Source: Clostridia bacterium
Lineage (GTDB): Bacteria > Bacillota > Clostridia > Christensenellales > Aristaeellaceae
NCBI GenBank assembly: GCA_017460395.1
Contig: JAFUBA010000013.1
Coordinates: 1 to 64,000 of the forward strand
Reading direction: 5' to 3'
Length of the DNA stretch: 64,000 bases
In this document: positions 1-64,000 of the stretch, one piece after another
How positions within the stretch are numbered: position 1 is the stretch's first letter
Layout: the number at the start of each line of letters is the position of its first letter
Program-made: the position numbers and the translations under genes
The notes under the pieces: model-generated
Database searches by the model: none
What the model saw: only the letters and a program-made list of their open reading frames with translations
What the model was told of the DNA's origin: nothing

Positions 1-1133
1 ACTTTCAGCAGACAAACGTTGATGAGAGTACCCTGCAGCGGTGGCGCAATCTTTTCACCGTCGAGGATCACAGCCTGTGGTATGAGCCGCCCCAGGCAGG
101 ATCATCGCCGCAGCCCTCCCCCTCAGGCAGCGATGGAGAGTCCGAGGACGATGAGAACAGCAGCAATTCATCCGAAGAATCTCCCGAGGGATCTCAGGAA
201 TCCGACGAGGAGAAGGATCAGGGCCAGGGCCAGGACGGCGGCGCTTCCTCCCTGCCAGGCAACAAACAGGATTCTGAACAGGGCAATCAAGCGGAAAATG
301 AACCCGGTGACAGCCCGGGAAATGATCCCTCACAGGCCAGTCAGCAATTGCAGGATGATCGTTATGATTACCCGCAGCTTCGGGAACTTGAGAGCATGTG
401 GCGGGACATTTCCGAGCATGTCCAGACAGATCTTGAAACCTTTTCCAAGCAGCATGGCTTCTCCCCCAGCCGCATGACACAGGCCCTGCATGCCCTGAAC
501 CGCGAGAAAGCCGACTATACCGCCTTCCTTCGAAAGTTTGCCACCATGCACGAGGTAATGCGGCTTTCGCCGGATGAGTTTGACTATATCTTCTATACGT
601 ACGGTCTGGAGATGTACCACGACATGCCGCTCATTGAACCCCTGGAATACAGGGAGGACAAGCGCATCCGGGACTTCGTGATCGCCATTGACACCTCCGG
701 CTCCGTGCGGGGCGCCCTGGTCCAGAATTTCCTTCAGAAGACCTACACCATCCTCAAGCAGGAGGAGACCTTTGACAGGAAATTTAACCTGCACATCATC
801 CAGTGCGATGCAGACATTCAGGAGGACGCCCTGATCACCACCCAGGAAGAGTTTGATGAGTATATCTCGCATCTCAGGCTTCATGGGTTTGGCGGCACAG
901 ATTTCAGGCCTGTGTTTGAGTATGTGGAACAGCTTCGGCGAACGCATGCCTTCCAGGATCTGAGGGGCCTTCTCTACTTTACGGATGGCTACGGCACCTA
1001 CCCCAGCCATCAGACGGACTACACCACTGCCTTTGTCTTCCTCGACGACGATGACGATGGCCAGCACCTGGTCCCGCCATGGGCCGTTCGGGTGATTCTG
1101 GAAACACCGGACCTGGAAGACACAAAAAGATGA
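1..1133 (+). CDS. VWA-like DUF2201-type protein (5' partial)
   Basis: The reading frame is open from base 3 to the stop at 1131-1133, giving 376 visible residues; the start lies outside the window. The visible part opens with a low-complexity acidic, Ser/Gln-rich linker (about 1-345) and ends in a von Willebrand A-like domain. A MIDAS-type DTSGS motif is coded at 690-704, GGTDF at 891-905 and a FTDGYGT turn near 980-1000, which fits the metal-binding VWA fold. The pattern matches the DUF2201 family, where a putative metallopeptidase-like N-terminal domain precedes a VWA-like domain. It lies 30 bp upstream of a MoxR-type AAA ATPase, the usual partner of VWA proteins in chaperone-like pairs. 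The client is unknown. Confidence 0.8.
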   Translation, partial: FQQTNVDESTLQRWRNLFTVEDHSLWYEPPQAGSSPQPSPSGSDGESEDDENSSNSSEESPEGSQESDEEKDQGQGQDGGASSLPGNKQDSEQGNQAENEPGDSPGNDPSQASQQLQDDRYDYPQLRELESMWRDISEHVQTDLETFSKQHGFSPSRMTQALHALNREKADYTAFLRKFATMHEVMRLSPDEFDYIFYTYGLEMYHDMPLIEPLEYREDKRIRDFVIAIDTSGSVRGALVQNFLQKTYTILKQEETFDRKFNLHIIQCDADIQEDALITTQEEFDEYISHLRLHGFGGTDFRPVFEYVEQLRRTHAFQDLRGLLYFTDGYGTYPSHQTDYTTAFVFLDDDDDGQHLVPPWAVRVILETPDLEDTKR

Positions 1134-1163
1134 AGATAGCGCATTGCGCACAGGGAGAAACAT

Positions 1164-2693
1164 ATGAATATTTATGAAGCCAAAAAACAGATTTCGAGCG
1201 CCATTCAGGCCTATCGTACCCGGGACGCCTACGGTCGGCCCGTGATTCCCATGCACCGCCAGCGCCCGATCTTCCTCATTGGCGCGCCCGGCATCGGCAA
1301 AACCGCCATCATGGAGCAGATCGCACAGGAGATGGGCATTGCGCTTGTCTCCTACTCTATGACCCATCATACCCGGCAGAGCGCCCTTGGCCTTCCCTTT
1401 ATCGTGGAGAAGGAATATGATGGAGAAAAATTCCGCGTCAGCGAATATACCATGAGCGAAATCATCGGGGCCATCTATGAAAAGATGGAAAAGAGCGGCG
1501 TGAAGGAGGGCATTCTCTTTCTGGACGAGATCAACTGCGTCTCGGAGACTCTGGCCCCTGCCATGCTCCAGTTCCTTCAGTATAAGGTATTCGGTCAGCA
1601 CCGGGTGCCGGATGGCTGGATCGTCGTGACCGCCGGCAATCCGCCGGAGTACAATCAGTCCGTCCGTGAGTTCGACATGGTCACCTGGGACCGACTCAAG
1701 CGCATTGACGTGGAAGCCAACTACGATGTATGGCACACCTGGGCCATGGACCAGGGAGTGCATCCCGCTGTCACCAGCTACCTGGACATCCGGAAGGGAG
1801 ATTTTTACCAGGTGGAATCCACCGTGGACGGAAAGACCTTTGTCACGCCCCGCGGCTGGGTGGATCTGAGCGATATGATTCGCCTCTATGAACAGCTGAA
1901 TCTGAAGGTGGACGAGGATCTGGTGGGCCAGTACCTGCAGAATGCCAAAATCGCCAAGCAGTTCAGCCACTATTATGACCTGTGGCAGAAGTATTCCAGC
2001 GACTACCAGGTGGATCAGATCCTCTCCGGGAAGGTTCCGGAGGCAATCACACAGCGGGCGCAGGCGGCCAAGTTCGATGAACGCATCTCCCTGATTGCCC
2101 TGCTCATGGACGCGATGCTGGGCGAGGTAAAACCCGTGATGAGCCAGCGCGCCATGCTGGAGATGGTCCAGAAGCAGCTCACCAACGTGCGCCGCATCTG
2201 CATGTCCCGCAGAGCAGATCCCCTGCAGCTTATGCGCAATGAGATTGACAGCGACAGGACAAAGCTCAAGCAGGGCCAGATGGGCGGCATGCTCAGCCAG
2301 GAGCAGGAAGGAATCTACTTCCAGGTGATCAGCTATCTTGAAACCTGTCTCAGCCACATGGAGGGCCTTGAGCAGCAGAAGATGCTGGACATCATGAAGG
2401 CCGATTTTGATGCCTCCACCAAGGCGGTGAAAAAGCAGGCTCAGGGTGTAAAGAAAAAGATGGAGAATCTGTTCCAGTTCGCCGAGAACACCTTCGGCGA
2501 AGGACAGGAAATGCTGATCATCGTCACGGAGCTGACAGCCGCCGAAGCCACCGCGCGTTTCATCTCCCAGTATGGCTGCGACGCCTATTTCCGCCACAAC
2601 CAGTCTCTGCTCTTCTACGAGCGGCAGCTGAATGTGATCCAGGAAATCGACAAGCTGGAAGCCTCCATCGATGCGGAGGACAGCGCACAGTAA
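1164..2693 (+). CDS. MoxR-like AAA+ ATPase
   Basis: A 509-residue AAA+ ATPase. The Walker A motif GAPGIGKT is at residues 40-47 and a Walker B-type segment ILFLDEIN at 117-124, followed by a sensor-like TAGNPPEYN. The C-terminal 250 residues are mainly helical and unrecognised. The ATG has a GGGAG ribosome site 6 bases upstream. It lies directly behind the VWA-like gene, so the two are almost certainly one operon. MoxR/VWA pairs in other bacteria act in metal-centre insertion or complex remodelling; the target here cannot be read from the sequence. A strong bidirectional hairpin follows the stop. Confidence 0.85.
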   Translation: MNIYEAKKQISSAIQAYRTRDAYGRPVIPMHRQRPIFLIGAPGIGKTAIMEQIAQEMGIALVSYSMTHHTRQSALGLPFIVEKEYDGEKFRVSEYTMSEIIGAIYEKMEKSGVKEGILFLDEINCVSETLAPAMLQFLQYKVFGQHRVPDGWIVVTAGNPPEYNQSVREFDMVTWDRLKRIDVEANYDVWHTWAMDQGVHPAVTSYLDIRKGDFYQVESTVDGKTFVTPRGWVDLSDMIRLYEQLNLKVDEDLVGQYLQNAKIAKQFSHYYDLWQKYSSDYQVDQILSGKVPEAITQRAQAAKFDERISLIALLMDAMLGEVKPVMSQRAMLEMVQKQLTNVRRICMSRRADPLQLMRNEIDSDRTKLKQGQMGGMLSQEQEGIYFQVISYLETCLSHMEGLEQQKMLDIMKADFDASTKAVKKQAQGVKKKMENLFQFAENTFGEGQEMLIIVTELTAAEATARFISQYGCDAYFRHNQSLLFYERQLNVIQEIDKLEASIDAEDSAQ

Positions 2694-2730
2694 AGGAAAG
2701 CCTCAGGCATGTGCCTGAGGCTTTTCCTTT
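2692..2730. terminator. bidirectional terminator between AAA ATPase and ftsH
   Basis: Inverted repeat whose arms (2692-2709 and 2712-2730) read AAAGGAAAGCCTCAGGCA and its near-complement, with a 2-base loop and one bulge. A and T runs flank it on both sides, so it can end transcription from both converging genes. Confidence 0.85.
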
Positions 2731-2743
2731 ACATATTCCACTT

Positions 2744-4696
2744 TCAGGTGTTCCCGGTTTCGTTTTGTGCGTCAGGAAGGGCCGGCGATGGATCCTCCAG
2801 CCTCGGCTTTTCCTCCAGAATCTTCATGAACTCCTCGCCAGTGATCGTCTCCTTTTCCAGGAGGTATGCCGCCAGCTCGTGCAGCTTCTGCTCATTGTCC
2901 ATGAGAATCTGTTTTGCCTTCTCGTGCGCTTCCTCGATGATGCGGATCACTTCCCTGTCGATCCTGGTACTGGTGGCCTCAGAGCAGGACAGCTGGGTGT
3001 CACCCCCAAGGTACATGTTGTTCACCGTCTCCAGGGCGATCATCCCGAACTGGTCACTCATACCGTAGCGTGTGACCATGGTTCTGGCCAGTTTCGTGGC
3101 CTGCTCAATGTCGTTGGAAGCTCCGCTTGTCACGCGGGAGAACACAAATTCCTCCGCCGCCCGTCCGGCCGTGAGAGTACAGATCTTATTGAGAATTTCC
3201 GAGCGGGTCATGAGGTAATGCTCATCCTCATCTACCTGCATCGTGTAGCCCAGCGCGCCCGAGGTTCTCGGGATGATGGTGATCTTATGGACCGGTGCAG
3301 AATTGCTCTGCTTTGCCGCCACCAGCGCATGGCCGATCTCGTGGTAGGCAACGGTCTTTTTCTCCTCAGGGGAGATGACCGCATTTTTCCTCTGGTATCC
3401 TGCGATGACCGTCTCAATGGACTCTTCCAGGTCCCTCTGTTCCACCATGTGCCTGTTTTCCTTCACGGCCAGCAGCGCACCTTCATTGATGATGTTGGCA
3501 AGCTCGGCACCGCTGGTCCCGCTGGTGGCCAGGGCGATCGCGCGGAAGTCCACATTCGGGGACATTCTGACATCCTTGGCATGCACGCGCAGGATAGCTT
3601 CCCTTCCCGCCAGGTCAGGAAGCTCCACCGGAATCCTCCTGTCAAAGCGCCCCGGACGCAAGAGTGCCTGGTCCAGGCTCTCGGGCCGATTGGTGGCTGC
3701 AAGAATGACGATCGCCTTGGAGGAGTCAAACCCGTCCATCTCACTGAGAAGCTGGTTCAGCGTCTGTTCACGCTCATCATTGCCGCCCATCATGCCGGCA
3801 TCGCGCTTTTTTCCGATGGCATCAATCTCATCAATGAAGATGATGCAGGGCGCCTTCTCGTGGGCCTGCTTGAACAGGTCGCGCACGCGTGCCGCACCCA
3901 TGCCCACAAACATTTCCACAAACTCGGAGCCGGAGATGGAGAAAAACGGCACCTTGGCCTCCCCTGCAACAGCCTTTGCAAGAAGCGTTTTGCCCGTACC
4001 GGGAGGGCCCACCAGCAGCGCACCCTTTGGCAGGCGCGCACCGATATTCTTGTATTTTTCCGGACTGTGCAGGAAATCGACAATTTCCATGAGCGCCTGC
4101 TTGGCCTCTTCCTCGCCCGCTACATCTGCAAAGGTTTTTCCTGTGGCAGTCTCCATATAGACCTTGGCATTGCTGCGGCCAAAGCCCAGGGCACCCATGC
4201 CGGTTCCGCCCATGCGCCGGTTGAGAAGATAGATGAGCAGGAAACCCACACCAAGAGTCATAGCAAAGGGCAGAATGTAGGTCAAAAGGATTTCAAGCAA
4301 GGGTGAGATTTCTGTGGGAATGGCTGTGGTAAACACGACCCCCGCATTCTGCATCCGATCCAGCAGATTATCATCCCGCATCCTGCCTGTGGTATACACG
4401 ATGCTCTTGCCGTTTTCTGTCACCTTGAAGGTGATACTCTGGGATGTGACATCCGCCTCACGCACAAGCCCTGACTCCAGAAGCTGGAGGAAGGTGCTGT
4501 ATGGCACTTCGGTGGTGGTCTCCCGCGTGAGGTAGCGCATGCCCACCATGTTCACCACCAGCACGCCCAGCATGACAATCATGAAGATCACCATACCCAG
4601 AGGATTTTTAGGCGGCTGATTTCCTGGCCCTTTCTGTTTCGGATCCCGGTCCTTCTGATTACGGAAGGAATCCGGTAATTGATCAAAGGAAGGCAA
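2744..4696 (-). CDS. ftsH: ATP-dependent zinc metalloprotease FtsH
   Basis: Membrane-anchored AAA+ protease that degrades misfolded or short-lived membrane and cytosolic proteins. With the TTG start chosen here it has 650 residues: a charged N-tail, a transmembrane segment near 35-55, an extracytoplasmic loop, a second membrane segment near 125-145, Walker A GPPGTGKT at 230-237, a Walker B-type FIDEID, the SRH region ending GRFDR, and the zinc motif HEIGH at 452-456 in the M41 domain. The frame extends to a GTG at 4744, but that codon has no ribosome site, whereas the TTG at 4696 follows AAGAAGGG by 9 bases. HEIGH replaces the commoner HEAGH and keeps both histidines and the glutamate. It is monocistronic by context. 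Confidence 0.95.
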
Positions 4697-5045
4697 TCGA
4701 TTCGACCCTTCTTTCTGTAAACTGATGCTAAGAGACCAGAGCACTTCTGACAGACGTGCAGTCTCTGTGTCAGAAAGCTTCTCTCACGTATACATGATAG
4801 CCTGGGATCATGAATTCAGTATGATCTGTACTGCCTGCCGCTTTTGCATGCATTCAGGCATTCCTGCCTGCCATGAGGAAGGCATAGACTAACAAGATTA
4901 TATTCGGCACAAAACGCATGTTTCCTGCTTTCTCGTGCGCAAGATAAGCCTCAGTTTCTGAATTCAGGTCTTGATTTCATCTGCCATTTCTTATATGATC
5001 CTACGCGGGTCATCCGCCCGAATAATCTATGGAGGTATCCCTGAT
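4697..5045. other. intergenic region between ftsH and aquaporin (divergent)
   Basis: No gene is visible here. It holds the aquaporin promoter (4971-4999). On the minus strand there is a TATAAT (4897-4902) that could be the ftsH -10 box, but no convincing -35 lies at the right distance. The ftsH leader would then be about 190 nt long. Confidence 0.5.
4971..4999 (+). promoter_or_regulatory. promoter of the aquaporin gene
   Basis: TTGATT (4971-4976), a 17-bp spacer, then TATGAT (4994-4999). The start codon is 46 bases downstream. Confidence 0.65.
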
Positions 5046-5708
5046 ATGAAAAAGTATCTTGCTGAATGCCTGGGCACGTTTGTCCTGGTTTTCTTTGCCT
5101 GCGGCACTGCTGTGGTTGTTGGCTGCAATGGTGCAGAACCGAACGCCGCTTACTTCATGACTGCCCTGGCCTTCGGTCTGGTCATCGTGGCTATGGCATA
5201 CTCCGTTGGTAATGTCTCCGGCTGCCATATCAATCCTGCCGTATCCATCGCTATGCTGGTGGCTGGCAAAATGTCCGTGGCTGATTTCATTGGTTATGTG
5301 GTTGCGCAGTTTGTTGGCGCCACCGCCGGTGCCGGCTGCCTGAAGCTGGTCCTTGGCGATGCAGCTGGTGCGCTTGGAACCAACGGCCTGTTTAACGGCA
5401 ATGTCGGTGCTTCCCTGATCATCGAGATCATCCTGACCTTCGTGTTTGTGTATGCCATCCTTGGCGTAACATCCAAGCCCGAATTCGGCAATGTGGCCGG
5501 CCTGGTGATCGGTCTCACCCTGACCTTGGTCCACATCCTCGGCATCTATTTCACCGGCACCTCTGTGAACCCCGCACGTTCTTTCGGCCCGGCCCTGTTT
5601 GTCGGCGGCGAAGCTCTGGCCAATGTGTGGGTCTTCATCGTGGCTCCCCTGGTGGGCGGCGTGCTGGCTGCTCTGGTCTTCAAGGCACTGAACGCTGAGA
5701 AGAACTGA
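5046..5708 (+). CDS. aqpZ: aquaporin (MIP family water channel)
   Basis: A 220-residue six-helix channel with both NPA motifs (63-65 and 175-177). The selectivity-filter positions match those of water-specific AqpZ: Phe43, His163, Thr172 and Arg178. Water rather than glycerol is therefore the likely substrate, since glycerol facilitators lack the histidine. The ATG at 5046 follows TGGAGGT at good spacing; an in-frame upstream start at 4971 coincides with the promoter -35 box and is not used. The gene has its own promoter and a hairpin terminator, so it is probably a single-gene unit serving osmotic adjustment. Confidence 0.9.
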   Translation: MKKYLAECLGTFVLVFFACGTAVVVGCNGAEPNAAYFMTALAFGLVIVAMAYSVGNVSGCHINPAVSIAMLVAGKMSVADFIGYVVAQFVGATAGAGCLKLVLGDAAGALGTNGLFNGNVGASLIIEIILTFVFVYAILGVTSKPEFGNVAGLVIGLTLTLVHILGIYFTGTSVNPARSFGPALFVGGEALANVWVFIVAPLVGGVLAALVFKALNAEKN

Positions 5709-5745
5709 TGCTGTATCAGATCAATTTCTCTGTATAGAGATCTCC

Positions 5746-5795
5746 AGAAGAAAAAGGAGCACCTCGCTTCCCTTTTTCTTCTGATTTTCTTTTTC
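5746..5795 (+). terminator. terminator after aquaporin gene
   Basis: A 12-bp perfect stem, AGAAGAAAAAGG (5746-5757) with its complement at 5771-5782, followed by a T-rich run. Confidence 0.75.
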
Positions 5796-5846
5796 CCGGT
5801 TTCATTATTCCCCTGATCCCCAGCGACAATAGGAGGAATGTGTCCC

Positions 5847-7325
5847 ATGCAGATCGGATTTGACAACCAGCTCTATCGGGAAATGCAAAGCAAGAAGATA
5901 CGTGAGCGCATTGACATGTTTGGCGGCAAGCTGTATCTCGAGTTTGGCGGCAAGCTGTTTGATGACTATCACGCATCGCGCGTCCTGCCCGGGTTTCTGC
6001 CCAATTCCAAAATCTCCATGCTCCTGCAGATGAAGGACCAGACGGAGATCATCATCGTCATCAATGCAGATGACATTGAAAAAAACAAGGTTCGTGGAGA
6101 TCTTGGGATTACCTATGACATGGATCTTCTTCGCCTTGCAGATGCATTTACAGAATCCGGCCTGACTGTCAGCGGCGTGGTCATCACCCACTGGCGTGAG
6201 CAGCCTGCAGCCTACTCCTATGAGTGCAAGCTCAAAACCCTGGGGCTGCGCGTCTACCGTCATTATCCGATTCACGGATATCCGTCCGATCTTCAGACCG
6301 TTTTAAGCGCTGATGGCTTTGGCAAGAACGATTACATTGAAACCACAAAGCCCCTCGTGGTCATCACGGCCCCCGGGCCTGGCAGCGGGAAAATGGCCAC
6401 GTGCCTGAGCCAGCTCTATCAGGATCACGAGCGTGGCATTGACGCCGGATATGCCAAGTTTGAAACCTTCCCCATCTGGAACATTCCTCTCAATCATCCT
6501 GTGAACCTCGCCTACGAGGCCGCCACGGCAGATCTCAGTGATCTGAACATGATCGATCCCTTCCATCTGGAAGCATATCGTCAGACGGTCGTCAATTATA
6601 ACCGGGATGTGGAAGTATTCCCGGTGCTCAAAGCCATGTTCGAGCGCATCTATGGAAAGAGTACCTATCTGTCTCCCACCGACATGGGCGTCAACATGGC
6701 AGGTAAGTGCATCACAGACGATGCCGTTGTGCGCCATGCCTCCGAGCAGGAAATCATCCGCCGATATTACGAGGCGGCCTGTGAACTGAGAAAGGGAAGC
6801 GGCAGCGAGGAGACAGTGCAGAAACTGGATCTGCTCATCAAAAAGGCCGGGATTTCTCTCTCCTGCAGGGCATCCGTCGGCGCTGCCCTGAAGCGGGCCG
6901 AGGAAACCGGAAAGCCGGCCACTGCCATGGAGATGCCGGACGGACAGATCATCTCCTCCAAGACATCCTCCCTCCTGCATGCCACCTCTGCCGTGATTCT
7001 TGATGCACTCAAGTATCTGGCCGGACTGCCGGATGAACTGCGGCTCCTGCCCACGAACCTTCTGATCCCCGTCAACAAACTCAAGACCGAATATCTTGGG
7101 CGCAATCCTCTTCTGCACGTGTATGAGACCCTGATGATTCTCTCCATTGAGGCAGAGAATAACGAGGCTGCACAGAAGGCTTACAGCTGCATCCCGCAGC
7201 TTCGGGATCTTGAGATGCATTCCACGGTGATCGTCTCATCCCACGATGCGCAGACCTTGAAAAACCTGGGCATCCGGCTCACATGCGAGCCCCAGTATCC
7301 CGACAACCGTCTGTATCATAAGTGA
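5847..7325 (+). CDS. DUF1846 family protein
   Basis: A 492-residue soluble protein that matches the DUF1846 family from its N-terminus (IGFDNQLY) onward. A glycine-rich GPGSGK loop at residues 177-182 is placed like a phosphate-binding loop. The family has known structures but no firmly established reaction, so I give no function. AGGAGG at 5831-5836 lies 10 bases before the ATG at 5847; the in-frame ATG at 5838 is only 1 base from it, so 5847 is preferred. The stop nearly touches the next gene, whose frame also has an overlapping GTG at 7322. The two are therefore co-transcribed and probably translationally coupled. Confidence 0.85.
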   Translation: MQIGFDNQLYREMQSKKIRERIDMFGGKLYLEFGGKLFDDYHASRVLPGFLPNSKISMLLQMKDQTEIIIVINADDIEKNKVRGDLGITYDMDLLRLADAFTESGLTVSGVVITHWREQPAAYSYECKLKTLGLRVYRHYPIHGYPSDLQTVLSADGFGKNDYIETTKPLVVITAPGPGSGKMATCLSQLYQDHERGIDAGYAKFETFPIWNIPLNHPVNLAYEAATADLSDLNMIDPFHLEAYRQTVVNYNRDVEVFPVLKAMFERIYGKSTYLSPTDMGVNMAGKCITDDAVVRHASEQEIIRRYYEAACELRKGSGSEETVQKLDLLIKKAGISLSCRASVGAALKRAEETGKPATAMEMPDGQIISSKTSSLLHATSAVILDALKYLAGLPDELRLLPTNLLIPVNKLKTEYLGRNPLLHVYETLMILSIEAENNEAAQKAYSCIPQLRDLEMHSTVIVSSHDAQTLKNLGIRLTCEPQYPDNRLYHK

Positions 7326-7336
7326 GGTTGACATTC

Positions 7337-8350
7337 ATGACATATCGAGGAAAGGCCGCCCGTCTGCTGCTCTTTCTTTTGTGCATGCTGCTCGCATGTA
7401 CCTGCGCCCTCTCAGAGGAAAGCACAGAAAGGAAAATCGTCGTTCGCCAGGTTGTGCTGGAGACCCCTGCGCCTTCCGATCAGCCTGAAGACCTGACGGC
7501 AGAGCCGACTGCGGAGACTTCTGTGCAGATTGAAGCGCCTGCCCGCCGTGCTGAGATTCATATCAATGAGACGGCACCGGAAGGCTGGTCCGACCGTGTC
7601 CTTCTTCGCATCACGGCCCTGAAAACGGCTCCCTGCGATGCGATTCTCATGGAATCCGGCGATATGGTCATGCTCATTGACGGCGGCACCACCCGTTTTG
7701 CCCAGCGTGTACTGGATGCGATCAATGACCGGGGTTATGATAATCGGGTCAATTATATTTTTAACACCCACCCGCATGACGATCATATCGATGCGCAGAC
7801 GCAGATGGTCAAACTGGGTCTCAGGGCAGATGAGTTTCTCACCCTCTATCCGCCAAAGTACAATAATGACCTGCACAAGAAGATGGTTCGCCAGGTAGAG
7901 GAGAAAGGGATCGGATATCATCAGCTCCATGACATGGAAACCATGGAGTTCGGGCACGCCCATCTGACCTTCTATACCTGGCAGGAGGATACGGATCCCA
8001 ACGGCCGCAGTGCCCAGTGTCATGTCCTGGTGGGGACCACCTCTGTCATGCTGACGGCAGACCTGACTGGGAAGGCACAGCACCACTACCTGGAAAACTA
8101 TCCCCCGGAAGCCATTCATGCCGACATTCTCAAGGGTCCGCATCATTCGCTCGTCCGGATGGTCGGTGATTATCTCACGACCGTCGATCCGGAATTCGTC
8201 TTTATCACCAGTTCCGAAAAGCACACGGTCAACAGCCGTGAGCAGCTGACCAACCGAAAGATTCCTTTCCTGCTGGTGGATCACGGCACCATCACCATGG
8301 AAACAGACGGCACAGACTGGTATATTTTCCAGGTCCGGGGCCAGATGTAA
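7337..8350 (+). CDS. secreted metallo-beta-lactamase-fold hydrolase (ComEC-C-like)
   Basis: A 337-residue protein. A hydrophobic signal segment (about 8-24) is followed by a Thr/Pro/Glu-rich linker (to about 80) and a metallo-beta-lactamase-fold domain with HPHDDH at 145-150, matching the HxHxDH metal motif. Later histidines (GPHHS) and a TADL segment fit the second metal side. The soluble ComEC/Rec2 C-terminal-like subgroup is the nearest match. The signal peptide contains LLAC at 18-21, so lipidation is possible; ordinary signal peptidase cleavage after CAL or ALS is the alternative. The ATG at 7337 follows GTGAGG at 9 bases; a GTG at 7322 overlapping the previous stop is the other option. 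The substrate is unknown; nuclease or phosphodiesterase activity is plausible. Confidence 0.8.
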   Translation: MTYRGKAARLLLFLLCMLLACTCALSEESTERKIVVRQVVLETPAPSDQPEDLTAEPTAETSVQIEAPARRAEIHINETAPEGWSDRVLLRITALKTAPCDAILMESGDMVMLIDGGTTRFAQRVLDAINDRGYDNRVNYIFNTHPHDDHIDAQTQMVKLGLRADEFLTLYPPKYNNDLHKKMVRQVEEKGIGYHQLHDMETMEFGHAHLTFYTWQEDTDPNGRSAQCHVLVGTTSVMLTADLTGKAQHHYLENYPPEAIHADILKGPHHSLVRMVGDYLTTVDPEFVFITSSEKHTVNSREQLTNRKIPFLLVDHGTITMETDGTDWYIFQVRGQM

Positions 8351-8351
8351 A

Positions 8352-8401
8352 GAAAAAAATGGGCACAGTGCATCAACATGCGCTGTGCCCATCTTTTTCT
8401 T
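8352..8401. terminator. bidirectional terminator
   Basis: The stem ATGGGCACAG (8359-8368) pairs with 8383-8392 and is flanked by an A run on the left and a T run on the right. It separates the MBL-fold gene from the converging WG-repeat gene. Confidence 0.85.
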
Positions 8402-9893
8402 ATATGACCACCTGACCGTCTGCACCCAGGATCTGCCAGCCATCCGGTCCCTTGGCGGCGGCAAAGCCATCGGTCAGCGACATGATCTGGCTGTACTTGA
8501 GCGGTACAACAATCTCGCCCTGCAGGTTCATCATGCCCCACCTGTCTTCTTCGCGTACAGCACACAGGCCTTCCTGGAAGCCATACACGGCATCCCATCT
8601 GGTTTCCAAAACAATCTCGCCCTTCCTGTTCAGAAAGCCCCATTTGCCACCCAGCTCACAGGCGGCCATTTCTCCCTGAAAAGGACTGAGAAACTCATAC
8701 TTCATGTCAATGACTTCCCAGCCCTTGGTGTCGATGGCGCCGAACTTGCCGCCTCGCTGCACCACGGCCAACCCGTCCTGGAAGGGATTGACGAACTCAT
8801 AGATGGGGTCCACGCTGACATGTCCGGTGTGATCAATGAAGCCATATCGGTTGTTGACACATACACGGCCCATCTGCTCCTGAAAGTCCAGAGCCAGATC
8901 CCAGTCGATACTGCCAAGCACGGCCCCGTTTGGATCGATATAGCCCCATTTCCGGCTTCTCATCACGGTACACCGGCCCTCATGGAAGGCACCTGTCTTA
9001 TCAAAAGACGGCGGAATGACCGTTTCACCATTTTCATTGATGAAACCCCAGAGGTTTTCCTGCCTAAACGGCGCCAGACCCTCTGAGAAGCGGAATCCAC
9101 GGTCCCAGGATGGTCTTGAAATCTCCTCCCCGGTGGCACTCAGCAGAATATCTTTCCTGTGCTTTTCCACCCACGCGGTCCCGTCATGGAAGTGTTCGGC
9201 CGCATCCCAGACGACAGGAATCACTATTTTGCCGTCCGGCCCAACATACCCGAACCTTCCCTTCTCCTCCACCAGCGCCAGATGGTCCTCGTAGTCCCCT
9301 ACAAAATGCCAGCTCGGCTCAAAAAAAGACTTGGTGGAGGCGATCAGGACCCCATGCCGCTTCTGATGCCCGTCATGATAGAGGTATACGCCCTCGCCGA
9401 GCGAGGAAACCTCCTCCGCCTTCCGGAACTGGGCCATCAGGCGCTGCTCGGCGGCAGGGCCGCGGGATGGTCCCCGTTTTCTTCCACCGTCCTTTACAGC
9501 CTCGGTCTTCTCCTGGCTGGGCTTTGCTTCCTTTGCGTTCTTCTTTTCCGCCCTGTTCCCGGACTGAGGAGGCTGCTTTCGATTTTCCTTTGCCTCATCC
9601 ATTTCTGGCGCATCGGCCTTGTTCTGACGCGCCGGACGTTTACCATCGCGCCTGGGTGCTCCCTTTGCATCTCCGGCAGAAGGCTTCCCGCCCCTGGGCC
9701 CCTTCCTGACGTTTTTCGCGCTTCCTGCTTCACCTGCCTTCGGCGCGCCATCCCTTGTTCTTCGAATAGGTGCCCGGACGGCAGCAGGTGCAGTGTCTGC
9801 ACTCTGCCCGCCTCCCTCACTGTTTTCCGGGAATGCAAACCGCTTCGCGCCGCCAAAGAGCAGCTCCTGAAGCGAAACTGTGTGACGGATCAT
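8400..9893 (-). CDS. WG-repeat protein with a charged disordered N-terminal region
   Basis: A 497-residue protein. Residues 1-25 form a short ordered-looking N-peptide. About 25-150 is low-complexity and rich in Lys, Arg, Ala, Gly and Pro, so almost surely disordered. About 190-497 carries eight or nine WG-type beta repeats (such as LWGFINENGE, KWGYIDPNGA, RYGFIDHTG, KWGFLNRKGE, RWGMMNLQGE). There is no signal peptide or membrane segment, so it is probably cytoplasmic. The ATG at 9893 has GGAGG 8 bases upstream; an upstream ATG at 9923 has none. WG repeats usually mediate protein or surface contacts and no enzyme domain is visible. The basic tail could bind nucleic acid, but that is inference. 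Confidence 0.8.
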   Translation of the reverse strand: MIRHTVSLQELLFGGAKRFAFPENSEGGGQSADTAPAAVRAPIRRTRDGAPKAGEAGSAKNVRKGPRGGKPSAGDAKGAPRRDGKRPARQNKADAPEMDEAKENRKQPPQSGNRAEKKNAKEAKPSQEKTEAVKDGGRKRGPSRGPAAEQRLMAQFRKAEEVSSLGEGVYLYHDGHQKRHGVLIASTKSFFEPSWHFVGDYEDHLALVEEKGRFGYVGPDGKIVIPVVWDAAEHFHDGTAWVEKHRKDILLSATGEEISRPSWDRGFRFSEGLAPFRQENLWGFINENGETVIPPSFDKTGAFHEGRCTVMRSRKWGYIDPNGAVLGSIDWDLALDFQEQMGRVCVNNRYGFIDHTGHVSVDPIYEFVNPFQDGLAVVQRGGKFGAIDTKGWEVIDMKYEFLSPFQGEMAACELGGKWGFLNRKGEIVLETRWDAVYGFQEGLCAVREEDRWGMMNLQGEIVVPLKYSQIMSLTDGFAAAKGPDGWQILGADGQVVI

Positions 9894-9919
9894 GTATACA
9901 GCCTCCGTGAAATCTGGCG

Positions 9920-10008
9920 ACATATGCCATATGTGTGTCTGTGCACGTGTCTGTTACTTCCATAGGTTTCATCAGACGCGCGGCAAAACATATGGTATCT
10001 TACCATAT
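9920..10008 (-). promoter_or_regulatory. candidate promoter with two palindromes upstream of the WG-repeat gene
   Basis: Two perfect palindromes occur: ACATATG-C-CATATGT (9920-9934) and ATATGGTA-TCT-TACCATAT (9990-10008). They share CATATGG-like half sites. A weak minus-strand promoter, TTGCCG-16-TATGGA (9986 down to 9959), lies between them. The arrangement is operator-like, but no regulator gene adjoins. Confidence 0.4.
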
Positions 10009-10050
10009 TTTCCCCTGGAAGTCATCCGATTTCTGATCTCATCTGCATTC

Positions 10051-10085
10051 AAAAAGCGGTCAGGAACATGGATGTTTCTGACCGC
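10051..10085 (-). terminator. terminator of the DUF3048 gene
   Basis: GCGGTCAGGAACAT (10056-10069) pairs with its near-complement ending at 10085, followed on the minus strand by TTTTT (10055-10051). Confidence 0.85.
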
Positions 10086-10093
10086 CGTCTTTC

Positions 10094-11389
10094 TCACTCG
10101 TAGGTTACAGGCTTTTCCAGGGGGCACTGCACGATGAATGTCTTTCCCACCTGGAACTGGATTTCTTCGCCATTCTCATCGTAGAAAACCGTCCTTGAGG
10201 CCATGTTTTCCTGGAGCCATGACTGGGTGTATGTTTTGCCACTGTACTTGACCTTGAAGCTCGCCTCGGTTCCCTTGGTGTAACCGCCGCGCTTCCAGTA
10301 TCCGGCGATGTGACGGCCATTCATGAAAATGTCCGCATTGCCCTCGCCCGGATAGCTTTCGCCGTAAATGTCCACCTTGGCATTGATGACCACCGGCGCA
10401 TCCTTGCCCTTGAAAACGGTGGGCGTCCACTGGATGATCACATTGTCAAAGGTCAGGGCTTCCTGCGTCTCAAGCTCTTTCCAGAGCGTGGTCTTCGGCT
10501 TTTTGGATGTAGAGGATGTGGAAGACACATAGCGCTCATACTTTCCGATTTCTGTATTATAGATAAAGGTGTCATTAAAGCCGGATTTCACACTGCTCTG
10601 CCAGTTCACCTTCACAGACATACCGCTGTCGCCGCCCGTGAAAGGCTCCGTGGTAAACAGCATGGTATGATTGATGGGTGTGACGTCCGGAGGCACCATC
10701 TTGGAGATTTCAGCTGCATTTCCGGAAACATGGTCCGGGTTCTTCAGATTGCTGTTCAGATACTTGGATTTGTACTGCTCATAGTAATTCATCCAGGGCT
10801 TGGCTTCGCCGACGGCACCCGGGAAGCATACACCCTTGTAGGTGGCACCAAGCATGTTCAGCCATTCGATGACGTTCGTCTGGGTATATGTCTGCTGACC
10901 ATAGTACATGAAACCGCCGTTCCACTCTTCCCGCAGCCAGATATGGCCAAGACGGGCAGAACGGATCGGGCCGACAGCCTCTGGAATCACATCCGAGAAC
11001 AGCGCTGTCAGGCGGGTTTCACCGTTGGAATGAAGCTGCTGCTCATACATGATATCCGCATACTGTACACCCCAGGGCGCTTTGGTGCCGCCGCCGGCAG
11101 AGTTGGTTGCGGGATGCTTTTTGGAACCGGAACTGTTCAGCGGGTTGCTGATCTGCACCATCATGGGCAGATATCTTCCTGACACGGCAAGACCGTTTGC
11201 ACCGACAGGGATCTCAAGGCTGCTGAGTGCACGTCCTGTGGTAGGGCTGATGCCATCCACGGAAGGATTGCCCTCTGCCACACCGACCTTGATGCCGCGG
11301 TCCTCATTCGGGTTGATGGTGGTTTCGGCCAGGGCTGTACCTGAGAGCAGCATGGCAACCATCAGGATACACGCCAGAAGTCTACGCAT
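10094..11389 (-). CDS. secreted DUF3048 (YerB-like) protein
   Basis: A 431-residue exported protein. The signal peptide covers residues 1-21 and ends LSGTALA before ETT; it has no lipobox cysteine at the cleavage site, unlike Bacillus YerB, which is a lipoprotein. The rest matches the DUF3048 N- and C-terminal domains, including segments such as YMVQISNP-like, RPARLGH-like and the closing GKTFIVQ strand. The function is not established. The ATG at 11389 lies 8 bases after GGAGG; an upstream in-frame GTG at 11425 has no such site. It has its own promoter and terminator, so it is monocistronic, with a leader of about 120 nt. Confidence 0.85.
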   Translation of the reverse strand: MRRLLACILMVAMLLSGTALAETTINPNEDRGIKVGVAEGNPSVDGISPTTGRALSSLEIPVGANGLAVSGRYLPMMVQISNPLNSSGSKKHPATNSAGGGTKAPWGVQYADIMYEQQLHSNGETRLTALFSDVIPEAVGPIRSARLGHIWLREEWNGGFMYYGQQTYTQTNVIEWLNMLGATYKGVCFPGAVGEAKPWMNYYEQYKSKYLNSNLKNPDHVSGNAAEISKMVPPDVTPINHTMLFTTEPFTGGDSGMSVKVNWQSSVKSGFNDTFIYNTEIGKYERYVSSTSSTSKKPKTTLWKELETQEALTFDNVIIQWTPTVFKGKDAPVVINAKVDIYGESYPGEGNADIFMNGRHIAGYWKRGGYTKGTEASFKVKYSGKTYTQSWLQENMASRTVFYDENGEEIQFQVGKTFIVQCPLEKPVTYE

Positions 11390-11513
11390 TCGTGTTTCCT
11401 CCATTGTCTGAAAAATAGATTTCACGATTAGGTATCAGGTTTTCTGCGTTCGCCCATCAGCTGACAGGCATCATGAATGCACCGGCGTGTGAGCACCGGA
11501 AGCATACAAGGCG

Positions 11514-11542
11514 ATTATAGGGGGTTTGAGAAAAAGAATCAA
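11514..11542 (-). promoter_or_regulatory. promoter of the DUF3048 gene
   Basis: On the minus strand TTGATT (11542-11537), a 17-bp spacer, and a perfect TATAAT (11519-11514). Confidence 0.8.
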
Positions 11543-11696
11543 TGGGTAATTGCAAATTTGTTACAGTTTTGTGATATGTTTGTGCGAGATTCTGTGACAA
11601 ATTGTTGCATAATTTCGAGTTTTCTTTGCGTGCTTTGTTATATTTTTGTAATATTTGACGCTGACTGCTTTCCTGTCGTGGCATGGTTTTCAGCAG

Positions 11697-11732
11697 AAAA
11701 CCCGAAGCACGACTGAGAAATCGTACTTCGGG
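11697..11732 (-). terminator. terminator of the fau-galactosidase cluster
   Basis: CCCGAAG (11701-11707) pairs with CTTCGGG (11726-11732), with an inner ACGA/TCGT extension, followed by TTTT on the minus strand (11700-11697). Confidence 0.8.
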
Positions 11733-11746
11733 CAATGAAAACCTTT

Positions 11747-12166
11747 TCAGATGGCATAGCCAAAACAGGCTTCCAGGCACTGCTCTGCACAGTCAGAGGC
11801 GTCCATCACATCCTCGCTTGAGGACGGAATGAAGGCCACATATTCAAGGTCACGTCTCAGTGCTTCCTGATGTTCCCTCGTAAAAGACGGAATCAAAAGC
11901 CGCATCACGGCACATTTCCAGTCATGATTGTCTCCCCGGAGGATATCACCCACCAGGGGGAAGATCCGATTTTCCTCGGACTTCAGTGTGTTCAGTGCCT
12001 GTCGCACTTCCTCATGCCGCGAATCGCCCAGCTGATTGAGAAGTCCCCCGATCGTAGAGTGCACGACATTCTGCCCGAAAGTTCCCTGCTCCATACGCCT
12101 CGTCTCCCATTCTCCTGTGTCTTTCGCGGCCAGCACCGTGTGCTCCCCGCTTTCCAAAGAATACAC
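11747..12166 (-). CDS. hypothetical protein, 139 aa
   Basis: A soluble, mainly helical acidic protein without a signal peptide or recognised motif. It has three Cys near the C-terminus in a DCAEQCLEAC pattern. It starts with GTG at 12166, preceded by GAAGG about 5 bases upstream; no other start is available before the in-frame stop near 12202. It is the last gene of a five-gene minus-strand cluster, 50 bp after the DUF3267 gene and just before a terminator. I do not recognise the family and infer no function. Confidence 0.55.
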   Translation of the reverse strand: MYSLESGEHTVLAAKDTGEWETRRMEQGTFGQNVVHSTIGGLLNQLGDSRHEEVRQALNTLKSEENRIFPLVGDILRGDNHDWKCAVMRLLIPSFTREHQEALRRDLEYVAFIPSSSEDVMDASDCAEQCLEACFGYAI

Positions 12167-12216
12167 TGTGCCTTCACAATTGTAAATGGAGCAATCGGGG
12201 GGTTATATGCCGGATA

Positions 12217-12816
12217 TCACAAGATATCGTGCAGCCGATAGATGTGCATCTCTACACCTGTATCTCTCACCAGCAGATCCTCCCGGTATTTCAGCATCAG
12301 GAAGGACATGTACAGGTCACCTGCAGCGCCGCTCACATTCCCGATCTGGAGAAAATAGATCACGTAAAACCATGTCCTCGGCACAAGGAAATTCGCAGTG
12401 CCGAAGAGAATACCCCAGACCACCACGGGTGCCATGGCGATCAGGAAATAGCCCGGCCTGGTAAAATAGTCCTCCTCGCTGCCGGCATACGCATACATTC
12501 CCGTGAACCCAAACCTGACTTTTCCGCCGCCCTCAAGTTTCATGACTGCGGCGTGTGTTCCCTCGTGCAGCACCATATAAGCGATGTAGCCCGCAATCAG
12601 CGTGACAAACCGAAGGGCATAGGCGCCCATTCCCTCGGACATGTCAAAGAGCGTACTGATCGGAACCACCAGCATGGCAGGTACCAGCATCACCACGGCC
12701 AGGACAAGAGCAATGGCTGCGATCAGGCGCATGGTATGTTTGTCCTTTTGCATGTCGATATGGCGAAGCAGCGTGGCTCCCTCCGGAAGAGTTCTCATTG
12801 CGTGCATGGGCTGCAT
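12217..12816 (-). CDS. DUF3267-type membrane protein with HExxH motif
   Basis: A 199-residue integral membrane protein with about four to five hydrophobic segments (near 30-55, 65-85, 120-150, 150-170). HEGTH at residues 84-88 lies inside the second segment and suggests a zinc-dependent intramembrane protease-like fold, as in DUF3267 and other site-2-protease relatives. A longer open frame runs upstream, but its first 157 codons overlap the GNAT gene in another frame. The real ATG at 12816 has AGGAGG 10 bases before it. Proteolytic activity is inferred from the motif only. Confidence 0.75.
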   Translation of the reverse strand: MQPMHAMRTLPEGATLLRHIDMQKDKHTMRLIAAIALVLAVVMLVPAMLVVPISTLFDMSEGMGAYALRFVTLIAGYIAYMVLHEGTHAAVMKLEGGGKVRFGFTGMYAYAGSEEDYFTRPGYFLIAMAPVVVWGILFGTANFLVPRTWFYVIYFLQIGNVSGAAGDLYMSFLMLKYREDLLVRDTGVEMHIYRLHDIL

Positions 12817-12856
12817 GGAACTTGTGCCTCCTGTACTTTTCTGATTCTGTGTCTTG

Positions 12857-13348
12857 TCATAGCCATTCAAAGGCGAGGCGCGGATCGTCATCCTCCTCCA
12901 CGTGGATGATGCCGCAGTACTGAAAGCCCAGCTTTCGAAGAAGCGACTGCATGGGGAGATTATCCCCGTGTGTATCCATGCGCAGATCCCCGCACTGATC
13001 GTGTGCCCATGTGATACACTTTGTGCCGACACCCTTCTTTTCGCCACTGCTGGCAATCCGGTGAACCACGCCGTACGGTCCATGCCCAGGCCATTCACCG
13101 TCAATCTCGTTGTAGCACGGATCGACCGCCTCACCATGAAGGAAGCAGAAGACGCCGAGAATGTTCTCCCCTTCCGTGCACACATAGCTTCGGCCCAGGC
13201 AGATATCCTCCTCCACGAGCGGCCTCGGCGGCCAGTTCGTAGCGCCCCACTGCCTCGGGTTTCCATGTTCTGCCATAAACGTGCGGGCATGGGCGTAGAT
13301 GCTCATCACCGCATCAAGCTCCTCAGGTCTGGTCTTTCGAATGTTCAC
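12857..13348 (-). CDS. GNAT family N-acetyltransferase
   Basis: A 163-residue protein with a GNAT pattern: N-terminal IRKTRPEELDAVMSIY, then VVHRIASSGEKKGVGTKCI (the acetyl-CoA-binding loop, slightly divergent from RxxGxG/A) and a C-terminal LLRKLGFQYCGIIHVEE. Such enzymes acetylate small molecules or protein N-termini; the substrate is unknown. Its ATG overlaps the TGA of the upstream galactosidase gene by 4 bases, showing translational coupling. Confidence 0.85.
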   Translation of the reverse strand: MNIRKTRPEELDAVMSIYAHARTFMAEHGNPRQWGATNWPPRPLVEEDICLGRSYVCTEGENILGVFCFLHGEAVDPCYNEIDGEWPGHGPYGVVHRIASSGEKKGVGTKCITWAHDQCGDLRMDTHGDNLPMQSLLRKLGFQYCGIIHVEEDDDPRLAFEWL

Positions 13349-15525
13349 GGCTGATATCCCGCCTTCCTGTTGCGGCAGATACGGAAAAGCCGTGCCATGG
13401 GCGCTTTGGAAAAGCGCAGCGTCAGCTTGCCCTTTTCGTCCAGGCGTGCCTCTGTCTCCTTTTCCGCCCCGGATGGATAGAGCACCTCCATGGTCCAGTC
13501 AGTGGCCGTTTCATCCCAGAGCCTGTGCAGATCCAGCGTATGCACACTGTCGCCGCTGCCAAAGGAGGTCTCGCGCCTCCAGACAGCGAGATATGCCTCC
13601 TCCCCGTCCCGAAGTGCCAGGGCAACCCAGGGATCCTCCTCCTTTGCATAGCCATCCGGCCAGAGGGGAAGGCAGCTCGGAAGACGCTTCCGGTAGCCCT
13701 GATAGGTCCTGATTCCTTCGCATACAAGCCCATATGCCTCCTCGCTCAGCTCGGCCAGATGGCCGGACTGATGGATGCGACCCATCATGGCATTGATCAT
13801 GTTGAAGATCACCGTCTCGCGGTCCGCATCCCGCATGGGATAGGACCAGACCGCTGACTGTTCCGGTGTCACCCCACTGGGCCCGTTGCAGGCAATCGTC
13901 GAATATGTCTGAAAATCCTCCTGATCCGATGTGGACTGGATGGAATACCGTGACAGCATGGCGTAGTCCATGCGCATGCCGCCACTGGAACAGTTCTCGA
14001 TGACCAGATCCGGATACTTTCGGAAGATATCCTCGAGCCACCTGATGTAGGCCCGCTCATGCTCCAGAAGACCCTGTCCTGGACTGTCGGCATCCCACTC
14101 AGGTCCGATGCCGGGTTCAATGTTGTAGTCCATCTTTATGTAGCCTGCGCCGTATTCCTCTACCAGGCGGTCGACCACGGAGGTGGCAAAGGCTCGCACC
14201 TCGGGATTGCGGAAATCCAGTTGATAGCGGCTTCTGTCAAAGACCCGTTTCCCGTGGCGTGTAAAAAACCAGCTGTCCGGCAATTGATCCGCAAGCGGGC
14301 AGTGGATCCCCATAACCTCCAGTTCCAGCCACAGCCCTGGAATCATGCCGTTTGCGCGGATTTTGTCTGTGAGCGCACGCAGTCCATCCGGAAAGCGTTC
14401 CCTGCTCTCCTTCCACTCGCCGACGCCGTCCCACCAGCTGCCGCTGGCATACCACCCGGCGTCAATCACATAATACTCACAGCCTGCCTTCGCAGCAGCC
14501 TCAATCAGCGGCGGTTCATTCTCCTGGGTGGGATCTCCGAACAGGCAGTTCATGTAGTCATTGAAGATGACGGGTAGCTCCTCGTTGTCCCGGTTCACGC
14601 GCCGGATTCTGCGTCTTACGCAGGTCAGTACCGACATGGCCTCGCTGAAATCCGCATGGCTGACACCAACGCACACCGGCACGGACGTGAAGCTCTCGCC
14701 CGGTTTCAGGTTCTTTGAAAAGTGAGACTGGATTTCCGTAGGGCCCGAGATATTCAGATACATGTGATTGTCCTGCTCCCCGATCTCCCAGTGCCAGGAG
14801 CCGTTGTGCTCAATCTCAAAAAACAGTCCTTCGTCCGTCTCAAGGTTCTCGATCAGGGCCATGGGAAGATAGTTTTTTGACGACCAGTTGCCCGTGTTGG
14901 AAAACTCAATGTTCTTGGAGGTCCTGCGCATCACGTGCGGCTGATTCTGTGCAAGGCCCATCTCCGGCAGCGAATAGGTCCTCCAGGCAAGCTCCTTCTG
15001 CCAGCCGTGGTGCGGAATGGAGATGCGAAGCTTGTGATCGACATCCGTGATGCCGCCCCGGTCGATGCCCAGGTAGGAAAAGCTGCCAAGATACTCGAGG
15101 GTCTGCGTCTCGCTGCCCGTATTCCGGATTTCATTGGTGACATGCACGCAGCTGAGACCCCGATGAAACTGAAAACGGGTGATCAGACTGCATTTTGTCA
15201 CATCGTCTTCCTGCAGGATGCACAGCAGTTTTCCCTCTTCTGTTTCTTCTGTTGTGTGTGATACGTACTTCATGGTGGCGCCTGGCACTGTACAGATGTA
15301 CATATTGCCCTGTTTTTCATACGGACGGTCATACCCGGACAGGAGTGCCTGTGAGAACACATAACCGTCCCTCAGGTACAGTGTCTCATTCTCTGATCCG
15401 AAGTTTTCATCCTCCGCGGGATCATAGGGCCTTCTGCCGAAGTGAAGCAGCCGGATAAAACCCTCCTCTGTCACCCCGAAGGTCATGTGCAGGTCCTGTT
15501 CCTGAAAATGCAGGTATTCTTTCAT
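13345..15525 (-). CDS. alpha-galactosidase, glycoside hydrolase family 36
   Basis: A 726-residue enzyme that removes terminal alpha-galactose from oligosaccharides such as raffinose or melibiose. The family layout is seen: an N-terminal beta-sandwich, a central barrel with KMDYN (nucleophile Asp466) and CSSGGMRMD at 512-520 (acid/base Asp520), and a C-terminal beta domain. There is no signal peptide, so it works in the cytoplasm on imported sugar. The ATG at 15525 follows AAAGGA at 8 bases; a TTG at 15546 is in frame but has no site. No sugar transporter adjoins, so the substrate supply lies elsewhere. The GNAT gene is coupled behind it. Confidence 0.92.
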   Translation of the reverse strand: MKEYLHFQEQDLHMTFGVTEEGFIRLLHFGRRPYDPAEDENFGSENETLYLRDGYVFSQALLSGYDRPYEKQGNMYICTVPGATMKYVSHTTEETEEGKLLCILQEDDVTKCSLITRFQFHRGLSCVHVTNEIRNTGSETQTLEYLGSFSYLGIDRGGITDVDHKLRISIPHHGWQKELAWRTYSLPEMGLAQNQPHVMRRTSKNIEFSNTGNWSSKNYLPMALIENLETDEGLFFEIEHNGSWHWEIGEQDNHMYLNISGPTEIQSHFSKNLKPGESFTSVPVCVGVSHADFSEAMSVLTCVRRRIRRVNRDNEELPVIFNDYMNCLFGDPTQENEPPLIEAAAKAGCEYYVIDAGWYASGSWWDGVGEWKESRERFPDGLRALTDKIRANGMIPGLWLELEVMGIHCPLADQLPDSWFFTRHGKRVFDRSRYQLDFRNPEVRAFATSVVDRLVEEYGAGYIKMDYNIEPGIGPEWDADSPGQGLLEHERAYIRWLEDIFRKYPDLVIENCSSGGMRMDYAMLSRYSIQSTSDQEDFQTYSTIACNGPSGVTPEQSAVWSYPMRDADRETVIFNMINAMMGRIHQSGHLAELSEEAYGLVCEGIRTYQGYRKRLPSCLPLWPDGYAKEEDPWVALALRDGEEAYLAVWRRETSFGSGDSVHTLDLHRLWDETATDWTMEVLYPSGAEKETEARLDEKGKLTLRFSKAPMARLFRICRNRKAGYQP

Positions 15526-15574
15526 GAGCACGTTCCTTTCATTCAAATATCACGGGCACGATAGTTCTTGTTGT

Positions 15575-16183
15575 TCATCGTTCGGTCCCTGGTGGCTCGA
15601 GAAAGCCTTTTTCCGTGCAGATCTTCTCCACAGGCACGTCCCAGGGGTCTGCCGGCACCTTCTCGAGCACGGCTAACGTCCGGCACAGGCAGATGACGCT
15701 TCCCCGAATTCCCGGAAGATAGCGGTCATAGAACCCTCCGCCCTGTCCAAGACGCATGAAGAGCCTGTCCGTTGCGATGCAGGGGACAAGGCACAAGTCG
15801 ATGGATTCTGGCGGCATTCTTTCGCTACCCTGTGGCTCCGGAAGATTCATATAGCCCGTATGCAGCTCTGAAAGATCGCGCACACGAACAGCCCCCATGA
15901 TACCAGGACCCTGGCACTTTGGAAGAAGCAGCCTCTTCCCTTCCCGGATGGCTCTCTCAAGAAGTGGCCATGTGTCAATCTCCCAGTCTGTGCCTGCATA
16001 GGCAAAGACGCTCCCGGCACGCTGCCAGGCGTCCGAAGCGAAAAGATGCCGGAGAATGGCTGCGTCTATGGCCTTCCGCTCGCATACGGGCAGCGCTCGA
16101 TGTCTCTGTCTCATCGCGCTTCGAAGCATCTGTTTCTGGTTTTTTGTAGGAGACAGGTCCCGTATATCTGTCTGAATCTCCAT
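15575..16183 (-). CDS. fau: 5-formyltetrahydrofolate cyclo-ligase
   Basis: A 202-residue ATP-dependent enzyme that converts 5-formyl-THF to 5,10-methenyl-THF in the folate one-carbon pool. The diagnostic GQGGGFYDR loop is at 146-154 and the N-terminal KQMLRSAMRQRHRAL helix with its conserved Lys/Arg is intact. Length fits the family. AAGGAAGG precedes the ATG. It is the first gene of the minus-strand cluster and has its own promoter; the galactosidase starts 49 bp downstream. Confidence 0.88.
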   Translation of the reverse strand: MEIQTDIRDLSPTKNQKQMLRSAMRQRHRALPVCERKAIDAAILRHLFASDAWQRAGSVFAYAGTDWEIDTWPLLERAIREGKRLLLPKCQGPGIMGAVRVRDLSELHTGYMNLPEPQGSERMPPESIDLCLVPCIATDRLFMRLGQGGGFYDRYLPGIRGSVICLCRTLAVLEKVPADPWDVPVEKICTEKGFLEPPGTER

Positions 16184-16503
16184 ATGGTCCCTGCCTTCCT
16201 TTCGATATCTTTCGGAGTCCTTGGGCTGCTTTCAGTATAGCACACTCGGTAAAATGCCACAAAGTATCGTTCTTCCATGTTCTGTGGTCATGTAAGCTTC
16301 TGCAGGACCAGGTGGGATTGACCCCGGAGGCAAACTTGGGTAATCTATCGCTGTAGTTTCTCTGGCGGGATAATATAGCGCTCAGAAACTACATTTATAC
16401 TTTCACCAATCATACGACTTTTCATCACTTTCTATGCAAAAAACTGGCTTTTCCCTCTTTCCCTCATAAATAGGGGCCTCTCCATGCGAATTTCTTTACG
16501 AAG
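16184..16503. other. intergenic region between fau and the sugar transferase (divergent)
   Basis: No gene. It contains the fau promoter (16234-16262) on the minus strand. On the plus strand an inverted repeat, GTAGTTTCT (16353-16361) with AGAAACTAC (16384-16392), surrounds a TAATAT box. Small open frames here lack ribosome sites. Confidence 0.5.
16234..16262 (-). promoter_or_regulatory. promoter of fau cluster
   Basis: Minus-strand TTGTGG (16262-16257), a 17-bp spacer, and TATACT (16239-16234). Confidence 0.6.
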
Positions 16504-17946
16504 GTGGCATTCGTTTTGAAAATGCAATCGACAGCACACAGTGAGTACATCAAAATGCTCAAGGAAACAGGACTGAAACTTATGCATTATGTCGTTTCGA
16601 TCCTCCTGTTCTACCTTTTCTGGATGCTTTTCCGCTATGACCGCCTGTTTGTGCAGGATCCTGTCGGACACAGGTACAATTATCTCATCCTGATGGGCTA
16701 CGCTCTTCTGCTGCTCTTTTTCTTAAGAACCTACAACGCACATCTCCTGGGCTACTCCAGAATCCGTACGCTTGTCGTCGCAGAGTTTCTCTCGCAGTTC
16801 ACATCGATTGCCTTCATCTATCTGTCTGTGACCCTCGGATGGAACAAACTGCGCAGTCCTCTCCCTTTTGTCTACATGCTTATCTTTCAAAGTGCATGGG
16901 ACGTACTCTGGGCTTATTTCGGCAACAAGATCTATTTTTCTCTCCATCCCACGCGAAAGACCATTCTGATTTACCGAAATGAGCTGGACAAGAAGCGCTT
17001 CGGGTCCATCAGCGGCAAACCCTGTGAAAGGCTGTACCACATCACGGATGAGCTGTGCTATCCCGGGAACAGTTTTTCGGAAATCCGGGACAGACTGGAT
17101 GGATATGAGGCCATTTTCGTTGCGGGCGTCCATTCGCGCTGCCGGAACGGCATCGCCAAGTACTGCAAGGAAAACAATGTGCCCGGCTTCTTCCTGCCCC
17201 ATGTGGGTGATGTGATCATGCAGGAGGCCACCCACATTCAGTCCTTCGATTCCCCGGTGCTCTATGTCACAAGAAAACATATCCGGCCGGAATACAGAGT
17301 TGCCAAGCGCTGCATGGATATCATCCTGTCCCTCCTTGGCATCCTCATTCTCTCGCCGATCATGATTCTGACCGCACTGGCCGTGCATTTCTACGACGGA
17401 GGCCCGGCCATCTACAGCCAGGATCGTCTGACAAGAGACGGAAAGGTCTTCCGGATTCATAAGTTCCGCTCCATGCGGGTGGACGCCGAGAAGGACGGTG
17501 TGGCGAGGCTCAGCAGCGGAGAGCACGATGACAGGATCACACCCATCGGGCGCATCGCCAGACGCTTCAGGCTGGATGAACTGCCCCAGCTCTTTGATAT
17601 TCTTCGTGGGGACATGAGCTTCGTGGGTCCGCGCCCCGAGCGCCCGGAGATTGCAGAAGAATATGCCAGAGTGATGCCGGACTTCCATCTGCGGCTTCAG
17701 GTCAAGGCAGGTCTGACAGGTTATGCGCAGGTGTACGGAAAGTACAATACTGACCCGTATGAGAAGCTGGAGTTTGATCTTCTCTACATCAGTCACATGA
17801 GTCTGCTCGGTGATATTCAGATGCTCTTTGCCACGCTCATGACGCTCTTTTCTCCTGACAGCACAGAGGGCGTGGAAGATGGGAAGATCAATGCCATGAC
17901 CTATGAGAACAACGAAGGTGACCAGCGTGACCTGTATGCAAGATAA
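16504..17946 (+). CDS. polyprenyl-phosphate sugar-1-phosphate transferase (exopolysaccharide priming enzyme)
   Basis: A 480-residue membrane protein that should move a sugar-1-phosphate from a nucleotide sugar to undecaprenyl phosphate, the first step of capsule, exopolysaccharide or glycoprotein glycan synthesis. Residues about 20-150 have four to five membrane helices, 160-255 form a soluble domain, and about 260-460 is the bacterial sugar transferase domain. That domain holds one hydrophobic helix, KFRSM, RFRLDELPQLFDIL, GDMSFVGPRPER and LTGYAQV. The start is uncertain: GTG 16504, TTG 16516 or ATG 16522, none with a good ribosome site. No glycosyltransferase cluster adjoins, so the glycan is unknown. 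Its last 44 bases overlap the next gene. Confidence 0.88.
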   Translation: MAFVLKMQSTAHSEYIKMLKETGLKLMHYVVSILLFYLFWMLFRYDRLFVQDPVGHRYNYLILMGYALLLLFFLRTYNAHLLGYSRIRTLVVAEFLSQFTSIAFIYLSVTLGWNKLRSPLPFVYMLIFQSAWDVLWAYFGNKIYFSLHPTRKTILIYRNELDKKRFGSISGKPCERLYHITDELCYPGNSFSEIRDRLDGYEAIFVAGVHSRCRNGIAKYCKENNVPGFFLPHVGDVIMQEATHIQSFDSPVLYVTRKHIRPEYRVAKRCMDIILSLLGILILSPIMILTALAVHFYDGGPAIYSQDRLTRDGKVFRIHKFRSMRVDAEKDGVARLSSGEHDDRITPIGRIARRFRLDELPQLFDILRGDMSFVGPRPERPEIAEEYARVMPDFHLRLQVKAGLTGYAQVYGKYNTDPYEKLEFDLLYISHMSLLGDIQMLFATLMTLFSPDSTEGVEDGKINAMTYENNEGDQRDLYAR

Positions 17947-18829
17947 CCGTCCGGGCGATCGGCAGAGCCGCGTCATCGCATCCTATGCCATCGCCGTTTC
18001 CCCTGCGTCCTGCTATTTCGTTGCCTACGACGACCTGGATCTGAGGCGCATCGCCGAGAGCGGGCAGTGTTTCCGGTTTACTGCGCTTGCACAAGACGAA
18101 GGCGCATACCGGATCATTCACCAGGGCGAATGTCTTGTCATCTCTCCTGTCGACCGGACAGGGCAATATCGCTGCAACTGCTCGGAGGAGACTTTCCAGC
18201 GTATCTGGCGTCCCTATTTCGATCTCAATGAAGACTATACGGCCATCCGAAGCCGCATTTCTCCAGAGTCTGATCCCTATCTCTATGCGGCCATGCAGGC
18301 TCAGAGCGGCATCCGCATTCTCCGTCAGGAGCCTTTTGAGACGCTCATCAGCTTCATCATCTCGCAGAACCGAAACATTCCGGCGATCCGCAGCTCCATT
18401 GAGCTGCTCTGTGATATGTGCGGCGAGGAGAGGAGTTCAGGCGGTGAGGTCTTTCGCGCCTTCCCAAAGCCGGAGGCCATTTCAAGGATGACTGAACAGG
18501 ATCTGCAATCCTGCCGTCTTGGGTACCGCGTGCCCTATGTCCTCGAGGCGGCGAGAGCTGTAGCGGATGGCCGGCTGGACCTTCAGGCTCTTACATCAGC
18601 TGATCCGGACACGGCCCTCCGGGAGCTTACATCGCTCTATGGCGTTGGCACGAAGGTGGCCAGCTGCGTGGCTCTGTTCGGTCTTCACCAGCTGAATGTC
18701 TTCCCTATGGATGTGTGGATCCGAAGGGTCCTGCAGGAGCATTACCCGGACGGTTTTCCCTTTGACAACTACAGCCCCTACTGCGGTGTCTATCAGCAGT
18801 ATCTTTTCGCCCATGCAAGAAACGACTGA
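17903..18829 (+). CDS. 8-oxoguanine DNA glycosylase (OGG1 type)
   Basis: A 308-residue bifunctional base-excision enzyme that removes 8-oxoguanine and nicks the strand. An OGG1-like N-terminal domain is followed by the HhH-GPD domain, with GVGTKVASC (catalytic Lys251) and FPMDVW (catalytic Asp270), positions equivalent to Lys249 and Asp268 of human OGG1. The ATG at 17903 lies inside the sugar transferase gene in another frame; ATG 17936 is the alternative and gives 11 fewer residues. Neither has a strong ribosome site, so translation may depend on the upstream gene. A terminator follows. Confidence 0.88.
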   Translation: MRTTKVTSVTCMQDNRPGDRQSRVIASYAIAVSPASCYFVAYDDLDLRRIAESGQCFRFTALAQDEGAYRIIHQGECLVISPVDRTGQYRCNCSEETFQRIWRPYFDLNEDYTAIRSRISPESDPYLYAAMQAQSGIRILRQEPFETLISFIISQNRNIPAIRSSIELLCDMCGEERSSGGEVFRAFPKPEAISRMTEQDLQSCRLGYRVPYVLEAARAVADGRLDLQALTSADPDTALRELTSLYGVGTKVASCVALFGLHQLNVFPMDVWIRRVLQEHYPDGFPFDNYSPYCGVYQQYLFAHARND

Positions 18830-18843
18830 TCCTGCACCCAAAG

Positions 18844-18887
18844 AGCGCAGCATGCACAGAATCTGGCACGCTGCGCTGTTTTCTCTT
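18844..18887 (+). terminator. terminator after the 8-oxoG glycosylase gene
   Basis: AGCGCAGC (18844-18851) pairs with GCTGCGCT (18870-18877) and is followed by a T-rich tract that runs into the next promoter. Confidence 0.65.
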
Positions 18888-18938
18888 GACAAGCTTTGTC
18901 CGAAATGTAAAATCGGTAACGTTTCCGGTATCGTTACC
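18886..18938 (+). promoter_or_regulatory. promoter and LacI-type operator of the malQ-glgP operon
   Basis: TTGACA (18886-18891), a 16-bp spacer and TAAAAT (18908-18913) form a strong promoter. Immediately after it GGTAACG (18915-18921) and CGTTACC (18932-18938) form an inverted repeat over the expected transcription start. The full arms are 12 bp with 10 matches. The position is ideal for repression by the LacI-family protein encoded next. Confidence 0.75.
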
Positions 18939-18981
18939 AGGCCTACTTTCTTTTTTGAATCACGCGACAGGGAGGGGATGG

Positions 18982-20007
18982 ATGGAAACCTATACGATCA
19001 GAGATATCGCCCGTCTGAGCGGCGTCAGCGTGTCGACCGTGTCAAGGGTGCTCAATGGCAGGCCGGATGTCGGGGAGGAAACCAGGAAAAAGGTGGAGGA
19101 CATCATCTCTCAGGTGCACTTTGTCCGCAACGCCAGTGCTATCTCTCTGAAGGCAAGCCTTCCGGGCGTCGTGCCGGTGATCTTCCGTGGGCGCCAGAAC
19201 CCCTTCTATCACCGTCTCTCGGAATGCCTCATGTCGGATCCCCTCTCGTCCGCTCTTCCTCTCGTCACAGACGTCATTGACGAGGAAGCGGATGAATTCA
19301 AAAGGGCCTGGGATATATCGAGAGAAAAGCATGCACTGGCCATATGTCTTGCAGGCTCCGGCGCCGATGACACAGATCAGATCCTGCCGGGCCTCTCCTG
19401 CCCTGTGCTGTTTCTCACCACCAGCACAGACGGGACATCCCTCCAGCATCTTCCCTCCGTGTCCATGGATGATGAGGGTGATACCTGCAGGGCCATGCAT
19501 GCTCTGCTTGACATGGGCCACAGAAACATTGCCATCTTTGGAAAGAGCGATCATCCGATGGATACCATGGCACGTCGAATGAACGGGATCAGGACAGCCT
19601 ATCTTGAAAGGAGTCTGGATCCGTCGCGCATCTTCCATGTTCCATGCCGGTTTTCTCCAAAAGATGCCTTCCATGCCGCAAGACAGTTTTTTGCACAGCA
19701 CCCGGATGTCTCCCTGGCCTTCTGTCTCTCCGACACCATGGTGCTCGGCGTGCGCCGTGCGCTCCATGATCTGGGCATTTCCGTACCCCATCAGGTCAGC
19801 CTCATAGGGATGGATGGTCTTGAAATGGATGACTACATGATTCCAAGCCTCACCACCATCGAGCAGCCGCTTGTGCAGCTCAGCAGCCATGCCCTGACAC
19901 TGCTCAGACGCATGGTGGCAGGTGAAACATGCGAAGGCGAGCACATCCTGGTGCCAGGATGTATGCGTTGGCGTGAATCCGTCAGCAAGCCCTTTTGTTC
20001 CACGTAA
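18982..20007 (+). CDS. LacI-family transcriptional regulator of alpha-glucan use
   Basis: A 341-residue regulator. The N-terminal helix-turn-helix (residues about 5-24, IRDIARLSGVSVSTVSRVLN) is followed by the hinge and a periplasmic-binding-protein-like sugar domain (about 60-335). The ATG at 18982 follows GGAGGGG; longer frames upstream cross the promoter and are not real. It is first in an operon with malQ and glgP and has a palindromic operator at its own promoter, so autoregulation and control by a maltodextrin-type signal are likely. The effector sugar cannot be read from the sequence. Confidence 0.9.
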   Translation: METYTIRDIARLSGVSVSTVSRVLNGRPDVGEETRKKVEDIISQVHFVRNASAISLKASLPGVVPVIFRGRQNPFYHRLSECLMSDPLSSALPLVTDVIDEEADEFKRAWDISREKHALAICLAGSGADDTDQILPGLSCPVLFLTTSTDGTSLQHLPSVSMDDEGDTCRAMHALLDMGHRNIAIFGKSDHPMDTMARRMNGIRTAYLERSLDPSRIFHVPCRFSPKDAFHAARQFFAQHPDVSLAFCLSDTMVLGVRRALHDLGISVPHQVSLIGMDGLEMDDYMIPSLTTIEQPLVQLSSHALTLLRRMVAGETCEGEHILVPGCMRWRESVSKPFCST

Positions 20008-20012
20008 CATCT

Positions 20013-20028
20013 GCTGACACAGGTCAGC
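20013..20028 (+). other. short hairpin between the regulator gene and malQ
   Basis: GCTGAC-ACAG-GTCAGC, a 6-bp stem with no T run. It may modulate mRNA stability between the genes; no termination is expected. Confidence 0.3.
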
Positions 20029-20053
20029 GAAAAATCATATGAAAGAGGATCAT

Positions 20054-21559
20054 ATGAAAGACACTCAGATCAAAACATCTCCAGACAGAAAGAGCGGTAT
20101 TCTTCTGCATATTTCTTCCCTGCCGGGATCGGAGGGTGTCGGCACCCTGGGCGAGGAAGCCTTCGCATTTGCAGACTTCCTGCATGCTTCCGGCTTTTCT
20201 ATCTGGCAGGTTCTGCCCATGGGTCCCACAGGATACGGCGAATCGCCCTATCAGTCGACCAGCATTTTTGCAGGCAACCCCACACTGATCTCCCTTCGCA
20301 CGCTCCGCCGGGACGGACTCCTGGACTTTTCAGATGATGAGCTTCCCCATGTGTCAGATCCAGGCAAAGTCGATTTCGATTCTGTCCGATCCGCCAGGGA
20401 ACCGCTCCTCAGAAGATGCTATCAGACTTCCTATGAAGCATGCCACAAGGATGTGGAAAAGTTTGAAGCTTCACATCCCTGGGTTCAGGATTATGCCCTT
20501 TTCACCTCCGTCAAAGCACACTTCGGGGGCATCATGTGGACACAGTGGCCGGATCAGGAGATTCGAAACAGGAAGCCCTCCGCCGTTGCCGCATGGTCTG
20601 AGAAGATGAAGGATGAGATCCGCTACCATATCTTCATTCAGTATCTGTTTGACCGTCAGTGGACTCAGCTCCATGATTACTGCCGGAAACTGTCCATCAG
20701 GCTCTTTGGCGACATGCCGATCTATGTGGCAGAGGACAGCGCTGACACCTGGACCAGCCCGAAGGTGTTCCAGCTGGACAGAAACCGGCTGCCCAAGCGC
20801 GTGGCCGGCGTGCCCCCGGACTATTTTTCTGAGGACGGCCAGCTTTGGGGGAACCCGCTGTACCGCTGGTGGTACCTGCGCCTGACCGGATTTTCCTGGT
20901 GGAAGGCGCGCATGCGCCACATGGCACAGATGTACGATATCGTGCGCATCGATCACTTTATCGGCTTTGCCAATTACTATTCCATCCCCTATGGCGCAAA
21001 AAACGCCCGCATCGGCAAGTGGGTGCTGGCGCCCGGAAAGCAGCTGTTCCGTGCACTCCAACGTGAGATTCCCGGTCTTCACATCGTGGCGGAGGATCTT
21101 GGCTCTGTCAACGCTCGCGTCCGCGCCCTGATTGACGAGACCGGTTTTCCCGGCATGAAGGTGCTCGTGTTCGGCTTTGGCAGCGGGGAGGAAAATCCCC
21201 ACTTTATCGGCAACTGGACAAAGCATACCGTGGTGTATACCGGCACACACGATAACGACACCGTGCTGGGTTATCTGAAGCGGGCAGACAAAAAGGAAGT
21301 TGACCATGCCCGTCAGGTGCTGCATTTTGAAAAGCTGGAGGATGGCCCTGCAGCCTTCGTCAGAGCCACCCTTGCATCGCCCTCAGACACAGCCATGATC
21401 GCCATGCAGGATCTTCTGGGGCTGGATAACTCGGCACGCATGAACATGCCCTCCACGGTGGGCGGCAACTGGCTTTGGCGCCTGAAGGTCATTCCGGACC
21501 CAGATGCACAGACAATGTACAGAAAGCTCAATGAGGAAACAGGGAGGATACACACATGA
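20054..21559 (+). CDS. malQ: 4-alpha-glucanotransferase (amylomaltase)
   Basis: A 501-residue GH77 enzyme that transfers alpha-1,4-glucan segments between maltodextrins and releases glucose, feeding the phosphorylase. Family motifs are present: SPYQS-type N-terminal segment, GDMPIYVAEDSADTW, VRIDHFIGF (nucleophile Asp), VAEDLG (acid/base Glu) and GTHDNDT (transition-state Asp). AGAGG lies 5 bases before the ATG at 20054; the in-frame ATG at 20039 has no site. Its TGA overlaps the glgP ATG, so the two are translationally coupled. Confidence 0.95.
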   Translation: MKDTQIKTSPDRKSGILLHISSLPGSEGVGTLGEEAFAFADFLHASGFSIWQVLPMGPTGYGESPYQSTSIFAGNPTLISLRTLRRDGLLDFSDDELPHVSDPGKVDFDSVRSAREPLLRRCYQTSYEACHKDVEKFEASHPWVQDYALFTSVKAHFGGIMWTQWPDQEIRNRKPSAVAAWSEKMKDEIRYHIFIQYLFDRQWTQLHDYCRKLSIRLFGDMPIYVAEDSADTWTSPKVFQLDRNRLPKRVAGVPPDYFSEDGQLWGNPLYRWWYLRLTGFSWWKARMRHMAQMYDIVRIDHFIGFANYYSIPYGAKNARIGKWVLAPGKQLFRALQREIPGLHIVAEDLGSVNARVRALIDETGFPGMKVLVFGFGSGEENPHFIGNWTKHTVVYTGTHDNDTVLGYLKRADKKEVDHARQVLHFEKLEDGPAAFVRATLASPSDTAMIAMQDLLGLDNSARMNMPSTVGGNWLWRLKVIPDPDAQTMYRKLNEETGRIHT

Positions 21560-23928
21560 GCGATACCCAGAAACAACTGGCAGAGCAGCTGCTTGCAAGG
21601 GCTGAGTCCATCTCCTTGGCCCGCTATCACCACACGCTGAGGGAAGCAGACGGAGTCCAGCTCCACGAAGCCATCTCTCTGTCTGCCATGGAGCAGATTG
21701 CCCCGGCGTGGATCGACACGGAAAAGCGCAGGGAAAACCACAAGAAGGCCTCCTACATCTCCATGGAGTACCTCATTGGACGCCTTGTCTATAACAATCT
21801 CTACTGCATGGGGCTTCTCCCCGAGGTGAAAGAACTGCTGGCCTCGCGCGGCATAGATCTTGCCCAAATGGAAGACGTCGAGGATGACGCCTTTGGCAAC
21901 GGCGGACTTGGCCGGCTTGCCGCCTGTTTTCTTGACAGTGCTGCAGCTCACGATATCCCGCTGACCGGCTACGGCCTTCGCTATCGCTACGGGCTTTTCC
22001 GCCAGACCTTTGAAGGCGGCTGCCAGGTAGCCGGGCCCGACGACTGGAGCCGTTTCGGTGATCCATGGAGCATCCGCAGGGATGACCTGTCCGTCGTCGT
22101 CCCCCTCAAGTACGGCGATGTCCGGGCTGTTCCCTACGATTACCCCATCATCGGATACCAGATGAAGAGCATCGGCACCCTTCGCCTTTGGCAGTGTGAG
22201 AGTCTTCACCCCGTCGACTTCGGCATCTTTGCCGAGGGGCACTATTCCAAAGCCTCCGCAGATGCCGTTCGTGCGGAAGATATCACCCGTTTTCTGTATC
22301 CTGCAGACGGCTTCCGTCCCGGGAAGATGCTCCGCGTCACCCAGGAGTATGTACTCTCCAGCGCCAGCATTCAGGATATGCTGCGTACCTACCGCACAAA
22401 GCATGGTTCTGACTATTCCCTCTTCCCGAAGGAATATGCTGTTCAGCTCAATGACACACATCCGGTCCTGGCCATTCCTGAACTGATCCGCCTGCTCACC
22501 TCCGACGGTGTCTCCTTCGATGACGCCCTCGCCCTCGCTCAGAAGACCTTCGCCTATACCAATCACACCGTCATGCAGGAAGCACTGGAAACATGGGACA
22601 CAGCCATTCTCCGTTCCCTGAATCCGGCCATTGAGAAGATCATCGCCTCCATTGAAGCGACCTTCTCAAAAGAGCGCATTGAGAGGGGCTATGCAAAGTC
22701 CAAAGAACTGTCCATCATGGACCGGTCGCACGTACAGATGGCCCATCTCGCCGTGTTCGGTTCTCATGCCGTCAACGGCGTGGCCGAGATCCATTCAAGG
22801 ATCCTGACCGACTCGCTGTTCAGCAAGTGGGCTGTTCTGTATCCGGAGCGCTTCCAGAACAAGACCAATGGCATCACGCAGCGCAGATGGCTGGGACTTT
22901 GCAATCCGGAATACAGCAGCATCATCTCCAGCCGTATCGGTGACGGGTTCATGCTGGATCTGACGGATCTGAAAAAACTCTCTTCACAGATTGACGACGA
23001 TCTCATCCGGGATTTCCGGGACATGAAGCTTCAGAAAAAGACGGAACTGGCGCGGGTATGCGAGAAGCTCACCGGCATCCGTCCTGATCCCACCATGGTA
23101 TTTGACGTTCAGGTCAAGCGTCTGCACGAGTACAAGCGCCAGTTCATGAACGCACTCTCCATTCTTGCGATCTACCACGGTATCCTCTCCGGGAAAATCC
23201 GCAAATTCCCGCCGACGGCCTTTATCTTCGGTGCCAAGGCCTTCCCCGGCTACTTCAGAGCGGAGGCTGTCATCTACCTCGTGCACCAGATCCAGAAGCT
23301 GGTGGAGTCAAACAAAAAGACCAGTTCGCTCATGAAGGTCATCTTCCTGCCAAACTACAGCTGTTCCCTCGCAGAAGTCATCATGCCTGCAGCCGACATC
23401 TCCGAGCAGATCAGCCCTGCGGGGACCGAGGCCAGCGGGACCGGAAACATGAAGTTCATGCTCAATGGCACCGTAACGCTTGGCACCTTTGACGGCGCAA
23501 ATGTCGAGATCGTGGAAGAGGCCGGGCGTCAGAACAACTACATCTTTGGTGCTACCGTCGAGGAGCTGCGGGCACTTCGCAGCTCGTACGATCCCAAGGC
23601 GATCGCCCAGGAGAACCCCGTCATACACCAGGTCCTGGAGGACCTCGTGGACGGCACCCTCGAGGATAAAAACGGCATGCTGCGTAATCTCTATGACTCT
23701 CTGCTTGGCACAGGGGGCGGAAACAACGATCAGTATTTCGTGCTTCAGGATTTCCCGTCCTATCTTGAGACAAAACTCCGTGCGATCCGTGACTGCCATA
23801 ACCATCCGGACGAGTTTGCACGCAAGTGTCTGCTCAATACGGCTGGTGCCGGAAAGTTTTCCTCCGACCGCACCATCGATGAATACGCCCGTGATATCTG
23901 GCAGATCGGGCCCTATGAGGAAGCATAA
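21556..23928 (+). CDS. glgP: glycogen/maltodextrin phosphorylase
   Basis: A 790-residue GT35 phosphorylase that cleaves alpha-1,4-glucans with phosphate to glucose-1-phosphate. The PLP lysine is Lys633 in the TGNMKFMLNG signature, and QLNDTHP and KRLHEYKRQ segments are intact. Its length is close to that of bacterial MalP/GlgP. It overlaps malQ by 4 bases. With malQ it forms a complete maltodextrin or glycogen breakdown pair; no glycogen synthesis genes are in the window. Confidence 0.95.
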   Translation: MSDTQKQLAEQLLARAESISLARYHHTLREADGVQLHEAISLSAMEQIAPAWIDTEKRRENHKKASYISMEYLIGRLVYNNLYCMGLLPEVKELLASRGIDLAQMEDVEDDAFGNGGLGRLAACFLDSAAAHDIPLTGYGLRYRYGLFRQTFEGGCQVAGPDDWSRFGDPWSIRRDDLSVVVPLKYGDVRAVPYDYPIIGYQMKSIGTLRLWQCESLHPVDFGIFAEGHYSKASADAVRAEDITRFLYPADGFRPGKMLRVTQEYVLSSASIQDMLRTYRTKHGSDYSLFPKEYAVQLNDTHPVLAIPELIRLLTSDGVSFDDALALAQKTFAYTNHTVMQEALETWDTAILRSLNPAIEKIIASIEATFSKERIERGYAKSKELSIMDRSHVQMAHLAVFGSHAVNGVAEIHSRILTDSLFSKWAVLYPERFQNKTNGITQRRWLGLCNPEYSSIISSRIGDGFMLDLTDLKKLSSQIDDDLIRDFRDMKLQKKTELARVCEKLTGIRPDPTMVFDVQVKRLHEYKRQFMNALSILAIYHGILSGKIRKFPPTAFIFGAKAFPGYFRAEAVIYLVHQIQKLVESNKKTSSLMKVIFLPNYSCSLAEVIMPAADISEQISPAGTEASGTGNMKFMLNGTVTLGTFDGANVEIVEEAGRQNNYIFGATVEELRALRSSYDPKAIAQENPVIHQVLEDLVDGTLEDKNGMLRNLYDSLLGTGGGNNDQYFVLQDFPSYLETKLRAIRDCHNHPDEFARKCLLNTAGAGKFSSDRTIDEYARDIWQIGPYEEA

Positions 23929-23930
23929 GG

Positions 23931-23961
23931 AAATGGCCTTCGAGCATCTCGAAGGCCATTT
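23931..23961. terminator. bidirectional terminator between glgP and the Nudix gene
   Basis: A 14-bp perfect stem, AAATGGCCTTCGAG (23931-23944), with its complement at 23948-23961 and a 3-base loop. Confidence 0.85.
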
Positions 23962-23963
23962 CT

Positions 23964-24389
23964 TTATGCTTTTTCCGATGTTTCCCGGACTTTTTCCATC
24001 ACCGCCACATCTGCCGGCGCCCAGGCAAGCTCCTGGATCCTGTCCCGCTCCATCCACCTGTGGGATACATGCTCCCGGTAGCAAAAGGTCGCATTCCCAT
24101 CCTCGGGGTACTGGACCCAGAAGCAGTCCATATGGATGGTGAACGCCTCATAGCTGTGCGTCACAGTCATGAAGCGGTCCTGCTCTGTCACCCTGACATT
24201 CAGGTTCAGCTCCTCCCTGAGCTCCCGTCTGAGCGCCTCAGGCGCTGTCTCACCATCCTCAATCTTTCCGCCAGGGAATTCAAAGCGAAAGCTGGTCTCC
24301 TCCGCCTTCCCCTTTCCCCGCTGCATGCAGAGCACGGTATTTCCTCTGCAGATTACGCCAGCAACCACCCGGATTTCACCAGTTGCCAT
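23964..24389 (-). CDS. Nudix hydrolase (MutT-like)
   Basis: A 141-residue Nudix protein. The box GGKIEDGETAPEALRRELREEL keeps the metal-binding Glu residues of GX5EX7REUXEE; the final Gly is replaced by Asn. The length and the FRFEFPGG start resemble MutT-type 8-oxo-dGTP pyrophosphatases, which clear oxidised nucleotides. That role would match the OGG1-type glycosylase 5 kb away, but other nucleoside diphosphate substrates are possible. The ATG at 24389 lies 7 bases after GAGGG; an ATG at 24395 is too close to the site. Confidence 0.85.
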   Translation of the reverse strand: MATGEIRVVAGVICRGNTVLCMQRGKGKAEETSFRFEFPGGKIEDGETAPEALRRELREELNLNVRVTEQDRFMTVTHSYEAFTIHMDCFWVQYPEDGNATFCYREHVSHRWMERDRIQELAWAPADVAVMEKVRETSEKA

Positions 24390-24433
24390 ATGCATTCCCT
24401 CTTTCCAAGTATTCGTGTCTGACCCCTTCGAGA

Positions 24434-24461
24434 TTGATTTTCTTTTTCATCCTGCTATGAT
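24434..24461 (+). promoter_or_regulatory. promoter of pepT
   Basis: TTGATT (24434-24439), a 16-bp spacer and TATGAT (24456-24461), 44 bases before the start codon. Confidence 0.6.
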
Positions 24462-24504
24462 ACAGGTCATGATCCAACCTACAAAGTGAAAGGATGATCC
24501 TGCG

Positions 24505-25752
24505 ATGTCCGAGTTCTACCAGTCGGTCCGAGACCGCCTGATTCGCTATGCACGCGTCAACACACAGTCCGGCAGAAATACCGGGCGCACGCCCACCACC
24601 GAGCGGCAGTTCGATCTGGCGCGCATGCTCCTGAAGGAACTTCAGGAGATTGGCGTGGATGCCTCCCTTGATGAAGGCGCCTGTATCGTCTATGCCACAT
24701 TGCCGTCCAATCTTGAGCATGGCCGTGATATCCCATTTGCTCTGATTGCCCATATGGATACAAGTCCGGATGCACCCTCTGACCATGTATGCCCCCATGT
24801 AGTCGAGCACTATGACGGCGCAGACATCCTTCTGAACGAAGAGAAGAACATTGTCATGTCGCCAAAGGAGTTTCCGAACCTTCTCTTGTATGTCGGTCAG
24901 GACCTGGTGGTCACAGACGGAACCACGCTCCTTGGCGGAGACGACAAGGCAAGCATCGCGGCCATCATGACATTTGCAGAGCATCTCATCCACCATCCGG
25001 AAATCCGCCATGGGACAATCGCCCTCGCCTTCACCCCGGATGAGGAGGTCGGCGGGCTCGCCAAAGATCTGGATCTTGATCGCCTGGGTGCCAGGGTCGC
25101 ATACACGCTGGATGGCGATCACCTCGGATACTACGAGTTTGAGACCTTCAATGCAAGTGAGGCCACGCTGACCGTCACAGGCAGAAGCGTGCATCCCGGC
25201 ACGTCCAAAAACACCATGGTCAACGCCGTGGATATTGCCTGTCAGTTTGCGAGCATGCTGCCGCCGGTAGAAAAGCCGCAGCACACATCCGGCAGGGAGG
25301 GCTTCTTCCATGTAGTCTCCGTGCATGGGAACTGCGAGAAGGCAGAAGTCTATCTCATCATCCGTGATCATGACATGGAGAAGTTTGAGGAGAGAGAAAA
25401 GCTGATCCAAAGCATCGCAGACGAGCTTGCCCTGCGCTATGGGAAGGACCGCATCTCCCTGACGATCCACCGGCAGTATCTGAGTATGAAGCCTGTCGTG
25501 GACAATGTGCCCTACCTTGTGGACAACCTGAAGGAAGCGATCCGTAGCGCTGGCGTCACACCCATTGCGGATGCATTCCGCGGCGGCACAGATGGCTCCG
25601 CCCTCTCACACAGGGGACTGCCCTGCCCCAACCTTTCTGCAGGATATGAGAATGCGCACGGAAGATTCGAGTATGTACCCATCCAGTCCATGGAAAAAAA
25701 TGTCGAGATTCTGTTGCACCTGTGCAGACTGTTTACAGAAGTCCCTGAGTAA
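24505..25752 (+). CDS. pepT: peptidase T (tripeptide aminopeptidase)
   Basis: A 415-residue M20B zinc peptidase that removes the N-terminal residue of tripeptides in the cytoplasm. The metal and catalytic motifs are in place: AHMDTSPD (His83, Asp85), GGDDKASI (bridging Asp146), TPDEEVG (Glu180/Glu181), and a TLDGDHLGY segment. AAAGGATG lies upstream of the ATG. It would process peptides imported by the opp system at 33-39 kb. It appears monocistronic, with its own promoter and terminator. Confidence 0.94.
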   Translation: MSEFYQSVRDRLIRYARVNTQSGRNTGRTPTTERQFDLARMLLKELQEIGVDASLDEGACIVYATLPSNLEHGRDIPFALIAHMDTSPDAPSDHVCPHVVEHYDGADILLNEEKNIVMSPKEFPNLLLYVGQDLVVTDGTTLLGGDDKASIAAIMTFAEHLIHHPEIRHGTIALAFTPDEEVGGLAKDLDLDRLGARVAYTLDGDHLGYYEFETFNASEATLTVTGRSVHPGTSKNTMVNAVDIACQFASMLPPVEKPQHTSGREGFFHVVSVHGNCEKAEVYLIIRDHDMEKFEEREKLIQSIADELALRYGKDRISLTIHRQYLSMKPVVDNVPYLVDNLKEAIRSAGVTPIADAFRGGTDGSALSHRGLPCPNLSAGYENAHGRFEYVPIQSMEKNVEILLHLCRLFTEVPE

Positions 25753-25813
25753 GCACGGGACCTGCTGAGGCGCTGCCACAGCCTTCCTCTGCCAGGCAGG
25801 AACAGCAAGGCGC

Positions 25814-25853
25814 AAAAAAAGTGATGCATAGATCAAGTCTGTGCATCACTTTT
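25814..25853. terminator. bidirectional terminator between pepT and the acidic coiled-coil gene
   Basis: GTGATGCA (25821-25828) pairs with TGCATCAC (25842-25849), extended by wobble pairs inside and by A and T runs outside. Confidence 0.8.
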
Positions 25854-25866
25854 GTCATATCTCAGC

Positions 25867-26412
25867 TTATTCAGCTGCACCTTCGGTTTCCACTGCTTCC
25901 TCAGCGGCTTCTTCGACAACTTCTTCCACGGGAGCTTCCTCGGCGGTTTCCTCTTCGGCAGCTTCTTCCACAGGAGCCTCCTCAGCGGTTTCCTCTTCAA
26001 CCTCAGCTGCCTCTACAGGCTCATCTTCGGTTTCTTCCACGACAACTTCTTCCACGGGTGCTTCCTCAGCGGGTGCAGCTTCAGGGAAAAGAATACCAGC
26101 GATCGCATTCAGCTTTTCTTCAACCTCAGCAGCTTTTTCTTCCACAGCCTGCTTTTCAGCAGCCAGCGCGGTCATCGCTTCGTTCAGGGCAGCCACATCG
26201 TTCTTCAGGTTTGCATTTTCACTGGTGAGTGCATCCACAGAATCAGTTGCAGATTTGCCGGCGCTCTCCACCTGTGCAGTCAGTTCAGCGATCTGAGCCT
26301 CAAGAGCAGCCTTCTCGGTTTCCAGTGCGCCTTTGCCGTTGTTGGCATTCACGAACAGCACGACAAATACCAGCAGTGCAACACAGAGAACGATAGCCCA
26401 GGATTTCTTCAT
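25867..26412 (-). CDS. membrane-anchored acidic coiled-coil protein with Glu/Ala/Pro/Val repeats
   Basis: A 181-residue protein of unknown function. Residues 5-22 are one N-terminal membrane helix or uncleaved signal anchor, about 30-105 a predicted coiled coil rich in Ala, Glu and Leu, and about 112-181 an extremely acidic tail of repeated EEAPVEE/EETAEEA units. Depending on orientation the tail lies outside the cell or in the cytoplasm; the Lys pair at the N-terminus favours outside. AAAGGA lies 10 bases before the ATG. It has a strong promoter of its own, so it may be abundant. No family is recognised, and the tail probably varies in repeat number. Confidence 0.7.
   Translation of the reverse strand: MKKSWAIVLCVALLVFVVLFVNANNGKGALETEKAALEAQIAELTAQVESAGKSATDSVDALTSENANLKNDVAALNEAMTALAAEKQAVEEKAAEVEEKLNAIAGILFPEAAPAEEAPVEEVVVEETEDEPVEAAEVEEETAEEAPVEEAAEEETAEEAPVEEVVEEAAEEAVETEGAAE
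25921..26004. repeat. 42-bp tandem repeat inside the acidic tail
   Basis: Two adjacent 42-bp copies (25921-25962 and 25963-26004) differ at a few positions and code the 14-residue unit ending EEETAEEAPVEE. A degenerate partial copy lies near 26037-26080. The in-frame length means copy changes would not break the gene. Confidence 0.8.
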
Positions 26413-26490
26413 AAAGGTTCATTCCTTTCAAAAGTGATGCTAGAGTACCGGACGAGTATGTCATCCTCTTTCGCATGAAAGACTGTGTGC

Positions 26491-26519
26491 ATTATATGCA
26501 AGCTCCTGGGGAAAGTCAA
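26491..26519 (-). promoter_or_regulatory. promoter of the acidic coiled-coil gene
   Basis: Minus-strand TTGACT (26519-26514), a 17-bp spacer, and a perfect TATAAT (26496-26491). Confidence 0.85.
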
Positions 26520-26615
26520 TGGATAGGCGGTTGTATCTTGTGTTTCTTTTGCCTTTTCGGCATCAGACGGCACGAAATGTACAAAAACCAGGATGCAGGG
26601 CTGCCCAGGTCACTC

Positions 26616-26643
26616 TCGACAAAGCATGGCTTGCTGATATAAT
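26616..26643 (+). promoter_or_regulatory. promoter of the first MATE gene
   Basis: TCGACA (26616-26621), a 16-bp spacer and TATAAT (26638-26643). Confidence 0.65.
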
Positions 26644-26718
26644 CTTACTCTGTCTGTGCCGCCCCTGCAGGTTCATGCGCACTGCGAGACATTTCGATGA
26701 TCCCGGAGGAATTACCAG

Positions 26719-28119
26719 ATGGCCCGATCACTCTCAAGCCTTTTTGAAGTACAGGACATGACCTCGGGCACACCCATGTCCGGTCTTATCCGTTTTTCCC
26801 TTCCGCTGCTCATCGGCAACTTTGCCCAGCAGCTGTACAATACCGTGGATTCCATGATCGTTGGAAAGTACATCGGCGACACCGCCCTGGCTGCCGTGGG
26901 CACCTCTGGCCCGATTCTGAACCTGATGATCGTTCTCTTCCTTGGCATCGCCACCGGCGCCGGGATCCTCTCCGCCCAGTTCTTCGGGGCAAAGGAAAAA
27001 GACAGACTCAGCCAGCTGTGCGGGTCCGCCATCATCATGACCTTTCTCAGCGGCCTGATCATGTCCTTTATCGGATACTTTACCGCCTCTTTCATGATCT
27101 CCCTCATGGCCCCGCCTGAGCAGGTGGGCATAGGCGCCGTGACGTATCTGCAGATCATATTTCTCGGCATGATCGGCTCAGCCGCCTACAATATCTTCTC
27201 CGGCATTCTCAGAGGCATGGGCGACAGCGTACATCCTCTTATCTATCTTGTGATCGCAAGCCTTCTGAACATCGTGCTCGACCTGTTCTTTGTCAGGAAC
27301 CTTGCCCTTGGCATCGCAGGCGTTGCGTGGGCCACCATCATCGCCCAGGCCGTGAGCGGTGCACTGTGCCTCATCCGCATGTTCCGCATGAAGGACGTTG
27401 TTGTGATTGACGCTCACTCCTTTGTGCCCGATATGCGCCTGGTGGGCAAGCTGGTCTCCCTGGGTCTGCCCGCCGGCATCACCTCCGCCATCTTCTCCCT
27501 GTCCTCCATCATTGTGCAGAACCTGACCAACTCCATGGGCGAAATGATGATCGCCGCCAACGTGGCCGTCATGAAGGTGGATGGTTTCGTCATGCTACCG
27601 AACTTTACCTTCGGCACAGCCATCACCACCTATGTCGGTCAGAATATTGGTGCCGGCAAAACTGAGCGCATCCGGCCCGGCACGCGGGACATGATGAAGC
27701 TGGCCCTCATCTGTGCAGGTGCACTTGTTACCAGCATCCTTCTCTTTGGCCGCGGGCTGATTTCCATGTTCACGGACACAGAGAGCGTCATCATGCTCGG
27801 CGCCCGGGGCCTTCGCTGGCTTGCCTTCGGCTACCTCACCTTTGCTGTGAGCCAGGTGCTGCAGGGCGTCATGCGCGGTGCAGGTGAAACCGTGATTCCC
27901 ATGTGGATTTCCGTGTTCACCACCGTCATCCTTCGTATGCCTCTGGCTTATGTCCTTGCCGCCATGACAAGGTCGGACCTCTGGCCCACAGGCCATCCGG
28001 ATGCCATCTTTTCCTCCCTCCTCATCAGCTGGACCGTGACCATGATGCTCTCCATCTTCTTCTACAGAAAGGGAAACTGGAAAAAGCACCTTCCGGAAAG
28101 CATGCGCGAAGCCATCTGA
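26719..28119 (+). CDS. MATE family efflux transporter
   Basis: A 466-residue transporter with about 12 membrane helices in two six-helix halves, the MATE layout. It would export cationic drugs or metabolites in exchange for Na+ or H+. Typical segments include GNFAQQLYNTVDSMIVGKYIG in the first helices and GAGKTERIRPG between the halves. CGGAGG lies before the ATG. The substrate is unknown. A second, divergent MATE gene is encoded on the opposite strand just downstream. Confidence 0.9.
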   Translation: MARSLSSLFEVQDMTSGTPMSGLIRFSLPLLIGNFAQQLYNTVDSMIVGKYIGDTALAAVGTSGPILNLMIVLFLGIATGAGILSAQFFGAKEKDRLSQLCGSAIIMTFLSGLIMSFIGYFTASFMISLMAPPEQVGIGAVTYLQIIFLGMIGSAAYNIFSGILRGMGDSVHPLIYLVIASLLNIVLDLFFVRNLALGIAGVAWATIIAQAVSGALCLIRMFRMKDVVVIDAHSFVPDMRLVGKLVSLGLPAGITSAIFSLSSIIVQNLTNSMGEMMIAANVAVMKVDGFVMLPNFTFGTAITTYVGQNIGAGKTERIRPGTRDMMKLALICAGALVTSILLFGRGLISMFTDTESVIMLGARGLRWLAFGYLTFAVSQVLQGVMRGAGETVIPMWISVFTTVILRMPLAYVLAAMTRSDLWPTGHPDAIFSSLLISWTVTMMLSIFFYRKGNWKKHLPESMREAI

Positions 28120-28128
28120 GACATGATC

Positions 28129-28163
28129 AAAGGCACCTGGCAACCATGCCAGACGCCTTTTTT
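28129..28163 (+). terminator. terminator after the first MATE gene
   Basis: AAAGGC-A-CTGGCA pairs with TGCCAG-A-C-GCCTTT and is followed by TTTTTT (28158-28163). Confidence 0.75.
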
Positions 28164-28390
28164 CACACATGAAATCTCAGTCTTGAAGGATCAATCCCAA
28201 TCTCTTGGGAAAGCTGAAACATTTTTTCAATCAGTTTTGCACGTGCGGCCCGCTCTGTCACATCCGCTGCCGGGACAGACACATGCAGTTTCTCTGTTTC
28301 TTCCGTCTCATGCTCCGGGATCAGTTCATACAGCTTATTTTCCGGGTCATCGCTGTTTTCGTGCCAACAGACTGAAATGAGGTCGTCCAT
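28163..28390 (-). CDS. small hypothetical protein, 75 aa
   Basis: A 75-residue acidic soluble protein. Its main support is a strong ribosome site: AGGAGG 9 bases before the ATG at 28390. Its first 44 bases overlap the 3' end of the second MATE gene in another frame, so translation probably follows that gene. The middle is Glu-rich and the C-terminal half looks like a helical hairpin (about 45-70). No family is recognised. It is the last gene of a minus-strand unit with the MATE and secreted-protein genes. Confidence 0.6.
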   Translation of the reverse strand: MDDLISVCWHENSDDPENKLYELIPEHETEETEKLHVSVPAADVTERAARAKLIEKMFQLSQEIGIDPSRLRFHV

Positions 28391-29786
28391 CTATCTGCAC
28401 CTCCTGTCCATCCGTCCATTCCTTCATGGGATGATATATAACGGCAATCATGGTAAACATGCATGCGCATCCCCCCAGCACGTCCGAGACGGGTTCTGCG
28501 AGAAACACGCCCATGACGCCAAGCCCAAGGCGCGGCAAGAGCAGTGTCAGAGGCATGACAATGACAATCTTTCTGAGGATGGAAAAGAAAATGGCATATC
28601 TTGCAAGCCCCAGTCCCTGAAAGACGGTCTGGCCCGCAAACTGAAAGGTCATGAAGAAAAAGGCCGAAAAGTAGACACGCATGCAGGAGATACCGATCTC
28701 AAGCAGCGCACCATCGTCTGAAAAGAGCTGGATCCACAGGGAGGGAAACAGCATGATCAGAACCCAGACACCAGCTGCATAAAGCATGCCCATGCCGGCC
28801 ATCGTCCGGATGCCCTTTCTCACCCTTGAATACACCTTTGCCCCATAATTGTAGCCCAGCACGGGCTGTGAACCGCTGGTAAGACCGCTGACGGGCATCT
28901 GTACCACCTCGCGTACAGATGTAAAGACGGTGAAAATCGAGACGTACAGATCGCCGCCGAACAGCTGCAGCGTGGAGGAGCAGGCCGCCTGCACAAACCC
29001 GTTGGTTGTAGACATCATGAAGCCGGAAAGGCCAAGCGTCATGATGGACCGCACCGTCTTTCCCTCCATGCGCATCATGTCTTTTCGCAGCGTAATTGGC
29101 GGTTTTCTGCGCCCCACGCCTGTGAGAAAGAGCAGCACCCACATGCAGGAAATGCTCTGGGAGATCACGGTGGCAAGGGCGGCACCCGTCACTCCGAGTT
29201 CTAATGTATAGATCAGAACAGGATCCAGAATCAGATTGGTGATGGCTCCGAGGACAACCGTCATCATCCCAATCACAGGAAACCCCTGGGCATTGATCAT
29301 CCCATTGAGTCCCGTCGCCAGCATGGTCAGCGGGGTGCCCAGAAGATAGATCCGCATATACCCTTCTGCATATGCATAGGATTCCTCGCTCGCGCCGCAA
29401 AGATACAGAAGTGGCCTGAGGAATGTATAGGCTACCGCCATGAGTGCCGCAGATGTGCATATCAGAAGAAGAAATGTATTGCCTAGAATATGCGCTGCCC
29501 TCTTATCATCCCCGGCCCCCCGGGACATGGAGAACAGCGGCATCGCGCCCGTCCCATAGAGGTTGGTGAAGGCAGCAATCATGGAGATGAAGGGAAAGGT
29601 GATGCCAAGACCTGTGAGCGCGAGAGCGCCGTGGACAGGCATATGGCCGATGTAGATCCGATCCACGATGTTGTACAGAAGCTGCACCAGCTGTGCGAAG
29701 GCCAGAGGAATGGCCTGGCGCAGCATGTGCCCTCTCAGCGAGCCTGTAGAAAAATCAGTCCCGCCTTTTCCGGAATTTATGCTCAT
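28347..29786 (-). CDS. MATE family efflux transporter (second copy)
   Basis: A 479-residue MATE protein with about 12 membrane helices and the typical N-terminal LRQAIPLAFAQLVQLLYNIVDRIYIGH. It is not a recent duplicate of the first MATE gene, since the two differ throughout. AGAGG lies 7 bases before the ATG, which overlaps the stop of the upstream gene by 4 bases (TCAT at 29783-29786). It also overlaps the small gene downstream by 44 bases. This makes a tightly packed three-gene operon. Confidence 0.9.
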   Translation of the reverse strand: MSINSGKGGTDFSTGSLRGHMLRQAIPLAFAQLVQLLYNIVDRIYIGHMPVHGALALTGLGITFPFISMIAAFTNLYGTGAMPLFSMSRGAGDDKRAAHILGNTFLLLICTSAALMAVAYTFLRPLLYLCGASEESYAYAEGYMRIYLLGTPLTMLATGLNGMINAQGFPVIGMMTVVLGAITNLILDPVLIYTLELGVTGAALATVISQSISCMWVLLFLTGVGRRKPPITLRKDMMRMEGKTVRSIMTLGLSGFMMSTTNGFVQAACSSTLQLFGGDLYVSIFTVFTSVREVVQMPVSGLTSGSQPVLGYNYGAKVYSRVRKGIRTMAGMGMLYAAGVWVLIMLFPSLWIQLFSDDGALLEIGISCMRVYFSAFFFMTFQFAGQTVFQGLGLARYAIFFSILRKIVIVMPLTLLLPRLGLGVMGVFLAEPVSDVLGGCACMFTMIAVIYHPMKEWTDGQEVQIDGRPHFSLLARKQR

Positions 29787-30493
29787 TCCTGCGCCTCTTT
29801 TCTTCCCAGCAGGTATCGTCCGCCCTCTCTGCTGTGCAGATAGACGGTAAGAACATCATCGGAAAGGAAGGTGATGCTGTCCTCTGTCCTTGAGATCACG
29901 AGGGCTTCAGGGACCTCATCTGCCATCTTTCCGGGTCCCCAAATGGTCCAGGGGGACCGCTGAAGGAAATAGATATCCTGGCCGAGGCTGATTCTCCCAA
30001 AATCGTATATGGCACGCCTGCCTCCGACGTCCACCGTGCCATCCCCTGAAAACGTGCAGTCAAACCACTCCCCAGACTCCCACTGATCTGCCGCTAGGCG
30101 GACAAGCGGCGGAAAGTACCTGCCGTCATCGGTCCTGACGTAGGAGCATACCCCATCCTCCGTCTGAAATTCGAGACTGTTCGGATCGGACACCGCTGCA
30201 TCCCAGGCAGATTCATGGTCAAAAGACACGCACATCCGGCCGTTTTCCGTCTCCCAAAGAAAGAAGTCTTCAATGTACCCAAGATCCATGAGGTTTTTCG
30301 GGAGGCCCGCTTCGCTTCCGTACGCTTCCCCGGTGCCATCTGAGTGAAGCACCAGCACGTCAAAGGGCGCCGCATCCATGGCGCTCTGATCCGCCAGGCG
30401 GTATACGCCGGAAAACGATTCTTCAGCAAAGGCACCAGACAGGAGCAGCAGCATAGCAATCAGCACAAAAAGAAACCGGCATGGCTGTTTCAT
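29783..30493 (-). CDS. secreted hypothetical protein, 236 aa
   Basis: Residues 1-24 form a signal peptide ending SGAFA before EES. The mature part is rich in beta-type segments with repeated aromatic and Asp/Gly turns (such as GTGEAYGSE, FSGDGTVDVGG) and three cysteines. No family is recognised; it resembles small secreted lipocalin-like or immunoglobulin-like extracytoplasmic proteins only in outline. It heads the operon with the second MATE pump, to which it is coupled by a 4-base overlap. Confidence 0.7.
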   Translation of the reverse strand: MKQPCRFLFVLIAMLLLLSGAFAEESFSGVYRLADQSAMDAAPFDVLVLHSDGTGEAYGSEAGLPKNLMDLGYIEDFFLWETENGRMCVSFDHESAWDAAVSDPNSLEFQTEDGVCSYVRTDDGRYFPPLVRLAADQWESGEWFDCTFSGDGTVDVGGRRAIYDFGRISLGQDIYFLQRSPWTIWGPGKMADEVPEALVISRTEDSITFLSDDVLTVYLHSREGGRYLLGRKEAQE

Positions 30494-30621
30494 CAGATCA
30501 CACCCATCCCTTCATGATTCGCTTTCGCCTGAAAAGTGTACCGTCTTTCATCCGGTTTTGAAAGGGTGCAGGAGAGCGTTTTGTGTCTCTTTTACGTTTT
30601 TCCTTAGTCTCCTGATCTTCC

Positions 30622-30655
30622 AAAAAAAAGGAACCCGGATTCTGTTCCGGGTTCC
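30622..30655 (-). terminator. terminator of the prohibitin-like gene
   Basis: GGAACCCGGA (30630-30639) pairs with 30646-30655 and is followed on the minus strand by a run of eight T (30629-30622). Confidence 0.85.
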
Positions 30656-30672
30656 CAGCATGATGTTGCTCC

Positions 30673-31581
30673 TTATTCGTTTTCGGTATCCGCTGCAGGC
30701 GCTGTCTTCACGGCCGTGTCACCCAACTGCAGGATCGGGAGCGTCGTGCTGCCCTCGCCGCTGAAATAGGTTGGGAGCTTGCCGTCCCAGGCATTGATTT
30801 CCTCCCAGGAGATCAGCTGATCGGTCAGAGACTCAGAAATCTGCCGGTTCGCCTCCGCCTGCGCCTCTGCCTGCACTTTCACAGCATAGGCTGCGGCATC
30901 CGCATCCACCTTCTTGACAGCTGCTTCAGCTTCCGCCTGAATCTTCTGCCGCTCCGCCTCCTGGCGGGTGACCATGGTCGCCTGCTCCTGCTCAATCTCT
31001 GCCTGGAGCTTTCTCTGGGCAGCCACCTGCTTGGCTTCCACAGCATCGGTGAAGGAATCGGTGAAATCGATGTTTTCAAGGGACAGTGAGATGATCCGGA
31101 TGCCATACTTTTCCATCTCATCCGACAGTTTTCCGCGGATGGTCACAGAAAGCTGTTCCCTGGCTGAGACAAGGTTTTCTGCCGTATACTGTGAGAAGAC
31201 GGCCTTTGTATTCTCCAGAAGACGAGGCGCAATCAGCGTCTGGAAATATTCCTTGCCCACCACCTTATACAGATTCATGGCGTTTTCTTTGTTGATGGCG
31301 TAGTTCACCGACCCCACAATGTCCACCTGCTGGATGTCAGAGGAGAACGCCTGGGTCGTGAAGGAGGTCTTCTGTTCGCGGTTATCCATCAGGATGACAT
31401 TCTGGAAGGGTGTCTTGAAATTGATACCCGCATCCAGGGTATGATCTTCCACCTTGCCAAAGGTCGTGAGAATGCCGGTGTATCCGGTGGGGACGGTTGT
31501 AAAGCAGGTGAAAGACAGGACCAGTACCAGCACGAGAATCACGCCGGCAATGGTGGTGAACTTTTTCTTGGACTGCATCAT
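30673..31581 (-). CDS. prohibitin-like SPFH-domain membrane protein
   Basis: A 302-residue protein with an N-terminal membrane anchor (about 8-28), an SPFH/Band-7 domain (about 30-190) and a long Ala/Glu/Gln-rich coiled coil (about 190-255). It resembles prohibitin, HflC and HflK. Such proteins assemble into rings on the membrane and often modulate FtsH; ftsH is in the same window but 27 kb away, so a link is inference. No NfeD partner adjoins. AAAGGA lies 7 bases before the ATG. It is monocistronic. Confidence 0.88.
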   Translation of the reverse strand: MMQSKKKFTTIAGVILVLVLVLSFTCFTTVPTGYTGILTTFGKVEDHTLDAGINFKTPFQNVILMDNREQKTSFTTQAFSSDIQQVDIVGSVNYAINKENAMNLYKVVGKEYFQTLIAPRLLENTKAVFSQYTAENLVSAREQLSVTIRGKLSDEMEKYGIRIISLSLENIDFTDSFTDAVEAKQVAAQRKLQAEIEQEQATMVTRQEAERQKIQAEAEAAVKKVDADAAAYAVKVQAEAQAEANRQISESLTDQLISWEEINAWDGKLPTYFSGEGSTTLPILQLGDTAVKTAPAADTENE

Positions 31582-31638
31582 GGCTTTATCCTTTCTAAGC
31601 CTTGCGGCTGCAAAGAGGTGCTATTTGCGACAGACAGA

Positions 31639-31644
31639 ATTATA
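31639..31644 (-). promoter_or_regulatory. extended -10 promoter of the prohibitin-like gene
   Basis: The minus strand reads TGCTATAAT, an extended -10 element with no good -35. Confidence 0.5.
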
Positions 31645-31746
31645 GCACAGTTGCGCCTGCCGTGGGGGCAGTTTGCTCCAACACCTCCCCTGTCTGCCTC
31701 AATTGTCATGCGTGCCGTTCTTTCATTCCGTTCCGGTCCGTTTGGC

Positions 31747-31774
31747 TTGATTCCCGGAAAGAAACAGGTATACT
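31747..31774 (+). promoter_or_regulatory. promoter of the Xer-type recombinase gene
   Basis: TTGATT (31747-31752), a 16-bp spacer and TATACT (31769-31774), 49 bases before the start codon. Confidence 0.6.
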
Positions 31775-31822
31775 CACACTCTATAGCCCATTGCGGCCCA
31801 TTGTTCCTGAGGAGGTGTTTGT

Positions 31823-32926
31823 ATGGCTGCGCTGTCGTACAGGGAGCAGGTGGATGCAAAAAGGATACTTCAGATCCGGGAGATCTGCAGGGAGCTCCCC
31901 ATGGCTGCCACAGATTTTTTCCAGCATATCGCGCTGACCTCCGGCACCTTCACACGCCTCGCCTATGCCATTGATCTGAGAACATTTGTCCAGTATCTGC
32001 ACAAAAACAGAATCACTTTTTCCGAGAAAGAGCCGAGATTCTGGACAGATGAAGACCTGGATCGACTGACACAGGCCGATCTGACCGCCTACACAGAGTA
32101 TCTCACGTACTATTTCCGGGACGAGGAGGATGTGGATGACAGCGGCCTTCCCAAGGCCACAGTCAACCATGAGCGATCCATCAAGCGCAAGCTGTGTTCC
32201 ATTCGGTCCTGGTATGATTACCTGTTTGCATCACAGAGAATTTCTTCCAATATCACCACGCTGGTGCCGCTCCCGAAGATTCACGATAAACCGATTCTTC
32301 GGCTGAACCAGGAGGAAATGCTGAAGATCCTGTCCATCTCTGACACCGGAGAGGGACTGACCGCCGCACAGAAGCGCTTTCAGAAGGTCACTGCCCGTCG
32401 GGACTATGCCATTCTGTCTCTGTTTCTCGGGACCGGCATCCGCGTGTCGGAGCTGGTGGGCATCAACATCAGCGATGTGAATTTTGAGGAAAACGCCTTC
32501 CTTGTGACCCGAAAGGGCGGAAACCAGGTGGTTCTGTACTTTCCCCCGGAGGTAGCCACATCCCTGAATGCCTATCTTGAAGAGCGCAATGAGATCGAAA
32601 CCCTCCCCGGGCACGAGGATGCCCTCTTTCTCTCCCTGCAAAAGCGCAGAATGACCCAGCGGGCAGTGGAAAAGCTCGTCAAAAAGTACGCTCAGATCGC
32701 AGCCCCGCTCAAACCGAAAATCAGCCCGCATAAGCTCCGTTCCACCTATGCCACGAACCTGTACCAGGCGACCGGAGATATCTACCTCGTGGCAGACGCC
32801 CTTGGGCACTCATCCGTGGACACCACCCGGCGGCACTATGCGGACATGACAGATCAGAGACGACGGATGGCAGCCCAGGCCATCCACCTGCCGGATCCAG
32901 AACAGAGTAAGACCGCTGATTCGTAG
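31823..32926 (+). CDS. Xer-type tyrosine recombinase
   Basis: A 367-residue tyrosine recombinase with an N-terminal SAM-like core-binding domain (about 30-140) and a C-terminal catalytic domain holding the full set: Arg207, Lys231, His303, Arg306, His329 and nucleophile Tyr339. XerC/XerD-type chromosome dimer resolution is the likeliest role, because there is no phage or transposon context. It is about 60 residues longer than typical XerC/XerD, with an insertion around residues 95-120 and 170-190. GGAGGTG lies before the ATG. A terminator hairpin overlaps its 3' end. Confidence 0.85.
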   Translation: MAALSYREQVDAKRILQIREICRELPMAATDFFQHIALTSGTFTRLAYAIDLRTFVQYLHKNRITFSEKEPRFWTDEDLDRLTQADLTAYTEYLTYYFRDEEDVDDSGLPKATVNHERSIKRKLCSIRSWYDYLFASQRISSNITTLVPLPKIHDKPILRLNQEEMLKILSISDTGEGLTAAQKRFQKVTARRDYAILSLFLGTGIRVSELVGINISDVNFEENAFLVTRKGGNQVVLYFPPEVATSLNAYLEERNEIETLPGHEDALFLSLQKRRMTQRAVEKLVKKYAQIAAPLKPKISPHKLRSTYATNLYQATGDIYLVADALGHSSVDTTRRHYADMTDQRRRMAAQAIHLPDPEQSKTADS

Positions 32927-32947
32927 AATCAGCGGTCTTACTCTGTT
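32901..32947. terminator. 22-bp perfect hairpin between the recombinase gene and oppF
   Basis: Arms 32901-32922 and 32926-32947 are perfectly complementary, with loop GTA. The left arm is coding sequence and the recombinase stop codon TAG (32924-32926) lies at the loop. It acts for both converging genes. Confidence 0.8.
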
Positions 32948-32953
32948 TGTTCC

Positions 32954-33886
32954 TTACGATCTTTGCAGCATCTCCAGTGCCTTTTCCAGTTCCTGTTTGT
33001 TTGCCCTCAGCCAGTGGCCGTTCTCCACTTCATTCCATCCGGGCACATCAATCTCATAGTGATGACAGCTGGGATCGTAGATCTCCAGCCGCTTATGCTT
33101 TTCCATCTCCGGGTTGGGCTGGGGAATTGCAGAGAGTAGGGCCCTGGTATAGGGATGCAGCGGATGCGCAAACAGGCTCTCCGTGTCTGCCATCTCCACG
33201 ATATCGCCTTTGTGAATCACGGCAATCCGGTCACAGATAAAGCGCATGACGGAAAGGTCATGGGAAATAAACAGATACGTCAGGCCGTGTTCCCTCTGCA
33301 GATGGCTCATCAGGTTGAGCACCTGTGCCCGGATCGACACATCCAGGGCCGAGATCGGCTCGTCTGCAATGATGAATTCCGGATTCATGACCAGAGCCCT
33401 CGCAATGCCGATTCTCTGCCTCTGTCCGCCGGAAAACTCATGCGGAAAGCGAGAGGCAAATTCCGGTAGCAGACCCACATCCCGAAGTGCCTGATCTACG
33501 CGTTCTCTGACTTCCTCACGAGGAATTCCACGTCCGAGGAGCCCTTCCGAGACAATATAATCGATTTTCGCACGCTCATTGAGACTGGCCATGGGGTCCT
33601 GGAAAATCATCTGGATCTGGTTGGTCAGATCGCGCCTGCGCGATTTGGGAAGGCGTCCTGTGATCTCCTCCCCATGGAAGAGAATGGAGCCCGCCGTCGC
33701 AGGGTACACCCGGATGATGGCGCGCCCGATCGTGGTTTTGCCGCTGCCGCTCTCACCTACGATGCCGAAGGTCTCACCCTTGAAGATATCAAAGCTTGCA
33801 TTCTTTACGGCATAGAACCGGTTGCGTCCATGGCCGAAGGCCACCTGCAGTCCCTTGACGGAAAGGATGGTTTCACGCGTCTGCAT
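32954..33886 (-). CDS. oppF: oligopeptide ABC transporter ATPase OppF
   Basis: A 310-residue ABC ATPase: Walker [11 protein letters not shown]-loop QDPMASLN, signature SGGQRQRIG, Walker B IIADEP, and the C-terminal oligopeptide-transporter extension with [12 protein letters not shown]. It powers peptide import with OppD. The ATG at 33886 has AGGAGG 6 bases before it and lies 14 bases inside oppD; a longer frame upstream is oppD in another frame. The HPYTRALL segment and gene position separate it from OppD. Confidence 0.93.
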
Positions 33887-35003
33887 GCTCTGCCTCCTTT
33901 CCTGCATCTGCCGGTGCAGATGGATGTCCAAGGCTCCTGATCTTGCCGATCTGTTTCGGTGCCTCCATCTTCGGTGCCCTTTCATCCAGAAGCCAGGTCT
34001 TTGCTCTGTGCGTGGGGGTGATGTCAAAATAGGGCGGCTGCTGCAGCGAATCAATCACAAGCGCATTCGGATTTCTTGCAGCAAAGGCATCCCCGCGGAC
34101 TTCCTTGAAGAGATTGGGCGGAGTCCCCTGAATGGCATACAGTTCCTCTCCCCTGTGTCCCAGCTGCGGCAGTGAGGACAGCAGTGCCCAGGTATATGGA
34201 TGGCGGGGATCATAGAAGATTTCATTCACCAATCCGATCTCGATGATATCCCCCGCATACATCACGGCTACCCTGTCCGCAACGTTTGCCACCACACCCA
34301 GGTCGTGGGTGATGAAGATGATCGTCAGATTGTATTTTTCCTTGAGTTCCCTCAGCAGATGCAGGACCTGCGCCTGAATGGTCACATCCAGAGCCGTCGT
34401 CGGCTCATCGCAGATGAGAATTCTCGGATTGCATGCCATGGCGATGGCGATGACCACCCTCTGCCGCATGCCGCCGGACAGCTCGTGGGGATACTGCTTA
34501 TAGCGCCGTTTCGGGTTGTCGATGCGCACGTCCTCCAGGATCCGGATGGTTTCCTCGTAGGCCATCTTTCCCTTCATCCCGCGGTGGAGCATCAGCGCCT
34601 CCGCAATCTGCCAGCCGATGGTCTTGAGCGGGTTCAGGCTGGTCATCGGGTCCTGTGGGATCATGCAGATCTCGCTGCCGCGGATCCTGAGCCAGTCTTC
34701 GTTCTTCTTAAACTGTGCCAGGTCAATATAGCTGCCGTTCTCATCCACGCCAGCACCCGGATAGTGCCGCAGCTTGTCACCCATCCCATAGTAGCGGATC
34801 TCACCATCGGTCACAGAGCCGTTCTGATCCAGAAGGCCGATGAAGTTTTTGTTGAGCACGGATTTGCCGCTGCCGCTCTCCCCGACGATGGCAAGGGATT
34901 CACCGTCTTCCACATCCAGATCGATGCCCCGCAGTGCATGAAGCTTTCGCCCCCGGAGAGTGAACTGCACATGTAAGTTGCGAACCGAAAGTATATGAGC
35001 CAT
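33873..35003 (-). CDS. oppD: oligopeptide ABC transporter ATPase OppD
   Basis: A 376-residue ABC ATPase with Walker A GESGSGKS, signature LSGGMRQRV, Walker B ILICDEPT, and a C-terminal extension with [13 protein letters not shown]. Unlike many OppD proteins it lacks the four-cysteine iron-sulfur-type cluster. An insertion near residues 75-110 ([20 protein letters not shown]) is longer than usual. The ATG at 35003 follows GAGGGGAG. It sits 13 bases after oppC and overlaps oppF. Confidence 0.93.
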
Positions 35004-35016
35004 GTTCTCTCTCCCC

Positions 35017-36009
35017 TCACAGATGATTTCTCGGGTCAGCCGCATCCGAGAATGCGTTCCCGATGATATAGAAGGACACCGTCACAACAGACAGAATGAT
35101 CGTGGGATAAATGAGCTGATAGCGAAGGTTCGGAGACATCATGAGCTTGCGTCCCTCGTTGATCAGGTTGCCCAGGGAGCAAACTTCAATGGGCAGTCCA
35201 AGCCCGATGTAGGTGATGAACACCTCGCTGCCGATGGCTCCCGGAATGGATAGCGCCATGCGCAGCATGATGACCGACACAAGATATGGCAGAAGGTTTC
35301 TGAACATGATCCGCCAGGTGGAAGTGCCAAGGGTCCGGCTGGCCACATTGTAGTCCCGGTCGCGGATGATCAGAACCTGGTTCCTGACAAACCTGGCCAT
35401 GCCGATCCATCCGGTGATGGACATGGCAAAGATGATCGTCCCCATGCCGGGGCGCATGAGGAAGGACACCAGGATCAGTACAATGGTGGTAGGAATATTG
35501 TCAATGATGTTGTAGAGCTCTGTGAAGAGAAAATCCAGCTGCCGCACATAGCCCCACAGCACGCCCATCAGGATGCCTACCCCCGCCTCAATCAGCGCCA
35601 CAGATATGCCAATGATCAGGGAGTTCCTGGTACCGGCCCACACCCTGCTCCACAGATCCTGCCCGATGGAGTTTGTGCCGAGCCAGTGGACGCTGTCTGC
35701 CTTCTGGTTTTTGAGTGGCAGTCCATTCTCGCCGTTGGTGATCGTGTTCGGGTCAAACTGGCCAGGCAGATATGGCTGCACGAAGGTGAAAAGAAGAATC
35801 ACCACCAGAAGAACCAGCAGAGCCATGGCAATCCAGTTATGGCGGAATGCGCGGAAGGTGGAGCGCCAGTAGGAGTAATCGCTGTCTCCTGTTCTCTCCA
35901 CTTCCTCCTCATCAAAAGGCGCAACAGAAAAGAGCTTCTCAATGCCAAGATCCTGTTTCAAAGCCTCTGACACATGGTCTTCCAGCTGTTCAATTTTTGG
36001 ATGCCGCAC
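35017..36009 (-). CDS. oppC: oligopeptide ABC transporter permease OppC
   Basis: A 330-residue permease with an N-terminal cytoplasmic stretch of about 50 residues, a first helix (about 57-77), an extracytoplasmic loop and five more helices with the EAA-type loop near GTSTWRIMFRNLLP. The most likely start is GTG 36009, 8 bases after GAGGAG; the in-frame GTG 36018 overlaps that site. The stop is followed after 13 bases by oppD. Confidence 0.92.
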   Translation of the reverse strand: MRHPKIEQLEDHVSEALKQDLGIEKLFSVAPFDEEEVERTGDSDYSYWRSTFRAFRHNWIAMALLVLLVVILLFTFVQPYLPGQFDPNTITNGENGLPLKNQKADSVHWLGTNSIGQDLWSRVWAGTRNSLIIGISVALIEAGVGILMGVLWGYVRQLDFLFTELYNIIDNIPTTIVLILVSFLMRPGMGTIIFAMSITGWIGMARFVRNQVLIIRDRDYNVASRTLGTSTWRIMFRNLLPYLVSVIMLRMALSIPGAIGSEVFITYIGLGLPIEVCSLGNLINEGRKLMMSPNLRYQLIYPTIILSVVTVSFYIIGNAFSDAADPRNHL

Positions 36010-36021
36010 AAGACCCACTCC

Positions 36022-36960
36022 TCAGTCACCACCTTTCTTTGAAAAGCTGATCCTCGGATCAAACAGGACCATCAGAAGATCGCCCAGCATGAGGCCCAGG
36101 ATTCCAACGCACGCAAAGAGCAGCACGATCCCGAGAATCATGTTGTTGTCCTGCTTGTGGATCACATCCACCAGAAGACCGCCCATGCCCTTGATGGACC
36201 ACAGGGATTCGATATAGATGGACCCGACCACGGTGTTCAGGAAGGATGTGGGCAGATACTGTGCCATGGGAACAAAGGCGTTGCGGAAGATATGCCGGAA
36301 CATGATTCTCCCTTCGCTGCACCCCTTGATTCTGGCCAGCATGATATAGTCCTTGGTGCTCTCATCCACCATATACCGGCGGATCCACATGGCATAGTAG
36401 GCGATGTTGCCAAGGGAGAGAGACAGGACAGGCAGGATCCAGCTTCTGAAATCCGCGGGATCAAACCGAAGCTTGATCTGCATCAGCTCTGTACCATAGA
36501 GCTGAATGAACAGATAATACACGGCTGCCGGCACCGCCTGGATCAGCACAATAAAAGCCGTGCCGATGTGGTCCGGCAGTTTTCCTTTGCGCTTCGCCAT
36601 CAGAATACCCATCGGCAGACCCACAATCATGGAAAACACGATCGACAGACTGCCTAACTGGATCGACAAAGGAAGCTTTGTCTTCAGGATATCCCACACA
36701 GGCTTACCTCTGTTATATACCCTGCTGACACCGAGGTCACCGTGAAAGAGTCCCTTGTAGAATTCAATGAGCTGCACCACCATCGGCTGGTCCAGCCCCA
36801 TCTGATGGAGTCCGTTTTCAATCTGACTCTGTGTCATCTTCTCGAAATTCGGGAAATAGCCCTCGATCGGCATCTGGCGCACGAGGACAAAGACTATGGT
36901 CAGAATGAAAAAGAGTGTCAGGATGCTTCGCGCAAAACGTTTGAGGAGATATTTGAGCAC
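36022..36960 (-). CDS. oppB: oligopeptide ABC transporter permease OppB
   Basis: A 312-residue permease with six membrane helices, an N-terminal RFARSILTLFFILTIVFVLV helix, and the EAA loop KGCSEGRIMFRHIFRNAF. It starts with GTG at 36960, 7 bases after GGAGG. It forms the channel with OppC. The long spacing after oppA contains a hairpin that may lower expression of the permease and ATPase genes relative to oppA. Confidence 0.93.
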   Translation of the reverse strand: MLKYLLKRFARSILTLFFILTIVFVLVRQMPIEGYFPNFEKMTQSQIENGLHQMGLDQPMVVQLIEFYKGLFHGDLGVSRVYNRGKPVWDILKTKLPLSIQLGSLSIVFSMIVGLPMGILMAKRKGKLPDHIGTAFIVLIQAVPAAVYYLFIQLYGTELMQIKLRFDPADFRSWILPVLSLSLGNIAYYAMWIRRYMVDESTKDYIMLARIKGCSEGRIMFRHIFRNAFVPMAQYLPTSFLNTVVGSIYIESLWSIKGMGGLLVDVIHKQDNNMILGIVLLFACVGILGLMLGDLLMVLFDPRISFSKKGGD

Positions 36961-37003
36961 TGCAGTTCCTCCCCTGATGCGATGATCATGGCCGAAACCA
37001 ACG

Positions 37004-37035
37004 AAAGGAGAAATCCCGTGAAGGATTTCCCCTTT
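37004..37035 (-). terminator. attenuating hairpin between oppA and oppB
   Basis: GGAGAAATCC (37007-37016) pairs with GGATTTCCCC (37023-37032) with one mismatch, flanked by AAA and TTT. It is a weak terminator or mRNA-end stabiliser, consistent with higher oppA than oppBCDF expression. Confidence 0.5.
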
Positions 37036-37054
37036 GCGATTGGCTGCAGTCAGT

Positions 37055-38890
37055 TTATTTGTTCATAGCGTCTGCCCAGGCCTGATAGCTCTCTGCATTC
37101 TGCTGAGCTGTCACGAAATCATCGTTCAGGTGCTGGAACTTGAAGCGCAGATTGCAGATGCCAAAGGGAGCATACTCACCTTCGTACACGTCGAGCTTCG
37201 TTACCTGATAGCCTGCGATGGACTTACGGAACGGGATGACCATAGCATTTTCAATCAGCATGGCTTCCGCCTCTGCAAACAGATTGTAGCGGTTCTCGAT
37301 GTCGGCGGTCTCAGCCTTGGCCTCTGCCACCTTCGCATAATAGGCGTTCAGGAATGCCTTGGTCTCCTCAAAGTCGGTATCCAGCATCTTGTCCATCTTG
37401 TTGTAGCTGTTGCCGTCATGAAGACCGGTTTCGCTGTTCAGGTTCTCATAGAAGGGATCTGTCCAGGTTTCGGGATCGGCATAGTCGGCACCCCAGTTGC
37501 ACTTCTGCAGACTGTACTTGCCGGCGCGGCGGGTCTGGGCCAGGAAGTTATCGGCAGGGCCTGCATAGAGAATCACGTCGATATAATCGGTGCCCAGCAC
37601 GCTCTCCAGCTGGCTCTTTTCCAGCTGAACTTCATTTGCCCAGTCAGAGTCATTGCTCTTGTAGGTCAGAACAACCTTCACGGGCAGCGTAGCGCCGGCT
37701 GCGGTCAGCTCTTCAACTGCCTTGGCCTTGTATTCCAGGGCCTTCTCAGGATTGTAGAAATAATTTTCAATGTTATCAAAAGCAGGCAGAGTCGTGAAAT
37801 CCTTGCCGTTCACAGTGGAGAAGGCCGGCGGAGTCACCGTGTTTTCCACCAGTGTCTCGGGATTCTCAGTCTCAGCACCCATGCCATAGAGGCGGTCGAG
37901 GGCGCTCATGATGGAGTGACGGAAGTTCGAGTTGTTGACCGCGATCAGCCAGTTCTGGGGATCATATTCTTCCTCGTACTGGGGATCGAAATCGAAGCAG
38001 TAGAAATAGCTGTACTGAAGATTGGAACGGCCCACGGTGATGAGATCAGCGTGATTCTCTCTCCAGTCATCCAGGATGTCATTGTCCAGATCAGCACCGT
38101 CCACCTCGCCGCGCAGGGCCGCGATGGGAGAAAGTGTGGCACTCTCTGCATTGTAGAGCCTGTTGATCTTTTCGATGTACACATGCTCTGCATCCCAGTA
38201 GTTCTGGTTCTTCACATACAGGTGTTCACTCTGGGGCTCAAATGTTTCCAGGATATAGGCACCGGAGTAGTAGATGCTCTGATTGTCGATGCCAAGATCT
38301 GCACCCAGCTCCTCAGCCAGAGGTCCGTAGACAGGCATGAAGGAACCATAGGTGGTCATGGATACGAAGTAGGGCACAGGGTTTGCAAGGGTGTACACCA
38401 GGGTGTAATCATCCTCGGCCTTTACGCCGACTTCATTGAAGTCCGTGACCTCGCCCTTGAAATAAGCTTCTGCATTCACGATCTGGGCAGTGAACACATT
38501 GCTTGCGATGGCGCTCTCATATTCGGGAGTCAGCACATATTTGAGACCGGCGACAAAGTCGTTTGCGGTCAGCTCGGCCTTTTCCTCGCCGAAGCTGTCA
38601 TACCACTTGACGCCCTTCCTCAGATGGAAGGTCCAGGTAAGACCGTCTTCGCTGTTCTCCCAGGACTCAGCAAGGCAGGGGATCACTTCGCCCAGGTTGT
38701 TGTATTCAACCAGCGTGTCCACAATGTTTGCGGCCACAGTCTGGTCCCACTCGGTGGACGAAACGAGATAATTGAGGGTTGATACTTCACTGCCATAATA
38801 GGCGGTATAGGTATCACCGTCTGCCATGGCTGCAGGGATCAGGCTCAGCAGCATGGCCAGGCACAGCAGCATGGAAATCATTTTCTTCAT
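37055..38890 (-). CDS. oppA: oligopeptide ABC transporter substrate-binding protein OppA
   Basis: A 611-residue family 5 solute-binding protein. Residues 1-23 are a signal peptide ending AAMA before DGD. It lacks the lipobox (only Cys10, preceded by LL, inside the hydrophobic core), so it should be released by signal peptidase I rather than lipidated. That is unusual for a Gram-positive-type OppA. The mature protein holds the family's NYLVSST N-lobe start and the DYIDVILYAGPADNF region. AAGGAGG lies 9 bases before the ATG. It is the first gene of the opp operon. Confidence 0.93.
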   Translation of the reverse strand: MKKMISMLLCLAMLLSLIPAAMADGDTYTAYYGSEVSTLNYLVSSTEWDQTVAANIVDTLVEYNNLGEVIPCLAESWENSEDGLTWTFHLRKGVKWYDSFGEEKAELTANDFVAGLKYVLTPEYESAIASNVFTAQIVNAEAYFKGEVTDFNEVGVKAEDDYTLVYTLANPVPYFVSMTTYGSFMPVYGPLAEELGADLGIDNQSIYYSGAYILETFEPQSEHLYVKNQNYWDAEHVYIEKINRLYNAESATLSPIAALRGEVDGADLDNDILDDWRENHADLITVGRSNLQYSYFYCFDFDPQYEEEYDPQNWLIAVNNSNFRHSIMSALDRLYGMGAETENPETLVENTVTPPAFSTVNGKDFTTLPAFDNIENYFYNPEKALEYKAKAVEELTAAGATLPVKVVLTYKSNDSDWANEVQLEKSQLESVLGTDYIDVILYAGPADNFLAQTRRAGKYSLQKCNWGADYADPETWTDPFYENLNSETGLHDGNSYNKMDKMLDTDFEETKAFLNAYYAKVAEAKAETADIENRYNLFAEAEAMLIENAMVIPFRKSIAGYQVTKLDVYEGEYAPFGICNLRFKFQHLNDDFVTAQQNAESYQAWADAMNK

Positions 38891-38947
38891 GCAGTTTTAC
38901 CTCCTTAGGGTCGGATAGAATCTGACGTCCTCTGATCTGCATTTCCA

Positions 38948-38975
38948 TCAATAGAAAAGCAGGGCAATCCGTCAA
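38948..38975 (-). promoter_or_regulatory. candidate promoter of the opp operon
   Basis: Minus-strand TTGACG (38975-38970), a 16-bp spacer and a weak TATTGA (38953-38948). Confidence 0.4.
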
Positions 38976-39102
38976 TAATTTGAGAGTAATTTTTTTCGGG
39001 GTGCTTGTCAAGGCCGCGGCCCCGCATAAAAGCATCCACCTCTGCATCTTTTGTGTTTTTCTTGTGACGGTCTCTTTCCGCGAAGTCTTCGCCTCCCTGC
39101 CT

Positions 39103-39131
39103 TTGCCATTCCATGGGAAACGTGATACGAT
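39103..39131 (+). promoter_or_regulatory. promoter of lgt operon
   Basis: TTGCCA (39103-39108), a 17-bp spacer and TACGAT (39126-39131). Confidence 0.55.
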
Positions 39132-39189
39132 TGCCCCTGCAGTTTCATCTCATTCACCATGCAATTTGCTATCTGGAAAGGAACAGACT

Positions 39190-40128
39190 ATGCCGCGCAG
39201 CCGTTTTCTTTTTGGGCACCTGACATATTATGCCGTGCTGATCGTGAGTGGCATGATTCTGGCCATGATTCTGGCATCAAGGGAAGAAAAACGTCTGCAT
39301 CTTCCAAAAGACACCGTGCTGGATCTGTGTCTCTTTCTCCTTCCCCTCTCCATTCTCGGCGCGCGACTATATTATGTCATCTTCTCCTGGGAGCAATATC
39401 GCACAGATCCCCTTGAGATCTTTGCCGTCTGGGAGGGCGGTCTTGCCATCTATGGCGGTATTATCGCAGGGTTTCTCACGGTCATCATTTTTTCAAAATG
39501 GCGGCATCTGTCTCCCGCTCTCCTTCTGGATGTCATCATCCCCGGGGTTCCGCTGGCGCAGGCCATGGGACGGTGGGGTAACTATTTCAATATGGAGGCA
39601 TACGGCGCTGCGGTTTCAGACCCGCGATTTCAGTTTTTCCCCTTTGCCGTTCAGATTGCAGACGGAGGACAGACAACATGGCACCTGGCCACATTTTTCT
39701 ATGAGTCTGTCTGGGATCTTCTGGTGTTTCTGCTTCTCTATTTCCTGCTCAGAAAGCGCAAAAAGCATCATGGAGATCTCTTTCTGTGGTACCTGTGCCT
39801 GTATGCGACAGGGCGGATGCTGATTGAGGAGCTGCGTACCGATTCACTCTTCAGTTTACAGGGCACCTTCAGGGTCAGCCAGCTTCTGAGCATGGTCATC
39901 TGTCTTTGTGTTTCTTTCATCATGCTCCTGAAAACGAACCAGCGCAGGCTCCTTTCATACATTCTTTTTGCCATACAGTGTATCCTGTTGATTTGGATGA
40001 TATCTGGCCGCGCCCGCCTGCGCGCCCCGCTGCTTGCAGTAGATGCGCTCTGGGGCATTGGAACCTTTGCTGTATTGTATCTTTTACGAAATCGCACGAG
40101 CTGTGCTGAAAAGCCAGCGCGGAGGTAG
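39190..40128 (+). CDS. lgt: prolipoprotein diacylglyceryl transferase
   Basis: A 312-residue membrane enzyme that attaches diacylglycerol to the lipobox cysteine of prolipoproteins. The signature GRWGNYFNMEAYG is at 127-139, and the conserved RMLIEELRTDSL region follows near the end of the usual domain. Usual length is about 260-290; here about 50 extra residues with two more hydrophobic segments follow (about 260-305). AAAGGA lies 7 bases before the ATG at 39190; an upstream extension of the frame starts before the promoter and is not real. The stop codon overlaps the next gene's ribosome site. Confidence 0.93.
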   Translation: MPRSRFLFGHLTYYAVLIVSGMILAMILASREEKRLHLPKDTVLDLCLFLLPLSILGARLYYVIFSWEQYRTDPLEIFAVWEGGLAIYGGIIAGFLTVIIFSKWRHLSPALLLDVIIPGVPLAQAMGRWGNYFNMEAYGAAVSDPRFQFFPFAVQIADGGQTTWHLATFFYESVWDLLVFLLLYFLLRKRKKHHGDLFLWYLCLYATGRMLIEELRTDSLFSLQGTFRVSQLLSMVICLCVSFIMLLKTNQRRLLSYILFAIQCILLIWMISGRARLRAPLLAVDALWGIGTFAVLYLLRNRTSCAEKPARR

Positions 40129-40132
40129 CTCC

Positions 40133-41368
40133 ATGCCGACAACTCTCTGGAAAAACCTGCTCTACCGGGCTGCCCTGCCCCTGTCTACACCGCGTGTAAG
40201 GCACAATATGGAACATTATGCATCCAATGACGCCGTGCCGCTCAGAGAGGTAGAACGGATCCTTTCGCGTCACCATGTCATCGGTTCCAGTCTCCTGATC
40301 TCCGATGCTGCTGAAGGCAACGAGTGGTCCGTGCTCTCATCGGTTCCCTCCCTGGGGCACGTAGCCCTTCAGAACACCGTCTTTCGCGTGGCCAGCATCA
40401 CAAAAACAGCGACTGCACTTGTCATCCTGCGCCTTGTGCAGGATGGGGCCTTCCGTCTGGACGATCCTGTGATGCCGCTTCTTCCCCTCGATGATGATGT
40501 CCGTCCGGTCATGGAAGGGATCACAGTCCGGCATCTCCTTTCTCACCGCTCATCACTCCGCGACGTACCAGGCATTGAAAGCATCCTCCTCGCGCAGGGC
40601 ACCCTGTCCGATGCACTCCGTCTCCCGGGCATTCGGGTGGGCATGCCGGATCAGACCTTCTCCTACTGCAATTTTGGCTTTGGTCTCCTTGGCTCCCTGA
40701 TTGAACAGGTGATCGGAGAGTGCGTGGAGGACGTCTTCCAGAAACAGCTCTTTCAGCCCCTCTCCATGTATGCATCGCTTTCTGCCCTGAGCTTTCCAGA
40801 TGAGGAAATCATGCCGATTCTGCGCGTTCTTCCCTACCGGCCCGGCACGGATGTCCTGCGGACGACCCTCGGTCAGATCCCGCTGGATAAACCGGATCCC
40901 GAACGTCACTTCGGATACACTCAGGGATCCATGTACACGGACGCAGATTCTCTCTCTTCCATGATCCAGATCATCTCACCGCCCGGTGAAATCCATGATT
41001 CCTTCTTCCTGCGCTCTGACCTGATTCATGAGATGAAGACTGTGCATTCCGTGTACGGAAGACGCAGTCCGACCCTCTCTTATGGTCTCGGACTTCTGAT
41101 CATCCGGGATCCGCGCATCAGCTCTCACAGGATCCTGGGACATCAGGGGTTCGCGTATGGCTGTGTGGACGGGGCCTTTACAGAGGAAGGCACAGGCCGC
41201 AAGATGGTCTTTGTAAACGGCGGCTGCAGCGAAGCGAGAAGTGGCATGCTGGGGCTTTGCAATCGTGATCTTCTAAAGCTTGTCTATCGAGACCTGCCTG
41301 TGTCCTCGCCACGTTCCTACAGAGCCGTGATGGGTCCGGCATCCAGGCCAAAAAAAGAAGCGAGATAA
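40133..41368 (+). CDS. serine hydrolase, class C beta-lactamase-like
   Basis: A 411-residue member of the beta-lactamase/transpeptidase-like family. The SxxK motif is SITK (Ser88, Lys91), the second motif is YCN near residue 175, and a HQG replaces KTG near the C-terminus, as in esterases and D-aminopeptidases of this family. There is no signal peptide or membrane helix, so unlike most relatives it appears cytoplasmic. Antibiotic hydrolysis is therefore not expected. The ATG at 40133 follows GGAGGT, which overlaps the lgt stop, so the two are coupled. Confidence 0.8.
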   Translation: MPTTLWKNLLYRAALPLSTPRVRHNMEHYASNDAVPLREVERILSRHHVIGSSLLISDAAEGNEWSVLSSVPSLGHVALQNTVFRVASITKTATALVILRLVQDGAFRLDDPVMPLLPLDDDVRPVMEGITVRHLLSHRSSLRDVPGIESILLAQGTLSDALRLPGIRVGMPDQTFSYCNFGFGLLGSLIEQVIGECVEDVFQKQLFQPLSMYASLSALSFPDEEIMPILRVLPYRPGTDVLRTTLGQIPLDKPDPERHFGYTQGSMYTDADSLSSMIQIISPPGEIHDSFFLRSDLIHEMKTVHSVYGRRSPTLSYGLGLLIIRDPRISSHRILGHQGFAYGCVDGAFTEEGTGRKMVFVNGGCSEARSGMLGLCNRDLLKLVYRDLPVSSPRSYRAVMGPASRPKKEAR

Positions 41369-41371
41369 GAT

Positions 41372-42007
41372 ATGTCAGATGCAATCGTTCAGAAGATTCG
41401 CAGGGTACGTAAGTTCCTCCAGGTGGATACCACCCGCGGCACACTCAGTCTAACCTATGCACAGTTTCGGGAGCGCCCTTTTCAGGAGGGCGATGAGTTC
41501 GATCTTGACGCATATGATCTGTGGCTGGCACCAAAACAGTATCCCGCCTGCATGAAAACGGCAGGAACCATTCTTTCCAGCAAGGATTACACGGAAAAGG
41601 AGCTGCGGCAGAAACTGCTCCGCATCGGGTACAGGCCACTCACGGTGGACATGACCATCAATAAGCTTCTTGAACTCCACTTCCTCGATGACGCTGCATA
41701 TGCCAAGCGCTACGTGGAAGGCTACGCTGAGCAGCGCCGCGGGAAACGGCGAATTGCCATGGATCTGAGAAAGAAGGGGCTTGGTCAGGAGGACATTGAC
41801 GCCGCCCTTGAACTGGTCGATCCAGACGATGAGCTCCAGCATGCACAGGAAATTGCACGCCAGAAGCTTCAACGAATTCCAGATGGGGAGGATCCAAGGA
41901 AAACCACACAGAAGATTCTCGCCATGCTGGCACGCCGGGGCTACTCCTACGATACTGCCAAAGAAGCTATCTCTCTGGCCCGTGAGGATCTGGAAAATGA
42001 TTCCTGA
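41372..42007 (+). CDS. recX: RecX family regulatory protein
   Basis: A 211-residue all-helical protein of the RecX family, which inhibits RecA filament growth. The repeated three-helix units are seen, with motifs SSKDYTEKELRQKL, LHFLDDAAYAKRYVEGY and RGKRRIAMDLRKKGL. It starts 3 bases after the previous stop with no strong ribosome site, so translation is probably coupled to it. recA is not in the window. An N-terminal DUF2089-like segment of about 55 residues precedes the core, as in several Clostridia. Confidence 0.88.
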   Translation: MSDAIVQKIRRVRKFLQVDTTRGTLSLTYAQFRERPFQEGDEFDLDAYDLWLAPKQYPACMKTAGTILSSKDYTEKELRQKLLRIGYRPLTVDMTINKLLELHFLDDAAYAKRYVEGYAEQRRGKRRIAMDLRKKGLGQEDIDAALELVDPDDELQHAQEIARQKLQRIPDGEDPRKTTQKILAMLARRGYSYDTAKEAISLAREDLENDS

Positions 42008-42016
42008 CAACGGCTT

Positions 42017-42050
42017 AAAAAGGACTTCCGCTTTCGCGGAAGCCCTTTTT
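42017..42050. terminator. bidirectional terminator between recX and ppdK
   Basis: AAAAAGG-A-CTTCCGC pairs with GCGGAAG-C-CCTTTTT (42017-42050), loop TTTC. Confidence 0.88.
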
Positions 42051-42061
42051 ATTACCAGAAA

Positions 42062-44701
<2,640 letters not shown>

Positions 44702-44790
44702 GGGAATCATCCTCCTTTGATTGATCGGGATTGTCCTTTCAAAAAGAACAAACCGACACCAAGCCGGATCGTCCCCTTTGAATCTTCTGC

Positions 44791-44819
44791 ATTATACAAA
44801 CTCCTTCATTGATTTGCAA
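44791..44819 (-). promoter_or_regulatory. promoter of ppdK
   Basis: Minus-strand TTGCAA (44819-44814), a 17-bp spacer and a perfect TATAAT (44796-44791). Confidence 0.8.
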
Positions 44820-44862
44820 GCACAGACCAGCAGCTCCGGAAGCCCGGAAGCGCCGTATGCCG

Positions 44863-44889
44863 AAAAAGGAACCGGACAGTTCCGGTTCC
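44863..44889 (-). terminator. terminator of the sodium-pump operon
   Basis: GGAACCGGA (44868-44876) pairs with TCCGGTTCC (44881-44889), followed on the minus strand by TTTTT (44867-44863). It lies just upstream of the ppdK promoter. Confidence 0.85.
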
Positions 44890-44899
44890 TTTAAAATCA

Positions 44900-46300
44900 T
44901 TATACGGGCATGGTCTTTTCTGCCTTGTTCAGCATACCGCTGTCAATCTTCATCTGCTGTGCCTGGCGGTACTCAAAGAACTTCGGTGCTACCTTGGGGA
45001 ACATTGCATAGGTCAGCACATCCTCGTCCTTCTGATACCACTGCCGCATCTCACTCTTGAGCTGCTCCAGTTCCGGAGGCAGGGTGTCGGCAAAGCGGCA
45101 GGTGATCACCTCGGCATCGCCAATGCACTTCCTGCGCACTTCCTCGTTGACCTTGCCAGGCAGCTTGCCGTACTCGCCCCGCAGGAGGCCCTTGGACTCA
45201 TTGGGCACCATCTTGTAGCGCTCACCGTACAGTACGTTCATGACGGCCTGGGTTCCGACGATCTGCGAGGTCGGAGTCACCAGCGGCGGGAAGCCGAAGT
45301 CCTCACGGACCCTCGGCACCTCTGCCAGCACGTCATAGTACTTGTCCATGGCGTTGGCAGCCTTCAGCTGGCCGATCAGGTTGGACAGCATGCCGCCTGG
45401 AACCTGATACTGCAGCGTCTTGACATCCACTGCCAGCACACGACCGGGATCGCGGAATCCGTCTGCTGTCAGGCGGTCCGCCACGGTACGGAAGTAGGAG
45501 GCCAGATCTGCCAGAAGATTCAGGTCAAGTCCGGAATCCCGTTCCTGGCCTGCGAGCGCTGCAACGATGGATTCCGTAGCAGGCTGAGAGGTACCGCTTG
45601 CAAGCGGTGACAGGCAGGTGTCGATAATATCTGCGCCTGCCTCCACAGACTTGAGAAGCACCATGGCTCCCGTGCCTGTGGTATTGTGGGTATGGATGTG
45701 AATCGGCAGCTTGGTGTGCTGCTTGAGCTTTTTGATCAGGCTGTAAGCATCATAGGGCAGCAACAGATTGGCCATGTCCTTGATACAGATGATGTCTGCG
45801 CCCATCTGCTCAATTTCCTGGGCAAGGCGCACAAAGTAATCTTCATCATGGACAGGGGACTTTGTGTAGCTCATGGCAATCTCAGCCAGCTTGCCGGCTT
45901 TCTTTGTTGCCTTCACGGCTGTCTGCATGTTGCGCAGATCATTGAGTGCATCAAAGCAGCGGATGATATCAATGCCGTTCTCGCAGGCCTTCTGCACAAA
46001 GAACTCCACCACATCATCAGAATACGGCCGGTATCCCAGAAGATTCTGGCCACGCAGCAGCATCTGCAGCTTGGTGTTGGGCAGTGCCTTTTTCAGCTGT
46101 CTCAGTCTCTCCCAGGGATCTTCGTTGAGGAAGCGGATGCAGGCGTCATAGGTTGCGCCGCCCCAGCACTCCAGAGAATAGTAACCGACCTTATCCAGCC
46201 GCTCGCATGCGGGCAGCATCTCATCCGTGCGCATTCTGGTCGCAGCCTGGGACTGATGGCCGTCGCGCAGGATGGTATCGGTAATCAGGATTTTAGACAT
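44900..46300 (-). CDS. oadA: oxaloacetate decarboxylase alpha-type carboxyltransferase (5S-like)
   Basis: A 466-residue DRE-TIM barrel carboxyltransferase that moves a carboxyl group between oxaloacetate and biotin, leaving or using pyruvate. Seen are TILRDGHQSQ (metal Asp), ECWGGAT, IKDMAN (carbamylated Lys), HIHTHN (metal His pair) and CLSPLASGTSQP. It lacks the C-terminal biotin domain of Klebsiella OadA; the biotin carrier is a separate gene upstream. It thus corresponds to transcarboxylase 5S or to a pyruvate-carboxylase B-like subunit. It is the last gene of the five-gene operon, 35 bp after oadB. Confidence 0.92.
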   Translation of the reverse strand: MSKILITDTILRDGHQSQAATRMRTDEMLPACERLDKVGYYSLECWGGATYDACIRFLNEDPWERLRQLKKALPNTKLQMLLRGQNLLGYRPYSDDVVEFFVQKACENGIDIIRCFDALNDLRNMQTAVKATKKAGKLAEIAMSYTKSPVHDEDYFVRLAQEIEQMGADIICIKDMANLLLPYDAYSLIKKLKQHTKLPIHIHTHNTTGTGAMVLLKSVEAGADIIDTCLSPLASGTSQPATESIVAALAGQERDSGLDLNLLADLASYFRTVADRLTADGFRDPGRVLAVDVKTLQYQVPGGMLSNLIGQLKAANAMDKYYDVLAEVPRVREDFGFPPLVTPTSQIVGTQAVMNVLYGERYKMVPNESKGLLRGEYGKLPGKVNEEVRRKCIGDAEVITCRFADTLPPELEQLKSEMRQWYQKDEDVLTYAMFPKVAPKFFEYRQAQQMKIDSGMLNKAEKTMPV

Positions 46301-46335
46301 GAATCATTATCTCCTTGCTTTCTTGCTTCACTTCA

Positions 46336-47790
46336 TCAGCCAAACAGACTCAGCAGCACACCGGCAGCGATGGCACTGCCGATCACGCCTGCCACATTGG
46401 GGCCCATCGCATGCATCAGAAGGAAGTTGCCGGGATTCTCTTCCTGACCAACCTTCTGGGACACACGTGCGGCCATGGGAACGGCAGACACACCAGCAGA
46501 GCCGATCAGCGGATTGATCTTTCCGCCGGAGAGCTTGTTCATCAGCTTGGCCAGCAGCAAACCGCCGGCGGTACCGACGCTGAAGGCCACAATGCCAAGC
46601 ACGATGATCTTGATCGTCTGCAGATTCAGGAAGGTGTTGGCTGTAGCCGTGGCACCCACCGTGATGCCCAGGAAGATGGTGACGATATTCATCAGCTCAT
46701 TCTGAACAGTCTTGTTGAGGCGTTCCACCACACCGCATTCCTTCATCAGGTTCCCAAGCATCAGGCAGCCCACGAGGGAGGAAGCACTGGGCAGAAGCAG
46801 AGATACCAGGATCGTCACCACGATGGGGAAGATGATCTTCTGTACCTTGGTGACAGGCTTCAGCTGCTCCATGACGATCTGACGTTCCTTCTTGGTGGTC
46901 AGTGCTTTCATGATCGGGGGCTGAATCACAGGCACCAGGGCCATATAGCTGTAGGCAGCCACAGCGATCGGTCCGAGAAGATGCGGGGCCAGCTTGGACG
47001 TCAGCCAGATGGCTGTGGGACCGTCAGCACCACCGATGATGCCGATGGCGCCTGCTTCCTTGGGCATAAAGCCAAGGAGGGATGCACCGACAAAGGTGAA
47101 GAAAATACCAAGCTGGGCTGCGCCGCCCAGAAGAAGCGTCTTGGGGTTGGCCAGCAGCGGTCCGAAGTCCGTGGTGGCACCCACGCCCATGAAGATGAGG
47201 CAGGGGTAAATGCCAAGTTTTACGCCCAGATAGAGATAATCCAGAAGACCTGCATCAATCTTGCTGCCTGCCGTTGCCAGCAACATACCGCTGCTGGTAA
47301 ACACCTGACCGCCAGAGATGAAGGCATCCTTGAGAACCATGGTGCACTCGGCACCGTTGCCTGCCATATAGGCAATCACATCGCTCAGGGGAACCAGTGC
47401 GCTCCCGGTGACACCGGTGGCGCCCGTGATCTGGGCGATCAGCTGCTGTCCGTCCAGGGTGAGCACACCGCCTGCACTGTTGACAAGGTAACTGGCTGCA
47501 TCGTGGACAAGGTCTTTTGAATTGATCAGGACCGCACCGCCGATCAGATTCCAGTTGGCATGTCCTCCGGCAAACAGTTCCTCGTGGAACACCTCGCTGC
47601 CCAACAGGTTGGTCAGCAGCATGCCGAATGCAATCGGCAAAAGCAGCAACGGTTCAAACTGCTTGACAATGGCAAGATACAGCAGAATGCACGCGATTGC
47701 CACCATGATCAAAGCCTTGGGATCTGCAAGAAACATGGCAATGCCACTGGTCGCATACAGATCTCTGAAGGCATCCAACACATTGATCAT
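46336..47790 (-). CDS. oadB: sodium-translocating decarboxylase beta subunit
   Basis: A 484-residue integral membrane subunit that decarboxylates carboxybiotin and pumps Na+ outward. Family motifs are conserved: [36 protein letters not shown] (ion-binding Asp) and [14 protein letters not shown]. The protein is longer than GcdB (about 375) or OadB (about 430) because residues about 66-180 hold an extra loop between the first helices. The start ATG has only a weak ribosome site. It sits between the biotin-carrier gene and oadA. Confidence 0.93.
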
Positions 47791-47873
47791 GCTATCAAAT
47801 TCAACTCACTTTCTTTGGTTCATGGTTCATCGGCATAGATGACCATGATAGGGAAATTTGTCAAATTCGACTG

Positions 47874-48254
<381 letters not shown>

Positions 48255-48333
48255 ATTGAATTACTCTCCCTTATATATTTTTATTGACTCAGCCAAACCA
48301 ATTCTATTCATGCCAATCGGGCACAGATGGACA

Positions 48334-48714
48334 TCAGAAACGGCTGAGGATCTGTTCTTCCCTGCCCTTTTTCTGCCAGGCGGGAGCATTTGAAATTCTG
48401 CGGACATGTTTCACGACAAACCCATTTCCGGGTGCCGTATCCATCATGCATGCAATCGCTGCCGTGATGACAGCAATGAGTTCATCCTGATTCTCCTCTG
48501 CGGCTTCCTCCTCTGCCGGGGAAGTCGGAGGAGCGGCCTGCACTGATTTTGCAGGCATCTGAGGTGCAGTCTTCTTCTTTCCGATTCCTCCCGTGACAGA
48601 CAACAGGAGCTTGATCAGAAAAATCAGTACCGTCAGACCGAAGATCACAATCAGCATGCCGATGAGGGTCACCAGCAGACCATTGGACAGGTCAAGCGGA
48701 CGTGAAAAATCCAT
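48334..48714 (-). CDS. OadG/MmdD-type small subunit of the sodium pump
   Basis: A 126-residue protein with one membrane helix (about 14-38), a cytoplasmic Ala/Pro/Glu linker, and a C-terminal helical segment ending WQKKGREEQILSRF. The arrangement matches OadG and the delta subunit of methylmalonyl-CoA decarboxylase, which hold the soluble carboxyltransferase to the membrane part. A zinc-binding His or Cys tail like that of Klebsiella OadG is not seen. Confidence 0.82.
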   Translation of the reverse strand: MDFSRPLDLSNGLLVTLIGMLIVIFGLTVLIFLIKLLLSVTGGIGKKKTAPQMPAKSVQAAPPTSPAEEEAAEENQDELIAVITAAIACMMDTAPGNGFVVKHVRRISNAPAWQKKGREEQILSRF

Positions 48715-48778
48715 ATTTGTTCCTCCTTCATCGAAGTGTTCGGGGCATTCTCGTCAGATTCGTCGTAAAAAGGCGATA

Positions 48779-50263
48779 TCAGATCGGGAGGTTCCCATGC
48801 TTCTTGGGAGGATTGCTGTCACGCTTGGAGGAGAGCATCTCCAGGGCGGAAAGTACATACTGACGTGTCTGCGCAGGCAGGATGACATCGTCCACGAGGC
48901 CGCATTTTGCAGCCACAGTCCCGTCTGCCACTTCATTTGCAAACCTTTCTTCCAGCTCTGCTCTGCTCTCGAGGGCAGGCTTTTTGTCCGCGATCAGATC
49001 CTTTTCGTAGAGCACCTGAACAGCTGCTTCCTTTGTGAGCGCGGAGATCACGGCGCCCGGCCATGCATAAGTGATATCCGCATTGGCTTTGCCACCCATG
49101 GCCACATACGCCTGTCCAATGGCATTGCCGGCAATCACGCTGACCTTTGCAGTGGTCGCCTCTGCATAGGCATACAGAAGCTGTGCAGCCGACCGCATCG
49201 TCCAGGCCTGCTGATTTTTCTTCGGCACCTGAATGCCGGTAGAATTGATGAAGGATACCACAGGAATAGAATAGCAGTCGCAGAATCGCACAAAACGGGC
49301 AGCCTTGCCACAGCTCTGGGCCGTCAGTTCGCCGTCAGAAATCTGTGCATTGCTGACCACGAGTCCTGCCGTTCTCCCGCCAAGTCGCGCAAGGGCTACA
49401 CGGATCTCGTCCCCGTATCCTGCATACAGTTCAATGAACTGTCCATCATCCGCCATCTGCGAAAGGATCGCCTGGGAATCCTGTGCATCTTCGATTTCAA
49501 GCAGCCGGTTCAGATCATCGCCGTCTGTTTCGGGTGCATCCTCCGCATTGCAGCCAGGCAGCAGGTCCAGAAGAGCGCAAGTCAGCTGAAGTGCCTCGTC
49601 TTCATTCGCACATGTGAGTGCCACGCCGCCCTGTGACTTCACGTTATCCGCTCCACCAAGTGCCTTCGCATCCACCGTCTCTCCGGTCACAGCGCTGACC
49701 ACCTGCGGTCCATAGACCATGAGCGTACCCACATCTGAGGCCTGAATGGTCACATCTGCGAGCTGGGAGATCAGGGCTGCACCGCCGCACACCGGGCCGA
49801 GCACCAGCGCTATCATCGGGCATACGCCGCTCATGCGTGCCATATGGGCATACACCTCGGCGTAGGCATCCATTGCAAGGGCACCTTCATCCACCCGTAC
49901 ACCTGCACTGTCGCACAGTGCGACCACAGGGGCACCGGTCTTCATGGCCATTTCCAGAACCTTCACGATCTTTCTGGACTGCATCTGTCCCATAGCTCCG
50001 CCGTGCACCGTGAAGTCCTGTGCAAACAGGTATACCGGCCTGTCCTGCACCGTGCCATATCCTGTGACCACGCCAGCGTAGTCTTCAGATTTGGACATAA
50101 GTACATCCAGCTCCACAAAACTTCCCTCATCAAGAAGTTTTGCCACACGCTCTCTCGCCGTCATCTTTCCGGCTGCATGCTGCTTTTGAATGCGCTCGCT
50201 GTCTCCCTGCAGTATTTCCTGCCGCTTGGCAAGAGCCTGCTGAAGTACCTGCGTATTCGCCAT
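48779..50263 (-). CDS. divergent acyl-CoA carboxyltransferase-like subunit (MmdA/12S type)
   Basis: A 494-residue member of the carboxyl transferase family, with two crotonase-like halves, as in MmdA, PccB and transcarboxylase 12S. The frame and the C-terminal KKHGNLPI match the family. Key loops differ: DSAG at 118-121 where DSGG is usual, NSTGIQV at 340-346 in place of the PGFLPG loop, and GNAIGQAYVAMGG at 379-391 in place of an AYGGAY-type loop. The acyl-CoA substrate is therefore uncertain, and methylmalonyl-CoA cannot be assumed. It heads the operon that continues with OadG, biotin carrier, OadB and OadA. Confidence 0.82.
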   Translation of the reverse strand: MANTQVLQQALAKRQEILQGDSERIQKQHAAGKMTARERVAKLLDEGSFVELDVLMSKSEDYAGVVTGYGTVQDRPVYLFAQDFTVHGGAMGQMQSRKIVKVLEMAMKTGAPVVALCDSAGVRVDEGALAMDAYAEVYAHMARMSGVCPMIALVLGPVCGGAALISQLADVTIQASDVGTLMVYGPQVVSAVTGETVDAKALGGADNVKSQGGVALTCANEDEALQLTCALLDLLPGCNAEDAPETDGDDLNRLLEIEDAQDSQAILSQMADDGQFIELYAGYGDEIRVALARLGGRTAGLVVSNAQISDGELTAQSCGKAARFVRFCDCYSIPVVSFINSTGIQVPKKNQQAWTMRSAAQLLYAYAEATTAKVSVIAGNAIGQAYVAMGGKANADITYAWPGAVISALTKEAAVQVLYEKDLIADKKPALESRAELEERFANEVADGTVAAKCGLVDDVILPAQTRQYVLSALEMLSSKRDSNPPKKHGNLPI

Positions 50264-50453
50264 GTCCTTTATCCCTCCATGTTTGTAGAAAGCATTTATT
50301 GGCGGAGAAAAGGGAATTCAAAAAAGAATTCCTATTTTCACCCGACTATAACAGTTCTGTATGTATTCCCCGTTTCCTGCCATCATTCGAAGGACTTTGA
50401 TGAGAAAATTTCACGCACTTTGTCCCTCAGGCTCCTCATGGTACGTCAAAGAA

Positions 50454-50475
50454 GGACAGCGCACCCGCGCTGTCC
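50454..50475 (-). terminator. terminator of mgtE
   Basis: GGACAGCGC (50454-50462) pairs with GCGCTGTCC (50467-50475), loop ACCC, followed on the minus strand by TTCTTT. Confidence 0.75.
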
Positions 50476-50484
50476 CAGAACGCC

Positions 50485-52080
50485 TTATGAAAAATGCAGC
50501 ACATTGATCAGCAGCACCCAGATCAGTCCGTAATACGTGACGACACCTACCAGGTCTGTGAGTGTGGTAATCAGTGGACCTGATGCTACCGCAGGATCAA
50601 TCTTCAGTTTCTTGAAGAACAGAGGCACCACGGTGCCCGTCAGACTTGAAATGGTCATGGCAATCACCATGGCAAAGCCGATACAGGCACTGACGGTATA
50701 ACAGAAGCCCCAGCTCCTTCCCGTCTGAATGAGATGCAGATAAAAACCCACAAACGCAAACGAAATAAGCCCCAGAAGGAGACCGTCACAGAAGCCGGCT
50801 CTGCCTTCCTTAAAGACTAAATGACGCTTCTGCTTGCCTGTCAGGTTCTCATCTGTCAGCACGCGGATCGTGACCGCCAGGGACTGTGTCCCGACGTTTC
50901 CTGCCATATCCAGAATCATGGACTGGAAGGCCACTACAAAGGCCAGCTGCTGCATGACCGGTTCAAACAGGCCGACCACCGAGGACACGACAAGGCCAAG
51001 AAGCATGAGGATAAGCAGCCACGGAGAGCGCTTTTTGATGGACTGCAACAGCGGTTCGTTCAGATCCTCCTCTGCTGTCAGACCACCGAGTTTTGCATAG
51101 TCCTCGCCCATCTCCTCGTCGACGACTTCCACCAGGTCCTGGGATGTAATGACACCCAGCAGCTTCATATCACTGTCCACCACAGGAATGGAGTCTTCGG
51201 AATAGTCTTTCAGCTGTTCGATGCAGTCATCCACGGACTCATGGTCGTAGACATAGGGGTAACTTGTGGTCACCAGTGTATCAAGATCGGTTCCGTCCCG
51301 GGCAATGATCAGGTCCTGCAGGTTGATGGCGCCGTAGTACTTTTCAGTCTCCAGATCTTCCAGGACGTAAATCGTCGACAGGTTATCATTATCCGCAGCC
51401 TGATCCACCAACGATTTCATTGCCTGCTTGACCGTAAGGAAACGCGGGATGGCGATATAGTTTGTCGTCATCTTGCTGCCGATCTCGTCATCTTCGTAGG
51501 ACTGAATCAGCTGGATGTCTTCTCTCGCCTCATCATCATCCATGTGCTGAATGATGGCCCTCTGCTGTGCTTCATCCAGATCTTCCAGCACGTCCACCGC
51601 GTCATCGGCATCCATGTTCTGCACGATGTCGGCCGCAATGTCCGGGGTAAGCTCTGCGATATAGTCACTGGCGTCATCCAGGTAAGCAAAGATCTCCGAG
51701 ACTTCCTCTGCACCCAGCACATGGTACAGGGATATACGTTCTTCCTTCGACAGGTCCTTGAGGGCATCTGCCAGGTCGTTGGCGTGATAATCCGCCAGCC
51801 GCTCCCGGAGCTCCGCCTGGGTGATATCGCTTCGGATGATCTCCGTCAGTTCCTGCTGATAGTCCGGATGCTCAAAGACTTCCTCGTGATCCTCCTCTGT
51901 CTCCATGGGATCCTCGTGTTCATCGTCCGAGATATCCTCTGGTGCGGTGGCAGTGTCTGTTTGGTTCTGGACAGGTTCCTGGATTTTTTCTTCCGCTCCC
52001 GGATGATCCTCCTGGATGTTCTGGCTGATTTCCAGATTCTCTTCCGGCTGCACAGCCGGCTTCATCTCATTGTTTTCCAC
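50485..52080 (-). CDS. mgtE: magnesium transporter MgtE
   Basis: A 531-residue Mg2+ channel. An unusually acidic N-terminal extension (residues 1-70) precedes the superhelical N domain (about 75-200), a CBS pair (about 205-325) and five membrane helices (about 345-531) with the pore segment containing the conserved N-V-G-T-Q-S and SGPL/TTLTDLVG motifs. The N and CBS domains gate the pore in response to Mg2+. It starts with GTG at 52080, 7 bases after GGAGG. A leader of about 265 nt from a near-consensus promoter precedes it. Confidence 0.94.
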   Translation of the reverse strand: MENNEMKPAVQPEENLEISQNIQEDHPGAEEKIQEPVQNQTDTATAPEDISDDEHEDPMETEEDHEEVFEHPDYQQELTEIIRSDITQAELRERLADYHANDLADALKDLSKEERISLYHVLGAEEVSEIFAYLDDASDYIAELTPDIAADIVQNMDADDAVDVLEDLDEAQQRAIIQHMDDDEAREDIQLIQSYEDDEIGSKMTTNYIAIPRFLTVKQAMKSLVDQAADNDNLSTIYVLEDLETEKYYGAINLQDLIIARDGTDLDTLVTTSYPYVYDHESVDDCIEQLKDYSEDSIPVVDSDMKLLGVITSQDLVEVVDEEMGEDYAKLGGLTAEEDLNEPLLQSIKKRSPWLLILMLLGLVVSSVVGLFEPVMQQLAFVVAFQSMILDMAGNVGTQSLAVTIRVLTDENLTGKQKRHLVFKEGRAGFCDGLLLGLISFAFVGFYLHLIQTGRSWGFCYTVSACIGFAMVIAMTISSLTGTVVPLFFKKLKIDPAVASGPLITTLTDLVGVVTYYGLIWVLLINVLHFS

Positions 52081-52346
52081 GTTCCTTCCTCCTTTGTTTG
52101 GCTTGAATTCAGGGAAACCGAATTGCGGGCCATAGTCTGGAGGAGTGGATGTCTTCCCGTAGAAACTCAGCGTTCCATAGTCTCTGTTCTACGCGCAAAG
52201 GCGAAGACAGCTGGGAGGATATCCGTCTCCGCTACACTCATGACCGTCCACGCTGTCTCACCTTACCTTTCTGTCAAAACAGTTCTTCTAGTTGAGATTC
52301 TTCGAATTGAGATTCTTCGGATTGAACGTTACAAAACTGTAACACC
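52081..52346 (-). promoter_or_regulatory. structured mgtE leader, candidate Mg2+ riboswitch
   Basis: The leader RNA reads from about 52346 down to the mgtE start. Segment CAGCGT (52255-52250) can pair with ACGCTG (52173-52168), extended by AGAAA/TTTCT (52272-52268 with 52165-52161), leaving an internal loop with AAGGTGAG. The overlapping GACAGC (52257-52252) can instead pair with GCTGTC (52211-52206); the two pairings exclude each other. TCCTCC (52144-52139) is complementary to GGAGGA of the ribosome site (52092-52087). The AAGGTGAG and CTACG segments recall the M-box, but the strongly conserved M-box core is not matched. Confidence 0.55.
52292..52321. repeat. 15-bp tandem duplication in the mgtE leader
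   Basis: TTGAGATTCTTCGAA (52292-52306) is repeated at 52307-52321 with one change. A short hairpin, GTTACA-AAAC-TGTAAC (52328-52343), lies next to it at the expected 5' end of the transcript. Confidence 0.8.
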
Positions 52347-52352
52347 AGAACA

Positions 52353-52381
52353 ATTATAAAAATACACGATTTAAGTGTCAA
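52353..52381 (-). promoter_or_regulatory. promoter of mgtE
   Basis: Minus-strand consensus TTGACA (52381-52376), a 17-bp spacer and consensus TATAAT (52358-52353), placed directly after the dnaX stop. Confidence 0.88.
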
Positions 52382-52385
52382 TTCT

Positions 52386-54008
52386 TCATTCCTGGACCAC
52401 CACATTTTCTCTGCCGAACGCGTCGATCAGATCGCCCAGCCCAGGATCCTCTTCCTTAGCTTGCTTTGCAGATGGCTGTACTTTTTCCCCAGGCAGTACC
52501 GCCCGGAATGTGCATGGTTTGCCTGCTGCCTCGGACAGCGCCTGATCCATGATCGTGCGGAAGGCTTCTCCCCCAAGGATCCGTATGTAGGACTCATAGG
52601 ATGATTCCCATAGATAACAGTCACCCTCGCAGCCGACAAATTTACCCTGCAGGAGCATGCCGAATTTACCTGCCTCGGTTTTCTTGATGAAATCCATTGC
52701 GGCCTTCCAGACCGCCTGTTCATCGCCGCTGACCACCCGCTGCACGGTGGCAGAGGGCATCTCCTGTGCTCCGCGTGACTCTGCCGCTCTGCTTCTCTGC
52801 CTGACATTTGCCCCGTCCTGCAGCCTTCTCTGAATGTCATCCAGTTTTCTTTCAAGGTCCCGCACTTTTTCGGCAAGATCTTCCTGCCCCTCCTGCGAGG
52901 TGCCTGTCCCCTGCTGGGTGCTCGAACCTGTGCATGCACGTACGGTAGCATTTTCAAGGGCAATACGTGGGGATGTAGCATAGCGCAGGGAAGTTTCCAC
53001 ATCCATGAAAATGTCCATCATGTGCATGAGACTGGATGGAGGAAACTGCTTCGCCTGCTCAATATATTCCTGCGCATCCTCCGCAGTAATCTCCAGAAGG
53101 TCTGCCAGATCCTTTTCACAGTATACAGCCATCTGCAGTGATCTCAGATGCTGAGCAATGCTCCTTGAAAATACGATGGGTTCCCGGCCTGCGCGCATCA
53201 GTTCGTCAATCATCATCATCGTCTCGGAAATGTTCTTACGGCTGAGAGCATCCGAGAAGCGGAAGAGAAAGCCCCGGTCCGCCGTACCGAGCACCTGATG
53301 GACCAGCTCCGCATCCACATTCTGCCCATATCCAAGGCACATATCCAGAATGGAGAGCGCATCGCGCATGCCGCCCTCGGCAGCTCTTGCGATCATCTGA
53401 AGCGCGTCGTCTGTGGCCTGAGCGCCCGCTCCATCCACCGCCTCACGCAGTCTTCCCTGGATGAGCTTTGCAGGGATCCGGCTGAAATCAAAGCGCTGGC
53501 ACCGGCTGAGAATCGTAGCAGGCAGCTTCTGGGGCTCCGTGGTAGCCAGAATGAAGACGGCGTGCGCCGGTGGCTCCTCGAGCGTCTTGAGGAGCGCGTT
53601 GAAAGCTGCCAGGGAGAGCATATGTACTTCGTCGATGATATATACCTTATACCGGTGAAACTGCGGCGGGTACTGAATGGTTTCCCTCAGTTCTCTCACC
53701 TGGTCCACACCGTTGTTGCTGGCAGCGTCAATCTCCTGCACATCCAAAGAATCATTTTCCAGAAGCCTTCTGCAGCTCTCGCATTCGCCGCAGGGATCTC
53801 CATCCAAAGGATGTTCGCAGTTGATTGCCCTGGAGAGAATCTTGGCGGTACTGGTTTTGCCGGTGCCCCTGCTGCCGCAGAAAAGATACGCATGAGCGAT
53901 CCGACCAGATGTTACCTGGTTTTTCAGTGTCTGACGGATGTTTTCCTGCCCCACCATCTGGGAAAACGTCAGCGGCCTCCACTGCCTGTATAGTGCCTGA
54001 TATGCCAT
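52386..54008 (-). CDS. dnaX: DNA polymerase III gamma/tau subunit
   Basis: A 540-residue clamp-loader ATPase. Walker A GSRGTGKT is at 45-52, a zinc knuckle uses Cys64, Cys73, Cys76 and Cys79, Walker B is VYIIDEVHMLS, and the SRC motif is LSRCQRFDF. The C-terminal third (about 370-540) is the tau-like part after a coiled-coil stretch. GGAGG lies 5 bases before the ATG. The usual downstream ybaB-recR pair is absent here; mgtE follows instead. Confidence 0.95.
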   Translation of the reverse strand: MAYQALYRQWRPLTFSQMVGQENIRQTLKNQVTSGRIAHAYLFCGSRGTGKTSTAKILSRAINCEHPLDGDPCGECESCRRLLENDSLDVQEIDAASNNGVDQVRELRETIQYPPQFHRYKVYIIDEVHMLSLAAFNALLKTLEEPPAHAVFILATTEPQKLPATILSRCQRFDFSRIPAKLIQGRLREAVDGAGAQATDDALQMIARAAEGGMRDALSILDMCLGYGQNVDAELVHQVLGTADRGFLFRFSDALSRKNISETMMMIDELMRAGREPIVFSRSIAQHLRSLQMAVYCEKDLADLLEITAEDAQEYIEQAKQFPPSSLMHMMDIFMDVETSLRYATSPRIALENATVRACTGSSTQQGTGTSQEGQEDLAEKVRDLERKLDDIQRRLQDGANVRQRSRAAESRGAQEMPSATVQRVVSGDEQAVWKAAMDFIKKTEAGKFGMLLQGKFVGCEGDCYLWESSYESYIRILGGEAFRTIMDQALSEAAGKPCTFRAVLPGEKVQPSAKQAKEEDPGLGDLIDAFGRENVVVQE

Positions 54009-54026
54009 AAGTACCTCCCTGTCTGG

Positions 54027-54066
54027 AAAAAGGAAAAGCCAGCCCGCGGTCTGCTGAACTGGCTTT
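54027..54066 (-). terminator. terminator of cysS
   Basis: AAAGCCAG (54035-54042) pairs with CTGGCTTT (54059-54066), followed on the minus strand by a T-rich run down to 54027. Confidence 0.7.
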
Positions 54067-54108
54067 CCTCATGCCTTACTTCTCTGGAACTGCCGGAGCA
54101 GGCCTTTC

Positions 54109-55524
54109 TCAGATATTCTTTCTGATCTTCTGGCCCTGGGCGGTATCCTCAATGACATATCCGGCATTCCGAATGGCATCGCGAAGCTCATCGGACCGCT
54201 TCCAGTTCTTTTCTTTCCTGGCCTGAGCGCGTTCGTCCGCCATCTTCTGAATGTCCTCGGGGAGCGCATCCTCATCCACGGGGGCCCGCTGGACAAGTCC
54301 AAGCACATCGCACATCCCCTGGAAACTCTTCAGTGACTGCTCCACGACCTCAAGAGATGAGGCGGATGAAAGTGTGGAATTCACGTCCCTGACTTCCTCA
54401 AAAATTGCCCCGATGGCATCTGCCGTGTTGAGGTCATCATCCATCGCGTCATCAAATTTCTTTTCATACGCCTTGAGACGTTCCAGAAGCTGCTTTTCTT
54501 CCTCTGTGAGCGGCTTATCCTGCGCACTCTTTTTGAGGAAGACCATCTGGTCCCTGGCGGTATAGAGCCGCTGAAGGCTGGTTGCCGCCGATGCGATCTG
54601 GTCCTTGGAAAAATTGATGGGCGAGCGGTAATGTGCAGAGAGCATGAACATGCGGACCGCTTCCAGATCATAGACCTTGGAAATATCCCTCACCGTGAAG
54701 AAATTGCCGAGAGACTTGGACATTTTTACGTTGTCCACATTGATAAATCCATTGTGCATCCAGTAATGCACATAGGGCTTGCCTGTGGCGCCCTCGGACT
54801 GCGCAATCTCATTCTCATGGTGCGGGAACAGGAGGTCTTTGCCACCGCAGTGGATATCGAAGGTCTCCCCCAGATATTCCATGGACATGGCAGAGCATTC
54901 CACATGCCAGCCTGGCCTTCCCATGCCCCAGGGGCTCTCCCATGCAGGCTCTCCGGGCTTCTGCGCCTTCCAGAGCACGAAATCCTCCGGATTTTCCTTG
55001 TCGGTCTCCACGTCCAGACGCTCGGAGGCGCCCACTTCCCTGTCTTCCATCCTCTGACCAGACAGTTTTCCGTATCCTGGAAATCTGGAAACCCTGAAGT
55101 AAACATCGCCGTTCTTTCCCACATAGGCATGACCATTGTCAACCAGCCTCTGTACGAGGCGGATGATCTGCGGGATATGTTCCGTTGCCCTCGGGTGCAC
55201 CGTCGCCTTGCGGATTCCGAGTGCCTGGGCATCGATGTAATACTCCTTGATAAACCGGTCCGCCAGCTCCTGCACGGTGATGCCTTCCTCATTGGCCCTG
55301 CGGATCATCTTGTCATCGATATCCGTAAAGTTCTGAACAAAGGTCACCTCATATCCTTCCCGCTCCAGCTGACGGCGCAGCACATCGAAGGTGATAAAGG
55401 GGCGTGCATTGCCAATATGGAAATAATTATAGACCGTTGGCCCGCAGGAATAAATGCCAACTTTCCCTTCGTGGATCGGCGTAAACTCCTGCTTGCTTCT
55501 TGTGAGACTGTTATAAATCTGCAT
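54109..55524 (-). CDS. cysS: cysteinyl-tRNA synthetase
   Basis: A 471-residue class I synthetase that charges tRNA-Cys. The HIGH-type FHIGN is at 35-39, KMSKSLGNF near 265-273, and the zinc site is formed by Cys27, the WHVECSAM cysteine and the HHENE histidine/glutamate, as in the known family. The anticodon-binding C-terminal region is complete. AAGG lies 7 bases before the ATG. No T-box leader is visible upstream; only 55 bp separate it from the next gene. Confidence 0.95.
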   Translation of the reverse strand: MQIYNSLTRSKQEFTPIHEGKVGIYSCGPTVYNYFHIGNARPFITFDVLRRQLEREGYEVTFVQNFTDIDDKMIRRANEEGITVQELADRFIKEYYIDAQALGIRKATVHPRATEHIPQIIRLVQRLVDNGHAYVGKNGDVYFRVSRFPGYGKLSGQRMEDREVGASERLDVETDKENPEDFVLWKAQKPGEPAWESPWGMGRPGWHVECSAMSMEYLGETFDIHCGGKDLLFPHHENEIAQSEGATGKPYVHYWMHNGFINVDNVKMSKSLGNFFTVRDISKVYDLEAVRMFMLSAHYRSPINFSKDQIASAATSLQRLYTARDQMVFLKKSAQDKPLTEEEKQLLERLKAYEKKFDDAMDDDLNTADAIGAIFEEVRDVNSTLSSASSLEVVEQSLKSFQGMCDVLGLVQRAPVDEDALPEDIQKMADERAQARKEKNWKRSDELRDAIRNAGYVIEDTAQGQKIRKNI

Positions 55525-55579
55525 ATGATCGCCTTTTCTTTCTTCCGTCTTCAGGTTGTGAATGACGAATATTGACTGA

Positions 55580-58500
55580 TTAATTCTGCGGATATGGGTC
55601 CTTGGACCAGTTCATGGCATCTCCGCTGTCGTAGCCTGCAGGATATGCCGCACCGGGCAGCATGGCAAGCCCGATATCCGCGTCATAGTTGACATCATCT
55701 GAGATGGCCTGCACGGGCACGGATTCCCCTGTCTCCGTGAGGATCGAGACAATGCCCGGCAGATCTTCCCTGTGAACAGTAGGCACCGTACCCTCCGGCA
55801 GATCCACCTTCACCGTATAGACAGCGGGGTATATATCTTCGAACAGATAATAGCCGTAGGCATCGGTAGAAGTGCTTGTGATCTCTTCCTCCCCGCGCAT
55901 CAGGTGAAGCGTGACGCCTGAGATACCCTTTTCGTCCGTATCCATATAGCCGTTGCCATTGATATCCAGCCACACAAAGTCGCCCAAGGTACCCGGCAGC
56001 ACACCGCCGATGTTCAGATTGATTCTGTCATTGCCCATTGTGACACTCAGAAGTGAGGATTGTCCCTGTCTGCGGTTGCAGTCAGCCATGATGCTGATGA
56101 GCCCGCCATCGACAAGCCGCTCATCGTCCGGCTCCACCACCACAACACCCTCCGGCAGCAGGGTTGCGATCCTGTATCTGCCGGGCAGAAGCCCTGTAAA
56201 GGTGTACATTCCGTCCCCCTGGGTCTTCGCACTCTGCAGCAGCATACCTTCTTCATCCAAAAGGCTGATCTCCGCGCCACTCAGCGCTTCCACCTCACCG
56301 CCGCGGTCGATCCACACAAGGCCGCCCACGGTAGTGTAGCGAATGAGTCCAAGGCTCAGATTGTCCAGATGGTCACCCGTACTCAGATTCAGCACGTCGC
56401 TGACCAGCGTGTTCCTCTCCAGGTGGAAATTGGTATCCCCTTCGGAGGAAATCGTGCTGTCGTCCAGATCATAGGCAAGGCGATACCTGCCGGGGATCAT
56501 CGTATCCAGAGAGAACTGTCCCGACTGGTCGGTGATCAGGTTCGGCATCTGTGTACCCCAGTCAAGGTCGATCACTCGGATGGTCTCATTGCCGGCCCCT
56601 GCCTCGCCCATCTCTCTAGAGCCGTTGCAGTTTTCATCCAGCCATGCATAGCCGGACAGCGAAGCCGGATGAACAGCACCAAGATGCTGGTCTGTGAACT
56701 CCTCGCCCATCTGCACTGTCATGGAGACTGTCTGGGTATTTCTGCACGCCTCAAGGGGCAGGGAAACCGCCTGAACTCTGGAGAGAACATAGTCTTCCGG
56801 CATAACCAAAGTCAGTTCATATTCACCCGGATGAATGTCATTCAGTTCAAAGGCGCCGTTTTCCAGTGTCTCTGTGATATAGCTCACAGATGTATCTGTG
56901 ACAGATCTGAGCGAGATCAGAACACCTGAAAGGAGCGTTGCGCCCGGAGTGTACTGCCCCTCTGCAGTCGGGTCAAGATAAGCATTACCCGATATTCTTC
57001 CCAGGGTCAGCGCACCGCACACGGGCACGCTCACCTCAGCACCCACCTGCAGGCGGAAGGAATCGCTCTGTGCCATTCCATCACCACCGGAGAAGGTATT
57101 GCCGCCGGACACCTCTTTTGCGAAGATTGCGCCCTCCGGCAGGAGAATTTCCACATGATATGTCCCAGGCAGCACGGCATCAAAGCGATAGGTGCTGCTT
57201 TCATGGATGGTCTGGGTATATGCAATGTCGCCGGCATCTGAGACCAGGTTTACCACGGTGCCTTCCAGGCCCCCTTCACCTGCATCCTGCCTGCCATTGT
57301 CGTTCATATCGGCAAACATGACGCCTTCCACGATACCGGGCACCACAAGGCCCACATCCATGCTCTGGAGCACAGATGCGATCCTGACTTCGATGGGTTC
57401 GGTGGTTCCATTACCGTTTCCGCGGCTGATCATCACATTGCCGCTGCCGGGCGTGGTAAATGCATATCCTTCAGGTGCATTCGCCGTCATCACATAGGTT
57501 CCGGGAAGCACACCTTCAAACGTATACTGACCTTTCGCGTTTGTCCTGACTGTGTCCACCACGGTGCCCGAGGATGAGAGAAGCTGCAGCGTGATGTTGC
57601 CCCTGCCCTTCTCCGCGCCGCTCATGGAGCCGGAGAAGTCATCATCGAGATAGACAGTGCCAAAAATGGTGGACGGCACCACAGCGCCTGCATTGACAGT
57701 CACAGATTCTGAGATCGCCACCTCAATATTCTCAGCATTACTGTCCCGGCGGCCATTGACAGCCCTGAAACGGTTACCGTCATCCTTTGTCGATACCTGC
57801 GTAAAGAATGCGGTCCCAGCTGGCAGAGTAGCCTTGACCCGGTAAGTGCCGGGACGGAGGCTGGAGAAGGCATATGTGCCGTCAGATCCTGTCGTAGCAT
57901 TATCCAGCTCAATGTTGGTGCCCTGCCTGTAGACAGACAGTTTCACACCTTCATAAGGCCTTTCACCCTCATCCAGAATGCCATTGGCATTTTCGTCCAG
58001 GAAGGCTGTGCCGCGAATCTCCGATTTGGTGTAGACACCGATATTCTGGTCCTCCACGACCTTCGGATCATTGAGGTCGAGCGTCTTGGCTGTCACAGAC
58101 TTGGTCTCATCGGTAAAAATGGATCTGGCCTTTCCGCCGGCGGTTGCTTTCTTTGTAAAGATAAACCCATCCGGGAGAGTTACGCGGAAACGGTAGGAGC
58201 CGGGACGCAGCTGTGTGAAACTGTACTGTCCGTCATCGTCCGTCAGGATCTGATATGTCAGCCCGTTTCGAATGCCGACACATTCAAGGAGAATTCCTGC
58301 CTGTCCGGGTTCATCATCCTGATGGATGCCATCTCCGTTCACATCCAGCCATACATAGCCAGTCACGCCGCTCATGGGTTCAGCTGCAATACCGAACAGG
58401 GCCGTGGTGCCACTGGAAAGATGCACCACTTCAGATTCCTGCTGCGGCGCGCTCTGCCGGATCATCTGGCTCGATTCAAGCGTACCGGGGTTCTTGCCCC

Positions 58501-60589
58501 TGGGACCGAAACCATAGGACAGAGGAAGCTCGCACCTGACAATATAGTTCCCTTCGGCAAGATCTGTGAAGGATACCATTCCATCAGAACCGGTTCTTCC
58601 AGAGGCAACAATGGTGTCCTCCCCGTTGCCCGTCTGGATCAGATCCACCGCAGCACCGCTGAGGAGTCGCTCATAGGGACCCTTTTCTCCGTTATGGTTT
58701 GCATCGATAAATACCTGCACACTGAGAGCTGCACTTCCGTGTGCCTCACCTGTCTTCAGCGTGCGCAGCGGGATTTCATTCTGTTCTGCATCGGGGAGCA
58801 GCAGCGCTGCTGTGGAATACTCGGTTACGTCAGCAGATACAGATGCCTTTACATCCTCTTCCGGTTGTTCATCCTGTTCATTTGTTCCCTGGATCGACAC
58901 AGAAATGGTGCGATTAGAAGCATCCCCAGCTGGACTTTCTGCCTTGATAAATTCAGGTGCCTGAAGAACTGCTTCTGTATGATCCGTCAGATCAACCGAG
59001 GCAGTCGCCCTGACTGTACCGTCCTTGTCCTCCTCTGCCGTCCAGCCGCTCAGGTCCCAGGAAGCACCGTTTTCGGCCTTTGGCAGCTCAATGGACACCT
59101 GGTACTCACCGGCATACAGCTGACCGGCTGTGAGAACGTTTTCCTTCAGCTCCATCTGTCGGCTGCCCTGTGGTGTGACGATGGAGGCTTTCATATCGCC
59201 GGTAGCATTTTCCACCGACACTGTACGGAATTTCAAAAGGGTAACCTGCTGGGTGAGGTGCCTGTTTTCTGTCTCCGACAGATCTGCATCCCACTCCAGG
59301 GTGCCTGTCATGTAGATCGATACATCATCCAGCTTGTCCATATAGTAGCCAGACGGCACGGTCATCTGGAAAATGTAGGATTCCTGGTTCAGTGTCCACT
59401 CAATCGTGTGACTTTCAGAAAGATTCAGCGTGCCGCTTTCCACCGCCTCTGTTTCCGTGCGAAGCAGCCACTCGATCTGCTCATCGCCAAAATCGCCTGT
59501 AAACACCACGGACAGCCTGGGTTCCGCAACAGGCACCGGAGTGGCGGTGGGGCTCTGTGTGGGTGGCACAGTCACCACGGGCGTCGGCGTCGGCGTAGAT
59601 GTTGGTTCAGCCGTAGGTGCCTCGGTCGGCACGGAAGTGGGTGCAACAGTCGGCTCCTGTGTGGGCGTAGATGTTGGTACCTCCGTGGGAACGGGGGTTG
59701 GTGCTTCGGTTGGAGCCGCAGTGGGGGTCTGTGTGGGCTCAGCTGTGGGTGCTTCCGTCGGGACCTCGGTAGGCGTGGCCGTCGGGACCTCTGTCGGCAC
59801 AGGCGTTGGTGCTTCGGTCGGCACGGCCGTTGGAGCTGGCACCACGACCGTGGGGGCAGGGGTCAGCGTCTCCTGGACAACGTCCTCCGCCGCGATTTCT
59901 TCATCCTTTATCTCCGGATAAGCATCTCTCAGGTCCACCAGTGCGATCTCGCTGCCGTTGCCCCTGTATGGCACAATTTCCACGTTGGCAGTCACGTCAC
60001 TGTTGTCCAGATCGCGGATCTGCCAAATGCCGGAGACAATGGGCTCCTCCAGTGAGAAAACGCCATCCTCGCCCGTTTCAATTTCGAAGCGTTCCAGGAC
60101 GATTTCCTTCGTTTCTTCCTCATCCTCGCTCAGCGTCGGAAAAAACTCTTCCTCCTCCTGGTCCGTTACGCGCAGCACTTCATAGCGATGCCTGCCGCGG
60201 GTGTACAGATCGAAAAGGCCTGCATCCGCATAGGCTACAATGTGGACAATATTATCAATATTTTCTGTGACGCCAAGGGTATAGCCATTGGCATCCATGG
60301 TATAGCCCTCCGTCACCGTGTCGAGATCCGGCACAAGTGTGACATCTGACCCGTCCTTCAGAGCAATGTCTGTGCTTCCGAAGGGATTGACTTTCATGGT
60401 ACCAATGAGGGTATCATGCTGATAGACAGAGAAATCACAGGAAAGCATCTCGGGTTCCCATTCGCCGTCAGCACGAAGGACCATCCCATAGACATATACC
60501 TGCAGCGACGTTTCTTCTGCCGCTGCCCATGTCCACATACCTGTCAGCAATACCAAACTGATAAGCCATGCCAATCCTCTCCTGGCCAT
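55580..60589 (-). CDS. giant secreted SdrD/Cna-B repeat protein
   Basis: A 1669-residue exported protein. The signal peptide (about 1-24) ends WAAA before EETS. About 25-235 holds a beta-type domain, 236-353 a Pro/Thr stalk of PTEAPT/PTEVPT units, 354-620 two beta-rich domains, and about 630-1640 nine SdrD_B-like domains, each opening with a pattern such as VWLDVNGDG or FLDENANG that suggests calcium-binding loops. Each domain is followed by a YxFxxLxPGxYxV strand. No LPxTG motif, membrane helix, SLH domain or lysine/choline-binding repeat is seen at the C-terminus, so attachment is unexplained. GGAGGG lies 10 bases before the ATG. Confidence 0.85.
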   Translation of the reverse strand: MARRGLAWLISLVLLTGMWTWAAAEETSLQVYVYGMVLRADGEWEPEMLSCDFSVYQHDTLIGTMKVNPFGSTDIALKDGSDVTLVPDLDTVTEGYTMDANGYTLGVTENIDNIVHIVAYADAGLFDLYTRGRHRYEVLRVTDQEEEEFFPTLSEDEEETKEIVLERFEIETGEDGVFSLEEPIVSGIWQIRDLDNSDVTANVEIVPYRGNGSEIALVDLRDAYPEIKDEEIAAEDVVQETLTPAPTVVVPAPTAVPTEAPTPVPTEVPTATPTEVPTEAPTAEPTQTPTAAPTEAPTPVPTEVPTSTPTQEPTVAPTSVPTEAPTAEPTSTPTPTPVVTVPPTQSPTATPVPVAEPRLSVVFTGDFGDEQIEWLLRTETEAVESGTLNLSESHTIEWTLNQESYIFQMTVPSGYYMDKLDDVSIYMTGTLEWDADLSETENRHLTQQVTLLKFRTVSVENATGDMKASIVTPQGSRQMELKENVLTAGQLYAGEYQVSIELPKAENGASWDLSGWTAEEDKDGTVRATASVDLTDHTEAVLQAPEFIKAESPAGDASNRTISVSIQGTNEQDEQPEEDVKASVSADVTEYSTAALLLPDAEQNEIPLRTLKTGEAHGSAALSVQVFIDANHNGEKGPYERLLSGAAVDLIQTGNGEDTIVASGRTGSDGMVSFTDLAEGNYIVRCELPLSYGFGPRGKNPGTLESSQMIRQSAPQQESEVVHLSSGTTALFGIAAEPMSGVTGYVWLDVNGDGIHQDDEPGQAGILLECVGIRNGLTYQILTDDDGQYSFTQLRPGSYRFRVTLPDGFIFTKKATAGGKARSIFTDETKSVTAKTLDLNDPKVVEDQNIGVYTKSEIRGTAFLDENANGILDEGERPYEGVKLSVYRQGTNIELDNATTGSDGTYAFSSLRPGTYRVKATLPAGTAFFTQVSTKDDGNRFRAVNGRRDSNAENIEVAISESVTVNAGAVVPSTIFGTVYLDDDFSGSMSGAEKGRGNITLQLLSSSGTVVDTVRTNAKGQYTFEGVLPGTYVMTANAPEGYAFTTPGSGNVMISRGNGNGTTEPIEVRIASVLQSMDVGLVVPGIVEGVMFADMNDNGRQDAGEGGLEGTVVNLVSDAGDIAYTQTIHESSTYRFDAVLPGTYHVEILLPEGAIFAKEVSGGNTFSGGDGMAQSDSFRLQVGAEVSVPVCGALTLGRISGNAYLDPTAEGQYTPGATLLSGVLISLRSVTDTSVSYITETLENGAFELNDIHPGEYELTLVMPEDYVLSRVQAVSLPLEACRNTQTVSMTVQMGEEFTDQHLGAVHPASLSGYAWLDENCNGSREMGEAGAGNETIRVIDLDWGTQMPNLITDQSGQFSLDTMIPGRYRLAYDLDDSTISSEGDTNFHLERNTLVSDVLNLSTGDHLDNLSLGLIRYTTVGGLVWIDRGGEVEALSGAEISLLDEEGMLLQSAKTQGDGMYTFTGLLPGRYRIATLLPEGVVVVEPDDERLVDGGLISIMADCNRRQGQSSLLSVTMGNDRINLNIGGVLPGTLGDFVWLDINGNGYMDTDEKGISGVTLHLMRGEEEITSTSTDAYGYYLFEDIYPAVYTVKVDLPEGTVPTVHREDLPGIVSILTETGESVPVQAISDDVNYDADIGLAMLPGAAYPAGYDSGDAMNWSKDPYPQN
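59530..59880. repeat. Pro/Thr-rich stalk-coding repeat region
   Basis: Degenerate repeats of a 12- to 18-base theme coding PT-x-x-PT units such as PTEAPT, PVPTEVPT and PTATPT across about 350 bp. This is the likeliest place for length variation between strains. Confidence 0.8.
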
Positions 60590-60735
60590 GACAAGTCACC
60601 CTCCATCCGGTCACAGTAATAAAGCGCTTCGAAAAATCTTTACCGAGTTAACATCCCGGGAGAAATCCCCGGTGAAATCATCATGAATTCGTTTCTGTCA
60701 TGCACAATGCCCGATCCACATGCACCCAGGACGTT

Positions 60736-62121
60736 TCAGTCCTCTGCATCATCTGCGGCATCTGCTGTTGTTTCCTTTTCCAGTTTTGATACCAGGGCCG
60801 ATTCCACGTGATGGTTCTTCAGTTTTTCTACCTGAATGTGCAGACCGCACACATCCATCTCAGGCCGGCTTCCATCTTTTGGGATCACCGTCATCTGATT
60901 GAAGATCAGCCCGCCAAGGGTGTCATAGTCTTCATCTACAGGCAGCTCCACCCCGAGAGCCTCCGAGATTTCATCCAGCAGCATGGAGCCGGAAATTCTC
61001 CAGAGATTATCAGACAGCTGGACCAGCTCGTTTTCTGCCTGGGGATCAAATTCATCGTAGATGTTGCCCACGATCAGTTCAAGCAGGTCTTCCATCGTCA
61101 CAAGGCCACTCACACCGCCGTACTCATCCACCACAATGGCCATGTGGGTTTTCCGCTTCTGCATATCCCGGAACAGCACGTCTGCCTGCACATGCTCCGG
61201 CACAAAGTACGCCTCCCTGATCAGGGAGGACATGTCCTTTGGCTTTTCCTTGTGGGCATTGAGCAGATAATCCCGTGTGCTGAGGATACCGATGATGTCG
61301 TCCATGTCCTCATCGTAGACAGGAAAACGGCTGAGACCTGTGCTCATGATGATCTTCATCACGGTGTCATGATCATCATGAATCCAGATAAAAGACACAT
61401 TGGTCCTGTGGGTCATCACGTCCTCTGCAGTCTGGTTGTTGAACTCGAAGATGTTTTCGATCATTTCCTTCTCGTTCTCTTCGATGGCACCTGTCTCTTC
61501 CCCGATGTCCACCATCTGCAGTATATCATCCTCCGTGATCTCTTCATCTCCCACGTCCGGGCTGATGCCACGAAACGACAGGAGAAGCCGGGTACAGCCA
61601 CGCACCATCCAGACAAGAGGAGAAAGAATCCTGGCAAGGGCAAACACCACGCTGAAGCCATGCTGAAAACCTCTCAGGAACTCCTTCTCACTTTTCTCGC
61701 CTTTTTCTTCACTGATCTCATTCAGTTTCTGTTTGGCCAGATACTGAGGAAAGGAAAAACCGAATACCTGGACAATGACGATCAGGATCAGCTCCAGGAT
61801 CATGAATGCCAGGAGCCGGGAGACCATCTGCTGCTCCGCCCAGAAGAGCCCAGACAGTTTTGGAACAAACACAAATGCTGCAAGGCCGCCGCAGACCAGA
61901 GCACAGAAAAGCCGAAGAATCCGGACAGATAACAGATATGGCCTTGGCGTCATAAGTATCTGGGACAGGTGTCTGCCAAATTTTTCTTTTTCCTGCTCCT
62001 CGACCCTGGGATATTTCTCATGCAGCGCCGTCAGCACTTCGTCCATCTGCGCACACCATGCATGGACAAGCAGCAGGACCAGAAAACATATTAGAGGAAC
62101 AGCCGACGAATCGGTTGTCAA
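60736..62121 (-). CDS. CNNM/CorC-type membrane protein with CBS domains
   Basis: A 461-residue protein of the hemolysin C/CorB family. It has a CNNM membrane domain with about four hydrophobic segments (to about 185), a CBS pair (about 215-340; [11 protein letters not shown] and [18 protein letters not shown]) and a CorC_HlyC domain (about 360-440). The family is linked to Mg2+ or Co2+ export; it could balance mgtE, though they are 10 kb apart. The start is TTG at 62121, 7 bases after GAGGTG; no ATG is suitable. Confidence 0.88.
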
Positions 62122-62251
62122 AAATCATCACCTCGAAGAAATCTGCATCATCTAATTCTATAATGAATGGTCAATTTTATCTCTGCAGCCCACGAAAAAA
62201 GCGCAGAAACATGTGCAGTATATCACGTTTTGGCAGCAGAATGCAAACCGC

Positions 62252-62280
62252 TTGTGCATCGAAAGCTGATTTGTTATAAT
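62252..62280 (+). promoter_or_regulatory. promoter of yajC
   Basis: TTGTGC (62252-62257), a 17-bp spacer and a perfect TATAAT (62275-62280). Confidence 0.75.
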
Positions 62281-62378
62281 CCAGTTTATACCGGTTACAG
62301 AGGTCTCCTTTATACCTTTGATCGGCCGGAAAATCTCATCTGAAGAAAAAACGCTTCTTGAAAGGAGTCATGTATCCC

Positions 62379-62765
62379 ATGAATTTCTGGTACAAGCTGC
62401 TCGGAATCACCTTTGCTCTTGCGGAGGAAGCCGCAGGTTCTGCTGAGGAACTGGCGGATGCCAATCCTGTCGCGGTGCTCATCACGACCTTCCTGCCCAT
62501 GATCCTGATCTTCGTCGTCTTCTATTTCATGCTGATCCGTCCTCAGCGCAAGAAGGACAAGAAAGTCAAGGAAATGCTGGACAATCTGAAGGTGTCTGAT
62601 CGTGTGTGCACCATCGGTGGCATTTACGGCACCATCACCCAGATCAAGGATGATACCGTGACCCTGTCCGTCGGCAACCAGAACATGACCATGGTTGTGG
62701 CTCGCTGGGGAATCCGCTCTGTGGAAGAAGTCTCCATTGAGAATGATGCTGAAGCCCTGAACTAA
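62379..62765 (+). CDS. yajC: preprotein translocase subunit YajC
   Basis: A 128-residue accessory subunit of the Sec/YidC translocon. One membrane helix (about 35-57) is followed by FYFMLIRPQRKKDKK and the YajC domain with VGDxVxTxGG-like KVSDRVCTIGGIYG. Length is slightly above the usual 90-110 because of the N-terminal stretch. AAAGGAG lies 11 bases before the ATG at 62379; ATG 62370 is only 2 bases from it. The usual secDF neighbours are not next to it; uridine kinase follows after a terminator. Confidence 0.9.
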   Translation: MNFWYKLLGITFALAEEAAGSAEELADANPVAVLITTFLPMILIFVVFYFMLIRPQRKKDKKVKEMLDNLKVSDRVCTIGGIYGTITQIKDDTVTLSVGNQNMTMVVARWGIRSVEEVSIENDAEALN

Positions 62766-62778
62766 AAGCGCTTATCTG

Positions 62779-62831
62779 CCCGTTTCCTTTTTGCGGAATC
62801 TATCCGGTTTCCACAACCAGGAACGGGTTTT
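62779..62831 (+). terminator. terminator after yajC
   Basis: CCCGTTTCC (62779-62787) pairs with GGAACGGG (62820-62827) and is followed by TTTT. Confidence 0.65.
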
Positions 62832-62867
62832 CTTGTCGAGCGATATACTTCAAAAGGAGGTCCCTTC

Positions 62868-63491
62868 ATGCTGTTTATCGGAATCTGTGGTGCCAGCGGA
62901 AGCGGTAAATCCACCCTGGCAGATGCACTTCGTGAACGCCTCGGCGATGATCGCTGCTTTGTGCTGCAGCAGGACGCCTATTATCTGGATCATCCGAATT
63001 TGACGTTTGAGGAACGGGTTATTCTCAATTACGACGAGCCGGAGATCTTTGATCACGATCTGCTCCTGCAGGATATCAAGACGCTTGCATCCGGTCAGCC
63101 CATCCAGCGAAAAGCATATGACTACGCCGATCACAGACGCAGGGACACAAATGAAACAATCTGGCCAAGGGACGTGCTCATTCTTGAGGGTATCCACTGT
63201 TTCCATGATGAACGCCTCCGGGACATGATGTACCTGAAACTGTATATGAAAGTTGAACCTGATATATGTCTTCTTCGCAGGATTGAACGGGACATCAAGG
63301 AACGCGGCAGAGATATCGACGGCATAGCAGCCCAGTATCTGACAACCGTCAAACCCATGTACGACAGATACATACGAAACTATGTCAGCCATGCGGATGT
63401 GATCGTGGCAGGCGGCGGAAAAAATGCCAGGATTGTAGATATCCTGGCCGGGTATGTGGCAGATGAGCTGTCCAAGCGCGGGAGCTTTTAG
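62868..63491 (+). CDS. udk: uridine kinase
   Basis: A 207-residue P-loop kinase that phosphorylates uridine and cytidine in pyrimidine salvage. GASGSGKST is at 8-16, followed by a QQDAYYLD motif, the acceptor helix and a RRIERDIKERGRD lid. Length matches Udk. GGAGG lies before the ATG. Another nucleoside or phosphoribulokinase-type substrate cannot be ruled out. The stop is followed by a 22-bp hairpin. Confidence 0.88.
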   Translation: MLFIGICGASGSGKSTLADALRERLGDDRCFVLQQDAYYLDHPNLTFEERVILNYDEPEIFDHDLLLQDIKTLASGQPIQRKAYDYADHRRRDTNETIWPRDVLILEGIHCFHDERLRDMMYLKLYMKVEPDICLLRRIERDIKERGRDIDGIAAQYLTTVKPMYDRYIRNYVSHADVIVAGGGKNARIVDILAGYVADELSKRGSF

Positions 63492-63541
63492 GGCATAAGA
63501 AAAGTGCGTGATCATATAAGATCACGCACTTTTCTTATGCC
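63492..63541. terminator. bidirectional 22-bp hairpin between udk and nagA
   Basis: Perfect arms 63492-63513 and 63520-63541, loop ATATAA, with A and T runs within the arms. The right arm covers the nagA stop codon (63535-63537). Confidence 0.85.
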
Positions 63542-64000
63542 AGTATTTCCTTGAATGTCCAGTCTTTTGACCATCTGGTGAGAGGTGCCGGTGCGCCGGC
63601 CGTGATTCTGCCTGCAAGCTTTTCTCCCACGGAATTGGCAGGCGTTGCTGTACACATCTGCACCGCATCCTCTGGCTGCACGTCAAAACGGTGAATCAGA
63701 TTTTCCAGAGCCCGCTTCATGGTCAGCACTGAGCCCGCCAGCGTGCCGTCCTCCAGACGTGCCTGCCCATCCTTTACAAAGACCGGCTGACCGCCCAGGG
63801 CATAGTGTCCATCCGGCATGCCCGCAGCTTCCATGGCATCAGTAATGACCACCGTTCTTCCCGGGCCTTTGCACTTGCAGATCATCCTGACGATATCGCC
63901 GTCGAGGTGTACACCATCGCATATCATCTCGCAGTAAAACCGGTCGTCCACCATCGCAGCTCCCGGAATACCAGGTGCACGGTGCAGAATCGGTGTCTGC
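63535..64000 (-). CDS. nagA: N-acetylglucosamine-6-phosphate deacetylase (5' partial)
   Basis: The C-terminal part (about 155 residues) of an enzyme that deacetylates GlcNAc-6-P to glucosamine-6-P. The frame is open to the window edge at 64000, so the visible ATG at 63954 is not the start. The order HRAPGIPGAA, YCEMICDGVHLD, VVITDAMEAAG (catalytic Asp in TDAM) and TATPANSVG matches NagA. The rest of the gene and any nagB partner lie outside the window. Its stop overlaps the bidirectional hairpin shared with udk. Confidence 0.93.
   Translation of the reverse strand, partial: QTPILHRAPGIPGAAMVDDRFYCEMICDGVHLDGDIVRMICKCKGPGRTVVITDAMEAAGMPDGHYALGGQPVFVKDGQARLEDGTLAGSVLTMKRALENLIHRFDVQPEDAVQMCTATPANSVGEKLAGRITAGAPAPLTRWSKDWTFKEILA

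Follow-up and report, generated by a model that had tools for sequence, protein, structure and literature searches.

What controls the Mg2+ transporter gene mgtE in a Clostridia bacterium whose mgtE leader has the look of a switch? The locus lies in a 64,000-nt stretch of DNA (GCA_017460395.1, contig JAFUBA010000013.1, positions 1-64,000), here called the window. A first-pass annotation described a consensus promoter and a leader of about 265 nt, with switch-like alternative pairings and an anti-Shine-Dalgarno (anti-SD) segment. It doubted that this was an ordinary M-box, and proposed a divergent M-box or another Mg2+-responsive switch. Both the regulatory leader and the doubt about an ordinary M-box are borne out, and every sequence string that it quoted is present at its position. 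Our computational analysis shows a conserved upstream open reading frame (uORF) in the leader, a ribosome-binding site (RBS) of its own, a helix (P1), terminators, an exclusive association with mgtE, and an absence of the M-box from those sampled genomes that carry the uORF. From these sequence comparisons, the uORF very probably controls mgtE.

The mgtE locus and its leader uORF

The mgtE gene (50485..52080, minus strand) starts with GTG. Its product carries the Pfam domains MgtE_N (PF03448), CBS (PF00571), and MgtE (PF01769), and matches the MgtE structure 2yvx in the PDB (E=1.8e-50). Sequence and folding place its SD, GGAGGA, at 52087..52092 (minus strand). The promoter read from the sequence (52353..52381, minus strand) agrees with the one annotated previously: a -35 box TTGACA (52381-52376) and a -10 box TATAAT (52358-52353) are separated by a 17-nt spacer, and the site adjoins the end of dnaX (52386-54008). 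Many of the relatives whose leaders we read also have TTGACA-N17-TATAAT-like sites ahead of the uORF.

The leader uORF (52189..52251, minus strand) starts with GTG at 52251 and runs for 20 codons to a TAG ending at 52189. It encodes the peptide MDGHECSGDGYPPSCLRLCA, with early acidic residues at D2, E5, and D9. Its SD is AAGGTGAG (52257..52264, minus strand), and nearly all of the 72 homologous uORFs have an AGGTGA-type SD shortly before their start codon. This same segment had been taken for an M-box-like element, as had a TCTACG segment, which has no counterpart in the relatives. The short ORF that the SD serves had gone unnoticed, and its recognition shifts the mechanism from a ligand-binding RNA to the translation of a leader peptide. 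That the conserved core of the leader behaves as a translated uORF is well supported by its pattern of sequence variation.

Other features of the window were observed in passing. Between the promoter and the uORF, at 52283-52312, there are two copies of a 15-nt direct repeat (TCTCAATTCGAAGAA type, minus strand); a third, partial copy was suspected by eye, and the repeats are not evident in relatives. A 512-codon open frame (50821-52359, plus strand) lies antisense to mgtE and runs through the leader; codon use in mgtE probably accounts for it. The region 55580-60589 codes for a large protein of secreted type, likely located at the cell surface, in which SD-repeat B-like (prealbumin-like) domains recur many times and a Thr/Pro-rich linker is present.

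The uORF is found ahead of one MgtE clade in Clostridia

When 60 related genomes were searched at the DNA level, a single conserved patch emerged, located upstream of mgtE in five relatives from the same genus. We built a covariance model from six leaders of the genus (the window and its relatives) and searched it across the family, finding 28 convincing loci in several genera, every one of them directly upstream of mgtE. In the loci that were read, the patch is an RBS followed by a short reading frame: AGGTGAG, 5-8 nt, and then GTG GAC GGT CAT/TAT/CAG GAC/GAG AGT.

Pattern scans extended this distribution. In a second family (f68), the pattern occurred in 31 of 115 genomes; every one of the 30 loci read contains the uORF (for example, MDAGDSCDKRGKRGRNILCSL...), and mgtE follows in 29 of them. 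When one genome per GTDB species was scanned, all 25 stretches recovered had the uORF, followed by mgtE in each case where the stored DNA is long enough. They include Butyribacter intestini (leader L071), with the uORF MDSNDSFGRSSNNSVLYREQVAWLLHEKFSHVYK, and Eubacterium sp. MSJ-13, whose stretch ends before any downstream gene. We distinguish 72 uORFs of this kind, all ahead of one MgtE clade in Clostridia where the contig reaches the downstream gene. The uORF family, MDxx(D/E)SxG, is present in several Clostridia families, including many gut Clostridia. Most of the genomes surveyed are uncultured assemblies. The peptide consensus is M-D-x-x-(D/E)-S-x-G-(D/R); the length of homologues ranges from 19 to 54 residues, and the C-terminal part is not conserved.

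Because a pattern scan of a class-wide sample yielded only one or two real matches, and because pattern scans presuppose the uORF, we also fetched mgtE genes by their protein alone. Within the window's own family, this gave 44 genes of the same clade, 37 of them with the uORF. The other seven comprise five extra copies, one gene that is second in its operon, and one cut by a contig end. In the class sample, a further 16 of 19 genes had the uORF. Setting aside the contig-end gene and the second-in-operon gene, the uORF precedes 53 of the 61 mgtE genes of the clade that could be assessed, leaving eight without it. The protein-fetched set also contains divergent forms, such as MDSCDSHGRS, MSNSDSNGRS, MPSGDSYGS, and MDGCDSRSR.

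Ordinary MgtE proteins from the same class are 25-35% identical and form a separate clade. A phylum-wide sample of 279 genomes contained no further members of the uORF-bearing clade outside Clostridia, and a plasmid collection contained no match to the leader.

In one genus (g72), extra same-clade mgtE copies (L149, L156, L157, L158, and L160) have no uORF, and the genome's other copy usually has one; this suggests that the extra copies are differently controlled paralogues. In G010:C113 (L048 and L155), two same-clade mgtE genes follow one another after just one uORF leader.

Codon-level patterns in the uORF

Variation among the 72 uORFs follows the reading frame. ATG and GTG replace each other as the start codon while the SD stays constant, GAN (Asp or Glu) occupies codon 5, and codon 8 is mostly GGN; these are protein-type patterns. 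Among single-base differences in codons 2-9, the synonymous share within the window's family is 0.45 in frame 0, the other two frames having 0.23 and 0.29. Over all lineages, it is 0.44 in frame 0 and 0.38 and 0.23 in the others. An indel in the conserved part of one homologue (L055) preserves the frame.

Early acidic residues are a general property of the family. All 72 uORFs have one within codons 2-5, usually Asp2 together with Asp or Glu at codon 5, and an acid stands at codon 2, codon 5, or both in all except variants that are shifted or carry a 3-nt deletion. Codon 5 is acidic in 39 of 45 distinct uORFs that were fetched without requiring this acid. Homologues lacking the codon-5 acid include L148, L152, and L154, and those lacking the codon-2 acid are L131, L134, L135, and L142. 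The acids fall mostly at codons 2, 5, and 9 and are spaced by two or more, rather than forming acidic repeats that are adjacent or one apart (EPDP, DxE).

Two further codons stand out at the nucleotide level: codon 6 is a near-invariant AGT (Ser), and codon 9 is frequently CGA (Arg). For this constancy, neither a simple acidic-residue model nor the peptide sequence alone is sufficient.

Helix P1 buries the start of the uORF

The SD and start of the uORF are buried by P1, in which they pair with a later stretch lying mostly inside the uORF itself. In the window, the 5' arm AAGGTGAGACAGC (52252..52264, minus strand) hides the uORF SD, and the 3' arm GCTGTCTTCGCCTT (52198..52211, minus strand), placed by duplex and covariation analyses, lies within the uORF. 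The duplex has a predicted energy of -19.9 kcal/mol; like the E-values given here, folding energies are in silico quantities. The annotated pairing of GACAGC with GCTGTC (52257-52252 with 52211-52206) is part of this 13-bp helix, whose equivalents in relatives are conserved and covary.

Statistical evidence for P1 comes from sets of related sequences, so that the counts are not independent events. Compared with shuffled sequence, P1 has a mean z of -2.1 over the 72 leaders, with p<0.05 in 39 of them. Across 44 divergent representatives, its mean duplex energy is -16.8 kcal/mol, rising to -12.3 kcal/mol once leaders are swapped (0 of 5000 permutations). At least nine of ten ungapped pairs form in 22 of these 44; after swapping, the share is 13.6% (0 of 10000 permutations). 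Most positions show three or more standard pair types. In the alignment of the six genus leaders, covariation in P1 was not significant because these sequences are too similar to one another.

The competing pairing put forward for the same region, CAGCGT with ACGCTG extended by AGAAA/TTTCT, has its strings in the window and a predicted energy of -11.9 kcal/mol. It is weaker than P1, and ACGCTG...TTTCT is absent from the relatives' leaders that were read; it may be due to chance.

Elements between the uORF and mgtE

In 43 of the 72 leaders, versus 8.5% of shuffles, a hairpin resembling an intrinsic terminator lies between the uORF and mgtE, a count again taken over related sequences. The window's leader has no intrinsic terminator before mgtE. 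It has the anti-SD segment TCCTCC (52139..52144, minus strand), whose complementarity to the mgtE ribosome site had been noted correctly: it pairs with GGAGGA (52092-52087) at -11.4 kcal/mol, and in the free leader the unpaired probability of the mgtE SD is 0.02. Genus relatives that have no terminator carry a pyrimidine-rich segment at the same position, followed by TGACC or ATGAC.

Between the arms of P1, the uORF contains GGTCAT (codons 3-4; 52240..52245, minus strand), which we propose as a switch strand. It is complementary to ATGGCC (52128..52133, minus strand), the putative partner, which adjoins the anti-SD and contributes to the inner stem of the hairpin at the mgtE RBS. Genus relatives have GGTCA(T) in the uORF with a complementary TGACC or ATGAC downstream, and the pairing is plausible in the window. 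Forcing it in a nested model raised the unpaired probability of the mgtE SD only from 0.02 to 0.26, and in simulations of ribosome occupancy in the window, occupancy alone did not open the mgtE SD.

We also considered a general rule by which the uORF would pair with the terminator 5' arm. Overall the tendency is weak, with a mean z of -0.7 and values below -1.65 in 9 of 43. In single groups a pairing of this type looks convincing: L071, at -18.0 kcal/mol (p 0.015), and L038-L046, where GACAG pairs with CCTGCCTGTC.

A separate complementarity was observed in the second family (L095-L124). Here the D-K-R codons of the uORF, ACAAACG, match CGTTTGT, which lies immediately after the terminator and ahead of the mgtE SD. 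Covariation of the flanking base is seen in L096 (A/T) and in L097 and L106 (G/C), but not in L102-L104.

The M-box and the uORF leader appear to be alternative devices

The search suggested by the first-pass annotation, using RF00380 and other Rfam families, found no ordinary M-box in the leader: positions 51900-52600 gave no match at E<=10, RF00380 included. The whole 64-kb window has nothing at gathering thresholds, and five relatives gave chance matches only. We then compared 50 genomes. RF00380 matched none of 35 chosen around uORF-type mgtE genes, the window genome and its genus included, and it matched 4 of 15 comparison genomes at 101-153 bits, each time just upstream of an ordinary mgtE. 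These strong matches show that the search method works. The M-box and the uORF leader appear to be alternative devices. A divergent M-box or Mg2+ aptamer is therefore unsupported as the identity of the leader, whose core reads as a uORF.

A proposed mechanism

We consider it probable that the leader is an attenuator operated by a leader peptide, similar to mgtL and mgtQ, which may respond to Mg2+ because ribosomes drop off early, at acidic codons. A ribosome would initiate at the GTG at 52251 and synthesize a peptide some 20 residues long that has acidic residues near its start. Since the uORF SD and start are predicted to be hidden in P1, whose other arm is the later part of the uORF, the RNA would have two states. 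With a ribosome elongating, P1 would be open and the switch strand (codons 3-8) covered, allowing the downstream OFF element to form: a terminator in many relatives, and the TCCTCC/SD hairpin in the window. With no elongating ribosome, P1 would form and expose GGTCAT, which could then pair with ATGGCC or with the 5' arm of a terminator, leaving mgtE on; we infer this switch from complementarity. Low Mg2+ would destabilize ribosomes early, at the acidic codons, so that mgtE is on when Mg2+ is short. At high Mg2+, full translation would open P1, and the terminator or the SD hairpin would form.

We infer the direction of control, the Mg2+ signal, and the drop-off sensor from analogy with enterobacterial systems. 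For Mg2+-dependent ribosome drop-off itself, the case is close to balanced, falling slightly short of an even chance.

Alternative explanations differ in how they account for the same features. The signal could be different from Mg2+, for instance the supply of charged tRNA, if the uORF is a classical attenuator based on stalling or rare codons, or an arrest peptide that reads another signal; pausing would then occur at Ser AGT and Arg CGA. AGT at codon 6 in nearly all uORFs and CGA at codon 9 in many lineages would fit codon-specific pausing, and terminators and an RBS-hiding helix suit any attenuator. However, the uORFs have no run of a single amino acid as amino acid attenuators do, their C-terminal part is unconserved, unlike that of typical arrest peptides, and the gene under control invariably encodes a Mg2+ transporter. 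We therefore regard this as unlikely, although it is the most credible of the alternatives. Less likely still is that the short ORF encodes a functional small protein acting on MgtE, for which we see very little chance. Its N-terminus is conserved over several families, but products of 19-54 residues with unconserved C-termini and no evident membrane segment give little to recommend it, and an SD hidden by a covarying helix, with terminators after the uORF, is typical of control in cis.

Other explanations place the sensor in the RNA. If the leader were a direct Mg2+-binding RNA, that is, a new riboswitch class with an incidental or accessory ORF, this would agree with the strong nucleotide conservation of GTGGACGG...GACAGT, the conserved P1, and the constant position upstream of mgtE. 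Yet variation tracks the reading frame, start codons are exchanged while the SD is kept, the RNA beyond the first codons and P1 varies between lineages, and Rfam holds no match, which makes such a class improbable. As for a divergent M-box, what had spoken for it was the mgtE gene itself, together with an AGGTGAG close to the 5' end. We consider it ruled out for all practical purposes: this AGGTGAG is the SD of the uORF, and RF00380 finds nothing here at E<=10, while in related genomes genuine M-boxes that precede an ordinary mgtE score high.

Comparison with known systems

The probable leader-peptide attenuator has its closest parallels in enterobacteria. In E. coli, low Mg2+ causes ribosomes to drop off at the early acidic residues (EPDP) of MgtL, and mgtA is transcribed (PMC11282234). 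Like MgtL, which precedes mgtA in Escherichia coli and Salmonella, the mgtE uORF is a short ORF with N-terminal acids ahead of a Mg2+ importer, whose translation would select among mRNA folds. Unlike MgtL, with its Rho-dependent terminator, the mgtE leader has intrinsic terminators or SD hiding. It also lacks evident sequence similarity to MgtL and its EPDP motif, belongs to Clostridia and to another transporter family, and has a weaker spacing of acids than EPDP. In Salmonella, Asp2 and Glu5 of mgtQ, a uORF of mgtCBRU, are needed for MgtB production, and the uORF and the target RBS lie in mutually exclusive stem-loops (PMC8092293). The mgtE uORF shares the mgtQ-like spacing, with acids at positions 2 and 5, and the place ahead of a Mg2+ transporter gene. 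It differs in having 19-54 codons in a 5' leader, whereas mgtQ has eight, is intergenic, and acts on mgtB translation. Phylum, gene family, and motif set the mgtE uORF apart from both, and we do not claim homology.

Among regulatory RNAs, the M-box (ykoK, RF00380) also controls mgtE in Bacillota, but it has no sequence or structural match to this leader and was not found in sampled genomes that carry it. The SRC-65-1 motif is likewise a candidate regulatory RNA ahead of mgtE; however, it is reported only from Thioalkalivibrio, with no uORF described, and is not the Clostridia element (PMC11109978). The Corynebacterium ilvB attenuator, in which a uORF and a terminator/antiterminator were first taken for a riboswitch, is similar in this respect but uses branched-chain amino acid codons and has another gene and signal (PMC11109978, PMC10272879). 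In the open-licence papers searched, we found no earlier description of the mgtE uORF leader, and Mg2+-related leader peptides only in enterobacteria. What appears to be new is the peptide family, the regulated gene family, and the lineage; leader-peptide attenuation itself is already known.

More tentatively, and with slightly less confidence than in ribosome drop-off, we suggest that these uORFs may constitute an undescribed, widespread Clostridia family of Mg2+-sensing leader peptides (core MDxxDSxGR). This family would replace the M-box for one MgtE clade, with the nascent peptide or its codons (Asp5, Ser-AGT6, and Arg-CGA9) making the ribosome a Mg2+ sensor, independently of MgtL and mgtQ. 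If true, this would be a further case of an apparent riboswitch proving to be a uORF, and it would account for the control of one MgtE clade where the M-box is not found. It would also represent an independent Mg2+-sensing leader peptide in Gram-positive gut bacteria, attached to another transporter family and having an mgtQ-like layout of early acids. Comparison of unrelated systems could then test whether the ribosome serves as a Mg2+ sensor.
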